Positions 1 through 64,000 of a DNA stretch of 64,000 nucleotides are shown piece by piece. The DNA comes from Hyphococcus sp. GTDB lineage: Bacteria; Pseudomonadota; Alphaproteobacteria; Caulobacterales; Parvularculaceae. The stretch's first letter is position 1, and the number at the start of each line of letters is the position of its first letter. Both the position numbers and the translations under genes were made by a program. The notes beneath the pieces were generated by a model. The model had not been told where the DNA came from and searched no databases. It saw nothing but the letters and a program-made list of their open reading frames with translations. The DNA lies in assembly GCA_021776335.1 (NCBI GenBank), contig JAJFGB010000009.1, positions 186,001-250,000 on the forward strand, in the 5' to 3' direction.

Positions 1-1
1 T

Positions 2-532
2 GTTGCGGCTGATTTGGCCCGACTTTATCTTACTGACGACAAGCCGGTTATGGCGTTACAGGTTTTGCGTTCAACGCGCTTGGCGCGATTACCAGCGGCG
101 GTCAATGATCAACGCCGCTGGCTAGAGGCGAGGGCCTTAATCGGCACCGGCGACCAATTAGCTGCGTTGACGCTTTTAAAAAATGACACGAGCACGGAGG
201 GCGCCAAGCTCAGCGGTGAAGTCTATTGGTCTCAGCAGCAATGGGTGTTGGCCGGCGATGCCTTTAGATTGGCGGCGGCGCTCCCAACAGAGATCGATGA
301 GCAACTTAGTCGTGATCAAAGCGTATTGGTTCTGCGTGCTGCATCGGCCTATGGCCTTGCCAGCGCACGATCAGAGCTACGTAGTCTCGGTCGCAGTGTT
401 TCAGGAAAGCTGGCTGATACCGATGCAAACCATCTTCTTGAGGGGCTCGCCTTTGGCGGCCTCGCGGACGATCCCGCAGAGTTTCGGGCTGCGTATCGTG
501 CTTTTTTTGGCGATCCCGCAACCGCCAGTTAG
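2..532 (+). CDS. C-terminal part of a helical-repeat (TPR-like) protein, 5' end outside window
   Basis: The reading frame is open from the first bases of the window and stops with TAG, so only the last ~176 residues are present. The sequence is Ala/Leu-rich with alternating short helices of TPR/SEL1 character, for example the segment around GEVYWSQQQW and DAFRLAAALP. No catalytic motif is visible. The true start lies upstream, and a TTG at 14 is only an internal codon. A structural or scaffold role is a guess; the family is not recognised with certainty. Confidence 0.6.
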   Translation, partial: VAADLARLYLTDDKPVMALQVLRSTRLARLPAAVNDQRRWLEARALIGTGDQLAALTLLKNDTSTEGAKLSGEVYWSQQQWVLAGDAFRLAAALPTEIDEQLSRDQSVLVLRAASAYGLASARSELRSLGRSVSGKLADTDANHLLEGLAFGGLADDPAEFRAAYRAFFGDPATAS

Positions 533-657
533 GCGCCGCGCGAAAACTATGTGGCAGTTTATTACTGAACCGCGCCAGCATTGCCGACAGCATGAGCATC
601 AGAGAAATTGATCCATCGTGTAAAGTGAAATGTTTCGCGCGCCGATCGCCGTTACAT

Positions 658-2991
658 TCAATCTTCAGCGACCGCGTCGGTTGCGGAATGGGGCGTGGGT
701 TTTTCAACCACCGCGGCGCGGCGCGATTTTTTTCGCTTCCAGCCCTTTGGCCAGAAATGCGTCGGCATCATTTGATATTTACGCGTAAGGAAGTTCTTGT
801 GGCGCTTTTTACGCAGCTTTGGTTTTGTGGCTTCTTTGTCCAGCACATCAACAAGATCACCCTGTGGGAGAGGGGCGGACATCAGATCCGTCAACTTTCC
901 TGCGGGTAGCACAGCATCGATCTCGCTTGGCTCGGTCCCTGCGGGAATTGCGTCCTCATCAGCTTCGACTGTCGGCGCATCTGCCATATATGCTTCGAGC
1001 GCCGTCGGAGGTTCGGGCCGTCGTTGCGGCGAAGGCGCCGGCGTCGGTTCATCGTCGCGGAGAGCCGGGTTGCCGACCCGGATACCTGGTCGAAAATAGG
1101 CGCGCGCGGCGCCAACAGACATCGAAATCTTATCCAGCGGGTCTTTGGCGTCGGCTGCGTCCGGCGGAGGGACAGGCGCAGCCTTGGATGCGTCGGTTGT
1201 TGCTGCCGGATCTTCAGTTTTCCCGGCCGTTTTCTTGTGGCTCTCTGGATCGCTGGCGCTCGCTGGAGGCTCTGCAGGTTTTGCGTCTTTGGGTTTTGTC
1301 GCCGACGGTTTGGATTTGTTTTTGTCGCTGGTATCTTTGGCGGTCGCTGTTTTTTCTTTTACGACGGGTGGTAAGTCGAGCGTGCGATCAGGCGCCGCAG
1401 GTTCTGATGCGTCGGGTTTCTTTGCAGCGGACGCTGATTGAATTTCCGCGACCGAAGGTTTTTCTTCTTTGACTGGTGGTTTGACGGCAGCGTCAGGGAC
1501 CGGTGGGTCCCATGCTGCGGGTCCTGCATCACTCGGTTTGGATGCAACGGTTTCCGAAAGCGTTGGTTTTTCTTCATTGATTGGCGCAGCATCGGCGGCA
1601 GCCTCAAGGGCGCCGGGTTCTGATGAAGCTGCGCCAGGCGCTGGTGTTTGTGGTGCGGCAAGTTTTTCAGAGGTTTTGGATTTCTCTGCGGCTTCCAATT
1701 CGACGGATTCCGGTTCGGGCGTTGCAGTGTCGCTGCCGGCCGCAAATTCCTTGTTCAACTGCTCCTGCAAATCACGCGGCGCTCGCGCTGACGGAAATGC
1801 GTTTTCAGACGGAGGATTTGTTTGCTTTGCGTCCTCGGCTTTCCGCTTGGCATGCGCCATTTTTGCCTTGGCGCGTTCTATTGCAGCAGCCTTTCGCACG
1901 TCGCGCGCTTTGGCGCGCTTGGCGAGCGCCAGTGCCTTTGCTTTTTCGCGCGCCTTGGCTTTTTTGGCGTCATCTGAGGGAGCGCCTGCTTCTTTGATCC
2001 CGGTTGCAGGCGCCTCAACCTCTTTTTTCATTGCATCAGTAGTGGTTGCGATACGCTTGTTCAGATTATCAACAATTTCCACACTCTTTGCGGTCGCTTC
2101 ACCGGAGTCTGTTTCCGAGCCGGAGTCAGCAGCCGACGGCGATGGCGCCTCGGTGCGGAATAGTGCGGTCAGGCTTTCTGCATCGAGCGGCTCGAGTTCC
2201 AATAATTTTCGCACTTCATTGACCCTGCCAGGGCGAAAATCACTCAGGTCGCCGACTTTGGCGAGATGATTGCCTTGCGCGGCGGTAAAACCGAGCCCAC
2301 GCAACGCCGCGAGAGAGGCCTGATCCTCCACACCAACGGCGGTGATGGCCGCATTCGCTCTGCTGGCAATTTCCAGAAGGTCGGCAATGGCGCTCAGGCC
2401 CGGGCCGCGTACGGTTCGGGCAAAACGCAAGATTGCAGAACCGCCGGTTTTGATCTCATCGAATGGAAAAGGGTCAATATTGCGCAGAAGGTCATTGGCT
2501 CGCCCGCGAACCTCTATGGCGAGGCGGGCGCCGGTTTCATTCAGCCGGGCAAAATAGGCGGAAGCGGTATTCAGATCGAGATCGACCGGCGGCATCGGGC
2601 ATTCCAGCGTCACCAGATCCGGTGAAAAGTCGCGGTCCCGTAGCACTTTGGCGAAATGCGTTGTGAAAGCATCGTCGCTCAGATCGCTGAGTGCGAGATT
2701 AATCGAAAATCCTGGGGCATAGGGGCCTCGCCAGTCGGAATAGGCATTGAGCGCGCCCGCCAATACGTAGCGCGTGAGCTCGCTCATTCGGCCCTGGGTT
2801 TCGAAAAATGAGATAAACGCGCCCGGCGGCAAGACGCCCAGTGACGGGTGGCGCCAGCGAACAAAGGTTTCAACGCGCGCAAGGGCGCCATTACCGAGGT
2901 CAAAGATCGGTTGAAAAAGGACCTCGAATTCCTTGTTATTTAAGGCATTATCTATGTCGACATTAGAAAGTCGAACTGCCTGAGCGCCCAT
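658..2991 (-). CDS. Degenerate EAL-domain protein with long Lys/Ala/Pro-rich C-terminal region
   Basis: The first ~260 residues resemble the c-di-GMP phosphodiesterase (EAL) fold. The motifs are eroded: EAL is ETF (ETFVRWRHP), the usual DDFG is EVRG, and the KID motif reads IKTG, so the metal-binding Asp residues are missing. A GVED...QGN stretch near the end matches the EAL C-terminal EGVE...QG signature only partly. After that come ~450 residues of low-complexity, charged and probably disordered sequence, first Lys/Ala-rich then Pro/Glu/Ser-rich, ending in a basic tail. An upstream ATG at 3030 is in frame, but GGAGGG sits 8 bases before the ATG at 2991, which I take as the start. Inference: a non-catalytic regulator, possibly a c-di-GMP or protein-binding scaffold. 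Confidence 0.8.
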   Translation of the reverse strand: MGAQAVRLSNVDIDNALNNKEFEVLFQPIFDLGNGALARVETFVRWRHPSLGVLPPGAFISFFETQGRMSELTRYVLAGALNAYSDWRGPYAPGFSINLALSDLSDDAFTTHFAKVLRDRDFSPDLVTLECPMPPVDLDLNTASAYFARLNETGARLAIEVRGRANDLLRNIDPFPFDEIKTGGSAILRFARTVRGPGLSAIADLLEIASRANAAITAVGVEDQASLAALRGLGFTAAQGNHLAKVGDLSDFRPGRVNEVRKLLELEPLDAESLTALFRTEAPSPSAADSGSETDSGEATAKSVEIVDNLNKRIATTTDAMKKEVEAPATGIKEAGAPSDDAKKAKAREKAKALALAKRAKARDVRKAAAIERAKAKMAHAKRKAEDAKQTNPPSENAFPSARAPRDLQEQLNKEFAAGSDTATPEPESVELEAAEKSKTSEKLAAPQTPAPGAASSEPGALEAAADAAPINEEKPTLSETVASKPSDAGPAAWDPPVPDAAVKPPVKEEKPSVAEIQSASAAKKPDASEPAAPDRTLDLPPVVKEKTATAKDTSDKNKSKPSATKPKDAKPAEPPASASDPESHKKTAGKTEDPAATTDASKAAPVPPPDAADAKDPLDKISMSVGAARAYFRPGIRVGNPALRDDEPTPAPSPQRRPEPPTALEAYMADAPTVEADEDAIPAGTEPSEIDAVLPAGKLTDLMSAPLPQGDLVDVLDKEATKPKLRKKRHKNFLTRKYQMMPTHFWPKGWKRKKSRRAAVVEKPTPHSATDAVAED

Positions 2992-3122
2992 CCGTATTCC
3001 CTCCGTCAGCCAAACGGCCAAAGCCCCCATTCTTAGAGTTCGTCCATCTTCCTAGGCGCGGGTTAATTCTCGCTGAATAGGTTTTATGGGGCAGACGCTC
3101 TGGCTGACATTCAGAAGGGACA

Positions 3123-3290
3123 ATGTGGCGATTCACCAAAAAACGTAAAGTATTTGTGAACTTTCACTGGCTCTGCGGCGCCAGAGGCGGCAGCGCCGCA
3201 AAACTGATCGTTGAATCGGCTGATCCGCCTGCGGTGGCGGACGACATCGACCGGCTCCTGACCAGCCGCCAGGCGGCTTTGAACGGTTAA
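3123..3290 (+). CDS. Small hypothetical protein (55 aa)
   Basis: ATG at 3123 follows AAGGGA closely and the frame runs 55 codons to TAA. The N-terminus is very basic (MWRFTKKRKVFV). The middle has a Gly-rich turn (CGARGGSAAK). The C-terminus looks like an amphipathic helix (DDIDRLLTSRQAALNG). It lies between the divergent EAL-like gene and the end of nadK. I do not recognise the family. Composition looks coding, but the short length keeps confidence moderate. Confidence 0.45.
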   Translation: MWRFTKKRKVFVNFHWLCGARGGSAAKLIVESADPPAVADDIDRLLTSRQAALNG

Positions 3291-3319
3291 AAGTCTAACA
3301 TTCAGGCCCGGATAACAAT

Positions 3320-4087
3320 CTAATAATCGAATTGCTCGCGCAATATACGTTCGTCCAGCGAATGACCCCGGTCGAATAGAAGTGTCATAGATATCGAGCG
3401 GTCTTCTTCGGCGGTGACGGAGACAGCGTCTCGCACTTCGTAATTGTCGGCCACGGCGGAAACCGGCCGGCGTTCGGGATGTTCGGCTTCAAACGTGACA
3501 ATTGCGTCATGAGGGACAAGCGCGCCCTGCCAGCGGCGCGGCCGGAAAGCGCTGATCGGGGTCAACGCCAATAGCTGTGCATTGATTGGCAGGATGGGCC
3601 CATGGGCGGATAAATTATAGGCTGTCGAGCCTGCAGGCGTTGACAACAGAACGCCGTCGCAAATCAGCGATTCCATCCTGACCTTGCCATTCACGATAAT
3701 TTTCACGCGCGCGCTTTGCCGCGTCTGGCGGAACAATGAAATCTCATTGATCGCTTTGGCGGTTTCGGTCCGTCCGTCGATCGTCGTTGCGGTCATCGTC
3801 AACGGGTGAATGATGGCTGCCTCAGCGTCGGCGATTTTCTCTGCCAGTCCGTCTATGTCATGGGGGTTCATCAAAAAACCGACCGTGCCGCAATTAACGC
3901 CATAAATCGGTTTGTCGCCGCCCATATGGGCGCGCAATGTTTCCAGCATAAAGCCGTCGCCGCCGATGGCGACGATCACGTCTGCGTCATTCGGCGAGCA
4001 CGCGCCATAGCGCGCGGTGAGTTCTTTGTGGGCCGCCACTGCTTCAGGTCTGTCGCCGGCCAGAAATGCCAGTTTTTGGTGCGCCAT
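3320..4087 (-). CDS. nadK: NAD kinase
   Basis: Phosphorylates NAD to NADP with ATP in the cytosol. The ATP-grasping GGDG motif is at residues 42-45 (AIGGDGFML). The conserved NxGxxGFL element is seen as VNCGTVGFL, and the NAD-binding STPxGSTAYNLSAHGP block is present. At 255 aa it has the short form usual in Alphaproteobacteria. Its start is 82 bp from the divergent egtB start, so the two genes probably use back-to-back promoters. Confidence 0.95.
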   Translation of the reverse strand: MAHQKLAFLAGDRPEAVAAHKELTARYGACSPNDADVIVAIGGDGFMLETLRAHMGGDKPIYGVNCGTVGFLMNPHDIDGLAEKIADAEAAIIHPLTMTATTIDGRTETAKAINEISLFRQTRQSARVKIIVNGKVRMESLICDGVLLSTPAGSTAYNLSAHGPILPINAQLLALTPISAFRPRRWQGALVPHDAIVTFEAEHPERRPVSAVADNYEVRDAVSVTAEEDRSISMTLLFDRGHSLDERILREQFDY

Positions 4088-4169
4088 AGGGCCTCTCGCC
4101 GCGGTTGGCTTTTACGCGTTGGTTGGTATGATAGGCGGGCGCGCGCAAGAAAGGAATGCGCTGACTGAT

Positions 4170-5447
4170 ATGGCGTTTGATTCTCCGATTTTGACCGACC
4201 GCTCCGCGCTCATCACCAAATTTAAAAAGGTGCGCGGCGATAGTGAACGCCTCGCGGCGCCGCTGACGCCGGAAGACTGGATGCTGCAATCAATGCCGGA
4301 AGCAAGCCCGGTGAAGTGGAATCTGGCCCATACCAGCTGGTTTTTTGAAACCTTTATCCTCAATGTTCATGCGCCGGAGTATAAGACGTTTCATCCGAAA
4401 TTCGGTTATCTTTTTAATTCCTATTATAATCAGGTCGGTAAAATGCATCCGCGTCCCGAACGTGGACTGTTGTCGCGACCGACCGCTGAGGAAATTCTGG
4501 CTTTTCGCAATCATGTGGACAGCGCTATTGAAAAATTCATCAGCGAAACAAGCGACCAGTTGATTGACGAAATTGCGCCCTTGATGGCGCTTGGCTTTGC
4601 CCATGAGCAGCAGCATCAAGAGCTATTGCTGACGGATCTGAAGCATGCGCTTTTTCAAAACCCGTTGTCGCCAGCTTTATATGATGACCCGTCGCCTGAT
4701 GAAGATTTAGCGGCGGCGCCCGTGCATTGGGAAAGAATGGAAGGCGGCTTGTGCGAGATCGGCTGGAACGGTGAGGGCTTTGCTTTTGATAATGAAGGCC
4801 CGCGGCACAAGGTTTATCTTCACCCCTTTGAGCTGGCGTGCCGGCCAGTGACAAATGCTGACTATCTCGAATTCATCGAAGATGGCGGTTATGAAAATCC
4901 GACCCATTGGCTTGCAGATGCCTGGGAAGCCATAAAAAGTGAAAACTGGCAGGCGCCGATATACTGGCGCAAGGCGCAATACACATGGCGCGAATATACA
5001 GTGTTTGGCGAACGATCGCTCAATCTGCAGGCGCCGGTTTGCCATGTCAGTTATTACGAAGCTGCTGCCTATGCGTCCTGGGCTGGCGCGCGTCTGCCGA
5101 CGGAGTTTGAATGGGAGGCGGCAGCATCGCTATTCCCGCTTAAGGGCCGGTTCCTTGAAGATGGCGCTCCGATGGCCCCCGGTGCGGGCGCGGGCGGCGA
5201 CCGTTTGCTCCAGCTTTTCGGTGATATCTGGGAATGGACGGCGAGCCCTTACGTTGCATATCCCGGCTATGCGCCGCCATCGGGTCCGATTGGCGAATAT
5301 AACGGCAAGTTTATGTCCGGTCAGATGGTCCTGAAGGGCGGATCATGCGCCACGCCGGCTGACCATATGCGCGTCAGCTATCGAAATTTCTTTCCGCCCT
5401 CCGCGCGCTGGCAATTTTCCGGTTTCCGGCTCGCCCGCGACCTTTAA
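4170..5447 (+). CDS. egtB: Ergothioneine biosynthesis sulfoxide synthase EgtB
   Basis: Non-heme iron enzyme that joins hercynine to a thiol (gamma-Glu-Cys or Cys) with oxygen in ergothioneine synthesis. The N-terminal DinB-like domain carries the iron histidines: NLAHTSWFFE (His54) and the HEQQHQE motif near residues 149-153. The C-terminal half is an FGE-sulfatase domain with PTEFEWEAA, DIWEWTASPY and a GGSC...RNFFPP...GFRLARD ending. At 425 aa it has typical length. In-frame codons continue upstream to about 4017, but that stretch is antisense to the nadK start, so I use the ATG at 4170. No egtD lies next to it in this window, which is unusual for proteobacterial egtB loci. Confidence 0.93.
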   Translation: MAFDSPILTDRSALITKFKKVRGDSERLAAPLTPEDWMLQSMPEASPVKWNLAHTSWFFETFILNVHAPEYKTFHPKFGYLFNSYYNQVGKMHPRPERGLLSRPTAEEILAFRNHVDSAIEKFISETSDQLIDEIAPLMALGFAHEQQHQELLLTDLKHALFQNPLSPALYDDPSPDEDLAAAPVHWERMEGGLCEIGWNGEGFAFDNEGPRHKVYLHPFELACRPVTNADYLEFIEDGGYENPTHWLADAWEAIKSENWQAPIYWRKAQYTWREYTVFGERSLNLQAPVCHVSYYEAAAYASWAGARLPTEFEWEAAASLFPLKGRFLEDGAPMAPGAGAGGDRLLQLFGDIWEWTASPYVAYPGYAPPSGPIGEYNGKFMSGQMVLKGGSCATPADHMRVSYRNFFPPSARWQFSGFRLARDL

Positions 5448-5532
5448 CTCCTGATCTGCAATTCATGCATGCGCGATAGCGTCTGTTGGCCTATGCTTGG
5501 GAAAAAAGAGCCGCCAGCAGGGAGACACAATC

Positions 5533-6366
5533 ATGAATACGCAAGCACAGACCGCCGAAGCTGTGGGCCAATCCCCGGGCTTTGACATTCCCGATCCGCT
5601 CACCCTGCCGTCATTGAAGGGCAAGATAGGCGAAGAGGAATGGCGTCTCAGATGTGATCTCGCGGCAACCTATCGGCTTGCAGCGCTTTATGGCTGGGAT
5701 GATATGATTTTCACGCATATTTCCGTGCGCTGTCCCGATGAGGGCGGTAAGGAGCGGTTTTTGATCAACCCTTATGGCGTTTTCTTTGATGAGATGACCG
5801 CGACGTCATTGGTGAAGGTTGATATTGATGGCAATATTGTCGGCGAAACGCCCTATTTTTCAAACCCAGCGGGTTTTATAATTCATTCCGCGTTGCATAT
5901 GTCACGTGACGATGCACATGCTGTTCTTCATCTGCATACGCCCTATGGCGTTGCCGTGTCAGCGCAGCAGGGTGGGTTGAAACGATATTCACAATTCGCA
6001 ATGGTTGTTCATGACGATATTGCCTACCATGATTATGAAGGCATCGCGACGGATCGTGATGAACGCGAACGCCTTGTTGCGGATATGGGTAATCACGGTT
6101 TCCTGATTCTGCGCAATCACGGTACGCTGACTGTGGGCGACAATTGCGCCATTGCATTTTTGCGCATGTATTTTCTGGAGCAAGCATGCCGCGCGCAAAT
6201 TCTGGCGCAATCCGATACGAAAGAACCACTTGAAGAACCGCCGGCAATGAGCGCCAAAGTTCTACAGCAAGGCGGCCCAGCTTTTGCGACGGGCTTTGGC
6301 GACAATCTCGCCTGGCCTGGCCTTATCCGAAAAATCCGCCGCGAAAATCCCGGTTACGACATTTAA
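5533..6366 (+). CDS. Class II aldolase/adducin family protein
   Basis: Zn-dependent aldolase-fold protein of the FucA/AraD/adducin superfamily. Visible are the first part of the active site (THISVRCP), the phosphate-loop-like NPYGVFFDEMT, the metal-binding HLHTPYG, and NHGTLTVG, which supplies another conserved His. The start is fixed by GGGAG 8 bases upstream of ATG 5533; an in-frame ATG at 5497 has no ribosome site. The protein ends four bases into the convergent cytochrome gene. Substrate cannot be told from sequence; many members of this subgroup in Alphaproteobacteria are of unknown function. Confidence 0.88.
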   Translation: MNTQAQTAEAVGQSPGFDIPDPLTLPSLKGKIGEEEWRLRCDLAATYRLAALYGWDDMIFTHISVRCPDEGGKERFLINPYGVFFDEMTATSLVKVDIDGNIVGETPYFSNPAGFIIHSALHMSRDDAHAVLHLHTPYGVAVSAQQGGLKRYSQFAMVVHDDIAYHDYEGIATDRDERERLVADMGNHGFLILRNHGTLTVGDNCAIAFLRMYFLEQACRAQILAQSDTKEPLEEPPAMSAKVLQQGGPAFATGFGDNLAWPGLIRKIRRENPGYDI

Positions 6367-6845
6367 TTTGCGTCAGCTTGTAACGTCTTCAGAAAAGCGA
6401 TGATATTGGCGCGCTTTTCCGCGTCGCGCTGGCCCGCATAGGCCATGCGGTTGCCGCGCACCAGGGCGCCCGGGTTTGCGATGAACGCGTCGAGCGTTTC
6501 ATCATCCCAGGTAAGGCCGGCGCTGCTTAAAGCCGAGGAATAAGCGAAACCTTCGCGGCTCGCAGCCGGCTGGCCATAAACGCCATAAAGATTAGGCCCG
6601 ACTCGGGCGGCGCCACCTTCATCCACGGAATGGCACACAGCGCAGGCGTTAAAAGCTTTGCGCCCCAATTCAACGGGGGAGGCTGTTTCAGCGGCTGCCT
6701 CTGGCGCGGCGGCAGGTGTCGGCGCTGCCGCTGGCGGCGCGCTTTCGGATTGTGGTTGGGCGGGAGCGGCGCTGGAGGGCGCTTGCTCCTCGCTTCCACA
6801 AGCGGCGAGAAGGAGGGCGGCGGCGAGGGTGAGATGTATTTTCAT
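6363..6845 (-). CDS. Class I c-type cytochrome, probable lipoprotein
   Basis: A signal peptide ends in a lipobox (LLLAACGS), predicting a lipid-anchored periplasmic protein. A Pro/Ala/Glu-rich linker of about 40 residues follows. The C-terminal ~100 residues are a mitochondrial-like cytochrome c with CAVCH heme attachment, VGPNLYGVYG, and the distal Met in GNRMAY. It probably carries electrons in the periplasm; the partner is not known. It converges with the aldolase gene, overlapping its stop by 4 bp. Confidence 0.9.
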   Translation of the reverse strand: MKIHLTLAAALLLAACGSEEQAPSSAAPAQPQSESAPPAAAPTPAAAPEAAAETASPVELGRKAFNACAVCHSVDEGGAARVGPNLYGVYGQPAASREGFAYSSALSSAGLTWDDETLDAFIANPGALVRGNRMAYAGQRDAEKRANIIAFLKTLQADAN

Positions 6846-6917
6846 GCGGGTATTGTAGCAAGCTGCAGGTTCTTTGCTAGCCCCCGGGGCTCGCGCCGTC
6901 GGATATGTTGATATATC

Positions 6918-9899
6918 TCAGGCTTGCTTTTGTGTTCCCGGGGCGGCGTTTTTTACTCCCCATTTTTCGACGATGGCGTCGAGATCATCCTGCTTGATCG
7001 GTTTGCTCAGATAATCGTCGAAGCCCATCTGCATGAAACGTTCTTGATCGCCTTTCATGGCGTGCGCTGTGATGGCGACAATCGGTGTTGCTGGTCGATT
7101 CTTATCCGCTTCAAATGAACGGATTGCCTTAAACGCTTCGATGCCGTCCATGACTGGCATGCTGATGTCCATCAATACGATGTCGAAAGATTCGTTACGG
7201 TAGGCTTCGTAAGCAACACGGCCGTTTTCGACAAGCGTGACGTCGACATTTTGGGATTCGAGCATATTTTCGATGACCTGCCGATTGACCGCATTATCTT
7301 CCGCAACCAGAACGCTGCTGCGATGATTTGTTTTGGCGATGTCGCGCGCAGGCTTACCGTTGTCTTGCTCTCTGGCTTTCTGTCTCAGCTGCTCGATATT
7401 TTTGTCAACCATCATTCGGCTGATGGAATTCATCAAAGCCTGCGCGCGCGCCGGCTTTGTTAAATATTCAGTTACGCCGATCTTGCGGAACGTGGCTGCC
7501 AGTCCTTCTGTATCAACGGACGACAAGATGATAATCTGGACATCCGAAATTTTCGGATCGGCTTTGATCGCACGTGCGAGCTCCGCGCCGTCCATTTCCG
7601 GCATGTGGTAATCTAGGAGAGCAATCGAATAGGGCTCGCCACGCGAAGCTGCGCTTTTGAGTTCTTCAAGTGCTTTCGGCCCATTGTCGACAGGCACGGG
7701 TATGCCGCCCCAGCAGGTGAGCAACTCTCCAAAAATACTGCGATTCACATCGAGGTCATCGACAACAAGAATTTTGTTTTGCTTCAAATCAATCTCGGTT
7801 GATTCCGCATTTTCCGGTGCATCTTCAGCGACGGGCAGCTCTATCGTAATATAAAATGTCGAGCCCTTGCCGTGGACAGAGTCAGCGTCGATCATACCGC
7901 CCATTGCTTCGATCAAGCGACGTGTGATGCTGAGACCGAGACCGGTGCCGCCATATTTTCGCGTTGTGGAGCTCTCCGCCTGCGTGAATTCGTCAAAGAC
8001 TGTTTCCAGTTTTTCGGGAGGAATGCCGATACCCGTGTCTTCAACAGAAATCCGGATATTTGCTGTGTCAGTCGGGGGGGCGGACGTAACGTCAAGTATC
8101 ACATACCCTTCCTGGGTAAACTTGATTGCGTTCCCGACAAGGTTTGTAACGGCTTGACGGATGCGGCCCGCGTCACCGATCACGAAGCGTGGGACATTCG
8201 GGTGGCACCTGACAACAAGTTCGATGCCCTTTTCCCGGGCGCCGCTGCTAAGCAACGTCACGACATCCTCGACCGCCATGCGCATGTCGAACGGCGCGGC
8301 GTCGAATTCCATCATACCCGCTTCGATTTTTGAAAAATCAAGAATATCATTGATGATCGTCAACAGCGCTGACCCAGATTTATAGATTGTATCGACAAAC
8401 ATCCCTTGCTTCTCATCAAGGGTGGTTTTCTTGAGCAGCTCGGACATGCCGAGAACGCCATTCATTGGTGTGCGAATCTCATGACTCATAGATGCAAGAA
8501 ATTCTGATTTTGCAACGCTTGCCGATTCGGCTCTGCTGCGCGCTTCAGCAAGGCGGCGTGCATATCGACGGAGCATCACGAGCGACGCTGCGCCGACGAT
8601 GACGATAGCGATCACCGCTAGAATGATCAGACGTTGAGCGCCAACAACACGACGTATGAGATTGTATTCCCGTTCGCTCGCGGCGGCGCGTTCCTCGGCC
8701 AAGGCCAGGTCAGCTTCCAACGACGCACGCAGCTCACGGGCGCCTTCGTTGAAATTTAAGGCGTTTGTGCGGACGAAATCCGCATGAAACTTGCGATAAA
8801 TGTCAAATGCTTGATCAGCATGCCCTTTGGAAAGCAAAATTTCTGCCTCAAGACGCTGCAGTGTCAGGCTTGCAACCGGATCGTTGCGAATTGAGATGAT
8901 TTCGCGCAATTCAACGAGGTCTTTTTCTGCTTCCGAAGTGCGCCCCATCCTGGCCAGAGCCAGCGTGCGGATTGAAAGGCCGCGCCAGCGGTAGTTGTCT
9001 GATCCAATCGAGGAGGCGAGCGCTCTATTTGCGCATTGCGCCGCACGCGGGAAATCTTCGGCGGCTTCTGCAGCGGTCGCGCAAATGAGGTCACCGTAAA
9101 ACTCCTCAATTGTCATTCCTGAGCGCACTGCTAGTTGTTGTTCGATGCCGACAATTTTCAGTGCAACGTCATGCGCTCCCGCTTTTGATGTCAGTTTGGC
9201 GAGACCATATAAGACCGCCAGTCCGTCAACCGGCGCCCCGCGCGCCTTATCGATATCAAGGTATTGTTCGGCGTTCTTGATGAAGGCAACATTATCTTCA
9301 AGCTTGGATGCGGCGAAACGGATGGAGTCGTGAAGCCCTGAGCGCAACGGCGCCGTCTCTGGTGTTGCCTCTATGATTGTCAACGCGTCACGCGCGATTT
9401 CCATCGCCTGACTGGGAAGTCCGACATCTGATAAGATCAAAGAATGCAGGCGGCCGCCAGCTGCAAGCAACCACGGCTCCTGAGGCTGGCTGAGGAGGTC
9501 CTTGAGGCCTTCCTGTGCACGCACATAATCGCCACCATGCGCATGAACAAAAAACCGTAATTGCTCCGCGGCAGCAACATGCCTGGGGTCGCCCGCGGCT
9601 TTGGCTTCTGTCTCATACAAAGAAAGCCATTCATTGCTATTTTCAGAATCGAACTTGACGGCATATTCGGTGGTGATATCGCGGATCAGCTCCAATCGCC
9701 TCGAGCCGGCCGGGGTAGCGAGGGCATCGCGCTTTTGTCTTTCCTTGCCGTCATGAGAAACAAAGAGCGCTTCATCGTGAATGCGATCCGCCAAACGCTC
9801 GGCATCACTGACCCAAGCGAGGTCCTCGGCGCCGAGAAGTGAAGCTGATGCAAGCCAAAGGACGGCGCCGATGAAGGAAATTCGAGCAAACACAACCAT
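6918..9899 (-). CDS. Hybrid sensor histidine kinase with two receiver domains
   Basis: 993 aa. A signal sequence is followed by a large periplasmic helical-repeat sensor region (about residues 25-400), one membrane helix ([20 protein letters not shown]), and a short coiled segment. The HisKA box carries the phospho-His in [12 protein letters not shown]. The HATPase has N, G1 and G2 boxes ([28 protein letters not shown]). The first receiver has its Asp in [11 protein letters not shown] and the second in [12 protein letters not shown]. No HPt domain is present, so phosphotransfer must use a separate protein. No response regulator gene is adjacent. A CtrA-like sequence lies about 44-59 bp upstream of the start. 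Confidence 0.93.
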
Positions 9900-10220
9900 T
9901 GTTGGCGTATATGATTTTTGTCTTACAAAAGTGCAAACAGGGTTAGCGGTTGGTTAAGAATTACGCGTATGTCGCAAGCGGCCTGACTGGCGCGCCGTGA
10001 CTATGATGTGCGGTGACTTTTCAGGCAGCGCTTTAATTGCTCTGTTATTGGCGCATGATGCACGCCGCTAAATGAAGGTCACCAGAGGCTGGCTCTCCGA
10101 CAACTGCCGACAAGCCAAAAAGCGTCGCTGTGATCCTACCTCTTGGGCTATTCCTGGGCTCGTTGCGCCTGCACACCCGCACTGATCGGCCCTTAGCCAA
10201 TTTTGCCCTTGCGCGGCGCC
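9900..10220. other. Intergenic region between hybrid kinase and attL
   Basis: No convincing gene. At 9943-9958 the sequence TTAG-N7-TTAAG differs by one base from the CtrA half-site pair TTAA-N7-TTAA and sits in the presumed promoter region of the hybrid kinase. The part nearest the prophage holds the upstream flank of tRNA-Thr; a -35-like TTGCGC lies at 10209-10214, with its -10 partner inside the att repeat. Open frames on the - strand across here are antisense products of the att region. Confidence 0.5.
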
Positions 10221-10297
10221 GCAAAAAACGCCTAGAACCCCCGTCACCACTGGCCTGCCGCAATAGCTCAGCTGGTAGAGCACCTGATTTGTAATCA
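10221..10297 (+). other. attL, left attachment repeat
   Basis: 77-bp copy of the att repeat, identical to 49551-49627 except at 10241 (C versus G). It starts inside the tRNA promoter, runs through the tRNA 5' half and ends in the anticodon 3' stem. Integrase (10310) begins 13 bp beyond it, the usual int-att arrangement. Confidence 0.85.
10257..10297 (+). pseudogene. tRNA-Thr 5'-half remnant at attL
   Basis: Bases 10257-10297 equal the first 41 nt of the complete tRNA at 49587, including the acceptor 5' strand, D arm and anticodon loop. After 10297 the sequence becomes phage DNA, so T arm and acceptor 3' strand are absent. The promoter-like TTGCGC (10209-10214), 18 bp, TAGAAC (10233-10238) is still present and points into the integrase gene on its antisense strand. 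Confidence 0.8.
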
Positions 10298-10309
10298 TAC
10301 GATCCATAT

Positions 10310-11488
10310 TCATTGCGCTTTCTTTTCATTGAGGTTTTCGCCGTCGTCGTCGTTAGTACGGGACTTTTTACGGGGTTTGCTGCATCGGCTGGCCTGCTCC
10401 ATGGCGGCAGCAACATCATCCAATTCAACATGCGCATAGCGCACCGTCGATGCGATCGAACGGTGTCCAAGCGCGCGCTGCACCGTCTTGAGATTTGATC
10501 GGTCGGCATTGCGGAGCAGATTGGTTGCAAAGTGATGCCGCCAATCGTGCCATTTGAGATCAGTGACGCCGGCTTTCTCACGTGCCTTGTCCCATGCCTG
10601 ACGCACGCCAGCGCCCGTCATGGGCCGCCTGGCGCCTTTATCGCGCCCGCGCTGAGCCTCATAGGTAAATACTTGCGTGGGATCCAGACCGCGTTGGCGG
10701 CGGAGGATCTCGATGCCGGCGCTCGGTATCGGCACCGTGTGCCAGCGTCCGCCCTGAAGGCTCGACTTGATGCGGATCCGCGCGACGCATCTTTCAAAAT
10801 CGATCTGCGGCCATGTGAGGTACACGACATTGGCCTTACGCATACCGACAAGCGCCGCAAATTCCATGATATCGAGATAATCAGGCCGTATGGCGTTAGC
10901 CAGCGCTGTGTATTCGTCGTCTGACAATTCGCGGGCGCGCTCATCGGCTTCGGGCAGGCGCAGTTTGCCAAATTTCGGCGCCTTGATAGCGTCCTCAAGG
11001 TGCCACGCGTCGCGCGCATGATTAACCAGGCGCGAGAAGCAATCGATCACTGACCGATTGACCGTGGCATTTGACACCAGCTTCTTTTTGAATTTGCCAT
11101 ATGTGTCAGCCCGCCGTCGCGCCACCAGCTCTGAAAGCTTTTTTGCTGCTGTGCCATTGGCTGCGTCGGCAAGCGACGTTCCCGGCCCAAAGAACTCAAC
11201 CAGGCGCTCGAGGTTTCTGTCGGTGTCATCACCGTCTGTCAAGAACTTTGCGTTTTCTTCGTAAAAGCGCGCCGCTGCGACATTCATTGTGATATCGCCG
11301 TCGACCCGCCGCGACGCATTGCGGCGCTTGGCGTCACCTCTCAGTGTGCGGAGGACCGCTGCGGCTTCGCGCTCATTCTTTTTCTTCGTTGATCCAGAAA
11401 ATCGAACACCTCCGCACTGGAAGTCGTATTGCCAGAACGGCGACCGCGTGACTCTGAAGAGGCCTTTGGTTTTGGAAGAACTTGGCAT
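10310..11488 (-). CDS. int: Phage tyrosine integrase
   Basis: Site-specific recombinase that inserts and excises the prophage at tRNA-Thr. All catalytic residues are visible: Arg217 (VGMRKANV), His314-x-x-Arg317 (WHDWRH), His342 (LGHRS) and the nucleophile Tyr351 (TVRYAHV). The N-terminal ~55 residues form the arm-binding part and residues ~70-170 the SAM-like core-binding domain. It is the last gene of the leftward operon; the upstream excisionase-like gene overlaps its 5' end by about 150 bp in another frame. The GGGACTTTTT motif near its 3' end matches sequences near attR. Confidence 0.95.
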   Translation of the reverse strand: MPSSSKTKGLFRVTRSPFWQYDFQCGGVRFSGSTKKKNEREAAAVLRTLRGDAKRRNASRRVDGDITMNVAAARFYEENAKFLTDGDDTDRNLERLVEFFGPGTSLADAANGTAAKKLSELVARRRADTYGKFKKKLVSNATVNRSVIDCFSRLVNHARDAWHLEDAIKAPKFGKLRLPEADERARELSDDEYTALANAIRPDYLDIMEFAALVGMRKANVVYLTWPQIDFERCVARIRIKSSLQGGRWHTVPIPSAGIEILRRQRGLDPTQVFTYEAQRGRDKGARRPMTGAGVRQAWDKAREKAGVTDLKWHDWRHHFATNLLRNADRSNLKTVQRALGHRSIASTVRYAHVELDDVAAAMEQASRCSKPRKKSRTNDDDGENLNEKKAQ

Positions 11489-11691
11489 GGCGTCGCCTTT
11501 ATCTTGTCGATATAGATCCGGATATCTGCTTCAGCGTATCGCCGTGAGCGCTTGCCGATCAAGCAGTACCGAATGCGCCCGCAATCTCCCTCTTTCTTCA
11601 ACGTCTTAACATCAATAGGGATCAGATCCGCCGTCGCCTGATGGCTGATCAATGCCGAATCGGCGAAGGCTTTGGAGATCGCGTCGGTCAT
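11341..11691 (-). CDS. Excisionase-like small DNA-binding protein
   Basis: Starts at ATG 11691, overlapping the upstream stop as ATGA. The first ~65 residues have a MerR/Xis-type winged-helix look (SHQATADLIPIDVKTLKKEG, then RYCLIGKRSRRYAEADI with a YAE-D-I helix), as in AlpA or excisionase proteins. The C-terminal half lies over the integrase 5' end and is basic without clear structure. Position just before int supports a recombination-directionality role. Function is inferred from context and fold resemblance only. Confidence 0.6.
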   Translation of the reverse strand: MTDAISKAFADSALISHQATADLIPIDVKTLKKEGDCGRIRYCLIGKRSRRYAEADIRIYIDKIKATPCQVLPKPKASSESRGRRSGNTTSSAEVFDFLDQRRKRMSAKPQRSSAH

Positions 11692-11990
11692 GGGCCGCAG
11701 CTCGAGCACAGATCAGGTTCAACCCAATGGCATCCTTCGCCCATGAGCCCTTCGCAGCCCTGAAAAAAATTGCAATTGCATTTGCGACAGGTGCGCAGCA
11801 CGTAGCGTTTGTTGCTGCGATCATATGTGATCGCCTCGGGAAAGTTTGCCTTCAACAATGCGAAATCGGCGGCTGCAGTTTGCAGCGACACGCCGAATTT
11901 TTTTGCCACATGTGACCGGTTGAGCGATCCAAAGATGACAAATGATTCTACCATCCAGCTTTGGCGGCGGTCTTGAAACCAGTCGGTCAT
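11688..11990 (-). CDS. Small HTH plus zinc-ribbon phage protein
   Basis: 100 aa, coupled at both ends by ATGA overlaps. Residues ~15-55 look like a winged-helix DNA-binding unit (VIFGSLNRSHVAKKFGVSLQ then AAADFALLKANFPEAITYD). The C-terminus has paired cysteines, CRKC-x-C...GC and CSSC, suggesting metal binding. Member of the leftward early operon. No specific family recognised. Confidence 0.6.
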   Translation of the reverse strand: MTDWFQDRRQSWMVESFVIFGSLNRSHVAKKFGVSLQTAAADFALLKANFPEAITYDRSNKRYVLRTCRKCNCNFFQGCEGLMGEGCHWVEPDLCSSCGP

Positions 11991-12190
11991 TTCTTGATCT
12001 TCAACGGTCGAAAACCATCAGGGTACGGATACTGTGACGGTAGTAGCGATGTAATGACCGCATTTTTTCCGAGCTGAGCGCCGGCGCTGATGCCGCGATC
12101 GGACCAGAATTTGTTGATCGAGTTTACGTGCTGCCTGGCATTGTCCGCATCATCAGGTTTGCTGGCCGGCATATAGGCGTCAATCTCCAT
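11987..12190 (-). CDS. Small hypothetical phage protein (67 aa)
   Basis: Sits in the leftward operon, 3 bp after the upstream stop and overlapping the next start by 4 bp. Soluble and mixed in composition, with a central FWSDRGISAGAQLGKN stretch. It carries no motif I can name. Operon packing is the main reason to call it real. Confidence 0.5.
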   Translation of the reverse strand: MEIDAYMPASKPDDADNARQHVNSINKFWSDRGISAGAQLGKNAVITSLLPSQYPYPDGFRPLKIKK

Positions 12191-12193
12191 GGT

Positions 12194-12514
12194 TCAGACC
12201 CTTATTGTTTGATCGCGTCCGAATTGCTGTTCGACACGGGCGCTTTGTTTTCGCGCGGCGAATAGTTTTGAAAAATGCGCAACGGATCCTCGCAATGCCT
12301 TGGCCCGCTGTTCCCGCCATGCGCAATTGCCGCAAATGTCGAAACAGGCGCCGCCTTGCGTGCGCTGCTCTGCGCCGTGACAAGCAGCAAAGCGCGCGCG
12401 AGCCTTGCTCACATCATCATCAATGCGGCGTGGCTCGATATGTTCGATGTCGCAATCAGCTGCGTCACAGCTCATCAAATAGACGTCGTCCTCTCGAAGG
12501 AGTTCGATGCTCAT
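12194..12514 (-). CDS. Cysteine-containing hypothetical phage protein (106 aa)
   Basis: Start ATG overlaps the stop of the preceding gene (ATGA). Cysteines at CDAADC, ACHG, ACFDICGNC may bind metal (CxxxC and CxxC spacing). The N-terminus is acidic and the C-terminal half basic. Another open frame in the same interval (12180-12383) is Arg-rich and looks like a shadow. Role unknown. Confidence 0.5.
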   Translation of the reverse strand: MSIELLREDDVYLMSCDAADCDIEHIEPRRIDDDVSKARARFAACHGAEQRTQGGACFDICGNCAWREQRAKALRGSVAHFSKLFAARKQSARVEQQFGRDQTIRV

Positions 12515-12726
12515 GAAGCGCCCAACCTTTCCGCTGTGCGTTTCGACATCCAGAAGCGAGTGCGGCCAAAAATCACCATGAACGTGTCGCCGCGCGAATT
12601 CGGTACGGCTTCAAAGGGGCCAAACAGGGCGGCGCCGGGAAAGCCTGCTTCTCCGGACCCGACCGTCACGCCGGCGTTCTGCCCGGCGGCTGGTCTGTCG
12701 GGTTGTGGGGATCGGCAAATGGGCAT
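12511..12726 (-). CDS. First gene of the leftward early operon, hypothetical (71 aa)
   Basis: ATG 12726 is preceded by AGAGGAG at good spacing, which favours it over the longer frame from 12849, whose extra part is Pro/Arg-rich. The product starts MPICRSPQPD, has a Gly-rich middle, and ends with a strand-rich FMVIFGRTRFW segment. About 97 bp upstream lies a phage operator identical in design to those at the cI/cro switch, so repressor probably controls this transcript. Confidence 0.5.
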   Translation of the reverse strand: MPICRSPQPDRPAAGQNAGVTVGSGEAGFPGAALFGPFEAVPNSRGDTFMVIFGRTRFWMSKRTAERLGAS

Positions 12727-12822
12727 GGCGGCGGCTCCTCTGTTCAAAGGCGGGCGCGGCGGCTTTACCCTGGAGGGGAGAGATGGGGGCCGCCGCGCCG
12801 TCCCTGTGCTTGAGGAGCCATA

Positions 12823-12841
12823 GGTAGCCGGAAAGGTTACT
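12823..12841. promoter_or_regulatory. Phage operator copy 3 (leftward operon)
   Basis: GGTAGCC, 5 bp, GGTTACT. Same half-sites and the same 5-bp gap as the two operators between the repressor and cro-like genes. A further inverted pair, GGTTACTTT (12835-12843) and AAAGTAACC (12853-12861), overlaps it. Placed upstream of the leftward operon, it would let the prophage repressor silence int and xis. Confidence 0.65.
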
Positions 12842-12866
12842 TTAATCAAGAAAAAGTAACCAAAAA

Positions 12867-12882
12867 TGTTTCACGTGGAACA
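12867..12882. promoter_or_regulatory. parS: parS-like centromere site
   Basis: TGTTTCACGTGGAACA. It matches the conserved bacterial parS consensus TGTTYCACGTGRAACA at every position and is a near-perfect palindrome (established consensus for ParB-binding sites). It lies between divergent genes inside the prophage. No parA or parB gene is seen in the window, so host ParB would be the reader. No other CACGTG in the window has the matching flanks. Confidence 0.75.
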
Positions 12883-12993
12883 ATCGTCAGATAAAGTCAG
12901 TTAATTGCTGGCCATGCGTTATACTGTTAGTGCTCTGTGGCATTACTGAAACCGTGCGATCTGGCGATAGCAATTGGGCGCGAGGAACGTGAT

Positions 12994-13386
12994 ATGGACG
13001 GATTTCTGATTTTTCTATTGTTCGCGTTGTATTTCACGCCCGCGATCACGGCGATCATCCGCAACCATCACGAGGTTGGCGCCATTTTTCTGCTGAACCT
13101 GCTGCTTGGCTGGACGGTAATCGGCTGGGTCGGCGCGGCCGTCTGGTCAGTGATGGCGGTCAAGAAAAAGTCGAAGGCGGTCAATGGATCTCGACAACGG
13201 TCGCCTGTTGAAGAGCTCGAGGCGATCAACGCTTTGCGCAAGCAGGGCGCCATCGATGAGGCCGAATTCTTGATGCTGAAAGCAAATGCTATGGCCGCTG
13301 CCAACGACACGATCGCTGCCGCGACTGAGCGCGAGGAAACCGAGCAAGGGACTGGTAGCGGCGCGAGGCCCTCTACGGCTTCCTAA
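12994..13386 (+). CDS. Superinfection-immunity family membrane protein with SHOCT tail
   Basis: 130 aa from ATG 12994, chosen because AGGA lies 7 bases before it. Two membrane helices flank a short loop: FLLFALYFTPAITAIIRN, then IFLLNLLLGWTVIGWVGA, the signature of the phage T4 Imm-like superinfection immunity family. The C-terminus has a SHOCT motif (PVEELEAINALRKQGAIDEAE). In the family, such proteins block entry of related phage DNA; here that is inference. It is transcribed opposite to the early leftward operon and may be expressed in the lysogen. Confidence 0.85.
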   Translation: MDGFLIFLLFALYFTPAITAIIRNHHEVGAIFLLNLLLGWTVIGWVGAAVWSVMAVKKKSKAVNGSRQRSPVEELEAINALRKQGAIDEAEFLMLKANAMAAANDTIAAATEREETEQGTGSGARPSTAS

Positions 13387-13429
13387 GCTCAACTTTCCGA
13401 TCAGCAGAAATCAAACGCCATCGCATCGA

Positions 13430-13975
13430 CTAAGCGTCTTTGCGTGCCGGTGCTTTGACTTTGACAGCTTCATTTGTTTCGGCGTCGTCCAGTTCAGGAA
13501 ATGCGCGCGCCATGAAGAAACGACGATAGGCGATTAACAGGCTTTCGTCGGTATCCTGATGAAATTCAACGCGGTGTCGTTTTGGTGGTCTGATTCCATG
13601 CCATATGCGGCTGTAAGTGGCAGGGAAATTGAGCCTTAGGATGCGCAGTCCGGAGACGATGTTTACTGAAACAAGGATGATGATGAATATGGAATTTATG
13701 CCCAGGATGAGCCATTCGGCGATAAATGTCGGTGTGCCGAACACTGTAACGTGCAGGCGGTACATCGCTTGGATGAAAAGTAAAAACACGACCCAAAGAA
13801 AGATTGGTCGCCCAGGATATTGAGGGCGTGTCGCCGTTCTCAACAAGAAATAGACAATAATGCCGTCAACCAGCGTCAGCGCGCCGGGTAGTGCGACGCC
13901 GGTGTAAAATTTTACGAGCCACAGCGCGATCGTCACGCTCCACATGAGGGCAATCAACGAGGCTAGAAACAACAT
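13430..13975 (-). CDS. Polytopic membrane protein, cargo gene
   Basis: 181 aa with about four hydrophobic helices (LFLASLIALMWSVTIALW, GALTLVDGIIVYFLL, FLWVVFLLFIQAMY, LGINSIFIIILVSVNIVSGL), then a basic and acidic cytoplasmic tail. The frame stays open and hydrophobic for ~22 codons before ATG 13975, so a non-ATG start nearer 14040 is possible. It follows the exported small protein gene on the same strand. No known family recognised; its place in the prophage suggests lysogenic conversion. Confidence 0.6.
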   Translation of the reverse strand: MLFLASLIALMWSVTIALWLVKFYTGVALPGALTLVDGIIVYFLLRTATRPQYPGRPIFLWVVFLLFIQAMYRLHVTVFGTPTFIAEWLILGINSIFIIILVSVNIVSGLRILRLNFPATYSRIWHGIRPPKRHRVEFHQDTDESLLIAYRRFFMARAFPELDDAETNEAVKVKAPARKDA

Positions 13976-14046
13976 TCCCTTGGCGCGCGAAAGGTGCGCC
14001 AGCGCAACCGTAAGGGCGACGCCAGCGCCATAAGATAGAATGGTTA

Positions 14047-14358
14047 TTAAAGCCCCAGCGCTAATTTCACCATCTCCGCGACATTGTCTTTAGGCCCTCC
14101 GCCCTCCGCCAATAGGCGGCCCCCGACAGCTCCAGCCTTCGCCTCAAGTAAAGAATGCAACTCGGAAGCCTTTTCTGCAACCATCAACTGCGCATTAGTT
14201 AAGTCTGCCAACGCTGCACTTGCTGCGCCATCAAGCGTCTCATCCGCATGAGCGGCGGCTGTGACGCCGATTGTTCCAAGAACTGTTGCTGCCGCCAGGG
14301 TTGCTTTTTCGAACTTTAGCAAGGCGATTTGTGGCCTACGTAGGTCTGGTGTGGACAT
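14047..14358 (-). CDS. Small exported or membrane-anchored protein (103 aa)
   Basis: A hydrophobic segment (TLAAATVLGTIGVTAAAHA) after ~20 N-terminal residues ends in AHA-DE, a plausible signal peptidase site. The remainder is Ala/Leu-rich and helical, with a Gly-rich turn. GGGAG precedes the ATG at good spacing. A 30-nt hairpin and a perfect CtrA-type box lie upstream, so expression may follow the host cell cycle. Not part of any known phage core module; unknown function. Confidence 0.6.
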   Translation of the reverse strand: MSTPDLRRPQIALLKFEKATLAAATVLGTIGVTAAAHADETLDGAASAALADLTNAQLMVAEKASELHSLLEAKAGAVGGRLLAEGGGPKDNVAEMVKLALGL

Positions 14359-14372
14359 TATGTGTCTCCCAT

Positions 14373-14402
14373 AAGGCGAACCGCTAAGTCGGTTTTCGCC
14401 TT
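14373..14402 (-). promoter_or_regulatory. Hairpin in the 5' leader of the exported small protein gene
   Basis: AAGGCGAA (14373-14380) pairs with TTCGCCTT (14395-14402), and inner CCG with CGG. The stem is about 11 bp with a 6-nt loop. It lies between the likely promoter and the ribosome site of the gene starting at 14358, so it may affect mRNA stability or translation. Confidence 0.5.
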
Positions 14403-14423
14403 AATGGGGTGGGCCGATTTACG

Positions 14424-14439
14424 TTAAGTTTTTATTAAC
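14424..14439. promoter_or_regulatory. CtrA-type binding box
   Basis: TTAA, GTTTTTA, TTAAC: an exact fit to the full CtrA consensus TTAA-N7-TTAAC known from Alphaproteobacteria. It lies 66-81 bp upstream of the leftward gene at 14358 and 61-76 bp upstream of the rightward frame at 14500, so either could be its target. Confidence 0.55.
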
Positions 14440-14499
14440 CATAGGTCTTGCGCGCCTGATAGAGGTGCCGTTATCTAGTGAACCACAAATAAAAAAGGG

Positions 14500-14763
14500 G
14501 TGAAGTTGGGGGATTCCAAGCATAGGCGGCTATCCAGGGCCTTTTGGGAAAAGCTCCGAAAGGTGGTCGGCCCGCATGAGAAAGTCACCCAGATTTACGA
14601 CGCCCATTGGCGGCGGGCGACGATTGCGGAGCATTCGTCAACAGAACCGCTACCCCTTCCGCCGATTTCCGCAGCTGAGGATAAGACGGATTCTGACCAG
14701 CGGGATTGGCGCCAAGAACTGCACCGAGAGATAACAAAATCCATTGAGTCAGATGACTGGTGA
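14500..14763 (+). CDS. Hypothetical protein (87 aa), antisense-overlapping the repressor 3' end
   Basis: A GTG at 14500 or TTG at 14506 could start it; AAGGGG fits the TTG better. The sequence is soluble and charged, with a basic start (KHRRLSRAFWEKLRKVV) and an acidic end, and reads like a normal protein. It overlaps the last ~180 bp of the repressor frame on the other strand. One of the two 3' ends may therefore not be real coding sequence. No family recognised. Confidence 0.4.
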   Translation: MKLGDSKHRRLSRAFWEKLRKVVGPHEKVTQIYDAHWRRATIAEHSSTEPLPLPPISAAEDKTDSDQRDWRQELHREITKSIESDDW

Positions 14764-15223
14764 CGCTGACTTCAGGCTCGAATTTTTGTTCCTGCTCAAT
14801 GAAATTCTGACAATCACGAGCGTCATCAATAAAAAAGTTGTCGTCTAGATTCTCGATTTTCTGCGCGCCGGCGTGATCGATGAAAAACGGCCGCACAAAT
14901 GCTTCGTAGCGCGTTGCAGAGATGATCGTCGATAAACCGCTGTGCGCCGGACCTTCCTGCAATTCCGCCTGGCGGGCATCAGTTCTCGATCCGTCAAAAA
15001 CCAGAAAGTCCTCATCGACAAGTTCGTTAGTTTTGCAGTTGCCGAGGGCGGCGGACAGTTGCGCGGCGGTTTTTGGCATAATCCTGAGGCGCCCCGTTTC
15101 CATCTTGTATATCGCCTGCTTCGTCACTTTAGGATCGAGCAGGTCGCCGAGCGCTTCCTGTGTGAGCTTTGCTTTTTTTCGGGCAGCCCTAAGGCGCGCG
15201 CCATTTTTGCTAGGTGATTCCAT
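14585..15223 (-). CDS. CI-like prophage repressor (XRE family)
   Basis: The N-terminal ~65 residues form an XRE helix-turn-helix (RLRAARKKAKLTQEALGDLL...TKQAIYKMETGR...AAQLSAALG). The rest is mixed and acidic, without the Ser-Lys LexA protease motif, so induction is unlikely to be by simple RecA self-cleavage. I use ATG 15223: the in-frame ATG at 15253 would place the operator inside coding sequence. It is divergent from the cro-like gene with two operators between them. The last ~55 residues look less protein-like and overlap an antisense frame. Confidence 0.75.
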   Translation of the reverse strand: MESPSKNGARLRAARKKAKLTQEALGDLLDPKVTKQAIYKMETGRLRIMPKTAAQLSAALGNCKTNELVDEDFLVFDGSRTDARQAELQEGPAHSGLSTIISATRYEAFVRPFFIDHAGAQKIENLDDNFFIDDARDCQNFIEQEQKFEPEVSVTSHLTQWILLSLGAVLGANPAGQNPSYPQLRKSAEGVAVLLTNAPQSSPAANGRRKSG

Positions 15224-15232
15224 CACAAAAAG

Positions 15233-15251
15233 GGTAGCCGTACCGGTTACC
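15233..15251. promoter_or_regulatory. Phage operator copy 1 (repressor side)
   Basis: GGTAGCC, GTACC, GGTTACC. Imperfect palindrome with 5-bp centre, 10 bp upstream of the chosen repressor start. Likely used for autoregulation of the repressor gene. Confidence 0.7.
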
Positions 15252-15280
15252 ATGTAAAATCTCGAATTTGGTTGACCAAA

Positions 15281-15299
15281 AGTAGCCAATCAGGCTACC
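15281..15299. promoter_or_regulatory. Phage operator copy 2 (cro side)
   Basis: AGTAGCC, AATCA, GGCTACC. Perfect inner palindrome GTAGCC/GGCTAC with the same 5-bp gap as the other two copies. It ends 8 bp before the cro-like ATG. A good -35 (TTGACC) just upstream would place the transcription start close to the ATG, so the mRNA may be leaderless. Confidence 0.7.
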
Positions 15300-15307
15300 G
15301 CCAAAAA

Positions 15308-15571
15308 ATGAATTTGGGAAACTACCTCCAGCGGGAACGCCTCTCGAACGCAAAATTCGCCGAAATCATTCGGGTTTCTGGCAAAATGACCATTTATCGA
15401 TACCGAAACGGCGCCGTACCCGGCCCAACAAACATGCAGAAAATTATCGACGCGACCAACGGCGAAGTGACCGCGAATGATTGGTTCGTGATCCCGGCGC
15501 CTGAGGGCGTGTCCGCGGCTGAAGGCGACCGGCGGCAGTCCCACTCGAAAACTGAAAGGAAAACGGCATGA
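15308..15571 (+). CDS. Cro-like regulator
   Basis: 87 aa with a helix-turn-helix (YLQRERLSNAKFAEIIRV...MTIYRYRNGAVPGPTNMQKI) followed by the short strand region DATNGEVTANDWFVIP, typical of Cro/YdaS-type phage proteins. The ATG at 15308 sits right after operator 2. It is the first gene of the rightward early operon and overlaps the next gene by ATGA. Confidence 0.8.
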   Translation: MNLGNYLQRERLSNAKFAEIIRVSGKMTIYRYRNGAVPGPTNMQKIIDATNGEVTANDWFVIPAPEGVSAAEGDRRQSHSKTERKTA

Positions 15572-15879
15572 GCAACACGCCATATGCAAAATTGTTAATG
15601 GACCTTGATGACGGCGAAGTGGAATCCGCGCTGTCAGACAGTCTTGTCGAAAACATTAGGGCGCTGAAAGAATTCGGCGGCAATGCGCATCTGAAGCTGA
15701 CGCTCAAGATGGAGCTCAACGAGTTTGGGCGCATTGAGTTCGAGCCCAAAGTGGAAGCCAAGCGCCCAGGCAAAGCGCTCAACAAATCACAATTCGTCAC
15801 CGGCCCAGACGATCAGCTCGAACTGTTCCGCACGGCATCAAATGACGCTGCAACGCCGTCTGGCGTAACGATCAACTAG
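15568..15879 (+). CDS. Early phage protein of unknown function (103 aa)
   Basis: Coupled to the cro-like gene by ATGA. Acidic N-terminal half (LLMDLDDGEVESALSDSL) and a strand-rich centre (LKLTLKMELNEFGRIEFEPKV). Similar small proteins of this layout occur in alphaproteobacterial phage early operons, but I know of no function. Confidence 0.6.
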   Translation: MSNTPYAKLLMDLDDGEVESALSDSLVENIRALKEFGGNAHLKLTLKMELNEFGRIEFEPKVEAKRPGKALNKSQFVTGPDDQLELFRTASNDAATPSGVTIN

Positions 15880-15889
15880 GAGCTGAAGT

Positions 15890-16231
15890 TTGACCGACAC
15901 GCAAGAGCCAGCCGCCCGCGAAACCGCGTTTTACAATTGGGCGGAACTGCACCGGCTCATCGACATGGTTGATCAGATCACTGAATTCTCTGCAGGCTCT
16001 GCTGTCGTGCTGGGTAAGGGCGGCAACAAACGCATCGTTACGTTTGAAGAACTCGGCCTGAGCGCGCGCGAGGCCGCCGCGTGCTTTATCTCTGTCTGGC
16101 GCCGGGCGCTCCACGATCAGGAATTGGAAGTGCTGACAGGCTTGCGCGATGCGCACGGCGCGACAGCCGAAGATTTCAGAGACGCGCTTGTTCAATATGA
16201 TCTGTCGATAGCTGAAAGGCCGGTGGCATGA
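15890..16231 (+). CDS. Early phage protein of unknown function (113 aa)
   Basis: TTG start at 15890 supported by AGGAG seven bases upstream. The product is soluble and largely helical, with a conserved-looking centre (KRIVTFEELGLSAREAAACF). It overlaps the next gene by ATGA. No domain recognised. Confidence 0.55.
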   Translation: MTDTQEPAARETAFYNWAELHRLIDMVDQITEFSAGSAVVLGKGGNKRIVTFEELGLSAREAAACFISVWRRALHDQELEVLTGLRDAHGATAEDFRDALVQYDLSIAERPVA

Positions 16232-16551
16232 GCGCGTATCATCGTCAAGCGAGCGCCCGCGATATGCAACATCGGGTGGCGTTGTTGAAGTCGAAAGTCG
16301 GGTTCGACGATGCGGTTGTGGCGCTTGGCATGGAAGGCGATGCAGGACCGGAATGCCCATCTTGTGGCGCGCTTGACGCGCTAAAGCCATGCCACAAAGG
16401 CAATGGATATTTCTGTGAGGTGTGCGCCGAAACAGGCGACGTGATCACGCTTGTGCGCGCGCGGCGCGATTGCGGCCATCTGAAGGCCGTCGAGTTTCTT
16501 GAGCGGGAATGTCTGAGCTGCAAAGACAGCCGCACGCTGGAGCTGTTTTAA
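16228..16551 (+). CDS. CHC2-type zinc-finger protein, primase-like
   Basis: 107 aa. The core CPSCG...CHKGNGYFCEVCAETGDVITLVR matches the zinc-binding domain of DnaG-type primases, down to the GDVI-L element. The polymerase (TOPRIM) part is absent, so it is either a stand-alone priming factor or a replication accessory protein. The helical tail ends with VEFLEREC. It stands next to the initiator-like gene, consistent with a role in phage DNA replication. Confidence 0.75.
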   Translation: MSAYHRQASARDMQHRVALLKSKVGFDDAVVALGMEGDAGPECPSCGALDALKPCHKGNGYFCEVCAETGDVITLVRARRDCGHLKAVEFLERECLSCKDSRTLELF

Positions 16552-16874
16552 TGACCTTTGCGGGCGAGGGGCGCATGCAGGAAGATCCGATCGAAGAATG
16601 GTCGCCGCGCACGCAACGTTTATTGCAATTTCTCGAGTTCGCGTTCTTGGCAGTGGCCTATGCGGGCGCGGCGCATTTCGCGATTTGGGCGGCGGCAGAT
16701 CGCTATGTTGTCGCCACAATCGCCATCATCGTCGCTTTGCTGGCGGGCAATTTTCGCGATGCGTTGCGCGATGTGCGGTTGGATAATTGCGGCATCTCCA
16801 TACAGCTCCGGCGCAAATCATTTGTAGACGGATTTACGGCTGGTAAGCGCGATCGCGCCAGGCCGGCGGAATGA
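16551..16874 (+). CDS. Small membrane protein in the replication operon
   Basis: 107 aa from the ATG of a TAATG stop-start overlap. Two hydrophobic helices (FLEFAFLAVAYAGAAHFAIW and YVVATIAIIVALLAGNF) are followed by a basic tail. Unknown function; it could tether phage replication to the membrane, but nothing in the sequence proves it. Confidence 0.55.
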   Translation: MTFAGEGRMQEDPIEEWSPRTQRLLQFLEFAFLAVAYAGAAHFAIWAAADRYVVATIAIIVALLAGNFRDALRDVRLDNCGISIQLRRKSFVDGFTAGKRDRARPAE

Positions 16875-16936
16875 GCGATCCCTGGCGGCGCAAAGAGGTG
16901 ATCGGCCCTTTCGGCGGCGGTGGAGGCCGAACATGA
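16871..16936 (+). CDS. Putative 21-aa peptide, translationally coupled
   Basis: The frame MSDPWRRKEVIG..., ending in a Gly run, starts in an ATGA overlap with the upstream gene and ends in an ATGA overlap with the downstream one. Such double coupling suggests it is translated, at least as a linker between two genes. Too short to classify. Confidence 0.3.
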   Translation: MSDPWRRKEVIGPFGGGGGRT

Positions 16937-17946
16937 GCGGCCTGTTGCAGGGGCTCGTCTGGGCGGCAGACTTTACCGATGTTGATTTGAACGACGGCAC
17001 AAAACAGCGACAGACGGTTTCCTCGCAATCCAAGGCCATCCTCGCGCGGCTCGCCGACGCGTGCAACGACTACGGTGTAGGCGTGCGAAACCTGTCCAAA
17101 TGCGCAATCGCCACAGACATCATGTGCAAACCAGATACGGTAAAAAAGGCTATTTCACTGTGGCGAAAACTCGGCGTGCTAAAGATCCGAGAAAACGATA
17201 GCGGCGGGCGTGGCAATTACGCGATCTATGACATCGACGTTGCTGAGGTGGTGGCCTGCATACCGGCGAACCGGATGCCTGCGGGATTGCAAAATCTTGC
17301 AAAGCGCGTCGTTCCAACCGTGGAAAAAGATGATGTAAAGGGGGGCGCTACATCCCCCCTTTCTGAAAAGGGGGGCGCTGGGCGCCCGAAAGGGGGGCGC
17401 TCCACGCACAAAAAGGGGGGCGCTGGGTACCCCCCTACTAACACTAAGGAATCTAACAAATATACTAACCCGGCAGCGGCCGATCCGTCCGCCCCTGACG
17501 GGGACGGCCGTCCGCCACCGGAACAAGCGCCCGCTGACAACGAGGCGCCCGACGACGCGAAGCGGCGCAAGGCGGCCGAGGAGCGGATCCTCCTTCGATG
17601 GCTTAAAGATGGCGAGATCGGGCGCCTTGAGGCGCTTCCGCTGGTCGGGCCCAACAAAGGATTTCTGAGGCAGGAGGCAACCGATTTCGCTCTGGCGATC
17701 GACGGCGCGTCGTTCAATCGGGTTGCCAGTTTTGTTCGCTGGGCGATGCAGATCGAGGCGAGGACAGCAAACGACACGGAGCCCATCCCGCCGGTGATAG
17801 AACTGCTGGCTTTGCGGGAAGAGGGCAGCATCCTGCGCAAGTCAGTATGCAATCGGTGCGATTTGTTGATGGCTATGCACCAGGCGCGTTCGGAGAAACA
17901 GTCAAGCAATCAGCTAACGGATCAACAGCAAGGCGAGGCAGCGTAA
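16933..17946 (+). CDS. Phage replication initiator-like protein (winged helix, lambda-O style)
   Basis: 337 aa. Residues ~25-110 look like a helix-turn-helix/winged-helix found in phage O and DnaD-like initiators (SQSKAILARLADACNDYGVGV, then a TVKKAISLWRKLGVLKIREN recognition region). A low-complexity linker (~135-210) is encoded by G-rich iterons. A helical C-terminal domain (~215-337) probably binds helicase. The intragenic repeat array and AT-rich flank resemble the lambda origin inside gene O. The protein therefore probably melts its own gene to start replication. Confidence 0.72.
   Translation: MSGLLQGLVWAADFTDVDLNDGTKQRQTVSSQSKAILARLADACNDYGVGVRNLSKCAIATDIMCKPDTVKKAISLWRKLGVLKIRENDSGGRGNYAIYDIDVAEVVACIPANRMPAGLQNLAKRVVPTVEKDDVKGGATSPLSEKGGAGRPKGGRSTHKKGGAGYPPTNTKESNKYTNPAAADPSAPDGDGRPPPEQAPADNEAPDDAKRRKAAEERILLRWLKDGEIGRLEALPLVGPNKGFLRQEATDFALAIDGASFNRVASFVRWAMQIEARTANDTEPIPPVIELLALREEGSILRKSVCNRCDLLMAMHQARSEKQSSNQLTDQQQGEAA
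17337..17470 (+). repeat. Iteron array and AT-rich stretch, putative phage replication origin
   Basis: Four copies of AAAGGGGGGCGCT start at 17337, 17367, 17389 and 17412, so spacing is 30, 22 and 23 bp, close to two or three helical turns. An inverted CCCCCCTTT follows copy 1 and pairs with it. Right after the array, 17438-17470 is A/T-rich (around CTAACAAATATACTAAC), a plausible unwinding element. All of it lies inside the initiator-like gene, as in lambda. Confidence 0.65.
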
Positions 17947-18000
17947 GTGTATATTCGCAAACCAAGGGCGATACAGGATGTCATTTCCGCGAGGGATTTG

Positions 18001-18669
18001 ATGGCGACGACCCATTGGCATCTGCTGCAGGTTCGCGTGGGAAAAGAATTTGACTTGGCCGAGATGCTGACCTGGATGGGGCTCAGAACCTATACACCGC
18101 AATCGCGGGTTTGGAAAAAAGTCGGGCGGTCGAGTATCAAGATCAAACAGGTCGAAGCGCTGCGCGCGGCGTTCGCTGGATATGTCTTTGTGGGGATCGT
18201 TCGCGGCGCCCTTGACTGGATGGCCGTGGATCAGCTCGGCCTCATCCGCGGCGTGCTGTGCGTTGCCGACCAGCCGTTTCGATTTTCACCGGCGTCAATC
18301 GCCCGGATCGCAATGCGCCAGCGTGACGGCGCATTCAGCGCCCGGAAACATATGCCAAACGTGAAAGCGGGTGATGTGGTGCGCGTTACCGATGAGGAGC
18401 ACTTCCTTTGGGCGCGCGAACTTATCGTTCAGAGCGTCAAGGATGGCGCTGCATACGCAGAAATAAATCTACTCAATCAATCAACAATCGTTCCAATCCC
18501 CCTTGACGCGCTCGAGCGACGCAGCATAGACGCAAAAACCAAGGGAGGTTGTGGATCCCAGGGACCGCAAGGCGGTGAGCCCAGCACAACCACCCGGAGA
18601 CGGGACGGCGGCACTGAATTCGCCACAAACCGAACTCTCCGCGAAGGCGGAAAAACGTCCAAAATTTGA
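18001..18669 (+). CDS. NusG-like (NGN + KOW) phage transcription factor
   Basis: 222 aa from ATG 18001, which has GAGGGA just upstream; a GTG at 17947 would add 18 residues. The N-terminal NGN fold reads HWHLLQVRVGKEFDLAEML, then LRTYTPQSRVWKK and AAFAGYVFVGI. A KOW-like turn (NVKAGDVVRVTDEE) follows. The last ~50 residues are basic and disordered. NusG paralogues such as RfaH and LoaP act as operon-specific antiterminators. Placed directly before the late genes, this one probably drives late transcription; that role is inference. Confidence 0.8.
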   Translation: MATTHWHLLQVRVGKEFDLAEMLTWMGLRTYTPQSRVWKKVGRSSIKIKQVEALRAAFAGYVFVGIVRGALDWMAVDQLGLIRGVLCVADQPFRFSPASIARIAMRQRDGAFSARKHMPNVKAGDVVRVTDEEHFLWARELIVQSVKDGAAYAEINLLNQSTIVPIPLDALERRSIDAKTKGGCGSQGPQGGEPSTTTRRRDGGTEFATNRTLREGGKTSKI

Positions 18670-18763
18670 AACTTTAACGCTCCGCCATGGGCCGAGCCCG
18701 TCGTTGTTTTCTTTGAGGGCGGCGGGCAAGGCGGCGGCCGGAAAGGGAGCGGCGCGCCGATCA

Positions 18764-20191
18764 ATGACGTTTCCTGTAATCGAGACCGAAGCCACAACGG
18801 TCAGACACAACGGCACGTTCAATTGGGGCGCGCAAAACATGCCGGCGGGCATTGTTGCCGGCGATCTCCTGGTCGCGATCGTTTCTTGCGACGGTCCTGC
18901 TCGGAACATGACGTTCAGCGGCAGCACCTGGACAGAGATCTACGAGGAAAGCCCTGATCTAAAAACGACAATTTCAATCGCCTATCGTGAGGCGACGGGC
19001 GGCGACACGCTGAACCTGGCGTGTAATCAATTTGAAGCGGGTTGCTGCCTCGTCCTGCGGATTTCAGGGGCAGAAGATCCGGCGACACAAGCGCCCGAGG
19101 TCAGCGCTGGCGCCCAAAGTCCAAGCAGCACAACGTTTTCGCCGTTATCGCTGACACCGTCAGGCGGCGCCGCCGATTTTCTGTGGCTGGCGATCGCGTC
19201 AACAGAGAATCCCACGGTTGGTTTTACCAGCGGTCCGGCGAGTTACACGAGCAGCAGCGTTGGCGGCAATAATGCGGCGGCAACACGGCTTTCGAGCGGT
19301 CGACGAAGCCTCAATGCGGCGTCTGAAGATCCTGGCGACTTCACGTTCCCTTCGGCGTCAAACCACATTGGCGTCACCATGGCGGTGCATCCGGCGGGCG
19401 CCGGCGGAACGCCCGCTCTTGGGTTGGCGTCAGAGACAGGAAGCGCGCTGGGGCTGTCTGCTGCGAAGTCAAAAGCGCCCGGCGTATCGTCCGAAACTTC
19501 CACGGCGCTGCCGATTACGGCGTCAAAGGCGAAGGTAGCCGGGATTGCAGCCGCCACTGACGCTGCACTGCCTCTTGGCGCTGAGAAGAGTAAAGCTGTC
19601 GGGCTTGCCACCGCCGCCGGCGCCGCACTTCCTCTTGGTACTGAGAAGAGCCGCGCTGTCGGTGTCGCAGCTGAGATGGACACCGCGCTACCGTTGTCGG
19701 GTGTTACCCCGACGCTGGGCCTTGCTCAAGAGAGCGATGCGGCGCTGCCGGTCACGGCGGACAAGAGCAAGGCGATCGGCATCGCGTCAGAGGCGGCAAG
19801 CGCTCTTTCAGTTGTCGGTGACAAGCGAAAATCAGTGGGCGTCGCATCAGATGGTGCAGTCTCTCTGCCTGTCAGGTCTACGAAGGAAAAAGCGGTCGGC
19901 ATCGCGGCCGAGGTCGACAGTGCTCTGCCTCTGAGTATGCAAACCCCGCCGCTTGGATTGGTATCCGTGGCGGACGTGGCGCTGCCAATCGCTGCAGCAA
20001 AAACCAAAGCCGTCGGCATAGCGACATTTGTCCACACAGTGCATCTGGTTTCCGCCACCAAAGAGCGTGTCGTTGGGCTGCCAGTTGAGATCGACACGGC
20101 GATCATTCTCGACGCGAACATTCCATTGGTCGCGAGCACCAAAAGAACTCTCGCCGTGTCGGCGCGTTCGCGAACACTTACAGCCGACTAG
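18764..20191 (+). CDS. Virion-associated protein with 12 tandem repeats
   Basis: 475 aa from ATG 18764; the frame is open from 18551 but the extra part overlaps the NusG-like gene and is basic and disordered. Residues 1-~210 look like a beta-sandwich (FPVIETEATTVRHNG, then GDLLVAIVSC and HIGVTMAVHPAG). The C-terminal half is a perfect-register array of 12 repeats of 19-20 residues with consensus AVGIAAETDAALPLGAEKSK. Strand-turn-strand repeats like this suggest a beta-solenoid. Its place at the head of the late operon suggests a decoration or fibre protein; the function is not known. Confidence 0.65.
   Translation: MTFPVIETEATTVRHNGTFNWGAQNMPAGIVAGDLLVAIVSCDGPARNMTFSGSTWTEIYEESPDLKTTISIAYREATGGDTLNLACNQFEAGCCLVLRISGAEDPATQAPEVSAGAQSPSSTTFSPLSLTPSGGAADFLWLAIASTENPTVGFTSGPASYTSSSVGGNNAAATRLSSGRRSLNAASEDPGDFTFPSASNHIGVTMAVHPAGAGGTPALGLASETGSALGLSAAKSKAPGVSSETSTALPITASKAKVAGIAAATDAALPLGAEKSKAVGLATAAGAALPLGTEKSRAVGVAAEMDTALPLSGVTPTLGLAQESDAALPVTADKSKAIGIASEAASALSVVGDKRKSVGVASDGAVSLPVRSTKEKAVGIAAEVDSALPLSMQTPPLGLVSVADVALPIAAAKTKAVGIATFVHTVHLVSATKERVVGLPVEIDTAIILDANIPLVASTKRTLAVSARSRTLTAD
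19415..20125 (+). repeat. 12 tandem coding repeats (19-20 aa each)
   Basis: 237 codons split exactly into nine 20-aa and three 19-aa units. Units 5, 9 and 12 are the 19-aa form ending in Pro (TP, TP, IP), giving a higher-order period of roughly four units. Repeats have diverged at DNA level but keep G(I/L/V)A...ALP(L/I/V). Confidence 0.85.
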
Positions 20192-20218
20192 CCGGCGACA
20201 ACCCCAAGAGGAAAAACC

Positions 20219-20698
20219 ATGGCCAATCAAATGTTCAATGTTGCGAAAGCGAAAGCAGGTGAGTGGTGGGAGCGCGTTAAGAACAACGATCCCGCTAACA
20301 GCGCATTCATTGTTGTGCTTCTGCAGGTATCAGAGGCTGACGCGACGCTGATCGATTACGATGATCTCGGCGCAATCCTCGGCGCGGCAGGCAACACTGA
20401 GGCCACTGCGACAAACTATGTTCGTAAGGTGCTCACGGACTCTGAACTCGGCGTGTCACCGACACCGGACGATGTGAATGATCGCTTCGACTTCGACCTG
20501 CCAGACCAGGTCTACACGGCTCTAGGCGGCGCGGTGAACAACAATCTCGTCAAAGCAATCCTGTGTTACGACGATGACACAACAAGCGGCACTGACGCCA
20601 ACGTCCGGCCAGTCGCGCACTATGATTGGGCGATCAACACGGACGGCAGCGACACAACGCTGAACTTCGATGCAGCAGGCGCGTTCCGTGGCGCCTAA
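20219..20698 (+). CDS. Conserved phage structural-region protein (159 aa)
   Basis: The sequence MANQMFNVAKAKAGEWW..., with FIVVLLQVSEADATLIDYDDLGAIL, a NYVRKVLT element and an aspartate-rich DRFDFDLPDQVYTALGG, resembles a family common in siphophage structural operons. No enzymatic motif. Upstream AAGAGGAAAAACC provides the ribosome site. Probably a minor virion or decoration protein; no direct evidence of role. Confidence 0.65.
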   Translation: MANQMFNVAKAKAGEWWERVKNNDPANSAFIVVLLQVSEADATLIDYDDLGAILGAAGNTEATATNYVRKVLTDSELGVSPTPDDVNDRFDFDLPDQVYTALGGAVNNNLVKAILCYDDDTTSGTDANVRPVAHYDWAINTDGSDTTLNFDAAGAFRGA

Positions 20699-20727
20699 TT
20701 TCACCGATCAACGAAAGGCTTAGAACC

Positions 20728-21003
20728 ATGGACGCGAACACAGCAACAATCGACGTGCCCTGCGACGACAAAGGGAAGACGATTTCAATCGATCAAATCG
20801 CAAACACCGACACGCATGAGCGTATCGCTGGGCAGTTCACAGGTGATGTCACAGCCGGCGACCTAGAGAAGATTTTCTTTGAAGAGAAATTTCACGTTAT
20901 GGTTAAGCACCGTGGCGAGACCTTCACAGGAATAGTCGAGAACTGCGAAGACGGTCGCTTCGTCTTGATCCGACGCATCGACGCAGAGCCCGCTGAAGCG
21001 TGA
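20728..21003 (+). CDS. Hypothetical phage protein (91 aa)
   Basis: ATG 20728 with AAAGG nine bases upstream. Two strand-rich halves (ATIDVPCDDKGKTISIDQI and KFHVMVKHRGETFTGIVENC) suggest a small beta-barrel. It overlaps the next gene as GTGA. Function unknown. Confidence 0.6.
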   Translation: MDANTATIDVPCDDKGKTISIDQIANTDTHERIAGQFTGDVTAGDLEKIFFEEKFHVMVKHRGETFTGIVENCEDGRFVLIRRIDAEPAEA

Positions 21004-21287
21004 GCGATGGTTACGACCTAAAGCACGCAGGCGCAAGACTCGACTTCCCAATTCAGTGGTCAGCCGAGCTTGCGCAGGGAGAAACGATCTCGACGGTTTC
21101 GACGACGGTGGATCCTGTCGAGAATGGCGGCGTTACCGTCAAGAGCGGCACGGATACATTCTCCGGTACACTCGCAAGCCCTGTCCTCGAGGGAGGCATT
21201 GCCGGCCGGCGCTATGTGATCAAGCAGGTCATCAGCACGAACCAAGGCCGCACGGACATACAAGAGCGAACGGTCCTGGTGAATTAG
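21000..21287 (+). CDS. Phage fibre/tail adaptor-like small protein (95 aa)
   Basis: GTG start overlapping the upstream stop. The pattern DFPIQWSAELAQGETISTVSTTV...GG(I/R)YVIKQVISTNQGRTD is that of the small immunoglobulin-like 'fibre-tail adaptor' proteins found in HK97-like and GTA-like clusters. Assignment is by resemblance only. Confidence 0.6.
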   Translation: MSDGYDLKHAGARLDFPIQWSAELAQGETISTVSTTVDPVENGGVTVKSGTDTFSGTLASPVLEGGIAGRRYVIKQVISTNQGRTDIQERTVLVN

Positions 21288-22150
21288 TGGGCCGCTACTA
21301 CGCGCCCGGCGCGTGGCGCGGTTCACATCTGGCAATGCCGCGCGATCTGTCTGTGTCAGTGCGACCTCTAGTGATTGTGTGCGGCGCGCCAGCGAGTGGC
21401 AAGTCGACATGGGCGAGCGAGAACGCAGATGATGTTATAGATCTAGATGTCATCAACCAACAGCTGAGCGGATATCCGTTCCGAGAGACGCCCATAGCAT
21501 TCCTTGCTGCGGCGTTGCAGCAGAGGAACGCGGCGCTGCAGTTGTGCGCAACAGAAGGACCATCCACTGCGTTTATCGTAGGCGCGCCAGAGAGCGGTGA
21601 GCGACAGGCGTGGGCGGACATGCTGAGCCCGCAGCGGGTTGTCGTTCTCAATCCCGGTCAACGGACGTGTCGTGCGCGATTGTTGGCAGACAAAACAAGA
21701 GCGACAATAAGGCGACGACAGATAACAGCGCTTGATCGTTGGTATCAACTGTACACGCCTGCACCATGCGATGAGGTCATAGGCGACGGCGATAGCGGCA
21801 ACCCGCATCGACGGCTCTATAACTCAACGCGCTGGCGGAAAATGCGAGCGGCACACCTCAAGACGGAACCCATCTGTCGCTACTGCAAAGCGAGGGGGTT
21901 CGTTAACGACGGCACGAGAACGGCCACCGGCGCGCAGCAGACGATCGGCCGCCGGCGTTCGCTGATTGCCGATCACATTGAGCAACACCATGGAGATCCG
22001 GAGAAGTTCTGGAACGGTGAACTGCAAACACTGTGTGCTGATCACCACGACATCGCGAAACAAGGCGAAGAGCACAGAGGGTATTCGACGCAGATCGGTG
22101 ACGACGGTTGGCCGGTTGATTCTCGCCACCCTGCTGGAGCCAAAGGTTAA
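21287..22150 (+). CDS. P-loop kinase-like/HNH endonuclease fusion
   Basis: GTG 21287 overlaps the preceding TAG. The N-terminal ~145 residues hold a Walker A motif (VIVCGAPASGKST) and an Asp strand (VIDLDVINQQLSG), as in AAA_33 nucleotide kinases. The C-terminal ~110 residues are an HNH nuclease: RWRKMRAAHLKTEPICRYCK, then ADHIEQHHGDPEKFWN and LQTLCADHHDIAKQ. In cos phages a terminase-adjacent HNH protein aids genome cutting during packaging. The joined P-loop domain is the unusual part, and its substrate is unknown. Confidence 0.8.
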   Translation: MGRYYAPGAWRGSHLAMPRDLSVSVRPLVIVCGAPASGKSTWASENADDVIDLDVINQQLSGYPFRETPIAFLAAALQQRNAALQLCATEGPSTAFIVGAPESGERQAWADMLSPQRVVVLNPGQRTCRARLLADKTRATIRRRQITALDRWYQLYTPAPCDEVIGDGDSGNPHRRLYNSTRWRKMRAAHLKTEPICRYCKARGFVNDGTRTATGAQQTIGRRRSLIADHIEQHHGDPEKFWNGELQTLCADHHDIAKQGEEHRGYSTQIGDDGWPVDSRHPAGAKG

Positions 22151-22242
22151 GGGGGGGGCGTCGGATCTTTGGGGAGGTGGGCGATAGACCGGTGGGGCCC
22201 TATATTTTTTCTTGGAGTTGGAATTCAAAGTGAAAAACCCAA

Positions 22243-22716
22243 ATGCCCAAAGGGCGTAAAGAAGAACAGAAAAACGTTGTCCCACTTACAGGAGACGACG
22301 ACGGCCAGGCATTTGAACGGCACCGCAAGGCTGCAGTTGAGAAAGCCGATAGGCTGAAACCTGCGCGCATGCCCAAGCAAGTTCAGGTTGTGTGGGATCG
22401 TGAAGCGCCGCGCTTTACTCACGCGACAGTCAATCGACTGAATGAACATTCAGTGACTGCGTTTCGGTGTCTATGCGAGGCGCTGGCGCGCTACGAGAAA
22501 GCCTATCGATCATATACTCGTAAGGGCATGACTTACACGCCGGGCGAGGGTCGCAACGGAAAACAACGCCGACACCTTCCGGAGTTTGCACAGATGAATA
22601 CTTTTCTAAAACAGGCAATCGAACTCGGCGGGAAATTTGGATGGACGCCCCAAGACGAACGCGGGTTGAGCGCGGAAGGTCAACGAGAGCTGCCGCTTGG
22701 CAATGACTTCAATTGA
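22243..22716 (+). CDS. terS: Terminase small subunit, P27 family
   Basis: 157 aa, starting MPKGRKEEQKN. The helical middle, WDREAPRFTHATVNRLNEHSVTAFRCLCEALARYEKA, and the ending PEFAQMNTFLKQAIELGGKFGWTPQDERGL, fit P27-type small terminases, which recognise phage DNA for packaging. It lies between the HNH gene and the large subunit and overlaps the latter by about 14 bp. The 90-bp gap upstream has a run of eight Gs and nothing else clear. Confidence 0.85.
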   Translation: MPKGRKEEQKNVVPLTGDDDGQAFERHRKAAVEKADRLKPARMPKQVQVVWDREAPRFTHATVNRLNEHSVTAFRCLCEALARYEKAYRSYTRKGMTYTPGEGRNGKQRRHLPEFAQMNTFLKQAIELGGKFGWTPQDERGLSAEGQRELPLGNDFN

Positions 22717-24469
22717 CAAACGGCTCGCCGCAATTGACCCGGTTACAGCATGGGCAGAGCGAGTTGATGCCGGCAAGATTGTAGCCGGGCCGCATATACG
22801 AGACACAGCGCGGCGACATCTTCGGGATTTGGAGGACGGCCGTGATCGCGGGCTGGTTTGGGATCTCGACGGTGCGCGCCATGCAATTGATTGGTTCTCT
22901 CGACATCTGAAACACACCGGTGGTGACTTTCAGGCACTGCCGTTCATACCGCACGAAAGTCAAGCATTCCGATTGGGATCGCTATTCGGTTGGAAGACGG
23001 ATGCCGGCGATCGCAGATTTCGCGTGTTCTACGACGAGGAGGGGAAAGGCAACGGTAAGTCGCCGTTGCTGGCTGGCATCGGCCTTTATGTGTTGACGTC
23101 GGTCGGTCGCGCCCGCGCGGAGGTTTACGCGGCGGCCGCCAAGAAAGACCAGGCGATGATCGTGTTTAGTGATGCCGTCGCCATGCGGGATTTGTCTGAC
23201 GAGTTGACGGCGCGCGTATCGGTTAAGGGTTCGAACCCGGTCACTGAGTTGATCTATCACGGGCGGCGGCCCGGCGATCGCCGCATCTTCAAACCGATCT
23301 CATCGGACGACAAACAGTCTGGCGTTCGGCCGCAAGTCTCACTGGCGGACGAGGTACACGAGCACCGGAACCGACGCATCGTATCGATGCAAGAGCGGGG
23401 GTTAAACAAGCAGCCGCGCAACTCCCTACTAGCGATGGCGACAAACAGTGGCCATGATCGAACGACGCTTTGCTGGGAACGACACACTTATGCGATCAGA
23501 GTTGCAGCCGGCGATGTTACCGGTCCTTCTGCCGACAGGTTTTTCTCGTTTGTGTGTTCGCTTGATCACGGTGATGATTGGCAGAACGATGAAGCAACGT
23601 GGGCCAAGCCGAACCCGCTGCTCGATGTAACCATGACGCGTGAGGCGCTGCGCGACGCGACCTCACAGGCCAAAGCCATCCCCGGCACAGCCAATGACAT
23701 CGCGCGGTTGCATTTTTGCGTTTGGACGGAAGCACACACGGTTTGGATCCCGCGCGACCAACTGGAGGCCTGCGAGGATCCGGATTTCGATCTTGCCGAC
23801 TTCGAAGGGCAGGATTGCAACGCCGCGCTCGACCTGTCGGTACGGCGCGACATGACAGGCAAAGCGCTCATTTTCAATGATGGGCAAACAGCGGACGGCC
23901 GCCCGTGTTTTGCCATTTGGTTTCATGGCTATTTGCCGAAGGGCACCCTGCTCGATCGCGAACGTGAAGATGATGCGCCGTATTCGCAATGGGTCGGCGA
24001 GGAGCACTTGACGGCCGCTGGCGACAACAAAGTGGATTATGGAAAAGTTGCTCGAGATCTGCGCGAGGATTGCAATCGCTTCAACGTTCTAAAGTTGTGC
24101 ATGGACATGCATTTGGGCGATTTCTTTCTGGATGCGCTAGGCGAGCTTGGCATGGATGACCTCGAGATCGTTGCGCATGCGCAAGGCTGGTCAAAGACGA
24201 AGCACTCTCCGCTGTTCATGCCGCACTCGATCGCGATCTTTGAGCAGCTCATCGCGGAGAAAAGGCTGCGGATCGGAATCAACCCAGCGTTTCGCGCTGC
24301 CATTATGTCAGTCGCTTTTAAACTTAGCCCAGCCGGGCTTCGTCGTTTCGACAAAGCAGCGGCGACCGCGCGCATTGATCTCGCGGTTGTCGGCGCTATG
24401 GCCGCCGGCATAGCCACGACGAATACTGAAACAGAGGAAGAATCATTCTGGATGGCTGAAGCATCATGA
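22703..24469 (+). CDS. terL: Terminase large subunit
   Basis: DNA packaging motor and nuclease. Walker A is DEEGKGNGKSPLL, a HK97/Terminase_1 form, and Walker B is SLADEVHEH. The coupling motif ATNSG follows. The RNase H-like nuclease begins at ALDLSVRRDMTG, with a later acidic MDMHLGDF. I use ATG 22703; a TTG two codons earlier is also possible. At 588 aa it is of usual length. It overlaps the portal gene by ATGA. Confidence 0.95.
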   Translation: MTSIDKRLAAIDPVTAWAERVDAGKIVAGPHIRDTARRHLRDLEDGRDRGLVWDLDGARHAIDWFSRHLKHTGGDFQALPFIPHESQAFRLGSLFGWKTDAGDRRFRVFYDEEGKGNGKSPLLAGIGLYVLTSVGRARAEVYAAAAKKDQAMIVFSDAVAMRDLSDELTARVSVKGSNPVTELIYHGRRPGDRRIFKPISSDDKQSGVRPQVSLADEVHEHRNRRIVSMQERGLNKQPRNSLLAMATNSGHDRTTLCWERHTYAIRVAAGDVTGPSADRFFSFVCSLDHGDDWQNDEATWAKPNPLLDVTMTREALRDATSQAKAIPGTANDIARLHFCVWTEAHTVWIPRDQLEACEDPDFDLADFEGQDCNAALDLSVRRDMTGKALIFNDGQTADGRPCFAIWFHGYLPKGTLLDREREDDAPYSQWVGEEHLTAAGDNKVDYGKVARDLREDCNRFNVLKLCMDMHLGDFFLDALGELGMDDLEIVAHAQGWSKTKHSPLFMPHSIAIFEQLIAEKRLRIGINPAFRAAIMSVAFKLSPAGLRRFDKAAATARIDLAVVGAMAAGIATTNTETEEESFWMAEAS

Positions 24470-25725
24470 GCATCAAACAGCGACTGCACCTCATCGGTCG
24501 CGCTCTGCAACTCAAACGAATTGATTATCGGGAGATGTTCCAAGATTGGGGCATCCCTGCACACAATCTACCCTTGCGGCCCATGACGTTCGCTGAAGCG
24601 ATGGGCGTCACGACCGTATGGTGCGGTTGCCGCGTTCTGGGGAACGGATTAGCCCAAGTCCCGTGGCGCGTGGTCAGGAAAAGCAAATCCGGCAAAGAAG
24701 TACTTACTGATCACCCGCTCTCCGATCTCCTCCGCTGCGCGCCAAACCAGTTCCAAACGAGTTTTGAATTCCGCGAGATGATCAGTTTCCACATAACTCT
24801 TGCGGGTGAAGCACACGTCTTTCTCGACCGCGTAGGTTCGGATCGCAAAATAATCTCGATGCTGCCAATAACGCCCGAGCTTGCAAAATCGGAATTCAAA
24901 AACGGCAAGCTGCTCCACAGTATCAAGGATGAAAGTGGGCGCTGGGTCGAGGTTGACCCTGAATTTATCTGGCGCATCCGAGGGCCGGCTTGGGGAACGC
25001 ACACCGCATTGCCGATCATCAACATCGCGGCGAAAGCAATCGGTCTCGCGATCGACACCGAAGAGGCCCACGCACTGTTGTTTGAAAATGGCGCACAGAC
25101 GAGCGGCACTGTGTCGGTCGACGGCTCGCTGTCAAGTGAAAACCACAAGAAGCTCAAGGACTATGTAGAGGCGCAATTCAACGGCAAGAACAGATTTAAG
25201 CCGATGGTCCTGGATCGCGGCGCGAAGTGGCTCACGACCCAGATGAGCGGTGTCGACGCACAGCATATTGAGACCAGAAAGTTTCAAGTTGAAGAAGTTG
25301 CTCGGGCGCTGGTGATGTTTCCAATCATGTTGATGCAAGCGGATAAGGCGTCGACGTTTGCCAGCGCGGAGCAGATGTTCACTGCACACCACATTCATAC
25401 ATTGATGCCTCATTACACGCGCGTTGGTCAGTCTGCTGACAAATCGCTGCTAACGCGCGATGAGCGCGATGAGGGCGTCACCACTGAGTTCGTCTCTAAC
25501 GATCTCATGCGCGGAACATCCAAAGATCGATCGCAGTACTTCGCCAGAGCCCTGGGGGCAGGCGGAGCACCCGGCTGGATGTCACAGAACGATGTTCGTC
25601 GAACTGAGGGGCTAGATGACGACGACGGGGATAACGCGAACACGATCTTCTTCCCGAATGCAAATGCGTTGCCTGATGGCGAAGACGTCGATGAGGACAA
25701 TAAGGAGGACGAGGATGATAACTGA
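24466..25725 (+). CDS. Portal protein, HK97 family
   Basis: 419 aa. It shows family landmarks: AMGVTTVWCGCRVLGNGLAQVPWRVV near the start, HPLSDLLRCAPNQFQTSFEFRE, a MISFHITLAGEAHVFLDR strand, and the stem-region helices FQVEEVARALVMFPIML. The C-terminus is very acidic (DDDDGDNAN..., DVDEDNKEDEDD). Forms the dodecameric ring through which DNA enters the head. Coupled to terL upstream and to the protease downstream. Confidence 0.93.
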   Translation: MSIKQRLHLIGRALQLKRIDYREMFQDWGIPAHNLPLRPMTFAEAMGVTTVWCGCRVLGNGLAQVPWRVVRKSKSGKEVLTDHPLSDLLRCAPNQFQTSFEFREMISFHITLAGEAHVFLDRVGSDRKIISMLPITPELAKSEFKNGKLLHSIKDESGRWVEVDPEFIWRIRGPAWGTHTALPIINIAAKAIGLAIDTEEAHALLFENGAQTSGTVSVDGSLSSENHKKLKDYVEAQFNGKNRFKPMVLDRGAKWLTTQMSGVDAQHIETRKFQVEEVARALVMFPIMLMQADKASTFASAEQMFTAHHIHTLMPHYTRVGQSADKSLLTRDERDEGVTTEFVSNDLMRGTSKDRSQYFARALGAGGAPGWMSQNDVRRTEGLDDDDGDNANTIFFPNANALPDGEDVDEDNKEDEDDN

Positions 25726-26356
25726 GAAGGGATTCTCTGCCATTGACGTAAAAGCCACTGGTGATGACGGTCAGTTTGAGGGGCTCGCTGCAGTCTTCGG
25801 CAACATCGATGGCGGCCGAGACATCATCGCCAAGGGTGCTTTCCGAGCGACGTTAAGGGAAGCAAAACGCATCAAGCGAATGCCGCGATTTCTGTTGCAC
25901 CACAACCCCCAAAAGGTTGCGGGTGTGTTTGACGAGATGACTGAAGTTGAGCGCGGATTGTTTGTTCGCGGCCGGTTCAATCTCGAAAAACAGGAGAGCC
26001 GTGAAGCGTTCTCCGACTTCAAAATGGGCGCATCGGACGGTCTCTCTATCGGGTTTTTCCCGCGCAAGACCATGCGCGACGAGTCAACCGGTGTTCGCAC
26101 GATTAAAGAATTGGACTTGCTTGAAGTGTCGCACGTGACGTTCCCGATGAACGAAGACGCGCGTATGAGCGCGGTGAAATCTATCGCCGCGCAGATCATG
26201 AGCAAAAGAGATCTCGAGGAGCATCTACGGGATGTGGGTTTCTCGGCCAACGCCGCGAAGGGAATTGCGGCAACAGGATTTGCTGAACTCCGAGATGGAG
26301 CAGCCGATCCAGCACTGCGGGCGCTTGGAGCGCTTGCCGAGTCGATGAAAACCTAA
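25715..26356 (+). CDS. HK97-type prohead maturation protease
   Basis: 213 aa from ATG 25715, with a strong AAGGAGG site. Family S78-like features: FEGLAAVFGNIDGGRDIIAKGAF, the catalytic His in LLHHNPQKVAG, and the catalytic Ser in SDGLSIGF. It cleaves the capsid delta domain in assembly. It overlaps the portal stop by 11 bp. Confidence 0.93.
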   Translation: MITEKGFSAIDVKATGDDGQFEGLAAVFGNIDGGRDIIAKGAFRATLREAKRIKRMPRFLLHHNPQKVAGVFDEMTEVERGLFVRGRFNLEKQESREAFSDFKMGASDGLSIGFFPRKTMRDESTGVRTIKELDLLEVSHVTFPMNEDARMSAVKSIAAQIMSKRDLEEHLRDVGFSANAAKGIAATGFAELRDGAADPALRALGALAESMKT

Positions 26357-26369
26357 AAAGGAACCACCA

Positions 26370-27725
26370 ATGCAACTCGAAACGAAAGACAACACGCCGG
26401 CTGATCTGTCGCCGGAGGCCAAAGCGGCGCTGGACAAGATCGGCACTGCCTTTGAGGAACTGAAGAAAAAGCAGGACGGCTACGATGAGCAGTTGAAGAA
26501 CTCAACCGCCGACATCGTAACAAAAGAACATGTCGACAGGATTAATGCCGATATCACCAAGTCGATGGCCGAAATGCAAGAGGTTCTTGGGAAGGAAGCA
26601 AAGGAACGCGAGGCGTTGGAGTCACGTTTCAATAAGCGCGTCCTCAACAAATCCGGCGACGATCCTGAAGAGCAAAAGGCCGCTGCATTCTCGCGGGTAA
26701 CCAGAGGCTTCAACGGTCGTGATGCAGTACTCACCGCCGCTGACATGCCGCACTATAAGTCAGCAATGGACAAAATTATTCGACGTAAGTCGGATTTCGA
26801 CTTAACGCCCGAGGAGCAAAAAGCGATCCGCATCGGCTCGGATCCCGCCGGCGGCTACCTGCTCACTCCAGATAAAACTGGCGACACCGAAAAGTTCGTT
26901 CACGAGTCCTCGGCAATGCGTCAGGTCGCCAAAGTGAAAACGACGAACCGCGATGCAAAAGAGGGCAAGTACAAATTGGGCAAAGCCGGCGCCGCTTGGG
27001 CAGGGGAAGTCGCCCAGCGTCAGGAAACATCGACGCCCGAGGGCGGTGTGTGGCGCATTCCGGTTCATGAGCTATATGCCTGGCCGGAAATTTCTCTGAA
27101 GTCGCTTGAAGATCTGGACGAGGATGTGGAAGGCGAGTTGGCGGAAGATGTCGCAGAGGAATTCTCTCGCAAAGAGGAAACCGCTTTCTTCACCGGGTCC
27201 GGCATCGGCGAGCCACGCGGGTTGCTAACTTATCCAGCGGGGACGCCAGCGTTCGCCAATCCTGCGGCATACGAAAAAATCCAGCAAATCGGAACCGGTG
27301 TTTCGGGCAATTTTGCGGCATCCGATCCCGGCGACATCTTCATTGATGTTATTGGCAACACCAAAACAGTGTTCCTCCGCAACGCGTCGTGGATGTTGAA
27401 CAGACTGACGTTCGCCGCTGTTCGCAAACTCAAGGACGGTGACGGCACATTCCTCTGGGAAAAATCGCTCAAAGCTGGACAGCCGTTTAGTCTTCTTGGT
27501 TACAGCGTTGAGCAAGCAGAGGACATGCCGTCATTGGCTGGCGACAGTCTGTCGATTGGCTTTGGCGACTTTGCCAGAGCGTATACAATTGTTGACCGCA
27601 TGGGCATTGCCGTCCTCGTTGATCCTTTTACGTCAACGACGGGTTTCGTGAAATACAAGTCACGCAAGCGTGTCGGCGGTGCAGTCACGAACTTTGAGGC
27701 TGCGAAACTGATCAAGTTCGGCTGA
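26370..27725 (+). CDS. Major capsid protein, HK97 fold
   Basis: 451 aa. Residues 1-~95 are a charged coiled coil, the delta scaffold domain removed by the protease. The capsid body follows from about PEEQKAIRIGSDPAGGYLLTPD, with typical MRQVAKVKTT, VHELYAWPEISLKSLEDL, and EEFSRKEETAFFTGSGIGEPRGLL (E-loop/spine and P-domain region). It ends with FVKYKSRKRVGGAVTNFEAAKLIKF. A hairpin follows the stop codon. Confidence 0.95.
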   Translation: MQLETKDNTPADLSPEAKAALDKIGTAFEELKKKQDGYDEQLKNSTADIVTKEHVDRINADITKSMAEMQEVLGKEAKEREALESRFNKRVLNKSGDDPEEQKAAAFSRVTRGFNGRDAVLTAADMPHYKSAMDKIIRRKSDFDLTPEEQKAIRIGSDPAGGYLLTPDKTGDTEKFVHESSAMRQVAKVKTTNRDAKEGKYKLGKAGAAWAGEVAQRQETSTPEGGVWRIPVHELYAWPEISLKSLEDLDEDVEGELAEDVAEEFSRKEETAFFTGSGIGEPRGLLTYPAGTPAFANPAAYEKIQQIGTGVSGNFAASDPGDIFIDVIGNTKTVFLRNASWMLNRLTFAAVRKLKDGDGTFLWEKSLKAGQPFSLLGYSVEQAEDMPSLAGDSLSIGFGDFARAYTIVDRMGIAVLVDPFTSTTGFVKYKSRKRVGGAVTNFEAAKLIKFG

Positions 27726-27751
27726 TTCGAAACCCCACCAACAGTCACGCA

Positions 27752-27775
27752 CGCGGCCGTCATGAGGCGGCCGCG
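27752..27775 (+). terminator. Hairpin downstream of the capsid gene
   Basis: CGCGGCCG (27752-27759) pairs with CGGCCGCG (27768-27775) around an 8-nt loop. It lies 27 bp after the capsid stop and lacks a T tract, so it is more likely an mRNA-stability or partial attenuation element than a full terminator. Confidence 0.5.
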
Positions 27776-27801
27776 CATCAACATACGAAGGAGTTTTAAT
27801 C

Positions 27802-28266
27802 GTGACAGCAAGAGATCTTCATTCAAACATCAAGACCGTGCAATTGATTGATCCAATCGTCGGCAACAACACAGCTGAGGGTACTCCCGCCGCAGGCCTC
27901 GACACGAGAGGTTTTGACAGCGCTGAGTTGATCGGCCTCTTTGGCGATTCCGGCGACACACTCTCCGGCGCCGTCAAGATCGATGTCATTCTCGAGGACA
28001 GCGATGACGACGCTGCTTATGCAGCTGTCACCGATCCGAACGTCGCCCTGGTTGGCTCAGATCCGATCGCTGCGGCGCCCGATTCCAGTGGCATCGTGGC
28101 GACGATTGACGCGCCGGCAGAAGACTCTCGGAAGATCCGCGTAGGATATGTCGGGTCGAAGCGATATGCGCGCCTGCGTTACGTTTTCACCGGCACGCAC
28201 ACAAACGGCATTCCGATCGCTCAACTCGGACTGTTGAGCCACGGCAGCGCCCCGACCGACGGGTAA
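27802..28266 (+). CDS. Conserved phage head-region protein (154 aa)
   Basis: GTG start with AAGGAG eight bases upstream. The pattern DLHSNIKTVQLIDPI, LDTRGFDSAELIGLFGDSGDTLSG and KIRVGYVGSKRYARLRYVFTGTHTNG matches a small family often found right after the capsid gene in siphophages. It may be a head decoration protein; this is inference from position. Confidence 0.7.
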   Translation: MTARDLHSNIKTVQLIDPIVGNNTAEGTPAAGLDTRGFDSAELIGLFGDSGDTLSGAVKIDVILEDSDDDAAYAAVTDPNVALVGSDPIAAAPDSSGIVATIDAPAEDSRKIRVGYVGSKRYARLRYVFTGTHTNGIPIAQLGLLSHGSAPTDG

Positions 28267-28287
28267 CCGTCAGCAAACAGCAACACG

Positions 28288-28310
28288 GGGCGGCCGCGAG
28301 GCCGCCCTTT
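28288..28310 (+). terminator. GC-rich hairpin with short T run
   Basis: GGGCGGCC, loop GCGA, GGCCGCCC, then TTT. A tight 8-bp stem with a GNRA tetraloop, 21 bp after the upstream stop. It could act as a weak terminator or RNA stabiliser between head genes. Confidence 0.5.
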
Positions 28311-28332
28311 CTGAACTCTGAAAGGAAACACC

Positions 28333-28575
28333 ATGACGGTAAAAGTAACCACGCCTTTTGACTTCTGTGCGGACGGCATCAACGCAGTGTCCTTTGAAAA
28401 GGGCGCGAGTTTGGATGATGACACTCCCGCTGCAGTACATGCGCTGAAGCACAAATTTGGGATCAAGTCGCGGTCCAAAATACGTGCAGACCTCTCTGAC
28501 GATGAGAGCGACAAAAAGGATGCCGGCGCTGCCCCTGAAAACAAAGCCAACAAGGGCGCAGCTGAGAACAAGTAA
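28333..28575 (+). CDS. Small hypothetical head-region protein (80 aa)
   Basis: GAAAGGAAACACC precedes the ATG. The N-terminal half is FDFCADGINAVSFEKGASL...HALKHKFGI; the C-terminal half is charged and disordered (SDDESDKKDAGAAPENKANK). Likely a small structural or scaffold accessory. No family recognised. Confidence 0.55.
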   Translation: MTVKVTTPFDFCADGINAVSFEKGASLDDDTPAAVHALKHKFGIKSRSKIRADLSDDESDKKDAGAAPENKANKGAAENK

Positions 28576-28614
28576 GGTTGCGTGCGGCGGTTGACTAAGA
28601 CCGTCGCAGCAACC
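28576..28614 (+). promoter_or_regulatory. Intergenic hairpin between head genes
   Basis: GGTTGC (28576-28581) pairs with GCAACC (28609-28614), and inner TGCGGCGGT with ACCGTCGCA apart from one mismatch. It fills most of the 55-bp gap before the connector gene and has no T tract. Confidence 0.5.
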
Positions 28615-28630
28615 GGCTTGCGGTAGAGAC

Positions 28631-29239
28631 ATGACGTTAGAGCGCATTACACCTCCCACAAAAATCTTCCTGACGTTGCCCGAAGTGAAGTCCCATTTGC
28701 GGATCACATCGGACGACGAGGACGCTTATGTTTCGCAACTCTCCATCGGTGCAGAGGCGCATCTTGACGGATATTCCGGGATCCTCGGGAGAGCGCTGTT
28801 GACCCAAATTTGGGAGATGCGGCTCCCATCTTTCAGGCACCGGAGATTTAACATTCCGCTGCCGCCGCTGCAGTCCATCAATTCCATAAAGTACCTAGAC
28901 CTACAGGGTGCGGAGCAATTGGTTTCATCGTCGATCTACAACGTCGACACAGGAGGAACCTCCGGTGGCACCGTGGAGTTGAAAGACGGTCAAGTCTGGC
29001 CGTCAATAGTCACACAGCGACAGGATGCAGTCAGAGTTCGTTTCACTTGCGGATATGGTGAGCGTTCAGATGTGCCCGCTCCCATACTGTCGGCTGCGCT
29101 GCTTATCGTCGGGGCGCTGTATGAAACGCGGGAAAGCTCAGTCATCGGAAAATCCGTCGTCGATAACCCGTCCGTCAAAATGTTGATTAATCCGTATGTC
29201 TTGGTCGGCACGCATATCGATAACGCTGACCAAACATGA
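28631..29239 (+). CDS. Head-tail connector protein (gp6-like)
   Basis: 202 aa. The N-terminal pattern TLPEVKSHLRITSDDEDAYV...SIGAEAHLDGYSG and PLPPLQSINSIKYLDLQG are standard for the phiE125 gp8/HK97 gp6 family. These proteins form a ring under the portal. The C-terminus (APILSAALLIVGALYETRES) also fits. Overlaps the next gene by ATGA. Confidence 0.85.
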   Translation: MTLERITPPTKIFLTLPEVKSHLRITSDDEDAYVSQLSIGAEAHLDGYSGILGRALLTQIWEMRLPSFRHRRFNIPLPPLQSINSIKYLDLQGAEQLVSSSIYNVDTGGTSGGTVELKDGQVWPSIVTQRQDAVRVRFTCGYGERSDVPAPILSAALLIVGALYETRESSVIGKSVVDNPSVKMLINPYVLVGTHIDNADQT

Positions 29240-29583
29240 GCGCCGGCGCCCTCAACGAAAAAATTACAATCGAACGAGAGACTACTACCGGCGACGGTTC
29301 GGGCGGGTCTTCCTCGAGCTGGGCCCAGATCGCAGCGCCATGGTCGAAGGCAAAGCCGGTGCGCGGCACGGAGTCCGTGAAAGCGGGCCAGGCTGCATCG
29401 GTCAAGACCTGGCTCTTCACTGTTCGCAAAGGCAGCGACACCGAAGGCATCAACGCATCCGACCGCGTGCGTGCGTTTGGGCAAGTGTTGAAGATCCTTA
29501 GCGTCCGACCGGGCGGGCCAGACGGATCTGATCTGCGTGCCTGGCTGACGATCGAAGCCGAGACGCAAGTCGGCGTGAGCTAG
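29236..29583 (+). CDS. Head closure / head-tail joining protein
   Basis: 115 aa with the pattern ALNEKITIERETTT...WAQIAAPWSKAKPVRGTES and a C-terminal VLKILSVRPGGPD, as in SPP1 gp16-type head-closure proteins. Expected to seal the connector. Fits the module order connector then closure. Confidence 0.8.
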   Translation: MSAGALNEKITIERETTTGDGSGGSSSSWAQIAAPWSKAKPVRGTESVKAGQAASVKTWLFTVRKGSDTEGINASDRVRAFGQVLKILSVRPGGPDGSDLRAWLTIEAETQVGVS

Positions 29584-29585
29584 GC

Positions 29586-29990
29586 ATGGAAGACGCGAGC
29601 CTTTCACTACAGACCGCGATATATGAGAAGCTGAACGGTGACGCGCCGCTGCTCGCCCTGGCTACGGGCGGCGTCTTCGACGACGTCCCTGCAGGCACAT
29701 CGTTTCCATATATCGTGCTGTCGGAAATCACGGCCGTCGATGACGGATCAAGTCTCTTCGAGGGATTTGAACACTCCATTGAAGTCCAGGTTTGGTCGAG
29801 CGCGCGCGGAAAACAAGAGCTATTCAAAATCATGGGCCTGATCGATCCGTTGCTGCACGATCAACCGCTCACCCTGACGGATCACAAACTAATCAGCCTA
29901 CATCGCGTCGACAGGCGCACGTTTCGCGATGCTCAACCGGAAGTGCGCCGGGGCGTCATGGAGTTTCGCGCCGTAACAGAGGAAGAATGA
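29586..29990 (+). CDS. Tail completion protein, DUF3168 family
   Basis: 134 aa. LSLQTAIYEKLNGDAPLLAL, VFDDVPAGTSFPYIVLSEI, HSIEVQVWSSARGKQELFKI and the D-rich GLIDPLLHDQPLTL stretch are DUF3168 hallmarks. These proteins cap the tail end at the head interface (family knowledge). Confidence 0.87.
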   Translation: MEDASLSLQTAIYEKLNGDAPLLALATGGVFDDVPAGTSFPYIVLSEITAVDDGSSLFEGFEHSIEVQVWSSARGKQELFKIMGLIDPLLHDQPLTLTDHKLISLHRVDRRTFRDAQPEVRRGVMEFRAVTEEE

Positions 29991-30175
29991 TGGAGATTTA
30001 TGTCCCGGAGCGAAAGCTCTTACACATGAGCGACGGCCGCACGATGTCGCTGCACAAAGGGCTAATCGATTGCCCTGACAAGGATGTCGCAAAGGCTTTG
30101 ATCGATGGCGGCCATGCAGAAAAACCGACGCCAAAAAAGCCAGAGCCGCTCCTGGCTAACAAAGAGGAAAGCTGA
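29987..30175 (+). CDS. Small hypothetical tail-region protein (62 aa)
   Basis: Starts at ATGATG overlapping the DUF3168 stop (29987 or 29990) and ends overlapping the next start. The sequence is EIYVPERKLLHMSDGRTM..., then DKDVAKALIDGGHAE and a Lys/Pro tail. Tight coupling argues that it is real. Function unknown. Confidence 0.55.
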   Translation: MMEIYVPERKLLHMSDGRTMSLHKGLIDCPDKDVAKALIDGGHAEKPTPKKPEPLLANKEES

Positions 30176-30528
30176 TGGCCGCTTTACCGATCCAGAGTAT
30201 CGTTGAAGCAGGTCTGCTCCCGGTTTTCTCGGGCGCTGCCGGCGTCGGCGACACCATCGCGAACTCTTCTGATGAGCGTACTTTCCTATATGTGAAGAAC
30301 GGCAGCGGCGGGTCGATCAATGTCACAGCGACGGCCGTCAAAACAAGCGCGAAAGTCGCAGGCTTCGGCCAGCTGCCGCGCGCTGACCGCATCGTTGCCG
30401 TGCCTGCCGGCGAGGATCGCATCATCGGACCATTCCCAGAGGCGTTCAATTCCACAGCGGGTCTCGTGGCCATCAACTACTCCGGCGTCACCAGCGTCAC
30501 GGTCGCTGCCCTGCGCCTACCAAAATAA
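30175..30528 (+). CDS. Hypothetical phage protein (117 aa), beta-rich
   Basis: The pattern FLYVKNGSGGSINVTATAV...RADRIVAVPAGEDRIIGPFPEAFN...VAINYSGVTSVTVAAL recalls a family of small proteins in siphophage head-tail regions with a beta-sandwich look. No signal or enzyme motif. Role not known; possibly a decoration or neck protein. Confidence 0.65.
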   Translation: MAALPIQSIVEAGLLPVFSGAAGVGDTIANSSDERTFLYVKNGSGGSINVTATAVKTSAKVAGFGQLPRADRIVAVPAGEDRIIGPFPEAFNSTAGLVAINYSGVTSVTVAALRLPK

Positions 30529-30557
30529 ATCCCAACACCAAAAACGGAGAGTGAACT

Positions 30558-30974
30558 ATGGCTGCTCAAAAGGGCCGCAATATTTTAATCAAGGTCGGCA
30601 ACGACGATGGCCCGCCAGAGACATTTGACACGCTCGGTGGCGTGAGATCGCGAACAATGACGATCAACAATGAAGTGGTCGACATCACTGACAGCGACTC
30701 TGCTGGTATGCGAGAGATCCTCGACGGCGGCGGTATCCAGTCCATGAGCATATCCGGATCTGGTGTCTTTAAAGATGACACAGCTGTGAACACTCTTGAA
30801 GGTTATGCGCGCGCAAATGGATTGCAGACATATCAATTCGTCGCCGCTGGACTGGGCACCTACGAGGCGGATTTTCTGTGTGCTTCATTTGAATATGCCG
30901 GTGAACACAACGGAGAGGCGAGTTATGCCTGTTCGTTTGAAAGCTCCGGCGCCATCTCATTCACGCCGCTATAG
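30558..30974 (+). CDS. Major tail (tube) protein, TP901-1-like
   Basis: 138 aa. AAQKGRNILIKVGNDD at the start, then GGVRSRTMTINNEVVDITDSDS and a long beta-rich region ending YACSFESSGAISFTPL, match the TP901-1 major tail protein family. It polymerises into the tail tube. The two tail chaperone frames follow directly, the usual order. Confidence 0.88.
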   Translation: MAAQKGRNILIKVGNDDGPPETFDTLGGVRSRTMTINNEVVDITDSDSAGMREILDGGGIQSMSISGSGVFKDDTAVNTLEGYARANGLQTYQFVAAGLGTYEADFLCASFEYAGEHNGEASYACSFESSGAISFTPL

Positions 30975-30976
30975 TC

Positions 30977-31375
30977 ATGGTGAATACCTATAGAGGTGAA
31001 GCGCCCCTCGTGATCGATGGTGTGACTTATATTCTGCGATCGAATTTTCAGGCGATGGCTGAGGCAGAATTTACACTGGGGTGCAACGGGCTGGAAGAGT
31101 TGCATCGCCGTATTTCTAATATGGGATATCAGGAGGTCGCGGCGTTGTTGCCGCCGATGGCGCGTGCCGGCGGCAATCCGATACCCGAAGAGGTTCTCGC
31201 CTCCATCGATTTCACAGATGTTCTCGCGATTGTGGAGCCCATTACAGACGCTATGGCTGCGGCAGCCCTGGCTAAAAAAAAATCGCGCGATGCGGCCGGT
31301 CCGCCCGCCAAGATTGCGGTGAAGAAACGGCCCCGGAAAAAGCGAGCAAAGAGAAAGAAGCCAAGCAGGACGTAG
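30977..31375 (+). CDS. Tail assembly chaperone G-like (GTA-family protein), 0 frame
   Basis: 132 aa; N-terminal ~100 residues fit the gene-transfer-agent family tail protein (EAPLVIDGVTYILRSNFQAM, then MAEAEFTLGCNGLEEL). The ending, AKKKSRDAAGPP..., is Lys/Arg-rich and low in information, as expected for the terminated product of a frameshift gene. Nine consecutive As at 31274-31282 encode KKK and create a slippery site. Functions with the shifted product to load the tape measure. Confidence 0.8.
   Translation: MVNTYRGEAPLVIDGVTYILRSNFQAMAEAEFTLGCNGLEELHRRISNMGYQEVAALLPPMARAGGNPIPEEVLASIDFTDVLAIVEPITDAMAAAALAKKKSRDAAGPPAKIAVKKRPRKKRAKRKKPSRT
31276..31282 (+). promoter_or_regulatory. Slippery heptamer for -1 ribosomal frameshift
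   Basis: A AAA AAA in the 0 frame, a canonical bacterial slippery sequence. The -1 frame is closed by TAA at 31273-31275 and opens exactly here, staying open to 31608 through the second chaperone domain. A -1 shift gives a ~210-aa G-GT type fusion. No close good ribosome site serves the downstream frame alone. Confidence 0.75.
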
Positions 31376-31608
31376 ACAACGGAAAACCACTCCACATCTT
31401 GGATTTGCTTGCGGTCGCGCTCGGTTTTCTCGGTTGGCGGCCGGCAGACTTTTGGGACGCAAGCATGATCGAGTTTAACGCTGCCGTCGAAGGATATAAC
31501 CGTGCCAATGCCGAACCCTCACCTGATGCACTGTCGCGCGATGAACTCGAAGAGATGATGGAGGAATTTCCGGATGGGAAAAACGTTTCGCCTCGAGGGC
31601 GTCGATGA
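31282..31608 (+). CDS. Tail assembly chaperone T-part (DUF2376-like), -1 frame
   Basis: Read after the frameshift, this frame gives ~45 charged linker residues and then LHILDLLAVALGFLGWRPADFWDASMIEF, the DUF2376/TAC signature (phage tail assembly chaperone with GW-P-FW). A TTG at 31399 could start a stand-alone 69-aa form, but it lacks a convincing Shine-Dalgarno. The first ATG comes after the conserved GW-P-FW block. It overlaps the next gene by 35 bp. Confidence 0.75.
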   Translation: MARCGRSARQDCGEETAPEKASKEKEAKQDVDNGKPLHILDLLAVALGFLGWRPADFWDASMIEFNAAVEGYNRANAEPSPDALSRDELEEMMEEFPDGKNVSPRGRR

Positions 31609-32050
31609 ACTCAATCGCGTTTTTAAAAAACTACCGAAGAAATTGCGACAGTCCGCCGTCTTAAATGCAACGCGAGCGGGCGCTCGAGTTATCAGGGATG
31701 AAGCAAAACGCTTGGCGCCCAAAGACACGGGGGCTCTGCGAAAAGGCATCAAAGTTATCACACCAAAAAAGGCGGCGCGAACTTCCGAAAGGCTCGTAAC
31801 TGTAGGAGTTAAGGGGGACGCTGCGTTCCGCGCCCACTTCACTGAATTTGGCACTGGCGGCGGCGTCATAGGCTCAGGGCCCCGCAAAGGTCAAGTGATA
31901 CCGCCGCAATCTGCACAGCCGTTCTTGCGCCCAGCCGTTACTAACAAGGGCAGGGAAGCAATTCGCATAATCGCAGAGAGTTTGGGTGACCAGGTCGGAG
32001 TCCAAGCCGCAAAATTGATCGCGTCTGAAGGCGCGAACAAGAAACGATAG
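31574..32050 (+). CDS. HK97 gp10-like head-tail/tail protein
   Basis: 158 aa: RLEGVDELNRVFKKLPKKL, RVIRDEAKRLAPKDTGALRKGI, and AHFTEFGTGG...PFLRPAVTNK are the gp10-family pattern (tail terminator-associated). It normally sits between head closure and DUF3168. Here it lies between the chaperones and the tape measure, a displaced position. Confidence 0.85.
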   Translation: MGKTFRLEGVDELNRVFKKLPKKLRQSAVLNATRAGARVIRDEAKRLAPKDTGALRKGIKVITPKKAARTSERLVTVGVKGDAAFRAHFTEFGTGGGVIGSGPRKGQVIPPQSAQPFLRPAVTNKGREAIRIIAESLGDQVGVQAAKLIASEGANKKR

Positions 32051-32061
32051 GCAGCGCATCG

Positions 32062-33948
32062 ATGGGAAAGAATGCAGTCGCGAAGATCGGCGTTGATCTC
32101 ACGGCAAAAATCGCTGGTTTTGAGGCCAACATGGCCAAGGCGACAAGAACCCTCAACAAAAACCAGAAGAAGATGAACAGATCCCTCGAGCGGATCGAAG
32201 GCGGCTTTAAGAAATTGAGCGGTCGCATCGCTGCGTTTGCAACCGTAGCAGGAGTCACTGTTCTTGCCCGCGGTCTGTCGCGGGCGAGCGAAAGCGCGAT
32301 CGCGTTCGGCGATACGTTGGCCAAACAAGCGGATCGCATCGGTGTCTCGGTCGAAGCATTGCAGGAGCTGCGCTTCGCTGCCGAGCGGGGCGGGCTTGGC
32401 CTGGAGGCGCTGGACGGCGGTTTGCTGAAATTGTCGAAGGGTCTCGGTGAGGCGAAAGCCAACACCGGCACCTTGGTTACTATACTTAAAAACATAGATC
32501 CGGATCTGTTGAAGCGGTTGATTGATGCCGACGATCTTGATGTCGCGCTGAAGATCATCCTTGATCGGTTGGCGCAGACAGAAAACGTCATGGAGCGTAA
32601 TGCGATTGCCGCGGCAGCTTTCGGTCGGAGCGCAGGCGCAGCTTTCGGGGCATTCGCCAAGGACGTAGACCCGCTGCGCGCAAAGTTGCGCGATCTGGGC
32701 GGTGTGTTGGATGAAGAACTGGCGCGCAATGCGGAGATCGTCGCAGACAAACTGACGGATCTGGACGTGGTGTTGAAAAACAAACTCCACACCTCCGTCC
32801 TCGAGAACATAGATGGCTTCGTCAAGTTCAAGACTTTGATGAACGAGATCTCACAATTCTCAGTGGAAATGGCGGCCAACATCGGTACGCTTTCGGGAAA
32901 GTTCGACAACTTCCTTGACAGCCTTCCTGGTACGACACTGCGCGACAACGCTAACGAAAGCGCACTCAAACGACGTGCAAAAAGCTTGCAAAAAGTCATT
33001 GATGCGGACCTCGCGGTCGCCGCACGAATTGATGCTCGAGCAGGTTCCGCCGCTGCCGATCGCCTGAAAATGTTGAACGATCGAATCGAGAAGAATACCC
33101 AGAACTTGCAAGCCACGCTTGCGAAGCTAGAAGAAATCGCTACGGCCCCCACGGGCGGATCCGGCACGTCTTTAACAGGATCAACCGGGGCCCTAGGGTC
33201 GAGCTCAGGCACTTCAGGCACTGCCTTGGTGGGCAAGAGCAAGTCCTCGCTCACTCCGCTTGAAAAGCGTGCGAAGGAAGCTGGCGATCGCATTCGCCAG
33301 ATCTTCGAGCAAACTAGAACGCCGTTGGAGGCGCTCACAGCACAACTGAAAGAGATCGATGCGCTGCGGCCGTTCGCACAGACACCGGCGGAATTAGACG
33401 CCATCAATCGCGCGCTGAAAAACGTTAGCGATCAGATGGGTGAATTGAACAGCGGAACGCAAGTCTGGAGAGACTCGATCCAGGACGCGACCAGGGGCAT
33501 AGCTGACGCGCTCTCGCGCGCCATCGTTTTCAGCGACAATCTCGGCGACTCTCTGAAAAGGCTCGCGAAACAACTGGCGGCGCGTGCGCTGACAAATCTC
33601 TTTCTCAGTCTCATACCCGGCGGCGGCGGCGCGAGTGGCGGCGGCGGGTTCTCGTCACTGTTTGGCGGCGGTAAGGCGGGCGGCGGGCGCTCTCCCCCGA
33701 ACGTTCCAGTCGAGGTCGGTGAGCGCGGGCGTGAGTTTATCGTCCCAGATCGTGCGTCCACGGTTATGAACAATGCCGATTCTCGCCGCGCGTTTGGCGG
33801 ACAGTCCGTCGTCATACATCAGACGATCGCGCCGAATTTCGCCGGCAATGCTGCAACGATAGAGGATGTTAGAATGATGTCCGAGCTGACGAAACAGTCC
33901 GCGATGGACGGTGTTATGCGGGCGCTGCGCCGCCCTAGGCACGCTTAG
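32062..33948 (+). CDS. Tail tape measure protein
   Basis: 628 aa, mostly helical. The start KIGVDLTAKIAGFEANMAKATRTLNK and the phage tail tape repeat-like region (FGDTLAKQADRIGVSVEALQ, then LRFAAERGGLGLEALDGG) match the lambda-like tail tape measure family. The Gly-rich stretch (GGGGASGGGGFSSLFGGG) and the ending FIVPDRASTVMNN...HQTIAPNFAG are typical C-terminal features. Family scaling of ~1.5 angstrom per residue predicts a tail near 90-100 nm. Confidence 0.88.
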   Translation: MGKNAVAKIGVDLTAKIAGFEANMAKATRTLNKNQKKMNRSLERIEGGFKKLSGRIAAFATVAGVTVLARGLSRASESAIAFGDTLAKQADRIGVSVEALQELRFAAERGGLGLEALDGGLLKLSKGLGEAKANTGTLVTILKNIDPDLLKRLIDADDLDVALKIILDRLAQTENVMERNAIAAAAFGRSAGAAFGAFAKDVDPLRAKLRDLGGVLDEELARNAEIVADKLTDLDVVLKNKLHTSVLENIDGFVKFKTLMNEISQFSVEMAANIGTLSGKFDNFLDSLPGTTLRDNANESALKRRAKSLQKVIDADLAVAARIDARAGSAAADRLKMLNDRIEKNTQNLQATLAKLEEIATAPTGGSGTSLTGSTGALGSSSGTSGTALVGKSKSSLTPLEKRAKEAGDRIRQIFEQTRTPLEALTAQLKEIDALRPFAQTPAELDAINRALKNVSDQMGELNSGTQVWRDSIQDATRGIADALSRAIVFSDNLGDSLKRLAKQLAARALTNLFLSLIPGGGGASGGGGFSSLFGGGKAGGGRSPPNVPVEVGERGREFIVPDRASTVMNNADSRRAFGGQSVVIHQTIAPNFAGNAATIEDVRMMSELTKQSAMDGVMRALRRPRHA

Positions 33949-34571
33949 TGTCTGTTATTCCGCTGCCCGACGGTGGCGCTGACATCAAATTTCGAGACGC
34001 CAGCTTTGAGCTGGATGGTGCTGATGCCGTCATGGAGTATACCAACGGCGGGCAACAGGTCACGAGTTTTACAAAAAGGCTCTGGAACGCGACATTTGAT
34101 CTGCCGAAGCTTCGCGGATCGAAACTCCGAGAATGGCGCGCGGCGCTCGTTGAACTCACTGAACTGGCCAACACATTCGAGGCGACGCCGCCGGACTTCA
34201 CCGGCGTTTCAACAGGCTACGCCGGCGCTGCCCCTCTGGTTGCCGGCGCGGCGCAAGGTGGTAACACGCTGAACATAGACGGCGCGGCGCCATCCACGAC
34301 GATCGCCAATCGCGGGGACTACTTCTCAACTCCCGTGGCTGGCCTGCCGCAACTCAAAATGCTGACTGCCCCGCTGATAACAGACAGTGGCGGCGCTGCG
34401 ACCGCGAGTTTCAAACCGCCGCTGAGCGCGTCGCCGGCGGACAACGCCGTGCTTGATTTCAATGCGCCCAAGGCCGCATTCCGGTTCGTCAATCCGCGCG
34501 CCCGCTGGTCTCTGGATCTAATGAGAAACGGTGTCATCGGTATCGCTGTGAGAGAGGCGCGCCCGCAATGA
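33948..34571 (+). CDS. Distal tail protein (tail tip region)
   Basis: GTG start overlapping the tape-measure TAG. 207 aa, beta-rich, with a first half like distal tail proteins (MEYTNGGQQVTSFTKRLWNATFDLP) and a second half AYF..DYFSTPVAGLPQ then FRFVNPRARWSLDLMRNG. Position right after the tape measure supports a Dit-like role at the tail tip. Sequence family not certain. Confidence 0.65.
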   Translation: MSVIPLPDGGADIKFRDASFELDGADAVMEYTNGGQQVTSFTKRLWNATFDLPKLRGSKLREWRAALVELTELANTFEATPPDFTGVSTGYAGAAPLVAGAAQGGNTLNIDGAAPSTTIANRGDYFSTPVAGLPQLKMLTAPLITDSGGAATASFKPPLSASPADNAVLDFNAPKAAFRFVNPRARWSLDLMRNGVIGIAVREARPQ

Positions 34572-35209
34572 GCCTTGATCAACGGCTGACCGCAGATGTC
34601 GTGCGGCCAGTATTTGTCGGCCTTCTTGATATCAAGGATGATCCTGTCATGGGATGGACGGGGCCTGGTGTTTTCGCACCGACGCTCACCGGCGACCCGG
34701 ATCTTGACGGCAACCAATTCACGTCCGTTGAAGGGGCCGCCACCATATCCGATTTCGTGGAGTCAATGTCCGGATCGTCTGGCGTGTCGATTACATTTTC
34801 GGGTCATGACAATGACGCGGAGGTCATGAAACAAATCATTCGTGACAAGCGCGTATGGCGGGTTCGCAAAGCGAAGATCTGGCTGTTTTTCTTGATGGAT
34901 GATGAGAAAACGGTTCACCCCGAGTTTCGGCAGCTGTTCTCAGGCGTGATCGCCGAAGTGAAGTCGGCCGACCAGCCATCGTCACCGTCCGCCATTGTCC
35001 TGGATCTGGACGTCGATCTTCAAAACGCTGCCGGCGCGCCCGCAAGGTGGATCGACCATCAACAGTTTAATCTAGGCGACACATGGAGTTCATACATCCT
35101 TGATCTGCTTGTCGGGCCGCTCGCCGGCCCCAGAAATCGCAAACGTGTGCGGCTAACATCTGGCGGCGACCGCGCCGGCTCCAGCCGCGATTCATTTAAC
35201 GTCCGATGA
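34568..35209 (+). CDS. Tail tip/baseplate protein (DUF2163-like region)
   Basis: 213 aa, overlaps both neighbours by ATGA. Contains RPVFVGLLDIKDDPVMGWTG near the start and FRQLFSGVIAEVKSADQPSS in the middle, the pattern of GTA-like tail tip proteins encoded next to the peptidase. No catalytic motif. Probably a baseplate component; the exact family is tentative. Confidence 0.6.
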   Translation: MSLDQRLTADVVRPVFVGLLDIKDDPVMGWTGPGVFAPTLTGDPDLDGNQFTSVEGAATISDFVESMSGSSGVSITFSGHDNDAEVMKQIIRDKRVWRVRKAKIWLFFLMDDEKTVHPEFRQLFSGVIAEVKSADQPSSPSAIVLDLDVDLQNAAGAPARWIDHQQFNLGDTWSSYILDLLVGPLAGPRNRKRVRLTSGGDRAGSSRDSFNVR

Positions 35210-35649
35210 AAACAAATCCAGAAAAATGCGCCGACTGGCCGCGCCAGTTAAATCTGTACCTGGCTGAGGCGCAGCATCGCTACGCAAAAACCGGCCTCAA
35301 ATGGGGCGAGTTCGACTGCTGCACATTCGCGTTCGATTGGGTCTTGCGTTGCACCGGAGAAGATCCGATGGCGGACTACAGGGGCGCGTACAAAACAAAA
35401 AAAGAAGCGCTCGAAGTTTTACGCGACAAGGGCGGCGGCACGCTGCTCAGCGCCTGCAAGCAGTATTTTGGAAAGCCTGTCAAAGGTCCGTCCGGTCATC
35501 GCGGCGATGTTGCCTATCTGAAGTCGGAAAAGGCCTGCGGCATCTTCGTGACCCGTGGTTCCCTGATGGCCGCCGTATTTCTCGGCGAAGGCGGATTGGT
35601 AAGCGCGAAGGCTCATGACGCCGCCTGGGCCTTTAGGGTCGGCCGTTAG
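35206..35649 (+). CDS. Tail-associated NlpC/P60-like peptidase (DUF6950-like)
   Basis: 147 aa. The catalytic Cys lies in KWGEFDCCTFAFDWV (Cys38), with a downstream His in GPSGHRGDVAYL. DYRGAYKTKKEALEVLRDKGGGTL is typical of the DUF6950 branch. Such proteins hydrolyse peptidoglycan peptides when the tail penetrates the wall. Sits between tail tip and hub genes, as in lambda K and GTA systems. Confidence 0.8.
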   Translation: MKTNPEKCADWPRQLNLYLAEAQHRYAKTGLKWGEFDCCTFAFDWVLRCTGEDPMADYRGAYKTKKEALEVLRDKGGGTLLSACKQYFGKPVKGPSGHRGDVAYLKSEKACGIFVTRGSLMAAVFLGEGGLVSAKAHDAAWAFRVGR

Positions 35650-35657
35650 ATCAATCC

Positions 35658-38600
35658 ATGGGACAGGTAATCAAAAAGGTCGCCGGTTTCATCGGCGCCG
35701 TCGTCGTGTCCGCGATCGGTGTCGTTCTGGCGCCCTTCACTGGCGGCGCGTCAATCGTCGTCGCTGGAAAAATTGCGTCGGCGCTTGTCATCAGCAATGT
35801 TGCGAGCCTGGCGGGAGAGCTGGTTTCTAGTTCGCCGCCAACATTTGAGGAGACCGGCGCCAACGCCCGCGCGCACGCTTTTTCAGATCCGGACGCACTA
35901 GGCGACTTTGTTTTCGGAACCACTGCTACCCATTTCAGTTTGACTTTCGAGCAGCCTCACGGAATCAACAAAGAGCAAATAACGGATGTGTGGGCGCATG
36001 CCTGGCACAAAATCGAAAGCTATCAGAAGCTGTGGGTCGAGAAGGAGCTGGTCTCATTCACCGGTCAATCCGCCACGGGTGAATTCGCCGGCATACTGAC
36101 ATGGAAGCAGTCCTTTGGCACGCAGATACAATCCGCCCCAAGTCTGCCGGGTACGGTATATGGGGCGACTGATAAGGGCGCCGGCGTTGCATATTCCGCG
36201 CTCACCTGGAACCTCGCCAACCAGACCAAACTGAAGAACGGCGTCCCTACGCAGATCATGGCTGAGGTGCAGGGCGCGCATCTGTACGATCCACGGCTAG
36301 ACTCCACAGTCGGCGGTGTCGGCTCACAGCGCTATAATGATCAGTCGACCTGGACGTGGAACGATGGCAACGCCGCGCTGGTCCTCCTGCGGTATATCAT
36401 CGGCGAGTATTCTGCCGCCGGCGATCTGATCTGGGGTATGGGCGCCGATCAGGGCGATGTTGAGCTCGCTTCGTTCATCGCGATGGCGAACGTCTCGGAT
36501 GAAATCGTCGACGGTGTCCCGCGTTACAGGTTGGGCGGCACGTTTGCGACGTCCAATGTCCACGAGGATTTCATTTCTCGCTGGCAAGACGAGACTGGCG
36601 GCCGCCACGCGCGCATCAATGGCAAGCGTTTTGTCCACTTGCCGCACGATGATCTGACCTCCATCAAGACGTTTACAACAGACGATGTTCTATCGAGCCA
36701 CCCGATCGAGTATTCTGGCGCCGGTGACATCGCGAAGTTATATAACACCGGGCGCGGCCGGTTTATCGATCCAACAAAGAACTATCAGGGCGCGGACTTT
36801 CCGGTAGTCAAGGAAGCGGCCGCGATCGTTGACGACGGCCGCGCGCGCGTATTGCCGCTGGAATATTCCTGGATACAGGATCGATCGATCGCAGAGCGGA
36901 TAACCCGCATCAAGATAAGGCGGTCGCGCTTTCAACAGACATGGACCTTCGCTCTGGGTTGGGAGGGTTTTCTATACGCTCCGTTTAGTGTTCTCACGAT
37001 CAACTTCAAATCGACCAACTTCCAGGACCAGCTGGTTCGGATTGTCGACATGCGCATGTCGCCCACCGGTGTCGTTCTGATCAAGGTTCAGGAAGAAGAC
37101 CCGTCGATTTACGACACGACGATGCCGCTCGGCACGCCGTCGACAGCGAACGCGGTGCCGGACCACATCGGCACCCTTGAAACCGTAACTCCGGGTATCG
37201 TTGGACAGGCCGTGGACGCGCAAATCTCAGCGCACAGTTCATGGAGCTTCAAGTCCAGCCTTGACGGTTTTACTGCGGTCGGCGCAAATCTGACGACAAA
37301 CGTGCTGAATGCGTCGATCGCTTCCACCGGTACAGATCCGCAATTTCTGTCACCGACCATTGCGATAGACGGTGTTTTGGCGACCAGAATCCGGGTTCGA
37401 ATTCGACGCACAGCGGGAACGGGCTGGGACGGTAAGGTGATGTATGTCACCGCCGGCCACGCCGCGACGCTCAGTCACCGAAAGGAAATAGCAACAGATC
37501 CGACAATCCTAAATAGGCCCGTCACGATCGAATTTGACATGGCTAACCTTACGGCCGGCGGCACCGACTGGGTCGACAGTATCATCACGCAATTGAGATT
37601 CGATTTCGGAGCAACAGCCGCCGACGCTTTCGACATCATGTGGATCATCGTCGGCGATGTAGGCGTGGCGCCGGGACCGCGCGCGACGCAATATACAAAC
37701 GGCGAATTCGTCGACGATCTAAGGCCTGGTGAAGCCGGCGCGAACATCACAGAAACCCGCGTTTCATCTGACACGTCAAATGTCGGCGGGACTGCAGCGG
37801 CGGCGGTCAGAGACAACGCCGAGCTTGGCTTAAATCTCACGACGAGCAACGGAACAGTGCTGCACCGATCGTCTGTTGATCGATTGCTGTTCACCGCGCA
37901 CGAAGATTTCGACATGGATGAGGGCCCCAACAGGCGCAGGTTGGCAAACGGGCTCATTCCATTTTCGAGCAGAAACGGGAACTCACACACATACAACCCA
38001 ACTTTCAGTACACAGCCGAAAGTCCGCTTTAACGCCGCCGGCACTGCGTTCGATCCGGCGCTCAACTCTGTCACAAAAGCGCTTTTCATGGTGCGCGCTG
38101 TTACAAGCCATACTGTTTCTGGGTTTACGTCGTCGCTCTTGCTGAAAGAGCGCGACCTCGGGACCATCACAAACAGATCGCTGAACTGCAACTCGCCGGC
38201 GACCGGCCTGCAGCGAGATACGCCAAATAAGGGAATCAATGACAGCGGAACGACCGCGACGGTCGGCGATTCCTATACGCTCAATTTCGTCTTGACGTTG
38301 ACGGGGTTTAACCAGGCCGGCGAAGACTTTCCGGGCAAAGCGCGTGTTGAAGTTTACGAGAATAGTTCTGGCGCTTTTGTTTTGAAAAACTCAACAAACG
38401 TCGCTGGACCTGACAACCTGACACCGACGAACGTCGGCGGTTCGGTCGGGTTCGTTCAGAATGGTATAGACACAGCGGACAATTTCAGGATCCTCGTTGT
38501 TAAGACCAGCGGCGGGTCAAGTGCTGTCTCAATCTCAGGCACGCCAACCATAAACTACCAGACCAGCGATGTCACAGGCGCCACATCGGTCAGCGCTACC

Positions 38601-38666
38601 CCAACGGGTGTAGATGATGTCACCGGCGACATTTTATTCAATGAAGACACGGGGCAGGTGGTCTGA
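35658..38666 (+). CDS. Central tail hub / host specificity protein (J-like)
   Basis: 1002 aa. The N-terminus has a hydrophobic segment (FIGAVVVSAIGVVLAPFTGGAS). A hub region follows up to ~residue 480 with VWAHAWHKIESYQKLWV, YNDQSTWTWNDGNAALVLLRYI and FPVVKEAAAIVDDGRARVLPLEYSWIQD, as in phage tail tip J-family and GTA gp15 proteins. The C-terminal half is Thr/Ser/Asp-rich and beta-structured, likely the receptor-facing part. Contains TDDVLSSHPIEYSGAGDIAKLYN. Largest prophage protein. Confidence 0.83.
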   Translation: MGQVIKKVAGFIGAVVVSAIGVVLAPFTGGASIVVAGKIASALVISNVASLAGELVSSSPPTFEETGANARAHAFSDPDALGDFVFGTTATHFSLTFEQPHGINKEQITDVWAHAWHKIESYQKLWVEKELVSFTGQSATGEFAGILTWKQSFGTQIQSAPSLPGTVYGATDKGAGVAYSALTWNLANQTKLKNGVPTQIMAEVQGAHLYDPRLDSTVGGVGSQRYNDQSTWTWNDGNAALVLLRYIIGEYSAAGDLIWGMGADQGDVELASFIAMANVSDEIVDGVPRYRLGGTFATSNVHEDFISRWQDETGGRHARINGKRFVHLPHDDLTSIKTFTTDDVLSSHPIEYSGAGDIAKLYNTGRGRFIDPTKNYQGADFPVVKEAAAIVDDGRARVLPLEYSWIQDRSIAERITRIKIRRSRFQQTWTFALGWEGFLYAPFSVLTINFKSTNFQDQLVRIVDMRMSPTGVVLIKVQEEDPSIYDTTMPLGTPSTANAVPDHIGTLETVTPGIVGQAVDAQISAHSSWSFKSSLDGFTAVGANLTTNVLNASIASTGTDPQFLSPTIAIDGVLATRIRVRIRRTAGTGWDGKVMYVTAGHAATLSHRKEIATDPTILNRPVTIEFDMANLTAGGTDWVDSIITQLRFDFGATAADAFDIMWIIVGDVGVAPGPRATQYTNGEFVDDLRPGEAGANITETRVSSDTSNVGGTAAAAVRDNAELGLNLTTSNGTVLHRSSVDRLLFTAHEDFDMDEGPNRRRLANGLIPFSSRNGNSHTYNPTFSTQPKVRFNAAGTAFDPALNSVTKALFMVRAVTSHTVSGFTSSLLLKERDLGTITNRSLNCNSPATGLQRDTPNKGINDSGTTATVGDSYTLNFVLTLTGFNQAGEDFPGKARVEVYENSSGAFVLKNSTNVAGPDNLTPTNVGGSVGFVQNGIDTADNFRILVVKTSGGSSAVSISGTPTINYQTSDVTGATSVSATPTGVDDVTGDILFNEDTGQVV

Positions 38667-39373
38667 TGCCAAAAAGTTTCATGCTCCCCACACTACGCAC
38701 ACGGATCGACGCAGGTGATTTTGAAATGGATCAGCTGCAGGTCGACTCTGCAAACTTGATTGATCTGGCGATCGACAAGTCGAACCCGAACATCTTGCTG
38801 CTGAAGCATCCGACCTGGCCTGACTTCTTTCAATGCCCAGGGGAGAATTGTCGCCATTGGCGCCATGTCGACACTCTGATTGATTGCCGGCACATAGACC
38901 CGAAAGATGGAACCGAAGGGCAGCCATTCATGTGCGATGGTTGCTGGACGTTTATGGTCCATCGGGCCGGTAAGGACAGAAGCTTGTTCGAGAAAGTGGC
39001 CATTGAGCTACAACAGGAAATCGGAAAGCGATCAACATTTAAGCAACGGCAAACCATATTGCGTGATCGCGTCCGCAGAAAAGTGGATCGTTCAAAGGCG
39101 ATCGACGACCTTCTGGACCCAATCGCGGATGTCATGCAGAAAACGTCGCTCGCTGACATGGTTCCTGCATTGAAGCAGAAAAAACTGGACGGGTCGGATC
39201 TGTCATGCAGTGAAGTCTGCGACTTCATGCTCAACCGCAAAATGAACGACGGTGTCCTGATCACTATGCGCCACACGCGCAATATGCCGATCAGTTTGTG
39301 GCTAGGGTTGCACAATGCTCCCAAACCAGAAGTCGATCGGGTGCGAGGCCTGCCTCGCGACTTCCTTCCCTAG
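38666..39373 (+). CDS. Hypothetical protein after the tail hub (235 aa), Cys-rich N-half
   Basis: ATG overlaps the hub stop (TGATG). Residues ~55-95 have FQCPGENCRHWRHVDTLIDC and FMCDGCWTFMV, possibly a zinc-binding unit. The second half is helical and charged (KRSTFKQRQTILRDRVRRKV). Sits between the hub and lysozyme genes; may be a tail accessory or lysis-control factor. No family recognised. Confidence 0.6.
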   Translation: MPKSFMLPTLRTRIDAGDFEMDQLQVDSANLIDLAIDKSNPNILLLKHPTWPDFFQCPGENCRHWRHVDTLIDCRHIDPKDGTEGQPFMCDGCWTFMVHRAGKDRSLFEKVAIELQQEIGKRSTFKQRQTILRDRVRRKVDRSKAIDDLLDPIADVMQKTSLADMVPALKQKKLDGSDLSCSEVCDFMLNRKMNDGVLITMRHTRNMPISLWLGLHNAPKPEVDRVRGLPRDFLP

Positions 39374-39385
39374 GAGACATTCGCA

Positions 39386-39973
39386 ATGAAAACATCAGAA
39401 AATGGCGTGGCGCTTTTAAAGCGCCACGAGGGCCTCGAGCTGGAAGCCTACCAGGACATCGCCAGCATCTGGACTATTGGCTATGGCCACACGGCCGACG
39501 TTGCTGCCGGCGACGTTCTCACTGAAGAGGGCGCGACGTCGCTGCTGTCTCGAGATCTTGCGTCACGTGAAGACGCGATCGCGCGCCTGGTCACTGTGTC
39601 ACTCAATCAGAACGAATTCGATGCGCTCGTGTCGCTGATCTACAATATCGGCATAGACGCATTCAGGGGATCGACTGCGCGTCGCCGCCTCAACGCCGGC
39701 GACCGCATCGGTGCTGCGGAGGCGATGACCTGGTGGAACAAAGCAACAGTCAACGGCGTCTTGCGAGAAGTTACCGGCCTGACGCGCCGCCGCGTTGCTG
39801 AGCGTGCATTGTTTCTGACGCCGATCGAGCGCCTCAGTTTCGACGAATGCGGCGATACGGGCCGCGTTACGACGCCCGGCAAATCCGCAACAATCAGTGA
39901 ACGAACAATAAACCCAACCGTCACCGATGCTGGCGGCAAAAAATGGAGTCTATTCGGATGGATGCCAAGATGA
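39386..39973 (+). CDS. Endolysin, GH24 lysozyme
   Basis: 195 aa with the T4-lysozyme triad at correct spacing: Glu15 (RHEGL), Asp24 (AYQD) and Thr30 (WTIGYGHT). It cleaves peptidoglycan glycan. The core is ~150 residues, followed by a ~45-residue tail (TPGKSATISERTINPTV...SLFGWMPR). No signal anchor at the N-terminus, so it needs a holin. AGGAGA precedes the ATG. Confidence 0.92.
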   Translation: MKTSENGVALLKRHEGLELEAYQDIASIWTIGYGHTADVAAGDVLTEEGATSLLSRDLASREDAIARLVTVSLNQNEFDALVSLIYNIGIDAFRGSTARRRLNAGDRIGAAEAMTWWNKATVNGVLREVTGLTRRRVAERALFLTPIERLSFDECGDTGRVTTPGKSATISERTINPTVTDAGGKKWSLFGWMPR

Positions 39974-41928
39974 CAGACAAAACAGAAATCCTATCAGACA
40001 TTGACGATATTGAAGCCGATATCGCCGCGGTCAGGGCAAAGGTTGTGTTGCATTGGCCCGACGTCGATCAACCCGGTGGCGAAGACCCGGCGCCCGGAGA
40101 AGGGGACCCCCCGGTTCCAGAAGAGCCGGAAAACCCCGGTGAGCCAGAGGATCCTGAGGAGCCAGAAGAACCGGAGACGCCCGAAGATCCGGAAGAGCCG
40201 GAAGATCCTGGGACGCCGGTAGACCCGGAGGATCCGCCCACGACGCCTCCGCCTGGTCCGACGTCGCCGCCTGCGGCCGGCGCGTATAAGTTCCAGGGCG
40301 GGCCCTGGTTTATGCGCCGATGGAATACAGAAGGCGCGCCGGCGAACCTGTTTAAATGCAATATCGGCAACTGGTTCGTTGGCGACAGAACAGCAAACCT
40401 AAAACTGGACGAACAATACATCGATCAGGCAACGGGAATGCCGATGCAGATCCCTGCCGGCGTGTCGAAAATTTCGTCTGACTATTATTTTGATCGGCCG
40501 ACAGGTTTCGAGGGGCATTGGGTTGTTGAGGCGATCGGCGATAACCCGATTATTTCGGCGGGTTTAATGCCCAATGTAAACAAGATTTCTGACGCGCGTT
40601 TTGAGTTCGTGGTTGATGGGTCATTCAAGCCGGTGTTGACCGTCGTGATTGATGCGATTGGCCCAGGCGGTTTGCAAGATATCATTCTCTGCCGGATTGA
40701 GGATGAGCAGCGCATCAAAGCGGGCGAAAAATGGGGCACGCGGTTTCTGAATGAAGCGAACAGATATGACATCATCCGCACGATGGACCTACAGCTGACA
40801 AATGGCACATTTGTCAACAGAGCGAATTTGATCGCGCCGGAAGGGTACAAATTCTGGGGCTCGCAAGGTCATCGTTATGCGTCGCTTCCCTTGGAGCACG
40901 CGCTGAAACTTGGTCAGGAAGCAGATTGCGAGATATGGCTAAATGCGCCGTTGCATCTCGGGTTTCCCTATGATTGGAAGGATCCCAGGATCACTGGCGG
41001 CGCCAATACATTGGGGTCTCTGCAGCTTGTCGCGTCGCAAAAGGTAGATGAGATCTTTTCAAGCAATGAGTGGGACCTCTACGCAGACCGGCTCGTGTCG
41101 TCATTGACAAAAGCGAATTATGACCCAAACAAAATGCTCTATATTGAGCTTGGCAATGAAATCTGGAACGCTGGCGGTTATGGATTCTTGCTCCAGACGC
41201 AATATGCGAACGGCATAGGTCAGCATCTAACCGGCAACAACCACCAGAACAAACTGGCCCATGGACATTTATCAATGCGCCTAATTCTGGCTGTCGAAGC
41301 GGCGATGCAGCGGGCCGGTTTGAACCAAGCGATCACTTATGTTTTTGCGGGCCAAGCCGCAGTCGCATGGGGCACCAAGCAATATCTCATTGGCGCCGAC
41401 CAGTTTTGCAAATCGCGCGGGCTTGCGTTTGCTGACTATGCTGCAAAGATCGGCGTATCCGTCGCGTCATATTGGGGCGCGTCATGGGACAAGCAGATGG
41501 GCTTTGCTGCATGGAATGCGGCAATCGCTGCGGACCCTGACGCGGCCGCTAAAACGCGCGCAGACTTTTTGGTGAACGGTCCGGCAAATAGTACCGGGAC
41601 ACTGAACTGGATTGTCAAACAGTTTCACGCGCATGCCGCTGAGGCCCAAAAATACGGCGTTAAAATGATCGGCGCCTATGAGGGCGGCAATCACGACAGC
41701 CCGCCGAAACAGATCCCCCGATCATTCTATGATCAATATGCCTGGGGTCCGGAAGGCGCCCGCGTCAACACGGAAGTGCAAAAAGCGCTGATCGCCGCTT
41801 TCCCCGGCATCATCCTTTCAAACTACGTTCTGTTTGGACCGGCCAAGGGCGGACAGCCCTGGCATGACGGATCGCCGGAAAACCCTACCGACATGTCGCG
41901 AAGCTGGGATGCGTTTAAGCGGCCATAA
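39970..41928 (+). CDS. Putative GH-A clan glycoside hydrolase with Pro/Glu-rich linker
   Basis: 652 aa from the ATG that overlaps the lysozyme stop. Order: an N-terminal acidic helix (ILSDIDDIEADIAAVRAKVV), ~60 residues of PE-rich linker (EEPENPGEPEDPEEPEEPE type), then a ~540-residue domain. The domain shows a barrel-like order with ELGNEIWNAGG (Glu397, acid/base candidate) and GAYEGGNH (Glu571, nucleophile candidate), the NE...E layout of clan GH-A enzymes. No signal peptide. Inference: a polysaccharide depolymerase released at lysis or attached to virions; substrate unknown. Confidence 0.6.
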   Translation: MTDKTEILSDIDDIEADIAAVRAKVVLHWPDVDQPGGEDPAPGEGDPPVPEEPENPGEPEDPEEPEEPETPEDPEEPEDPGTPVDPEDPPTTPPPGPTSPPAAGAYKFQGGPWFMRRWNTEGAPANLFKCNIGNWFVGDRTANLKLDEQYIDQATGMPMQIPAGVSKISSDYYFDRPTGFEGHWVVEAIGDNPIISAGLMPNVNKISDARFEFVVDGSFKPVLTVVIDAIGPGGLQDIILCRIEDEQRIKAGEKWGTRFLNEANRYDIIRTMDLQLTNGTFVNRANLIAPEGYKFWGSQGHRYASLPLEHALKLGQEADCEIWLNAPLHLGFPYDWKDPRITGGANTLGSLQLVASQKVDEIFSSNEWDLYADRLVSSLTKANYDPNKMLYIELGNEIWNAGGYGFLLQTQYANGIGQHLTGNNHQNKLAHGHLSMRLILAVEAAMQRAGLNQAITYVFAGQAAVAWGTKQYLIGADQFCKSRGLAFADYAAKIGVSVASYWGASWDKQMGFAAWNAAIAADPDAAAKTRADFLVNGPANSTGTLNWIVKQFHAHAAEAQKYGVKMIGAYEGGNHDSPPKQIPRSFYDQYAWGPEGARVNTEVQKALIAAFPGIILSNYVLFGPAKGGQPWHDGSPENPTDMSRSWDAFKRP

Positions 41929-41961
41929 TATGCAATTTCGAATTCGATCGGGAGTTTAAAA

Positions 41962-42213
41962 ATGGTCGCCGAAAACCTCACACAATACGGTCCACTGACG
42001 GGCGCCTATCTAGCCGGCGCCGGTAGCGCCTGGGGCTTCATAATGCATTGGCTTTTGCCTCGTGAGCTGAAAGCGCTGACGGTTCAGATCCAATATCTCA
42101 ACGAGCAAATCGCTGAGATGAAGCCGGAGGTTGATGAATATCGAAGGCTCAAAAAGCGCGCCCTTGAGAATGATCTTGTCGATAAGGATTTGCTCGAGGG
42201 AAAAGTGCGATGA
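41962..42213 (+). CDS. Holin-like small membrane protein (83 aa)
   Basis: One hydrophobic segment (PLTGAYLAGAGSAWGFIMHWLL) near the N-terminus, then a charged coiled-coil tail. GGGAG lies before the ATG. Located between endolysin/hydrolase and spanin genes, a common holin slot, but one membrane helix and a long soluble tail also fit an anchor or second spanin-type protein. Function inferred by position. Confidence 0.5.
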   Translation: MVAENLTQYGPLTGAYLAGAGSAWGFIMHWLLPRELKALTVQIQYLNEQIAEMKPEVDEYRRLKKRALENDLVDKDLLEGKVR

Positions 42214-42623
42214 TCACAACAATTCTTACATCGATCATGTCTGACAAGCTGGCTGGTATGGTCGCGCCATTTGCAAAGATCGGGCTTGTGCTGCTCGCCT
42301 GGTTTGCGTTCAGTCAGCACTATATCGGTGTCGGCAAAAACAAAATCCGCGCTGACATTGCGGTGAAAGTCGAAGAGGCGACAGCGCGTGAACATGAACG
42401 CTACCTGGAGCGGGAAGCCTCGACACGCGAGAGTTATCAGGTGGCGCTTACAGCCGCGCTCGAAGCCCGCACCGCGGCGCCGCAAATCATAAGGGAGATC
42501 CGCAATGCGCCAGCAACGACTTGTTCTGCTGAGCCTGTCGGTATTGAGCGCGTCCGCCTGCTCAACGCTGCAATTGCCGGGTATCGGGACCAAGATCCCG
42601 CCGCCGGGCAACCAGCTGGTTGA
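42210..42623 (+). CDS. i-spanin (Rz-like)
   Basis: 137 aa. A single N-terminal membrane helix (FAKIGLVLLAWFAFSQHY) is followed by a long Ala/Glu/Arg helix (IAVKVEEATAREHERYLERE...) in the periplasm, the classic inner-membrane spanin layout. Its 3' part contains the start of an out-of-frame lipoprotein gene, the normal Rz/Rz1 arrangement. Overlaps the upstream gene by ATGA. Confidence 0.8.
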   Translation: MITTILTSIMSDKLAGMVAPFAKIGLVLLAWFAFSQHYIGVGKNKIRADIAVKVEEATAREHERYLEREASTRESYQVALTAALEARTAAPQIIREIRNAPATTCSAEPVGIERVRLLNAAIAGYRDQDPAAGQPAG

Positions 42624-42783
42624 ACGGTTTGAGCCGGACTTAACGCCTGTTGCCGATGACGCCGACAATGATGAGGTGCTGTTGCGCGCAGCGCAATGCT
42701 TCGCTGACCTCAATTATCTATTGCCTCTGCGCAATGGCTTGATTGATTGGGCGGAGATGGTGCCCGTCACTCGCCCTGAGTGA
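42505..42783 (+). CDS. o-spanin (Rz1-like lipoprotein)
   Basis: 92 aa. Starts inside the Rz-like gene, overlapping it by 119 bp in another frame. A signal peptide ends in a lipobox (LLSLSVLSASAC-S). The mature part is Pro-rich near the start (LPGIGTKIPPPGNQ). Expected to span from the outer membrane and pair with the i-spanin to disrupt the outer membrane at lysis. Confidence 0.8.
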   Translation: MRQQRLVLLSLSVLSASACSTLQLPGIGTKIPPPGNQLVERFEPDLTPVADDADNDEVLLRAAQCFADLNYLLPLRNGLIDWAEMVPVTRPE

Positions 42784-42845
42784 ACGGTCCTTCGTGAAGC
42801 TCTCGATTGCGAATATGTAAAGAACGCTGAGCTGCGAGGCGACCT

Positions 42846-43019
42846 CTAAGAAGCTTCAACCTCTGCATAGACTACAAGCTCGTCTTGTTCCCCTTCGTCG
42901 AGGCGAAGATCTACTGCCGTCACATTTTTGGGGAGTTCGCCTTCTCCAAGCATTCCCTTCACAATGTAGTGGGGCACGTCTCTGAGTTTCACTACGATTC
43001 TGCTTCTAATGATCAGCAT
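42846..43019 (-). CDS. Small hypothetical protein (57 aa), last gene of leftward cargo operon
   Basis: ATG 43019 has AAAGGAC seven bases upstream. Strand-rich start (LIIRSRIVVKLRDVPHYIV) and acidic end (LRLDEGEQDELVVYAEVEA). Converges with the spanin genes. Unknown function; the good ribosome site supports expression. Confidence 0.5.
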   Translation of the reverse strand: MLIIRSRIVVKLRDVPHYIVKGMLGEGELPKNVTAVDLRLDEGEQDELVVYAEVEAS

Positions 43020-43154
43020 TTTTCGTCCTTTCTTAGTTCTTAAAGACGAATTCAGTCGGAGCGGTCCTCCTCCGGAGTCAACAGCGGACAATCACTCTAT
43101 CCATGAAACGTTCCGCGAGGCCTTACAAAGCTGGGTCCTTAGTTGACTGCAATT

Positions 43155-43325
43155 CTAACAGTTTTGTGCATTGTCCTCATTGCACGGAAACGTCGCGTTG
43201 AGAGCGTCGGAGCCATGGTCGGCGATTTCGTCAATGACGGGATTACCGTAGTAAACCCGCATCACTTCAAAAAACGTGACAAATATGACCGCTGCTAACA
43301 CTACTGCGAGTCTTCGTCTTGTCAT
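43155..43325 (-). CDS. Small membrane protein (56 aa)
   Basis: ATG 43325 with AAAGGA ~9 bases upstream. A basic start (MTRRRL) is followed by one membrane helix (AVVLAAVIFVTFFEVMRVYY) and a ~30-residue polar tail with two Cys (FPCNEDNAQNC). Part of the leftward small-gene operon. Small single-pass proteins in prophage cargo often act in exclusion or signalling, but there is no evidence for that here. Confidence 0.5.
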   Translation of the reverse strand: MTRRRLAVVLAAVIFVTFFEVMRVYYGNPVIDEIADHGSDALNATFPCNEDNAQNC

Positions 43326-43407
43326 GTCCAGCGGTCCTTTGATTAACAGTCTAACACATCAAGTATGGCGGACATTTCGGTGCAAAAAGTCAAGTATGCG
43401 CCGGTCG

Positions 43408-43683
43408 TTATCTAACGGTTGCGTAACGAACTTCATATTGGGCGTACACCGCTCGTCCGCCGTCGCGACCTTGAGTTGAAAACGCTTCGTACTTTAAAAG
43501 GTGGTCGTGCGGATGGTCGGTTGCAAAAGTCTGGCGAAACTTCAAGTCTGCCTCGAAGAGTTGTTGATAGGACGGCTCCCCATACGTTCCTGGCTCACCG
43601 TCTACCTGCGCAACGAACTCACGCTCGTGGTGCTGAGCGCCCGTGTCTGCTAATTGGACTGAGTACTCAAATTTAATGTACAT
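43408..43683 (-). CDS. Hypothetical cargo protein (91 aa)
   Basis: AAGGACG upstream of the ATG, within the repeated CAACTAAGGA element. The sequence is YIKFEYSVQLADTG...FVAQVDGEPGTYGEPSY..., with many His, Asp and Tyr residues (TDHPHDHLLKYEAF) and a strand-rich end. No family recognised. Confidence 0.5.
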   Translation of the reverse strand: MYIKFEYSVQLADTGAQHHEREFVAQVDGEPGTYGEPSYQQLFEADLKFRQTFATDHPHDHLLKYEAFSTQGRDGGRAVYAQYEVRYATVR

Positions 43684-43749
43684 CCTAACGTCCTTAGTTG
43701 GCTACAAATGTTTGATCAAAATATTCCCAAACCATTCCTGGGTCGGCCC

Positions 43750-44028
43750 TTAGTTGACTTGTTTGGGCGTTTTCGCTCCCAGATGGTCGGTCAATGCGAG
43801 CTGTGCGTGATCTGCAAGCGATTTGAGTTCTACGATCGGCATGACCAGTCGCGCTCGCACAATGTTTTCAACTTTTTTGGAAGTAGGTTCGACCGAACGC
43901 CGACGCGAGAACATCAAAACTGCGTTGGCTCCCTCAAAGTATATTGAGCAAACGCCGTCGACGAAATTCTCAGTCACGCTCGGGTCGTCGATCACTCGTT
44001 CATTATTTTCACGTTTCGGTTTGCTCAT
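43750..44028 (-). CDS. Hypothetical cargo protein, DUF3467-like pattern (92 aa)
   Basis: ATG 44028 preceded by AAGGAAC. The core ENFVDGVCSIYFEGANAVLMF, then RARLVMPIVELKSLADHAQLAL, resembles DUF3467-type proteins (short beta-rich proteins of unknown function). It ends in NTAA inside the repeated element that carries the next ribosome site. Resemblance is weak. Confidence 0.5.
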   Translation of the reverse strand: MSKPKRENNERVIDDPSVTENFVDGVCSIYFEGANAVLMFSRRRSVEPTSKKVENIVRARLVMPIVELKSLADHAQLALTDHLGAKTPKQVN

Positions 44029-44038
44029 CGCTTGTTCC

Positions 44039-44269
44039 TTAGTTGTTGGCGCCGGGCGGGGCATTAGCCCACGAGATGAAATCTGGGGGAGAGAAAGATT
44101 CTCCTTCGCTGCCCGGCATAATCAGGCCTTTGTTTGGCTCTATTCTCGCGCATTTGAGGACTACTTTAAACTTATATTTATCCCCGGTCTGGCGAGCTGG
44201 TTCAAGATATTGGCTTCCCGCGGTTGTTGCGAAATGTCTAGGAGGAGAGGGCGTTTTGTTCAAAGGCAT
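44039..44269 (-). CDS. Hypothetical cargo protein (76 aa)
   Basis: ATG 44269 lacks a good ribosome site. The product has a basic N-terminal part (MPLNKTPSPPRHFATTAG), a strand region (DKYKFKVVLKCARIEPNKG), and a short Pro-rich end finishing in GANN-stop, placed so that the stop overlaps the next gene's AAGGAAC. Moderate confidence that it is translated. Confidence 0.4.
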   Translation of the reverse strand: MPLNKTPSPPRHFATTAGSQYLEPARQTGDKYKFKVVLKCARIEPNKGLIMPGSEGESFSPPDFISWANAPPGANN

Positions 44270-44356
44270 CGTGATGCGCTGCGTGCTGGGCGAACGAGTT
44301 GTGGCGATTCCATTCGCATCCTACGAGCTGGCGAGCCCTTTCATCCCGAAATTTTT

Positions 44357-45061
44357 CTATGAATATTCTTCTGGATCGACGCGACGGCAAAATTGCCGCG
44401 CCTTTGGTGCTGTAAGGAATATTACGTCCTGTTCGCGCTTGTCGACGTTCCAAACAAAGCGATACTCCGCTTGGTAAGCAAATTTGGACTTTTTGATGAA
44501 CAGGTCTTCTTCCTTCGCTATTTCTCCAACATCCCGGAGAATATCTTTCATATCAACTGAACCGCCGTCTTTCGGGAGTGTAAGGTGTGGCCCATTCTTG
44601 ACCCTCTTTAGAATACGATTATTTGCATATATACAGTAGCCACTCACACCATGTCTGAATCCGGAAAGTTGGCGAGCTACTTCATGGGCAAAATTCGGTG
44701 GGTTCGTAATTTCGATAACCGCATCGCAGCCCGGAAATTTGCTCATGATTTCACTGCTCAAAATAAAGCTGCCGCACAAAATATAAGCACGCTCACCATT
44801 CACAACGAACGCGCTCGTAGTCCCACCATCCCCTTGCGCCACGAGTAATGATGAACCTTCATTGGCGTCATTGCGAGCCTCATCCGAATGTTGGGAAAAC
44901 TGCGCAAAGGACGATAACCGCAATTCGCCTGTCTCGAAGAAACTATCAACGTGAATTTTGGGCAGGTAGCGGTAGACTGGCGGTAGGATTACGTTCCAGC
45001 TCTGCCCTATATTTAATCCAATCACAGCGGGATTTTCGCCGCGGGTAGCTAGTTTCGCCAT
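44357..45061 (-). CDS. Hypothetical cargo protein, tentative DUF2971 likeness (234 aa)
   Basis: First gene of the leftward cargo operon; ATG 45061 has AAAGGAAC upstream and the longer frame to 45169 does not. Features: a 'FFETGELRLSSFAQF' patch near the start, a middle AYILCGSFILSSE, and a C-terminal KSKFAYQAEYRFVW, the F-E-gtlr...E-E-R layout of DUF2971 proteins, several of which are near defence genes. No catalytic residues recognised. Possible role in phage exclusion or host interaction is inference. Confidence 0.5.
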   Translation of the reverse strand: MAKLATRGENPAVIGLNIGQSWNVILPPVYRYLPKIHVDSFFETGELRLSSFAQFSQHSDEARNDANEGSSLLVAQGDGGTTSAFVVNGERAYILCGSFILSSEIMSKFPGCDAVIEITNPPNFAHEVARQLSGFRHGVSGYCIYANNRILKRVKNGPHLTLPKDGGSVDMKDILRDVGEIAKEEDLFIKKSKFAYQAEYRFVWNVDKREQDVIFLTAPKARQFCRRVDPEEYS

Positions 45062-45150
45062 GATGTCTGTTCCTTTATTGGACCAGTACTTTGGGTCAAT
45101 TTGCGAACTGATAAAACGAATATTTATCCCCGTCCAACTGGCGGGGGCCG

Positions 45151-45239
45151 GGGTGCTGTAACACCCCAAGCCGAGCGCCGATAACGCTCACGGGAAAACC
45201 CGTCCCGCCGTCCACGCGGACAGCGGCAACATATCGGCA
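45151..45239 (+). ncRNA. Structured leader of the Dam-type methyltransferase gene (candidate cis-regulatory RNA)
   Basis: Four hairpins in ~90 nt: GGGGTG/CACCCC (45151-45168), GAGCG/CGCTC (45174-45190), ACGGG/CCCGT (45191-45204), GTCC/GGAC (45211-45222). A distal pairing GCCGAT (45178-45183) with ATCGGC (45234-45239) could enclose the last two. It ends nine bases before the ATG, which has no clear Shine-Dalgarno. Could be a regulator of translation or a small RNA. Confidence 0.45.
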
Positions 45240-45247
45240 AAATCTAA

Positions 45248-46093
45248 ATGGACCTTTTCAATCCGGACCTCGATCACGTCGAGCCCGCTCGCCCAATTGC
45301 GCCCTATATAGGTGGGAAAAAGCAGCTATCCGCGCGCTTGTGTGCGCTGATCGATGCGATCCCGCACGAGTGCTACGCCGAGCCCTTTATCGGCATGGGC
45401 GGAGTATTTCTGCGCCGCCGGCGTCGGCCCAAAGTCGAGGTGATTAATGACGTTAGCGCTGACGTCTCAAATCTCTTCCGGATCCTGCAGCGCCATTATC
45501 AAGCGTTCATTGATGAATTGAAATTCAGCCTTGCCGGCCGCGCGGAATTCGTGCGCCTGCAGTCGGCCGAACCATCATCGCTGACGGATCTCGAGCGCGC
45601 TGCGCGTTTCCTCTATCTCCAACGCCTGGCGTTTGGCGGTAAAGTCGCCGGTCGAAATTTCGGCACATCGACCACAACGCCCGGCCGCTTCAATCTCACC
45701 ACATTGGAGCCAATGCTCGCTGATGTTCACGAGCGCCTCGCCGGCGTCGTCATCGAGCGCATGGACTGGTCCGACTTTGTCAACACCTATGACCGCGAAG
45801 GAACGCTGTTCTATCTAGACCCGCCATATTTCGGTTGCGAAAAAGATTATGGCCTGGGTGTTTTTGATCGGTCGGATTTTAGGAAGATCGCAGAGCAGCT
45901 CGCCGCGATCGAGGGCGCATTCATATTGAGCCTGAATGATACATCAGAGGTGCGGGAGATCTTCGCTGGCCTCCACATCATAGGCGTAGAGCTGACATAT
46001 TCCGTCAACGGTCCAAAGCCGATAACGGCAAAAGAGGTCATCATCATGAACGATCGCGCGGCGCAGGCCTGCGCCGCGGCCGGCGCTGCCTGA
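45248..46093 (+). CDS. Dam-type (D12 class) N6-adenine DNA methyltransferase
   Basis: 281 aa. Motif I-like PYIGGKKQL near residue 19, FIGMGGVFLRRRR, and the catalytic DPPY (YLDPPYFGCEK). AARFLYLQRLAFGGKV also fits the D12 class. No endonuclease partner is next to it, so it is an orphan phage methyltransferase that may protect DNA from host restriction or affect methylation-dependent expression. Recognition sequence not predictable. Confidence 0.9.
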   Translation: MDLFNPDLDHVEPARPIAPYIGGKKQLSARLCALIDAIPHECYAEPFIGMGGVFLRRRRRPKVEVINDVSADVSNLFRILQRHYQAFIDELKFSLAGRAEFVRLQSAEPSSLTDLERAARFLYLQRLAFGGKVAGRNFGTSTTTPGRFNLTTLEPMLADVHERLAGVVIERMDWSDFVNTYDREGTLFYLDPPYFGCEKDYGLGVFDRSDFRKIAEQLAAIEGAFILSLNDTSEVREIFAGLHIIGVELTYSVNGPKPITAKEVIIMNDRAAQACAAAGAA

Positions 46094-46109
46094 TCATTTC
46101 AAGATAGCC

Positions 46110-46147
46110 TTGCGTCGCTGGCAGGTATGTCCTACATAAAGGACATA
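46110..46147 (+). promoter_or_regulatory. Promoter-operator 1 (upstream of HTH gene)
   Basis: -35 TTGCGT (46110-46115), 17 bp, -10 TACATA (46133-46138). A palindrome TATGTCCT (46126-46133) and AGGACATA (46140-46147) with 6-bp gap covers the -10. The HTH gene follows 12 bp later; autoregulation is likely. Confidence 0.65.
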
Positions 46148-46159
46148 CGGAGAACCACC

Positions 46160-46381
46160 ATGGATCATGATCTTTTCATTGAGTGCGCAGAGGCGTTGTT
46201 CGGCCCGTCTTGGGTTCGGCCGCTGGCCGAGGCCCTCGAGGTCAATGAACGCACCGTGCAACGTTGGCGCGGCGGCTCAAATGAGGTGCCTGACTGGGTG
46301 CCGGGCGAGCTGACGGTTCTCCTCGCCACGAAGTCAGAAACCTGCAGCAAATTACTGAAAAAGCTGGCGATCGGGACTTGA
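46160..46381 (+). CDS. Small HTH regulator (73 aa)
   Basis: ATG 46160 with GGAG eight bases upstream. Helix-turn-helix: LFIECAEALFGPSWVRPLAEALEVNERTVQRWRGG, then EVPDWVPGELTVLL. It is placed between two identical promoter-operators, so it is the best candidate to bind TATGTCCT-N6-AGGACATA. The family is phage-type DNA-binding proteins; exact homologue unknown. Confidence 0.7.
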   Translation: MDHDLFIECAEALFGPSWVRPLAEALEVNERTVQRWRGGSNEVPDWVPGELTVLLATKSETCSKLLKKLAIGT

Positions 46382-46415
46382 TGCCGTTTTAAAAATGTCC
46401 TATATTTAGGACATA
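46378..46415 (+). promoter_or_regulatory. Promoter-operator 2 (upstream of the 46455 gene)
   Basis: -35 TTGATG (46378-46383), 17 bp, -10 TATATT (46401-46406). ATGTCCT (46395-46401) and AGGACAT (46408-46414) flank the same 6-bp gap as copy 1 and cover the -10. Same operator placed the same way on a second promoter. Confidence 0.65.
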
Positions 46416-46454
46416 ACGGGACGGCACAGGCCGCCCGAAAACGGAGAGACCGAC

Positions 46455-46802
46455 ATGAAAGACTTCCTCACAACCCGTAACCCTCACCATGGATTTTTCC
46501 GAACAGCACAACTGAACTATGGGCTGAACGATTCGAAGGCGCACGTCCGTTTTGCAACGGCGTGTACGGTGATCCAGCTGCGCCACAAAGCAACGCCGGA
46601 AGACGCGTGCAACTTCCTGGACAGTGCAATGGGTCGGCACTTTGCCGATACGCTCAAGGATCTCGACAGCAACTCACTAGAGAAAGCGCTGGAACGGTAT
46701 CTTAAAGAGGGTTTAACAGGCAAAGACTGGGTCCAGCTCAAGCTCAATGAGATATCGTGCCCGGAGATGCGCGAAAGGTTCGATCTCGGCGGGGCTGAGT
46801 GA
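46455..46802 (+). CDS. Hypothetical phage protein (115 aa)
   Basis: GGAGAG precedes the ATG. The sequence is mainly helical (KAHVRFATACTVIQLRHKATP, EDACNFLDSAMGRHFADTL) and ends acidic. First gene after promoter-operator 2, in an apparent operon with the methyltransferase-like gene. No family recognised. Confidence 0.55.
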   Translation: MKDFLTTRNPHHGFFRTAQLNYGLNDSKAHVRFATACTVIQLRHKATPEDACNFLDSAMGRHFADTLKDLDSNSLEKALERYLKEGLTGKDWVQLKLNEISCPEMRERFDLGGAE

Positions 46803-46809
46803 GGGTGAT

Positions 46810-47565
46810 ATGAAAACCCTCGACAAACAAACCTCCTCTCACCAAGTCAAATCACGGCCGCCCGGTCGCTCGATGAAAGTGCTGATCGCCTGCGAATGGA
46901 CGCAGGTGGTCCAGCGCGAATTTTTGAAGCTAGGTCACGACGCATGGTCATGCGACTTCCGGCCGAGTGAACGGCCAAGCAACCGCCATATCATCGGCGA
47001 TGTCCGTGACATACTCGGCGACGGCTGGGATTTGCTCATGGTTGCGCATCCGCCATGCACACGCCTCTGCAATAGCGGCGTGCGATGGCTTCACAATCCT
47101 CCCGGCAAGTTATCCGCGGACCACTACACCGATGAAGAGCGCGCGGCATACACCCTTATGGATAAGGCGCAGCGTCTCGACTTCATGTGGATGAAGTTGC
47201 GAGAGGGCTCTGAGTTGTTCTCAACGCTTTGGAACGCTGATATTCCACGCATCGCAATCGAAAACCCGGTCATGCACAAACACGCGAAACGCCTGATCAG
47301 AAACTATGATGAATTCGCGCAGAGCTTTCAGCCATGGCAGTTCGCAACAGAGGAAGACAGTTTCGACAACCAGAAAAAACGCACATGCCTCTGGCTCAAA
47401 AATTTGCCATTGCTCGAGCCTACCGGAACGCTCGACGGATCCACAGCGCGCGACCGCGTGTTCAGAATGCGGCCGGGCCCGGAACGCGATATGGAGAGAA
47501 GCCGGTTTTTTCCCGGCGCGGCCGCCGCAATGGCGGATCAATGGGGCGGCGCGCTTGCGCGCTGA
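46810..47565 (+). CDS. Putative phage DNA methyltransferase (cytosine-C5-like motifs)
   Basis: 251 aa from ATG 46810, GAGGGTG before it; an internal ATG ~21 codons later also possible. Start of the fold MKVLIACEWTQVVQREFLKLGHDAWSCDF and the catalytic-like PPC (VAHPPCTRLCNSG) and ENP (AIENPVMHKHA) motifs match phage cytosine methyltransferase-like proteins. The target-recognition region is small. Activity not certain. Confidence 0.72.
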   Translation: MKTLDKQTSSHQVKSRPPGRSMKVLIACEWTQVVQREFLKLGHDAWSCDFRPSERPSNRHIIGDVRDILGDGWDLLMVAHPPCTRLCNSGVRWLHNPPGKLSADHYTDEERAAYTLMDKAQRLDFMWMKLREGSELFSTLWNADIPRIAIENPVMHKHAKRLIRNYDEFAQSFQPWQFATEEDSFDNQKKRTCLWLKNLPLLEPTGTLDGSTARDRVFRMRPGPERDMERSRFFPGAAAAMADQWGGALAR

Positions 47566-47601
47566 CGGATTGATTTACTCAGTGTATCGAAACCAACAAT
47601 T

Positions 47602-48156
47602 CTAAGCGAGATCTTTAGAAATAATCAGTGCTGAGAGCGAGCGCTTTAAAACATCTACCTGATTGACAAGTGATCCATATGTTTCCAGCAGCCTGCTGGA
47701 AATTGCATCTGTCGTGCCTGAATTGTTAGTGATCGACTGCTCGAAGGCATGTGCAGACTTCAATAGGTCGACATACGTGCGTTTGATATCTTCGAGTCGG
47801 TCTATCAACTCGTGAGCATATACATGTACTATATGTTCGCATGCCCTTAGCGCTCCGGGTTCAATCAATTCATCCTCCAGTTTGTCGGTGGACTCCTCTA
47901 GATTGACTGTCGCAGTGACCAAATTGCTAATATGGAGACGCGCGTCATCGAGCAGCGAGATCGCTTCTTGTAGCTTTGACAGTGCTCTAGCTTTTTTTTC
48001 TTTCGCTTCTTCTCGTTCGTAAGTTATTCTTGATCTCACGTCCTCACGCTGGTGATGAATGTGTTGTGCAAATATAGAAATGCCGCCGCTCAAAGCCGCA
48101 CCTAACAGCACGCCAACTAAGGGCAAAATAGAATTCCATGGGATTTCTGACGGCAT
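47602..48156 (-). CDS. Membrane-anchored coiled-coil protein (184 aa)
   Basis: An N-terminal helix (SILPLVGVLLGAALSGGISIFAQ) anchors a long soluble part with coiled-coil character (RITYEREEAKEKKARALSKLQEAISLL..., VNLEESTDKLEDELIEPG). Converges with the methyltransferase gene 36 bp away. Base composition is more A/T-rich than its neighbours, suggesting recent cargo. No domain recognised. Confidence 0.6.
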   Translation of the reverse strand: MPSEIPWNSILPLVGVLLGAALSGGISIFAQHIHHQREDVRSRITYEREEAKEKKARALSKLQEAISLLDDARLHISNLVTATVNLEESTDKLEDELIEPGALRACEHIVHVYAHELIDRLEDIKRTYVDLLKSAHAFEQSITNNSGTTDAISSRLLETYGSLVNQVDVLKRSLSALIISKDLA

Positions 48157-48217
48157 TAGGGTGTCCTCTGTAACTGGTTAGAAGATCGGCTCTCCGGTAA
48201 GGTCGATCAAGTCCGGT

Positions 48218-48889
48218 CTACTCCACATCGGGATAGATCGCCATCTCGTCGGCCGGAAACGGCCGTTGCAGCGCCTTCGCCTCTTTCCAGTCTGCGGTGA
48301 GCCACGCTTCGTAATCATCAGGATGCAGTATAACCGGCATTGCTTTTGGGTGGTGCGGCTTCACAAGCTCATTCGGATCTGTCGTCAAAAACGCATAGAC
48401 GTCGCCGGCGTTTTCTTTGTCCGCCCAAGTGCGCTCCCAAGGCCGCCAGATGCCGGCAAAGGCATAGAGCGCCTCCGGTTCTTTCATTCCAAACCAGATG
48501 TTTTTCGGCTGTCCTGGTTGCTTTGCTTTAGGATTTGGTTCGGCGAACAGGTTCGATGGAACCAGGCATCGATGTTCTGGCGCGAGATAATCCCTGAACA
48601 TTGGATAATGCGGATGTCGAATGTTTGTCGTTGGGGTTGGCGCGTATGGCTCGCCATTCGCTTTCAGCGCTAGTTCGTTGCTGCCCTTGACGCGTTTGAA
48701 ATATGGATGGCCCCATTCCATCATGAGCATTTCGCGGTCGCCGTCGGCGCGCCGGCGTATGACAGGACCGGCGCGGCGAGGGAACTTATCGATCGGCCCC
48801 ATGTTGCCGGTTAGATCAAATTGCGACTGCACATTGAACATGCGCCGGATCTCGTCGGCGCCGCTTCGGAGTTTTTCAAAATTGCACAT
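48218..48889 (-). CDS. yedK: SRAP/HMCES-family DNA abasic-site protein (YedK-like)
   Basis: 223 aa, SOS-response-associated peptidase family. Catalytic Cys2 (MCNF; many relatives have MCGRF), PHYPMFRDYL, MPVILHPDDYEAWL, and the TTDPNELVKPHHPKAMPVIL stretch with the active-site His. The family links covalently to abasic sites in single-stranded DNA and shields them. Placed near the right end of the prophage with a zinc-ribbon partner gene. Confidence 0.88.
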   Translation of the reverse strand: MCNFEKLRSGADEIRRMFNVQSQFDLTGNMGPIDKFPRRAGPVIRRRADGDREMLMMEWGHPYFKRVKGSNELALKANGEPYAPTPTTNIRHPHYPMFRDYLAPEHRCLVPSNLFAEPNPKAKQPGQPKNIWFGMKEPEALYAFAGIWRPWERTWADKENAGDVYAFLTTDPNELVKPHHPKAMPVILHPDDYEAWLTADWKEAKALQRPFPADEMAIYPDVE

Positions 48890-48891
48890 GA

Positions 48892-49164
48892 TCAGCTTTT
48901 ATCCGAATAATCGGGATAGGTGAAACGGGCGCCATTGCCGGCGGCGAGGATGGTGCCGCCCAGGTGCCCGCACTGCGTACACCGCAACCGATCCTCGACC
49001 TGATCAAGCCGGACGCCGGCGGGCGCCAATGCGCTCAAATCCGGAATGTGGCGCCATCGCCGGCAGCCGTCGCAATAGGCTGTGTGGCCGCGTCGATGGC
49101 TTCTCATGGCTTCGGCGACGGTGATCTTGATCAGTCGGCCGGTGATTGATTTGGGACTGCGCAC
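48892..49164 (-). CDS. Zinc-ribbon hypothetical protein (90 aa)
   Basis: GTG start. Cys pairs CDGCRRW...LRCTQCG form a likely zinc ribbon, with RHIPDLSALAPAG...DQVEDRLRC between. Ends two bases before the SRAP start. It is commonly found beside YedK genes in prophages (family knowledge, not shown here). Possibly DNA- or RNA-binding. Confidence 0.55.
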   Translation of the reverse strand: MRSPKSITGRLIKITVAEAMRSHRRGHTAYCDGCRRWRHIPDLSALAPAGVRLDQVEDRLRCTQCGHLGGTILAAGNGARFTYPDYSDKS

Positions 49165-49236
49165 GGTCTCGGGCTCTTATCTTGCCCTTCGAGAACCGAC
49201 CGCCTGGCGGCATGGAAGCGAATCAACGCGTGAGAG

Positions 49237-49431
49237 TCAATCGGGCGGCGGTTGCTGTGAGCAACAGCGCTCGGTGTTCTCGTCAACTGGAAACAAAGGC
49301 GCTTCACCACGTGATCGCGCGCCGGCATTGTAGGCGAAGATGGCGATTGCGACGAGGATCTGCACGGTCAGAAAAAGCGCGATCAGCACCGGCCATATGC
49401 GGCGCCACAGGCTTCGCTTTGGCGCGCTCAT
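49237..49431 (-). CDS. Small membrane protein near attR (64 aa)
   Basis: One hydrophobic helix (WPVLIALFLTVQILVAIAIFAY) after a basic start (MSAPKRSLWRR). The tail has ENTERCCSQQPPPD. Weak ribosome site. Likely real by composition. Function unknown. Confidence 0.45.
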   Translation of the reverse strand: MSAPKRSLWRRIWPVLIALFLTVQILVAIAIFAYNAGARSRGEAPLFPVDENTERCCSQQPPPD

Positions 49432-49472
49432 GACGCTGCCCCCAAATCGAGAACATCAATGGAACAGAGTCT

Positions 49473-49509
49473 GGGACTTTTACGGGACTTTTTGTAACCA
49501 ACAGTCCCG
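49473..49509. promoter_or_regulatory. Repeated GGGACTTTT motifs, candidate integrase arm sites
   Basis: Direct copies of GGGACTTTT at 49473 and 49484 (the second inside TACGGGACTTTTT, 49481-49493), and an inverted ACGGGACT/AGTCCCGT pair (49482-49509). The 13-mer TACGGGACTTTTT recurs exactly at 10357-10369 in the 3' end of int. Placement around both ends suits integrase arm-type binding. Confidence 0.5.
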
Positions 49510-49538
49510 TATGATCCCCTTTTGTCCCTTTTTTTCAC

Positions 49539-49568
49539 TTGCGCACCGCAGCAAAAAACGCCTAGAAC
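49539..49568 (+). promoter_or_regulatory. tRNA-Thr promoter (phage-borne copy)
   Basis: -35 TTGCGC (49539-49544), 18 bp, -10 TAGAAC (49563-49568). The same pair lies at the left end (10209-10214, 10233-10238). If integration occurred as inferred, the intact tRNA is now transcribed from phage-supplied DNA. Confidence 0.55.
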
Positions 49569-49627
49569 CCGCGTCACCACTGGCCTGCCGCAATAGCTCA
49601 GCTGGTAGAGCACCTGATTTGTAATCA
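49551..49627 (+). other. attR, right attachment repeat
   Basis: 77-bp copy matching 10221-10297 except at one base (49571). It ends within the anticodon stem of the intact tRNA. Confidence 0.85.
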
Positions 49628-49662
49628 GGGGGTCGGGAGTTCGAGCCTCTCTTGCGGCACCA
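49587..49662 (+). tRNA. tRNA-Thr(UGU)
   Basis: 76 nt with encoded CCA. Acceptor GCCGCAA/TTGCGGC, D arm GCTC...GAGC, anticodon stem CCTGA/TCAGG around loop TTTGTAA (anticodon TGT), T arm GGGAG TTCGAGC CTCTC. All stems pair, one G-T. The 5' 41 nt repeat at the left prophage end. Confidence 0.97.
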
Positions 49663-50072
49663 TTTTCAGGAAATAGACCAATATTTCGTCCTCGCGATAA
49701 AGCGGGGCAAATGATCAGGCCCTGTTTCAGGACGCCCGCCGGAAGCAGTCAGGCGGCACATTAGCCAGCATATGCCATCCGATAAACGTTGTTCTCAGGA
49801 ATATTCCGAGCGTTATTTTGACTGGGTTTTCTGTGGGCTTGTCAGCCTGCGCTTGCGGTCGTTATCCCCGGATAAGCTGGTTCGATGACCCACATCAATG
49901 AAAGTCAATTGAAAACGAAAATCCCATGAAGCATCATTCGGATTAATCTCGAAAAAACATGCGATTCAATCGCGCCAACCAAGGACCTAAGAATGATGGC
50001 CGACCTGTCTGCTGTGAAGGGCGTACGCCATTTTTCTGACAGGCTTGGTGTTTCGTTTGCTGGCGAATAGCC
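49663..50072. other. Intergenic region between tRNA-Thr and catabolic cluster
   Basis: No large gene. Sequence features: TTATCC-CC-GGATAA (49862-49875) and a tight palindrome GCGATT-C-AATCGC (49961-49973), either of which could be an operator for the downstream genes. A short frame with its own ribosome site is at 49993-50070. No convincing promoter hexamers picked. Confidence 0.45.
49993..50070 (+). CDS. Putative 25-aa leader peptide
   Basis: ATGATG start with AAGGACC about 8 bases upstream; encodes MMADLSAVKGVRHFSDRLGV and a few more residues, and stops 2 bp before the acyl-CoA synthetase ATG. Could couple translation of the first catabolic gene or be a remnant of a longer gene. Confidence 0.3.
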   Translation: MMADLSAVKGVRHFSDRLGVSFAGE

Positions 50073-51698
50073 ATGGATAGTCAGACAATTTTTGATGTGT
50101 TTGTCGAGGCGTGCGAGCGGTTTTCCGATAGGCCGTTTCTGCATGCGCCGTCAGAAACTGCATCTGTCTATGAATTGAGTGTTTGCGACTACTCATATGA
50201 GGAAGCGCGTGATGTCGTCGCCGGGCTGAAAGAGGCGTATGAGACAGCTGGCGTTGCGGCAGGGATGCGTGTTGGTCTCGCTTTGGAAAATAGACCGGAA
50301 TTCTTTTTACATTTTCTGGCGATCAATGCCCTTGGCGCAAGCATCTCGCCGCTTAATTGCGCCATGCAACCTGACGAATTGCAGTTTCAGCTGGACCATA
50401 GCGAATGCACATTCGTCGTGGCGATCGAGAAATTCATCAAATTGATTGAGGCGGTCGCGGATGAAATTGATCGCGGCATTCCCGTTGTTGCGCCGACGGC
50501 AATTGCAACGGCGAACCCAATAAGCGCATTCCAGCCGTCATTACCGCCACGCCGCGCCGAGATGGAAGCCGCTATTCTTTATACTTCAGGAACGACGGGC
50601 AGGCCGAAGGGGTGTATTCTGTCCAATGAATATTTTCTTGGCATTGCTGAACATTATACGAACATTGGCGGGTTTTGCGCTTTTCACGAAGGGGTGGAGC
50701 GCATCTTAACGCCGCTGCCGGTGTCGCATATGAACGCGCTCGCCTGTTCGTTCATGGCCGCCATGAAAACTGGCGGTTGTCTGATCCAGCTTGACCGATT
50801 TCATCCGCGCACATGGTGGAAAACGGTTCGCGACTCTAAAGCGAGTATCTTTCATTATTTGGGTGTCATGCCGGCGATGCTGTTGCGCGCACCTGAAACG
50901 TCCGAAGACAATTTTAGCAAACAAATCAGGTTTGCGTTTGGCGCCGGCAGCGATCCACGCCACCATGCACGTTTTGAAAAGCGTTTCGGCATTTCGCTTG
51001 TGGAAAGCTGGGCAATGACGGAAACGGGCGCCGGCGCCTGGATCACCGCTTCCCATGAACCGCGCCATGTGGGTATGCGGTGCTTTGGACAGGCGCCTGA
51101 GGGGCTTGAGTATAAGCTTGTTAATGAAGATGGGTCCGAGGCGACCGGCGATACGCCAGGCGAACTGCTTGTTCGTCGAAGCGGCATTAATCCGCGGCGC
51201 AATTTTTTTAGCGCTTATTTTAAAGATCCGGCCGCGACTGAAGAAGCATGGGCTGGCGGCTGGTTTCACACCGGCGATGTTGTGCGGGTCGACGAAGACG
51301 GCTATTTTTACTTCGTTGACCGGCGTAAAAATGTTATCCGCCGTAGCGGTGAAAACATCGCAGCGATTGATGTTGAAAGTGTGTTGATGCGGCATGAGGG
51401 TGTTGCGAGTTGTGTCGTCGCGCCAGTGCCCGATGAAATTCGAGGCGATGAAGTGGCGGCGCTTATTGTGCCAGCGGGTGGTGGGTCGCCGGCAGACCTT
51501 GCGAAGTCAGTCTTTGAACATGCAATGAATAATCTCATCTATTTTAAGACGCCCGGTTATATCGGTATCGTCAAAGATATTCCCTTGACCGCATCTGAAA
51601 AAGTCAAACGTGGTGACGCCAAAATAATTGTGCGCGCAATGGTGGAACGTAACGAGTGTTATGACTTCAACGCCTTTAAAAAACAGCGTAAAGGATAG
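50073..51698 (+). CDS. Acyl-CoA synthetase (AMP-forming)
   Basis: 541 aa, adenylate-forming family. Motif A8/P-loop LYTSGTTGRPKGC, an A5-like FGAGSDPRH...WAMTETGAG, the TGD element WFHTGDVVRVDEDGYFYFVDRRKNVIRRSGENIA, and the Lys-bearing end LTASEKVKRGD. It would activate a carboxylic acid to its CoA thioester and so begin the pathway encoded downstream. Resembles the CaiC/benzoate-like branch, but substrate unknown. Opens the catabolic gene run; the next gene starts 2 bp later. Confidence 0.9.
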   Translation: MDSQTIFDVFVEACERFSDRPFLHAPSETASVYELSVCDYSYEEARDVVAGLKEAYETAGVAAGMRVGLALENRPEFFLHFLAINALGASISPLNCAMQPDELQFQLDHSECTFVVAIEKFIKLIEAVADEIDRGIPVVAPTAIATANPISAFQPSLPPRRAEMEAAILYTSGTTGRPKGCILSNEYFLGIAEHYTNIGGFCAFHEGVERILTPLPVSHMNALACSFMAAMKTGGCLIQLDRFHPRTWWKTVRDSKASIFHYLGVMPAMLLRAPETSEDNFSKQIRFAFGAGSDPRHHARFEKRFGISLVESWAMTETGAGAWITASHEPRHVGMRCFGQAPEGLEYKLVNEDGSEATGDTPGELLVRRSGINPRRNFFSAYFKDPAATEEAWAGGWFHTGDVVRVDEDGYFYFVDRRKNVIRRSGENIAAIDVESVLMRHEGVASCVVAPVPDEIRGDEVAALIVPAGGGSPADLAKSVFEHAMNNLIYFKTPGYIGIVKDIPLTASEKVKRGDAKIIVRAMVERNECYDFNAFKKQRKG

Positions 51699-51700
51699 GC

Positions 51701-52891
51701 ATGAGCGCAGGACACAATAACCGGCATTCCTATGACGGCGTTGTTGCCGCCGCGCCTGTTACTGTGCCCTATGAACGCTTTTCCCGGGAGTCTGCCCATT
51801 GGTGGATTGGCCACGCTTTGCGCGAACTGGGAAAGGGCGCCGGCGTCACTGCAAAAGAAATTGACGGGCTGAGCGTATCGTCTTTTTCGCTTTTTCCCGA
51901 TACCGCGGTTGGTCTTACACAACATTTCGGATTATCGCCGCGGTGGCTTGACCATGTGCCCATGGGCGGCGCCTCAGGTGTCGTTGCTTTGCGCCGCGCC
52001 GCTCGGGCCGTCCAGGCTGGCGACGCAGAAATCGTCGCCTGCCTTGCGGGGGACACAAACCACGTCAATTCGTTTCGCAATATGCTGACAAGTTTCAGCA
52101 GGTTTTCCCAGGACGCCGCCTATCCCTATGGGTCGGGCGGGCCAAATGGCAGTTTTGCGCTTTTAACGCGCGCTTATATGAACACATATGGCGCAACACG
52201 CGGAGACTTCGGCAGGCTTTGCGTGGCGCAACGGGAAAATGCGCTGACATTTCCACATGCGCTGATGAAAAAGCCGTTGTCGCTTGATCAATATATGGAT
52301 GCGCGCGCGATCGCTGAGCCCATTCATCTGTTTGATTGCGTGATGCCATGCGCCGGCGCTGAGGGATTTTTGGTTATGCGGGAGAGTGCCGCGCAGGCGC
52401 AAAACCTGCCCTATGTGCGCATTCTGTCCACGATTGAACGGCACAACGCGTTCCCGGATGACCCGATACAGCTTCGCGGCGGTTGGGCAATGGATAAAGA
52501 TGAGTTATGGGCGATGGCAGGGGTTGCCCCTGACACTATCGATTTTCTGCAGACTTATGACGACTATCCAGTGATTTCGATGATGCAGATCGAAGATCTT
52601 GGCTTTTGCGCCAAAGGCGAAGCAAAGGATTTTGTCCGCAGCCATGATCTGACAAATGGCGGGAGCTTTCCGCACAATACATCTGGCGGGCAATTATCCG
52701 TTGGGCAGGCTGGCGCCGCGGGTGGATATCTGGGGCTTGTTGAAGCCATCCGGCAGCTGACCGGCGAGGCGCTTGGCAAGCAAGTAAAACATGCAAAACT
52801 CGCCGCCATCTCTGGCTTTGGCATGATCAATTATGATCGCGGGGTATGTACTGCGGCGGCAATCCTGGCAAGCGGAGGCGTTGATGGTTGA
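51701..52891 (+). CDS. SCP2-type thiolase-fold protein lacking the catalytic Cys
   Basis: 396 aa. Family pattern of sterol-carrier-protein-type thiolases and steroid side-chain aldolases (Ltp2): GGASGVVALRRAARAVQAGDAEIV, YDDYPVISMMQIEDLGFCAKGE, SFPHNTSGGQLSVGQ. The nucleophile Cys (usual CASG) is Gly here (MGGASG), and the second catalytic His in GHP is Gln (VGQAG). So it should not perform thiolysis; with its DUF35 neighbour it may be a retro-aldolase. It overlaps the next gene by 8 bp. Confidence 0.85.
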   Translation: MSAGHNNRHSYDGVVAAAPVTVPYERFSRESAHWWIGHALRELGKGAGVTAKEIDGLSVSSFSLFPDTAVGLTQHFGLSPRWLDHVPMGGASGVVALRRAARAVQAGDAEIVACLAGDTNHVNSFRNMLTSFSRFSQDAAYPYGSGGPNGSFALLTRAYMNTYGATRGDFGRLCVAQRENALTFPHALMKKPLSLDQYMDARAIAEPIHLFDCVMPCAGAEGFLVMRESAAQAQNLPYVRILSTIERHNAFPDDPIQLRGGWAMDKDELWAMAGVAPDTIDFLQTYDDYPVISMMQIEDLGFCAKGEAKDFVRSHDLTNGGSFPHNTSGGQLSVGQAGAAGGYLGLVEAIRQLTGEALGKQVKHAKLAAISGFGMINYDRGVCTAAAILASGGVDG

Positions 52892-54140
52892 TGCATTACC
52901 GCCGCCGCGAAAAAAACATCCGACACGGCGAACCCGTGTTCCTACGCTGCCGCCAATGGCGCGCAGTCGCGCTGCGCTGTTTTTTACCGCTTATGCGGCG
53001 CGCGGAGAATTACGGCTGCAGCATTGCGAAGAATGCGGGACCGTTGCCTATCCGCCGCGCGACATCTGCGGCAATTGCTGGTCGAGTGCGCTACACTGGA
53101 AGCCGGTGGCGCCGGACGGTGTGCTATTGGCTGAGACGACCCTCCACACCAGCACGAATATCTATTTTCGTGAGCGCCTGCCATGGCGCATTGGCGCCGT
53201 AAAATTAAAGAATGGTCCAGTCGTTGTCGCGCATATCCACAGTGATGCGGAAGAAGGCGCCGGCGTTCGGATTTTTGCGCGCACGGATAAATCGGGGCAG
53301 GGCGTTTTGTTCGCACTGCCAGCAGAGGACACAGAGAACATGGCTGATGACAAGGCTCTTAGAGAATTGACCTGCGACCCGAAACACCGACGCGTTCTGA
53401 TAACCGACGTCCGAACGCGGCTGGGCCAATCCATGGCGCGCGCCGCGCTTGATGCGGGCGCTGCGAAAGTTTTCCTCGGGGTCGCTGAAACCTGGAAACC
53501 GTTTCAGGATCAGGAAGCGCTTTATGCCTTAGCCAACACGGAGATCGCGCCGCTCGATCTGGCTGACGGCGCATCTGTTGCGGAACTGGCGAGTTCGATT
53601 GGCGGCAAAGTCGATATTTTGATCAACACCGCGCAACATATCCGGCCGGGTTCGGCAATGTCGCGCCGCGACGTCGTCACAGCGAAAGAAGAGATGGAGG
53701 TCAATTTCTTTGGGCCGTTGCGATTGCTGCAGGCGCTTGGTCCCGCCATGCGCGCGCGCGGCGCTGACGGCGCCAATAGCGCTGTTGCGTGGGTCAATTG
53801 TCTATCCGTATTCGCTCTGTCAAATCGGCCCTCTTTTGGCCTGACATCGGCCAGCCAAGCCGCGGCGCTGTCGCTTTCGCAAAATGCGCGATCTGAATTT
53901 GCTGGCAGCGGCGTTAAAGTCATCAATGCATTCCATGGCCCCCTCGATGATGAGTGGTCACAACAATTGCCGCCGCCAAAAGTTGCACCGGAACGGTTCG
54001 CGACCGATGTGATGCGGGCGTTGAGGAAAGGGCTTGAAGAGGTTTATTTTGGCGAGATTGCGCAAGACATACATGAACGCTGGCGCGAAGACCCCGCTGT
54101 TCTTGAGCGTGAACTCACATTGACGAACTTGATGGATTAG
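52884..54140 (+). CDS. DUF35 (Zn-ribbon/OB-fold) protein fused to degenerate SDR domain
   Basis: 418 aa from ATG 52884 (GGAGG upstream). N-terminal ~140 residues: zinc ribbon HCEECGTVAYPPRDICGNCW and an OB-fold, as in DUF35 partners of SCP2-type thiolases. C-terminal ~245 residues follow the SDR fold (ITDVRTRLGQ..., ILINTAQHIRPGSAM, ASQAAALSLSQNARSEF), but the cofactor GxxxGIG motif and the catalytic Tyr-x-x-x-Lys are replaced (Gln where Lys should be). So the SDR part looks non-catalytic. The fusion suggests a structural or regulatory add-on. Confidence 0.82.
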   Translation: MVDALPPPRKKHPTRRTRVPTLPPMARSRAALFFTAYAARGELRLQHCEECGTVAYPPRDICGNCWSSALHWKPVAPDGVLLAETTLHTSTNIYFRERLPWRIGAVKLKNGPVVVAHIHSDAEEGAGVRIFARTDKSGQGVLFALPAEDTENMADDKALRELTCDPKHRRVLITDVRTRLGQSMARAALDAGAAKVFLGVAETWKPFQDQEALYALANTEIAPLDLADGASVAELASSIGGKVDILINTAQHIRPGSAMSRRDVVTAKEEMEVNFFGPLRLLQALGPAMRARGADGANSAVAWVNCLSVFALSNRPSFGLTSASQAAALSLSQNARSEFAGSGVKVINAFHGPLDDEWSQQLPPPKVAPERFATDVMRALRKGLEEVYFGEIAQDIHERWREDPAVLERELTLTNLMD

Positions 54141-54151
54141 GAAGCAACAAG

Positions 54152-54928
54152 ATGACCCTTCTGCAAAAACTGGGCGACGCTGTCATATCCAAGGCAGTCA
54201 AAACGATTGACCTGACGCACACTCTGGACCCGGATTTTCCGGTTCTGGTGTTGCCGCCGGAATTTGGTCAGTGCCAGCCATTTCGCATCGAAGAAGTCTC
54301 ACGCTATGACGAGCGTGGTCCTGCGTGGTATTGGCGCAACTTCAGTTGCAACGAGCATACTGGTACGCATTTCGATGCACCGGTGCATTGGGTCACCGGT
54401 AAAGATCTTCCCAATAGTTCGGTCGATACAATCGATCCTAATGGCTTCATCAGGCCGGCCTGTGTTCTCGATTTTTCCAAAGAAGTCGCCGCTGACGACG
54501 ATTTTGTTTTGACCGAAGACCACATCAAGGCTTGGGAAAAGGAGCATGGAGACATCCCGGGCGGGCATTGGGTGCTGTTTCGAAGCGATTGGTCAAAACG
54601 GAGCGGGGCTGACTATCTCAATTTGCGTGACGACGGCGCACATTCGCCGGGACCTGACGCCGGCGCCATTCGATATTTAGTGGAAACCCGCGACGTTATC
54701 GGATTTGGCGTTGAAACGATCGGGACTGACGCGGGGCAGGGCGGACATTTTGATCCGCCATATCCGGCGCACACGCTGTTGCATGGCGCCGGTAGGTACG
54801 GACTGCAATGCCTGCGAAATCTCGATCAATTGCCGCCGAAAGGTGCGGTTATTGTATCGGCGCCGCTGAAAATTAAGGCGGGCTCAGGCAGTCCGCTACG
54901 GGTGCTCGCTTTGGTGGAAGATCAATGA
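54152..54928 (+). CDS. Cyclase-family hydrolase (kynurenine formamidase-like)
   Basis: 258 aa, metal-dependent hydrolase of the PF04199 type: IDLTHTLDPDFPV at the start and the metal-binding HTGTHFDAPVHW. DWSKRSGADYL... and VETIGTDAGQGGHFDPPYPAHTLL complete the family pattern. Members cleave amide or ester bonds in cyclic compounds, e.g. N-formylkynurenine or lactones; the actual substrate here is unknown. Overlaps the SDR gene by ATGA. Confidence 0.85.
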   Translation: MTLLQKLGDAVISKAVKTIDLTHTLDPDFPVLVLPPEFGQCQPFRIEEVSRYDERGPAWYWRNFSCNEHTGTHFDAPVHWVTGKDLPNSSVDTIDPNGFIRPACVLDFSKEVAADDDFVLTEDHIKAWEKEHGDIPGGHWVLFRSDWSKRSGADYLNLRDDGAHSPGPDAGAIRYLVETRDVIGFGVETIGTDAGQGGHFDPPYPAHTLLHGAGRYGLQCLRNLDQLPPKGAVIVSAPLKIKAGSGSPLRVLALVEDQ

Positions 54929-55665
54929 CGAAGCAAATGAATCAGGACAACATTGTCGTTGTCACAGGCGGCAGCGCCGGCATCGGCGCTGGCATCTGTC
55001 AGCGATTGCTGGACGAAGGTCATCGCGTTGTCTCCTTGGCGCGCCGTGCGCCGGAATTGCAACACGGCAATCTCTCATTCGTGAAAGTTGATCTTGCCAA
55101 TCGGCAAGAAACACAAGGCATTGCCGCAGAACTGGCGGCGAAAGAGCAAATTCTGTCTGTTGTGCACAATGCAGGGGTAATTCGTCCGGCGCTGATTGAA
55201 GATGCGTCGCTTGATGACCTCGACTACTTAACCGAGCTTCATTTGGGATCGATGGTGACGTTGGTGAAAGCGGCGCTGCCGGCGATGAAGGATGCAAAAT
55301 TTGGCCGCATTGTCGGCGTGTCATCGCGCGGGGCGTTGGGACTGCAGACGCGAACCAATTATGCAGCGACCAAAGCCGGTATGTTCGGCATGTTGCGCAC
55401 CTGGGCGCTGGAACTTGGGTCACACGGCATTACCGCGAACTGCGTGGCGCCCGGCCCGGTCGAGTCCGAAATGTTTCACGACATCGTGCCGGATGGCAGC
55501 GAGCGAAAAGAAAAGCTGGCGGAAGCTATTCCGGTAAAGCGCGTCGGCGTGCCGCAAGATGTGGCTCACGCCGTTTCCTTTTTTCTGTCCGAAGATGCGG
55601 GGTTCATCACCGGACAGGCACTTTATGTCTGTGGCGGCACCAGTATTGGCTCGGTTGTTATTTGA
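54925..55665 (+). CDS. Short-chain dehydrogenase/reductase
   Basis: 246 aa with intact motifs: VVVTGGSAGIGAGI cofactor binding, HNAGVI, active-site Ser in VGVSSRGALG, and YAATKAGMFG (Tyr-x-x-x-Lys). C-terminal SEDAGFITGQALYVCGG. Oxidises or reduces a hydroxyl on the pathway intermediate, NAD(P)-dependent. It follows the cyclase and precedes the dioxygenase genes. Confidence 0.93.
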   Translation: MTKQMNQDNIVVVTGGSAGIGAGICQRLLDEGHRVVSLARRAPELQHGNLSFVKVDLANRQETQGIAAELAAKEQILSVVHNAGVIRPALIEDASLDDLDYLTELHLGSMVTLVKAALPAMKDAKFGRIVGVSSRGALGLQTRTNYAATKAGMFGMLRTWALELGSHGITANCVAPGPVESEMFHDIVPDGSERKEKLAEAIPVKRVGVPQDVAHAVSFFLSEDAGFITGQALYVCGGTSIGSVVI

Positions 55666-55696
55666 AAATGAAATTGCGGAACGTAGGAGGCAAGAT

Positions 55697-57034
55697 ATGG
55701 CGACGTTGATCGATAGCGGACACCGCTCCATCGATATCGACCATCTGGCGCAGTCGGATAAGGTCCATCGGTCGGTTTACACAAGCCCGGAAATTTTCGA
55801 GCTCGAGATGGAGCGTATTTGGGAAAAGACCTGGGTTTTTGTTGGCCATGAAAGCCAGGTGCGCGAGCCGGGTCAGTATTATGCGACTAGAATCGGCAGG
55901 CAACCCGTTTTGCTGACACGGCACACCGATGGCGAAATCTACGTTCTGTTCAATCGCTGCGCCCACAAGGGCGCTCAGCTTGTCGGTGATTGCAGCGGCA
56001 AGGTTAAAGAGCTGCGTTGCTGTTACCATGGCTGGCGGTTCAATCTCGACGGCAGTCTTTTATCGATTCCGCTGGAAGGCGGCTATGACGGCACAGATTT
56101 CGGCAAGGATGATCCGCAGGCGAACATGCAGCGCGCACCGCGTTTTGATTCTTATCGCGGCTTTGTGTTTGCGAGCCTCGCCGAGGATGGACCGGATCTC
56201 AAAACCTGGCTGGGGGGCGTTGCTTCTTCCATCGACAACATGGTTGACCGGGCGCCGGAGGGCGATCTGGAAATTACCGGCGGCGTCTTTCGCTATGAGC
56301 ATGATTGCAACTGGAAGTTTTTCATCGAAAATTTGAACGATTTGATGCATCCCATGGTGACGCATCAATCATCCAGTTTGACGGCGCGGGCGGTTGCAAA
56401 GAAAGCACTTGGCGCTGATACGCCGGCGCCCGCGGCAATCGAGATCCTTGCGCCATTTACCGAGAGCTATAGTTTTTTCGACAATATGGGCCTGCACGCC
56501 TTCGACTATGGTCACGGATATTCCGGCGGAAAAACCAGCATACATGCGAATTATTCCGATGTGCCTGAATATAATGAGGCGATGGAAAGCGCGTATGGCA
56601 AAGAACGCGTCGACGAGATATTTGCCGTCAACCGGCACAACACGGTGTTTTACCCAAGCGCAACAATCAAAGGCGCCATCCAAACCATGCGGATCGTGCG
56701 GCCGATTGCGGCTGACAAAACAATTATTGAATCCTGGACGTTCCGTCTGAAAGGCGCGCCCGATGAATTGCTGCGACGCTCAATTCTTTACTGCAATCTC
56801 ATCAACTCATCCGCGAACCTTGTCGGTCCTGATGATCAAGAAGCCTATCGACGCCAGCAGATCGGCCTTGAGAGCCAGGGATCGGACTGGGTCGCGATGC
56901 ATCGTGATGCTGGCCGTGATGAAGACCTTGGTGACGGCCATATTTACGCAAAAGGCTCAAGCGATCTTGCATTCCGAAATCAGTACCGCGCCTGGAAGGC
57001 GTATATGATGAACGGAGGGCAGTCCGATGATTGA
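55697..57034 (+). CDS. Ring-hydroxylating dioxygenase, alpha subunit
   Basis: 445 aa from ATG 55697 (GGAGG at 8 bp). Rieske [2Fe-2S] ligands Cys88/His90 (RCAHKGA) and Cys108/His111 (CCYHGW). Mononuclear iron: His218 and His223 in DLMHPMVTH, with a distal acidic ligand probably near the QEAYRRQ stretch. Inserts both atoms of oxygen into an aromatic or other ring. No ferredoxin or reductase gene is adjacent, so electrons must come from elsewhere. Confidence 0.95.
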   Translation: MATLIDSGHRSIDIDHLAQSDKVHRSVYTSPEIFELEMERIWEKTWVFVGHESQVREPGQYYATRIGRQPVLLTRHTDGEIYVLFNRCAHKGAQLVGDCSGKVKELRCCYHGWRFNLDGSLLSIPLEGGYDGTDFGKDDPQANMQRAPRFDSYRGFVFASLAEDGPDLKTWLGGVASSIDNMVDRAPEGDLEITGGVFRYEHDCNWKFFIENLNDLMHPMVTHQSSSLTARAVAKKALGADTPAPAAIEILAPFTESYSFFDNMGLHAFDYGHGYSGGKTSIHANYSDVPEYNEAMESAYGKERVDEIFAVNRHNTVFYPSATIKGAIQTMRIVRPIAADKTIIESWTFRLKGAPDELLRRSILYCNLINSSANLVGPDDQEAYRRQQIGLESQGSDWVAMHRDAGRDEDLGDGHIYAKGSSDLAFRNQYRAWKAYMMNGGQSDD

Positions 57035-57524
57035 GGCAACTGACATTGAGGGGCTTTTGTTTCATCACCGGGTTTCACAGTTTTTGTTTAGTGAAGCGCG
57101 CATGCTTGATGACCGGGAGTGGGATAAATGGGCGGCCCTGTTCACTGAAGAGGGAACCTATTGGGCGCCCGCCAGCTATGAGCAGCCCGATCCCATAGAG
57201 CATGTATCACTCATCTACGAAGATCAGCTTCTGCGCAAAGTGCGCCTTGCTCGATTTTCAAACCCGAATGCATTTTCGCTCCAGCCATTTCCGCGGACAT
57301 GTCATTTTATCTCGAACATTATGATCGACAGCCATGAAGGCGCCGCCGTCACTGTCTCCTCATGTTTTCAAATGACCGAATATCGACGAGACAAACCAAA
57401 CCAGTTTAACGGCCGGTATGTTCATGACCTGGTCGACATGGATGGAAGTTTTAAGATCAATCAGAAAAAGGCAATTCTGGTGAATTGCGATGGGACGCAA
57501 CCGAGCTCCAGCATATATTTCTAG
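57027..57524 (+). CDS. Ring-hydroxylating dioxygenase, beta subunit
   Basis: 165 aa with the cystatin-like/SnoaL-type fold of dioxygenase beta subunits: EARMLDDREWDKWAALFTEEGTYWAP, SLIYEDQLLRKVRLARF, and PRTCHFISNI. Start overlaps the alpha stop by 8 bp. Structural subunit that holds the alpha trimer. Confidence 0.92.
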   Translation: MIEATDIEGLLFHHRVSQFLFSEARMLDDREWDKWAALFTEEGTYWAPASYEQPDPIEHVSLIYEDQLLRKVRLARFSNPNAFSLQPFPRTCHFISNIMIDSHEGAAVTVSSCFQMTEYRRDKPNQFNGRYVHDLVDMDGSFKINQKKAILVNCDGTQPSSSIYF

Positions 57525-57554
57525 TGGCTGCAGCGTTGTTTTGGATTTGACTTC

Positions 57555-59006
57555 ATGTGGAAGCCGCCTGAACGCATTCGACATCAATCAATCGATGCGC
57601 CATGGCCTGGTGAGAATGAGGCATCCGCCTCGCTGCTTTTTTCAACCCTGAATTTCCAACGTCTTTCTCTTGCCCGCCGCAGTTGGGTTCCTGCGATGGT
57701 GCCCTGGCGAGCGACCGATGAAGGTTTTGTTACCGACAATGTTGTTGATTGGTATCGCCGATTTGCGAAGGGCCGACCCGGCGCGATCGTTGTTGAAGCA
57801 ACGGGCGTTCGCGATGTGCCTTCGGGGCCGTTATTGCGCATCGGTCATGATCGTTTCCTCGATGGGTTGCGCCGTGTCGTTGACGCTGTTCGTGAGGCGA
57901 GCGACGGCGAGACAAAGCTGTTCATTCAGTTAATTGATTTTCTGGCGATCAAGCGCCGCCCGGAAAAAAAGAAATTTATACGCCGGTTCCTGCCGATTAC
58001 TGAGGCGCATCGTGATGCCCTCAGCATGATCGGGCAAGATGATGAAGCTGTGATTGAGCGCCTCCTGCAGGCTGAGGATGCAGCGCTAGAGGAAATACTG
58101 ACGCCGCGTGAATTCGAGAGCTTAATGCGGGGATTTCGCGAACGCGTTACGGACACAAGTGAATCGCATATCCGTGATTTGCCGCAGTCGATGCCAGGGA
58201 TCTTTGCTGACGCCGCGCGCCGCGCCGAAGCCGCTGGTTTTGACGGCGTCGAGCTACATTACGCTCATGCTTATACGATGGCGTCTTTCCTCTCGAGGTT
58301 AAACGCGCGGAATGATGGGTATGGCGGCAATCTGGAGGGTCGCGTGCGTTTGCCGCTCGACGTCTTTCACGCTGTCCGGGGAAATGTCAGTGATAATTTC
58401 GTTGTTGGCTGCCGCATGCTGAGTGATGAATGTATCGCTGACGGATCCGGTATCGATGACGCCAGTGTTTTTGCCGAGAATTTCGCGCGGGCAGGGATGG
58501 ATTTCATCTCCCTGTCACGCGGCGGAAAGTTTGAAGACGCCGCAACGCCGAAGGTCGGCGAAGCCATATATCCCTATACCGGGCGCAGCGGCTATGAATG
58601 TATGCCGCAGATAATATCCGACGTGCAAGGGCCGTTTGGCCGGAACGTCTCGCCTGCCGTTCAGATCAGAGATCATGTTCGCGCAACGGGACTGGAAACG
58701 CCTGTCGTTGTTGCCGGCGGCATACACCATTTCAGACAGGCGGAAATGCTGCTTCAGGATGGCGCCGCGGATATTATCGGCTTTGCGCGCCAGGCGATGG
58801 CGGACCCGGATTGGTTTGAAAAGGTTCGACTGGGGCGCGGCGCGGAAATCAATATGTGCAAATATACAAACTACTGCGAAGGCCTCGACCATAAGCATAA
58901 AATGGTTACGTGCCAGCTTTGGGATCGCAAAAAGACAGATGATCCGGGTGTCAAACTTGCGCCTGACGGTAAACGTAGAACCACCGCGCCCGATTGGCAG
59001 CGTTGA
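57555..59006 (+). CDS. NADH:flavin oxidoreductase, OYE-like (dienoyl-CoA reductase type)
   Basis: 483 aa. Old yellow enzyme barrel with FMN-binding LARRSWVPAMVPWRATD, the active-site HYAHAYTMASFLSRLNARNDGYGG, and FISLSRGGKFEDA. The C-terminal region has NMCKYTNYCEGLDHKHKMVTC, which resembles the iron-sulphur cluster ligand region of dienoyl-CoA reductases but has fewer Cys than usual. Probably reduces an enoate or enone CoA intermediate after ring opening. Confidence 0.87.
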   Translation: MWKPPERIRHQSIDAPWPGENEASASLLFSTLNFQRLSLARRSWVPAMVPWRATDEGFVTDNVVDWYRRFAKGRPGAIVVEATGVRDVPSGPLLRIGHDRFLDGLRRVVDAVREASDGETKLFIQLIDFLAIKRRPEKKKFIRRFLPITEAHRDALSMIGQDDEAVIERLLQAEDAALEEILTPREFESLMRGFRERVTDTSESHIRDLPQSMPGIFADAARRAEAAGFDGVELHYAHAYTMASFLSRLNARNDGYGGNLEGRVRLPLDVFHAVRGNVSDNFVVGCRMLSDECIADGSGIDDASVFAENFARAGMDFISLSRGGKFEDAATPKVGEAIYPYTGRSGYECMPQIISDVQGPFGRNVSPAVQIRDHVRATGLETPVVVAGGIHHFRQAEMLLQDGAADIIGFARQAMADPDWFEKVRLGRGAEINMCKYTNYCEGLDHKHKMVTCQLWDRKKTDDPGVKLAPDGKRRTTAPDWQR

Positions 59007-59032
59007 AAAAACTGCCTGAAAGGAAAATTGCT

Positions 59033-60241
59033 TTGGCCGACGCTTTTATTTGTGACTATGTCCGCACCCCCATCGGGCGGTATGGCGGTGCGCTTGCCGC
59101 TGTTCGTGCGGATGACCTTGCGGCCGCACCGATCCAGGCGTTGAAAACACGGTATGGGGGGATCGATTGGGCGTGCGTTGACGACATTATTCTTGGTTGC
59201 GCCAATCAGGCAGGTGAGGACAATCGCAATGTGGCGCGCATGGCGACATTGCTGGCGGATATGCCCGATAGCGTACCCGCAATGACGGTCAACAGGCTAT
59301 GCGGGTCCGGCCTCGACGCCGTACTGGTTGCTGCCCGCGCCATAAAAGCAGGTGAAGCAGATTTTATTATCGCTGGCGGTGTGGAATCGATGTCCCGCGC
59401 ACCCTTTGTGATGCCGAAAGCGCAAGCGCCGTTTTCGCGCAATGCAGAGATTTTTGATACGACCATTGGTTGGCGCTTTGTGAACCCGGTGCTTAAGGCG
59501 CAATATGGCGTCGATTCCATGCCGGAGACGGCGGAGAATGTCGCTGATGAGTTTTCAATTTCACGACATGATCAGGATGCGTTTGCTGCGCGGTCACAGG
59601 AGCGAGCGGCGCGCGCCCAAAAAAATGGGCGTTTGACAAAGGAAATTTCGCCTGTCGCCATTCCACAGCGAAAAGGTGATGCGTTGGTTGTTGCTGAGGA
59701 TGAACATCCGCGTGCCGGAACGACGATTGAACAACTTGCCAAACTAAAGACTCCGTTTCGCAGCGGTGGCGCCATCACTGCTGGTAATGCCAGCGGCGTC
59801 AATGATGGCGCTGCGGCGCTGATTATCGCATCGGAAAACGCCATGAAACGACATGGGCTAACCCCGCTGGCGCGAATCATCGGCGGCGCCCATGCGGGCG
59901 TTTCACCACGCATTATGGGGATTGGGCCGGCGCCCGCAACAAAGAAACTGTGCGCGCAACATGATTTGGACATTCGCAATTTCGATGTCATCGAATTGAA
60001 CGAAGCCTTTGCAGCGCAGGCGCTCGCCGTGTTACGCGCGCTTGGCATTCCCGATGATGCCGACAATGTGAATCCAAATGGCGGCGCGATTGCTCTTGGC
60101 CACCCCCTTGGTGCGTCAGGCGCGAGGCTGGCGGGGACGGCGGCGTTGGAGCTCTCATTGACCGGCGCCCGTCGCGCACTTGTCACCATGTGCATCGGCG
60201 TCGGACAGGGTATCGCTGTTGCCCTTGAAGCGGCGGATTAG
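59033..60241 (+). CDS. pcaF: Acetyl-CoA acyltransferase, 3-oxoadipyl-CoA thiolase type
   Basis: 402 aa from the TTG at 59033, which has AAAGGA at ~8 bp and gives MADAFICDYVRTPIGRYGG, the usual start of this enzyme class. Catalytic Cys in VNRLCGSGLDA, HPLGASGAR with the His, and CIGVGQGIA. Thiolytic cleavage of 3-oxoacyl-CoA, the last step of ring degradation through adipyl-CoA-type intermediates. Unlike the SCP2-type protein upstream, all catalytic groups are intact. Confidence 0.92.
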   Translation: MADAFICDYVRTPIGRYGGALAAVRADDLAAAPIQALKTRYGGIDWACVDDIILGCANQAGEDNRNVARMATLLADMPDSVPAMTVNRLCGSGLDAVLVAARAIKAGEADFIIAGGVESMSRAPFVMPKAQAPFSRNAEIFDTTIGWRFVNPVLKAQYGVDSMPETAENVADEFSISRHDQDAFAARSQERAARAQKNGRLTKEISPVAIPQRKGDALVVAEDEHPRAGTTIEQLAKLKTPFRSGGAITAGNASGVNDGAAALIIASENAMKRHGLTPLARIIGGAHAGVSPRIMGIGPAPATKKLCAQHDLDIRNFDVIELNEAFAAQALAVLRALGIPDDADNVNPNGGAIALGHPLGASGARLAGTAALELSLTGARRALVTMCIGVGQGIAVALEAAD

Positions 60242-60469
60242 TTTCGCTCCCAGAGAGGTATAGTTCTCGGGCGCTCATGGTCCTCGATAATCATATTGGC
60301 GAATGAACGGAGATGCCGGGCGCCTTCGCTGGATTCGCTACAAAATCGACTAATGACAGCGATAAGTTTTTGCTATTTGACGTGCAGAATCATGATGTGA
60401 GACCATAACACCCTGTGCGCAGTGCGATCTTTTCTGAGCGACATTTTGATCAATCCATAGTGGGGCAAT
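60242..60469. other. Intergenic break in the catabolic cluster
   Basis: 228 bp without a gene. No T-rich terminator or convincing promoter is visible. It separates the thiolase from the MDR/SDR/VOC/transporter group, which may therefore be a second transcript. Confidence 0.5.
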
Positions 60470-61456
60470 TTGGGACAGCGGATCATTTTCCCCGAAAAGG
60501 GCGTCGTTGCGCTCGAGGAATTCGAGCCTCCGGCGCTTGGTCCCGAAGACATTCGCGTAAAAACGCTTGCCAGTCTGATTAGTATCGGCACGGAAACGAC
60601 AATCCTTCAAAAAAAATACGACGAAGGCTCGCATTTCGCGGAGATGTTTTCTTTCCCACAAATGCAGACAGGCAACCAATCCGTTGGGGTTGTTGAACGC
60701 GTCGGCGATGACGTTCAGGACATCATACCAGGCGACAGAGTATTTCTTCGAAAGGCGCATGCGTCGCACTGGACGCTGCCCGCGTCATCCAGCGCCCCGA
60801 TACCGGCCAGGATTGATACGTCCTCAGCCATATGGTGTGGATTAGCAAAAATTGCTTTCAGGGCTGCGCAGGCCGCTCCGTTCCAATTAGGCGGAGAAGT
60901 TCTCATTATTGGCGCTGGACCGGTTGGGCAAATGGCAGCGCGCTGGGCGTTGGTGGCTGGTATGAGGCGAGTCGTGATAAGTGATTTGTCCGAGCAGCGG
61001 TTGTTGCTCGTTTCTTCGCGGTGCATCCCACATGCCGGTTCCGTCATCGACAGGCGTGACGATCTACTCGCATTGGCCGATGGCGCCGGGTTTCAATGTG
61101 TCGTTGACACAACTGGAAATCCCGCGGTGTTTCAAACGGCTTTGTCGCTTGCCGCTGAATTTGGAAAAGTCGTTCTTTTGGGCGATACGGGATTTCCGGC
61201 GCAACAATGTTTGACATCCGACTTGATGATGAGGGGTGTGAGCGTTGTCGCGACCCACGAGCAACTCGATCGTGATGGATGGACCCAAGGGGCCATTGAC
61301 AGTCTCTTTTTCCAATTGGTGGCAGATGGGGTCTTCGAGGTGCAGGGGCTGATCACGCATCAATTCGCGCCGGAACAATATGAAGAGGCCTATGATTTGA
61401 TCAGGCGTGAAGTCGGCGGCGCCGTCGGCGTATCATTTAACTGGGCGCAAGAGTGA
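60470..61456 (+). CDS. Zinc-type (MDR) alcohol dehydrogenase-like oxidoreductase
   Basis: 328 aa, TTG start (a TAG closes the frame just upstream). MDR features: LASLISIGTETTIL, NQSVGVVERVGDDVQDIIPGDRV, and the Rossmann GEVLIIGAGPVGQMAARWAL. The canonical catalytic zinc ligands near residue 40 are absent, so it likely belongs to the zinc-independent or chlorin reductase-like branch. Starts a second gene group; no clear Shine-Dalgarno. Confidence 0.75.
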   Translation: MGQRIIFPEKGVVALEEFEPPALGPEDIRVKTLASLISIGTETTILQKKYDEGSHFAEMFSFPQMQTGNQSVGVVERVGDDVQDIIPGDRVFLRKAHASHWTLPASSSAPIPARIDTSSAIWCGLAKIAFRAAQAAPFQLGGEVLIIGAGPVGQMAARWALVAGMRRVVISDLSEQRLLLVSSRCIPHAGSVIDRRDDLLALADGAGFQCVVDTTGNPAVFQTALSLAAEFGKVVLLGDTGFPAQQCLTSDLMMRGVSVVATHEQLDRDGWTQGAIDSLFFQLVADGVFEVQGLITHQFAPEQYEEAYDLIRREVGGAVGVSFNWAQE

Positions 61457-61483
61457 GCAATTAACAAAGAGCGAGCGAAAAAA

Positions 61484-62371
61484 ATGGCCAGGGTTGTACT
61501 TATCACCGGATGTTCGAGCGGCATCGGAATGGAGACTGCATTAGCATTCTCGCGCGCTGGCGATATTGTTTACGCGTCGATGCGCGATACGTCTAAAGCT
61601 GCCGGGTTAAACGCAATCGCCACGAAGGAAAAACTGCCTCTGACCGCTGTCACGCTTGATGTAACGCAGCCAGAAAGTTTCGCCGGTTTGGTGAGCGATA
61701 TCGTGGAAAAAGACGGGCGACTTGACGTGCTGGTCAACAATGCTGGCGTGCTGCCAATCGGCGCCTTTGAAGATACGAGCGAAGCTCAAATCCGCCAAAC
61801 CATGGAAGTTAATTTCATTGGCCCGGCGTTGTTGAGCCAGGCTGTATTGCCGGTCATGCGCGCGCAAAAGAGTGGCTATGTTATCATGATCAGCTCACTT
61901 TCCGGCATGGCGTCCAAATCGGGGGACGCTGTTTATGCGGCCAGCAAGTTTGCGCTGGAAGGATTGACAGAAGGATTTCGCAATGAAGTTGCGCACTGGA
62001 ATATCAAGACTGCGCTGGTCGAACCAGGTCAGTATGCGACGAGTATTTTTCAGGGCGTCAAGCAAGCGGAAGAAACGCCGGATTCCGCCTATGGATCATT
62101 GAATAAATTTCTGCGGGATGAGGTTTCCAGCGACACGCCGCAAGGATTGCCACCGGAACGCCTGGCGCGGTTGCTTGTTGAAATATCACATTCTGACGGG
62201 TCAAGATTGCGTTGGGCTGCTGATGAAACGGCGGAACGCGTGATGAGCGCAGTTTTTGCGCAAAGCGACGACGAACGCGGTGCGTTCTTGCGTGACGTCG
62301 GCGGTATCGATTGGTGGATTGAGGGTAAAGATGCGCCTGAGGCAGGCGACGGACAGGGAAAAGAAGGATGA
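61484..62371 (+). CDS. Short-chain dehydrogenase/reductase (classical, extended C-term)
   Basis: 295 aa with intact ITGCSSGIGMETALAF, VNNAGVLPIGAFED, MISSLSG, YAASKFALEG. Region after ~residue 200 is longer than in minimal SDRs and ends in a charged tail. Similar to SDR family 'oxidoreductase' proteins that act on hydrophobic alcohols. Its stop overlaps the next gene by ATGA. Confidence 0.92.
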   Translation: MARVVLITGCSSGIGMETALAFSRAGDIVYASMRDTSKAAGLNAIATKEKLPLTAVTLDVTQPESFAGLVSDIVEKDGRLDVLVNNAGVLPIGAFEDTSEAQIRQTMEVNFIGPALLSQAVLPVMRAQKSGYVIMISSLSGMASKSGDAVYAASKFALEGLTEGFRNEVAHWNIKTALVEPGQYATSIFQGVKQAEETPDSAYGSLNKFLRDEVSSDTPQGLPPERLARLLVEISHSDGSRLRWAADETAERVMSAVFAQSDDERGAFLRDVGGIDWWIEGKDAPEAGDGQGKEG

Positions 62372-62781
62372 TCAAACTCGCACATGTTTGTATCGAGACG
62401 GATGATGTCGTTGCGACAGAGGCCTTTTACGAGAAGCTGGGGTTGAAACGGCAATTCGAATTTCGAAACAATGACGATGAGCTTATCGGTCTATATCTCG
62501 CATTTTCGAACAATAGTTTTATTGAAATCATCAAAGTCCTCAAACCTCGGGAGGAAGGGGCTGTCCGGCATTTTGCCATGGAAGTTGACAATATAGACGC
62601 GGCGAAGGCGCAGTTTGAGGAGCGCGGCGTTTCCGTCAGTGAGAAGAAGTTGGGCGCTGACAAAACATGGATGATTACAACGCGGGATCCGAACAACATA
62701 TTTATTGAAATCCAACAATATACCAGCGAAAGCCTTCAACAGTGCGGCGGGCGTTGTTCGATAGATTATTCGCCGCGCTGA
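62368..62781 (+). CDS. VOC-family protein (glyoxalase/epimerase-like)
   Basis: 137 aa, one VOC module pair: LAHVCIETDDVVATEAFYEKLGLK, YLAFSNNSFIEIIK, RHFAMEVDNIDAAKAQFEERGV, and TRDPNNIFIEIQQY. Candidate metal ligands are His in AHVC, Glu in FIEII, His in RHFA and Glu in FIEIQ. Could be methylmalonyl-CoA epimerase-like or an extradiol-type enzyme of the pathway. Function not fixed. Confidence 0.8.
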   Translation: MIKLAHVCIETDDVVATEAFYEKLGLKRQFEFRNNDDELIGLYLAFSNNSFIEIIKVLKPREEGAVRHFAMEVDNIDAAKAQFEERGVSVSEKKLGADKTWMITTRDPNNIFIEIQQYTSESLQQCGGRCSIDYSPR

Positions 62782-62782
62782 A

Positions 62783-64000
62783 ATGGGTGTCGTTGTGAGC
62801 ACTGACAAAAACGAAGACCGAAAGCGAATGCGTCTGGTGATCGCTGCATCGACAGCAGGCACCGCATTCGAAGGCTATGATTATTTTATTTTCGGGGCGC
62901 TGGCGACAATCCTCTCGACGAAGTTTTTTTCCGGTGTGGATGAGGGAACGGCGTTTATCTTTGCATTGCTGACCTTTGCGGTTGGCTTTGTAACGCGCCC
63001 CTTGGGGGCCATTGTGTTCGGCCGCATGGGCGACCGTCTGGGCAGAAAACGCGTTTTTCTTGTTGCGATTGCGTTGATGGGCGGCGCGACAGTCGCGATC
63101 GGATTGCTCCCGACCTATGCGCAGATCGGCGTTTTTGCTCCGGCGCTGTTGGTTCTCTGCCGAATGATTCAAGGTTTTGCATTGGGCGGTGAATATGGCG
63201 GCGCGATTATCTATGTGGCTGAACATTCTTCAGCGAAACGGCGCGGTTTTAACACCGCCTGGATACAAACGACAGGCGCGTTGGGGCTGATATCCGCCCT
63301 CAGCGTAATTCTCGCGACGCGCAAACTGCTCGGTGAGGATGCATTTCAGGATTGGGGGTGGCGCATTCCGTTTCTTTTATCCGTTCTTTTATTGATTGCG
63401 TCGATCTGGCTGCGGTTGAAGCTGTCCGAGAGCCCGGTTTTTGCTGACATGAAAGCCCGCGGCGTGGCGTCGGAAGCGCCTGTTCGCGAGAGTTTTTTCG
63501 TCTGGAAAAACTTGAAAACTGTTTTGCTGGCGTTGTTTGGTTTGGTGATGGCCACAGGCGTCATGTTTTACAGCGGACAGTTCTTTGTTCAGTTTTTCCT
63601 GGAGCGGATATCGAAAGTGCCGCCGGCGACGGTCAATGCGCTCATAGTGGCATCGGCCGTCATCAGTGCGCCGCTGTTCGTTCTGTTCGGCGCTCTCTCA
63701 GATAAAATCGGCCGCAAACCGGTCATGCTGGCGGGCATGGCTTTGATGCTCATTCTGTATTTTCCGGCATTTAAACTTCTGGCGAACGCCGCAAATCCCG
63801 CCCTTGTCGACGCTCATGAAATCTCCCCTGTCGTTGTTGTTGCTGCGCCCGAAGATTGCTCGGTTCAGTTCGATCCACTGGGGCGCGCGCAATACACCTC
63901 TTCTTGTGATATCGCGAAGCGAGCGCTGGGCGCGGCAGGTGTCAGTTATGAAGTCCGTTTTGAGGAAGAAGCGACGGTCGCGTTTATCGAAATTAACAGC
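62783..64000 (+). CDS. Metabolite:H+ symporter (MFS, MHS family), 3' end outside window
   Basis: 406 codons visible and still open at the window edge. ATG 62783 or GTG 62795 could start it. Features: FEGYDYFIFGALATIL, the MFS loop GRMGDRLGRKRVF, RMIQGFALGGEYGGAIIYVAEH, and LSDKIGRKPVML between the halves. The periplasmic insert typical of longer MHS members begins near residue 340 (PALVDAHEISPVVVV...). Likely brings the substrate of this catabolic set into the cell. Confidence 0.9.
   Translation, partial: MGVVVSTDKNEDRKRMRLVIAASTAGTAFEGYDYFIFGALATILSTKFFSGVDEGTAFIFALLTFAVGFVTRPLGAIVFGRMGDRLGRKRVFLVAIALMGGATVAIGLLPTYAQIGVFAPALLVLCRMIQGFALGGEYGGAIIYVAEHSSAKRRGFNTAWIQTTGALGLISALSVILATRKLLGEDAFQDWGWRIPFLLSVLLLIASIWLRLKLSESPVFADMKARGVASEAPVRESFFVWKNLKTVLLALFGLVMATGVMFYSGQFFVQFFLERISKVPPATVNALIVASAVISAPLFVLFGALSDKIGRKPVMLAGMALMLILYFPAFKLLANAANPALVDAHEISPVVVVAAPEDCSVQFDPLGRAQYTSSCDIAKRALGAAGVSYEVRFEEEATVAFIEINS

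Follow-up and report, generated by a model that had tools for sequence, protein, structure and literature searches.

A perfect parS site precedes the integration genes of a prophage

The stretch of DNA analysed here, referred to as the window (64 kb), carries a 39-kb prophage that is integrated in a tRNA-Thr gene. Towards the left end of the prophage, a parS site separates a leftward series of five small ORFs and an integrase gene from a rightward gene for an immunity-type membrane protein, followed by divergent genes for a CI-like repressor and a Cro-like protein (Table 1). Since the small ORFs overlap or abut, they probably form one operon with the integrase gene; a PHROGs scan of four of the five small ORFs yielded a best match of only E 0.007. 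The first leftward start codon, at 12726, has the Shine-Dalgarno-like motif AGAGGAG and lies 140 bp from parS, and parS is positioned 111 bp upstream of the start of the divergent immunity gene. Further prophage genes encode an O-like replication protein, a NusG-like antiterminator, a terminase, a portal protein and a major head protein. At 21056-22150, a protein of 364 aa appears to be a fusion of a terminase small subunit (residues 101-237) and an HNH endonuclease (residues 305-360).

Table 1 Features around the parS site and at the prophage ends (positions in the window)
Feature	Position	Strand	Description
Left att copy	10242..10297	+	56-bp direct repeat identical to 49572-49627; the 5' part of tRNA-Thr lies within it
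Tyrosine integrase	10310..11488	-	last gene of the leftward series; PF00589 (E 2.8e-23), phrog_1 (E 1.8e-46)
Five small leftward ORFs between parS and integrase	11341..12726	-	overlapping or abutting; 11341-11709, 11688-11990, 11987-12190, 12194-12514, 12511-12726
Inverted repeat	12835..12861	.	GGTTACTTT-N9-AAAGTAACC; 5 bp from parS
parS	12867..12882	+	TGTTTCACGTGGAACA
Superinfection-immunity-type membrane protein	12994..13386	+	PF14373 (E 1.5e-16), phrog_1039 (E 3.4e-19)
CI-like HTH repressor	14585..15289	-	phrog_3 (E 1.8e-9), PF01381 (E 1.3e-9)
Cro-like small protein	15272..15571	+	divergent from the repressor; phrog_35 (E 5e-4); without Pfam match
Right att copy	49572..49627	+	within and just before tRNA-Thr (49587-49662)

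The site fits the consensus TGTTYCACGTGRAACA at 16 of 16 positions, as an earlier note on this DNA had stated, and is the only parS match within the window when up to three mismatches are allowed. As shuffled versions of the window sequence gave a mean of 0.71 matches at this loose threshold, we place the weight on the exactness of the match. From the base composition of the window, 4.4e-5 exact matches are expected per window and 0.0029 per genome, which rules out a chance origin. Of 62 family genomes scanned, 54 contain exact parS sites, whereas the reversed pattern used as a control had no exact match in any of them. The site does not belong to host DNA beside the prophage, since the left att copy lies 2.6 kb further outward. 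A profile search of the contig (C10) for ParB_N (PF02195) gave no match; this agrees with the absence of a ParB gene noted previously and speaks against a phage that brings its own ParB. Two other points of the earlier note have to be revised. The surroundings, described there as a prophage cargo region, are better regarded as the head of a leftward run of genes of which the integrase gene is the last, and the inverted repeat beside parS, taken to be a repressor operator, has no copy near the repressor gene, so that such a role is unproven.

The host ParB is predicted to recognise the prophage site

The whole genome contains four exact parS sites, three at C3:111822-114283 and the prophage one at C10:198867. 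The three C3 sites fall within 2.5 kb beside parAB. Of the first two, which were read directly, one lies upstream of mnmG and the other inside it (gene names assigned by eye), and the gene for the host ParB is found at C3:115803, just past the third. As the three other exact sites of the genome adjoin parAB, the host's own parS consensus is the same as the prophage site; a differing host consensus would, according to the earlier note, have spoken against its reading.

The host ParB comprises 305 aa and has its best PDB match in 6t1f (E 2.3e-64), a solved ParB that, judging by its residues, is the Caulobacter protein. In the alignment, the host protein keeps the parS-contacting residues, among them R173 and G201 (Caulobacter numbering), as they are listed in excerpts of PMC7383237. 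Because these residues are kept, the host ParB very likely binds the prophage parS, as far as its sequence can tell.

Exact parS sites outside the origin cluster occur in further prophage-like loci

We collected all exact parS sites in 28 genomes of the genus (the second site of G027 was taken from L196) and judged their surroundings by similarity to the host's origin proteins and, for the remainder, by reading the ORFs. One genome (G038) has no exact parS. Twelve loci with exact parS lie outside the origin cluster, five of which are prophage-like: the window, L161 (G019), L172 and L173 (both G021) and L187 (G033), the latter four being assigned by their integrase, repressor, primase or replication genes. 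The repressor-like protein of L172 has no PHROG match itself and is 30% identical to that of L173. If prophages made up 3% of the DNA, which is an assumed figure, five of 12 would correspond to a binomial P of 1.6e-5. Two other loci (G040, G026) adjoin a tRNA-Pro gene at which these genomes have related integrase elements, four are in or beside ordinary genes as judged by eye (G040:C18, G035:C20 and two in G031), and one is a phage-like contig with three parS sites (L183 in G035). In G019, the prophage site is located 1.24 Mb away from the origin cluster in a genome of 3.47 Mb. In G021, the six origin sites (C32:89989-92856) each have one mismatch, at an outermost base, whereas both prophage sites are perfect.

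Several side observations were made along with these loci. The three perfect sites of L183 (G035:C170; positions 4173, 4464 and 4999) fall within 0.85 kb on DNA with a GC content of 0.39 over the 14 kb fetched, and a ParB-like protein encoded there lacks residues equivalent to R173 and G201. The exact sites beside tRNA-Pro (L195, position 5329; L180, position 9001) may belong to either the host or the element. In G001, G004 and G009 (L163, L164, L165, L167-L170), exact parS sites are scattered over ordinary genes. At L126 (G000:C8, 1465-3260), two adjacent ParB_N-domain proteins directly follow a serine-resolvase-like gene, as seen by eye.

parS occupies the same place in otherwise different elements

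The five prophage-like loci of the genus and L309, a locus of G391 from another family, share one relative orientation, with parS separating the integration side from the repressor. The site is found about 0.1-0.3 kb upstream of the first predicted integration-side gene in all six and is followed by an integrase gene in five; no integrase is visible on the 7.4-kb contig of L187. The distance to the first start codon is about 140 bases in the window, 175 in L161, 96 in L172, 220 in L173, 110 in L309 and 120-310 in L187, where it is ambiguous; start codons and operons at all these loci are predictions. The first integration-side gene of L172 is AlpA-like by eye. The opposite flank of parS varies, with a divergent gene in some elements and the stop codon of the repressor gene in L172 and L309. 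In G391 the order is repressor (phrog_4), parS 20 bp after its stop codon, a small HTH protein, integrase (phrog_1) and tRNA-Lys. We call L309 an integrase-repressor element on the basis of these genes. A tRNA gene, which is likely the att site, stands beyond the integrase gene at 2.2-4.1 kb from parS in L161, L172 and L309; in the window, the att repeat is 2.6 kb away. Inverted repeats next to parS, which are possible operators, occur in the window and, upstream of the site, in L187 and L161 (in the latter two seen by eye) and differ from phage to phage.

Apart from this arrangement, the elements have little in common. Their integrases form about three groups: blastp at E 0.001 matches that of the window to none of the rest, and identities are 28% between L161 and L173 and 29% between L172 and L309. 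At the same threshold, blastp also divides the repressors into about three groups, one consisting of that of the window alone, one of L172 and L173, and one of L161, L187 and L309. When the DNA 3 kb to each side was compared, almost nothing beyond parS and a few flanking bases was shared among the six elements; at E 0.01, the shared DNA amounted to 43 bp between the window and L187 and 97 bp between L173 and L187. Owing to the relatedness of some integrases (L161/L173, L172/L309) and of some repressors, the loci cannot be counted as fully independent cases. The recurrence of the same spot in different phages suggests that these phages use the centromere machinery of their host, and the place of parS upstream of the integration genes has likely been under selection.

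No close relative of the prophage itself was found. Phage records gave no DNA match to it, viral contigs no relative of its replication protein, and the named genomes one distant relative of its integrase. The region 11300-16900, compared with the 62 family genomes, matched only its own genome and 25 bp over an origin parS of G043. The same site in related prophages, which the earlier note had suggested looking for, is seen at the equivalent place in four more prophage-like loci of the genus, none of them a close relative.

Most integrase loci examined have no exact parS

Integrases of the L172/L180 type occur in six of 398 genomes of the order. In four of these (G021, G040, G026 and G391) an exact parS lies 0.3 to 4.5 kb from the integrase gene, whereas none was present within the 10.5 kb fetched for G057 and G286. 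In the two tRNA-Pro integrase elements (L180, L195), parS is instead located on the att side. A further 60 integrase regions across the order (566 kb) comprised 41 of 129 A2-type matches (the best 40 and one other, besides L161 and L173), 16 of 16 window-type and three A1-type matches; they contained one exact parS, that of L309. Seven of the 60 regions belong to the same genus and contain none, which indicates that parS is an optional trait of some phages. Among the 53 short loci fetched around integrase matches from the whole order (L199-L251), five had exact parS, all of them already known. Most integrase loci examined thus lack the site. L309 taken alone is a weak case, since parS is often dispersed over ordinary genes in G391: it contains 12 exact sites, and each of the seven dispersed sites viewed (L410-L416) lies in or beside ordinary genes, for example glyS, xseA and valS (names by eye). 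A search of the 28 genus genomes with PF00589 at E 1e-8 yielded 151 matches, XerC/XerD-type proteins included. Among the matches listed, only the integrase of the window is close to an exact parS by eye; the integrases of L161, L172 and L173, which are recognised by phrog_1, are absent from them.

In viral contigs, exact parS was present in at least 120 stretches, compared with 2, 37 and 61 for three control palindromes, the first of which alone would exaggerate the contrast. Several sites occurred in 17 of the 120 listed parS stretches and in 0 of 98 for the two later controls; L034, L087 and 15 others have two to five exact sites each. The host's origin proteins had no match in any of the 120 listed stretches. 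A PF00589 integrase was detected in one of 50 records chosen from the 120 listed, and a ParB_N match in four of another 50 chosen from them, many of the records in both sets being fragments. With one integrase in 50 records and so many fragments, the viral contigs give no confirmation of a link between parS and integrase. An alignment of A1 integrases found no relative in the viral contigs, and one of A2 integrases found a single relative with 100% identity.

Discussion

We propose that the prophage parS would serve as a phage-borne centromere site for the chromosomal ParB of the host. The host ParB would load there as a CTP clamp and slide up to about 2 kb to each side, thereby coating the immunity gene, the DNA in the direction of the repressor, and the xis-int operon, whose first gene starts at a distance of 140 bp. 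According to excerpts of PMC5815017, the spreading of ParB from a single parS site in Caulobacter does not exceed 2 kb; spreading over about 2 kb would cover the small genes upstream of the integrase, the immunity gene and the DNA up to the end of the repressor gene. Since the place of parS is constant at the head of the integration genes, we favour, if tentatively, a main role in which the host ParB controls the module for integration/excision and immunity. In a stronger form of this reading, different temperate phages may have placed a perfect host site in front of xis-int so that ParB, a CTP switch coupled to the cell cycle and to chromosome segregation, would itself act as the gate for integrating and excising. 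The same excerpts describe extra parS cassettes in the mid-arm of the Caulobacter chromosome as costly. The site in G019 would by analogy lie outside the zones that are tolerated in Caulobacter, so that a prophage parS may come at a cost to the host.

One competing explanation would dispense with ParB altogether: parS could be hitchhiking host DNA in a tolerant gap, or a phage regulator could have an operator that coincides with parS in sequence. The gap beside an integrase gene tolerates accessory DNA, in some relatives parS is dispersed over ordinary genes, and some of the repressors are related to each other (L172 with L173; L161 with L187 and L309). Against this, the same 16-mer recurs although the repressors form about three groups unrelated by blastp at E 0.001, host gene flanks were never seen travelling with parS, and G021 has perfect sites in its prophages but one mismatch in each of its six origin sites. 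We therefore consider it improbable that the site has no ParB function.

If ParB does bind, the site may act as a centromere for partition or positioning, with host ParB-ParA holding or distributing the circular phage DNA while it is not yet integrated or once it has been excised. With one perfect parS and no detected ParB, the element resembles SGI1, as outlined in excerpts of PMC10954446; the varying gene layout around the site would fit a function independent of any one promoter, and its proximity to the att repeat in the window (2.6 kb) and to the likely att tRNA genes of L161, L172 and L309 (2.2-4.1 kb) is in line with such a role. Partition alone, however, does not explain why parS keeps its position in front of the integration genes, and a plasmid with two strong parS sites is reported to be lethal in Caulobacter (PMC5815017, excerpts), so that partition appears rather unlikely. 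Alternatively, an ectopic parS could load SMC (condensin) or disturb the cell cycle, altering chromosome folding or division to the benefit of the phage. Excerpts of PMC5815017 mention elongated cells and abnormal MipZ foci upon insertion of a two-site parS cassette in the mid-arm, and recruitment of SMC to an ectopic parS near ter; the 1.24 Mb between prophage site and origin cluster in G019 also fit. A single site, though, may act far less than a two-site cassette, and the place of parS in the phage is again left unexplained, which makes SMC loading or cell-cycle disturbance quite improbable.

Should ParB load at the prophage site, as in the control of integration that we favour, phages would exploit the chromosome's own centromere protein, the lysogeny decision would be linked to chromosome segregation, and some of the parS sites that lie scattered over bacterial genomes would be explained. 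Among the papers listed by full-text searches of an open library, no title or beginning of an abstract described host-type parS in prophages; as preprints and most subscription papers are outside this scope, such absence is no proof of novelty.

An effect of ParB-parS on competence in Streptococcus pneumoniae was reportedly described by Attaiech in 2015. There, a chromosomal parS is reportedly close to the regulated genes, a layout resembling the one here; the genes concerned belong to a host regulon in S. pneumoniae, whereas here they form a phage integration module. Phage-plasmids such as P1 and N15 bring partition proteins of their own and are maintained outside the chromosome. The phage in the window shares with them a centromere-like site, but has no detected ParB and possesses an integrase and att repeats at tRNA-Thr. 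With chromosomal ParABS systems, as described for Caulobacter in excerpts of PMC5815017, it has in common the 16-bp consensus and a cognate ParB in the host; unlike chromosomal parS near oriC, the site is single, lies in a prophage and is located outside the parAB/origin cluster, on contig C10 rather than C3. The closest precedent that we found is SGI1, whose parS copies, according to excerpts of PMC10954446, hijack the ParABS system of IncC plasmids, with binding of the plasmid ParB stabilising the island. Both are integrative elements with a parS that fits the ParB of another replicon and without a detected ParB of their own (PF02195). SGI1, as portrayed in these excerpts, is a mobilizable island that has two copies of the site and depends on the ParB of a helper plasmid, whereas the elements described here are temperate phages in which one copy, upstream of the integration genes, is predicted to engage the ParB of the host chromosome.
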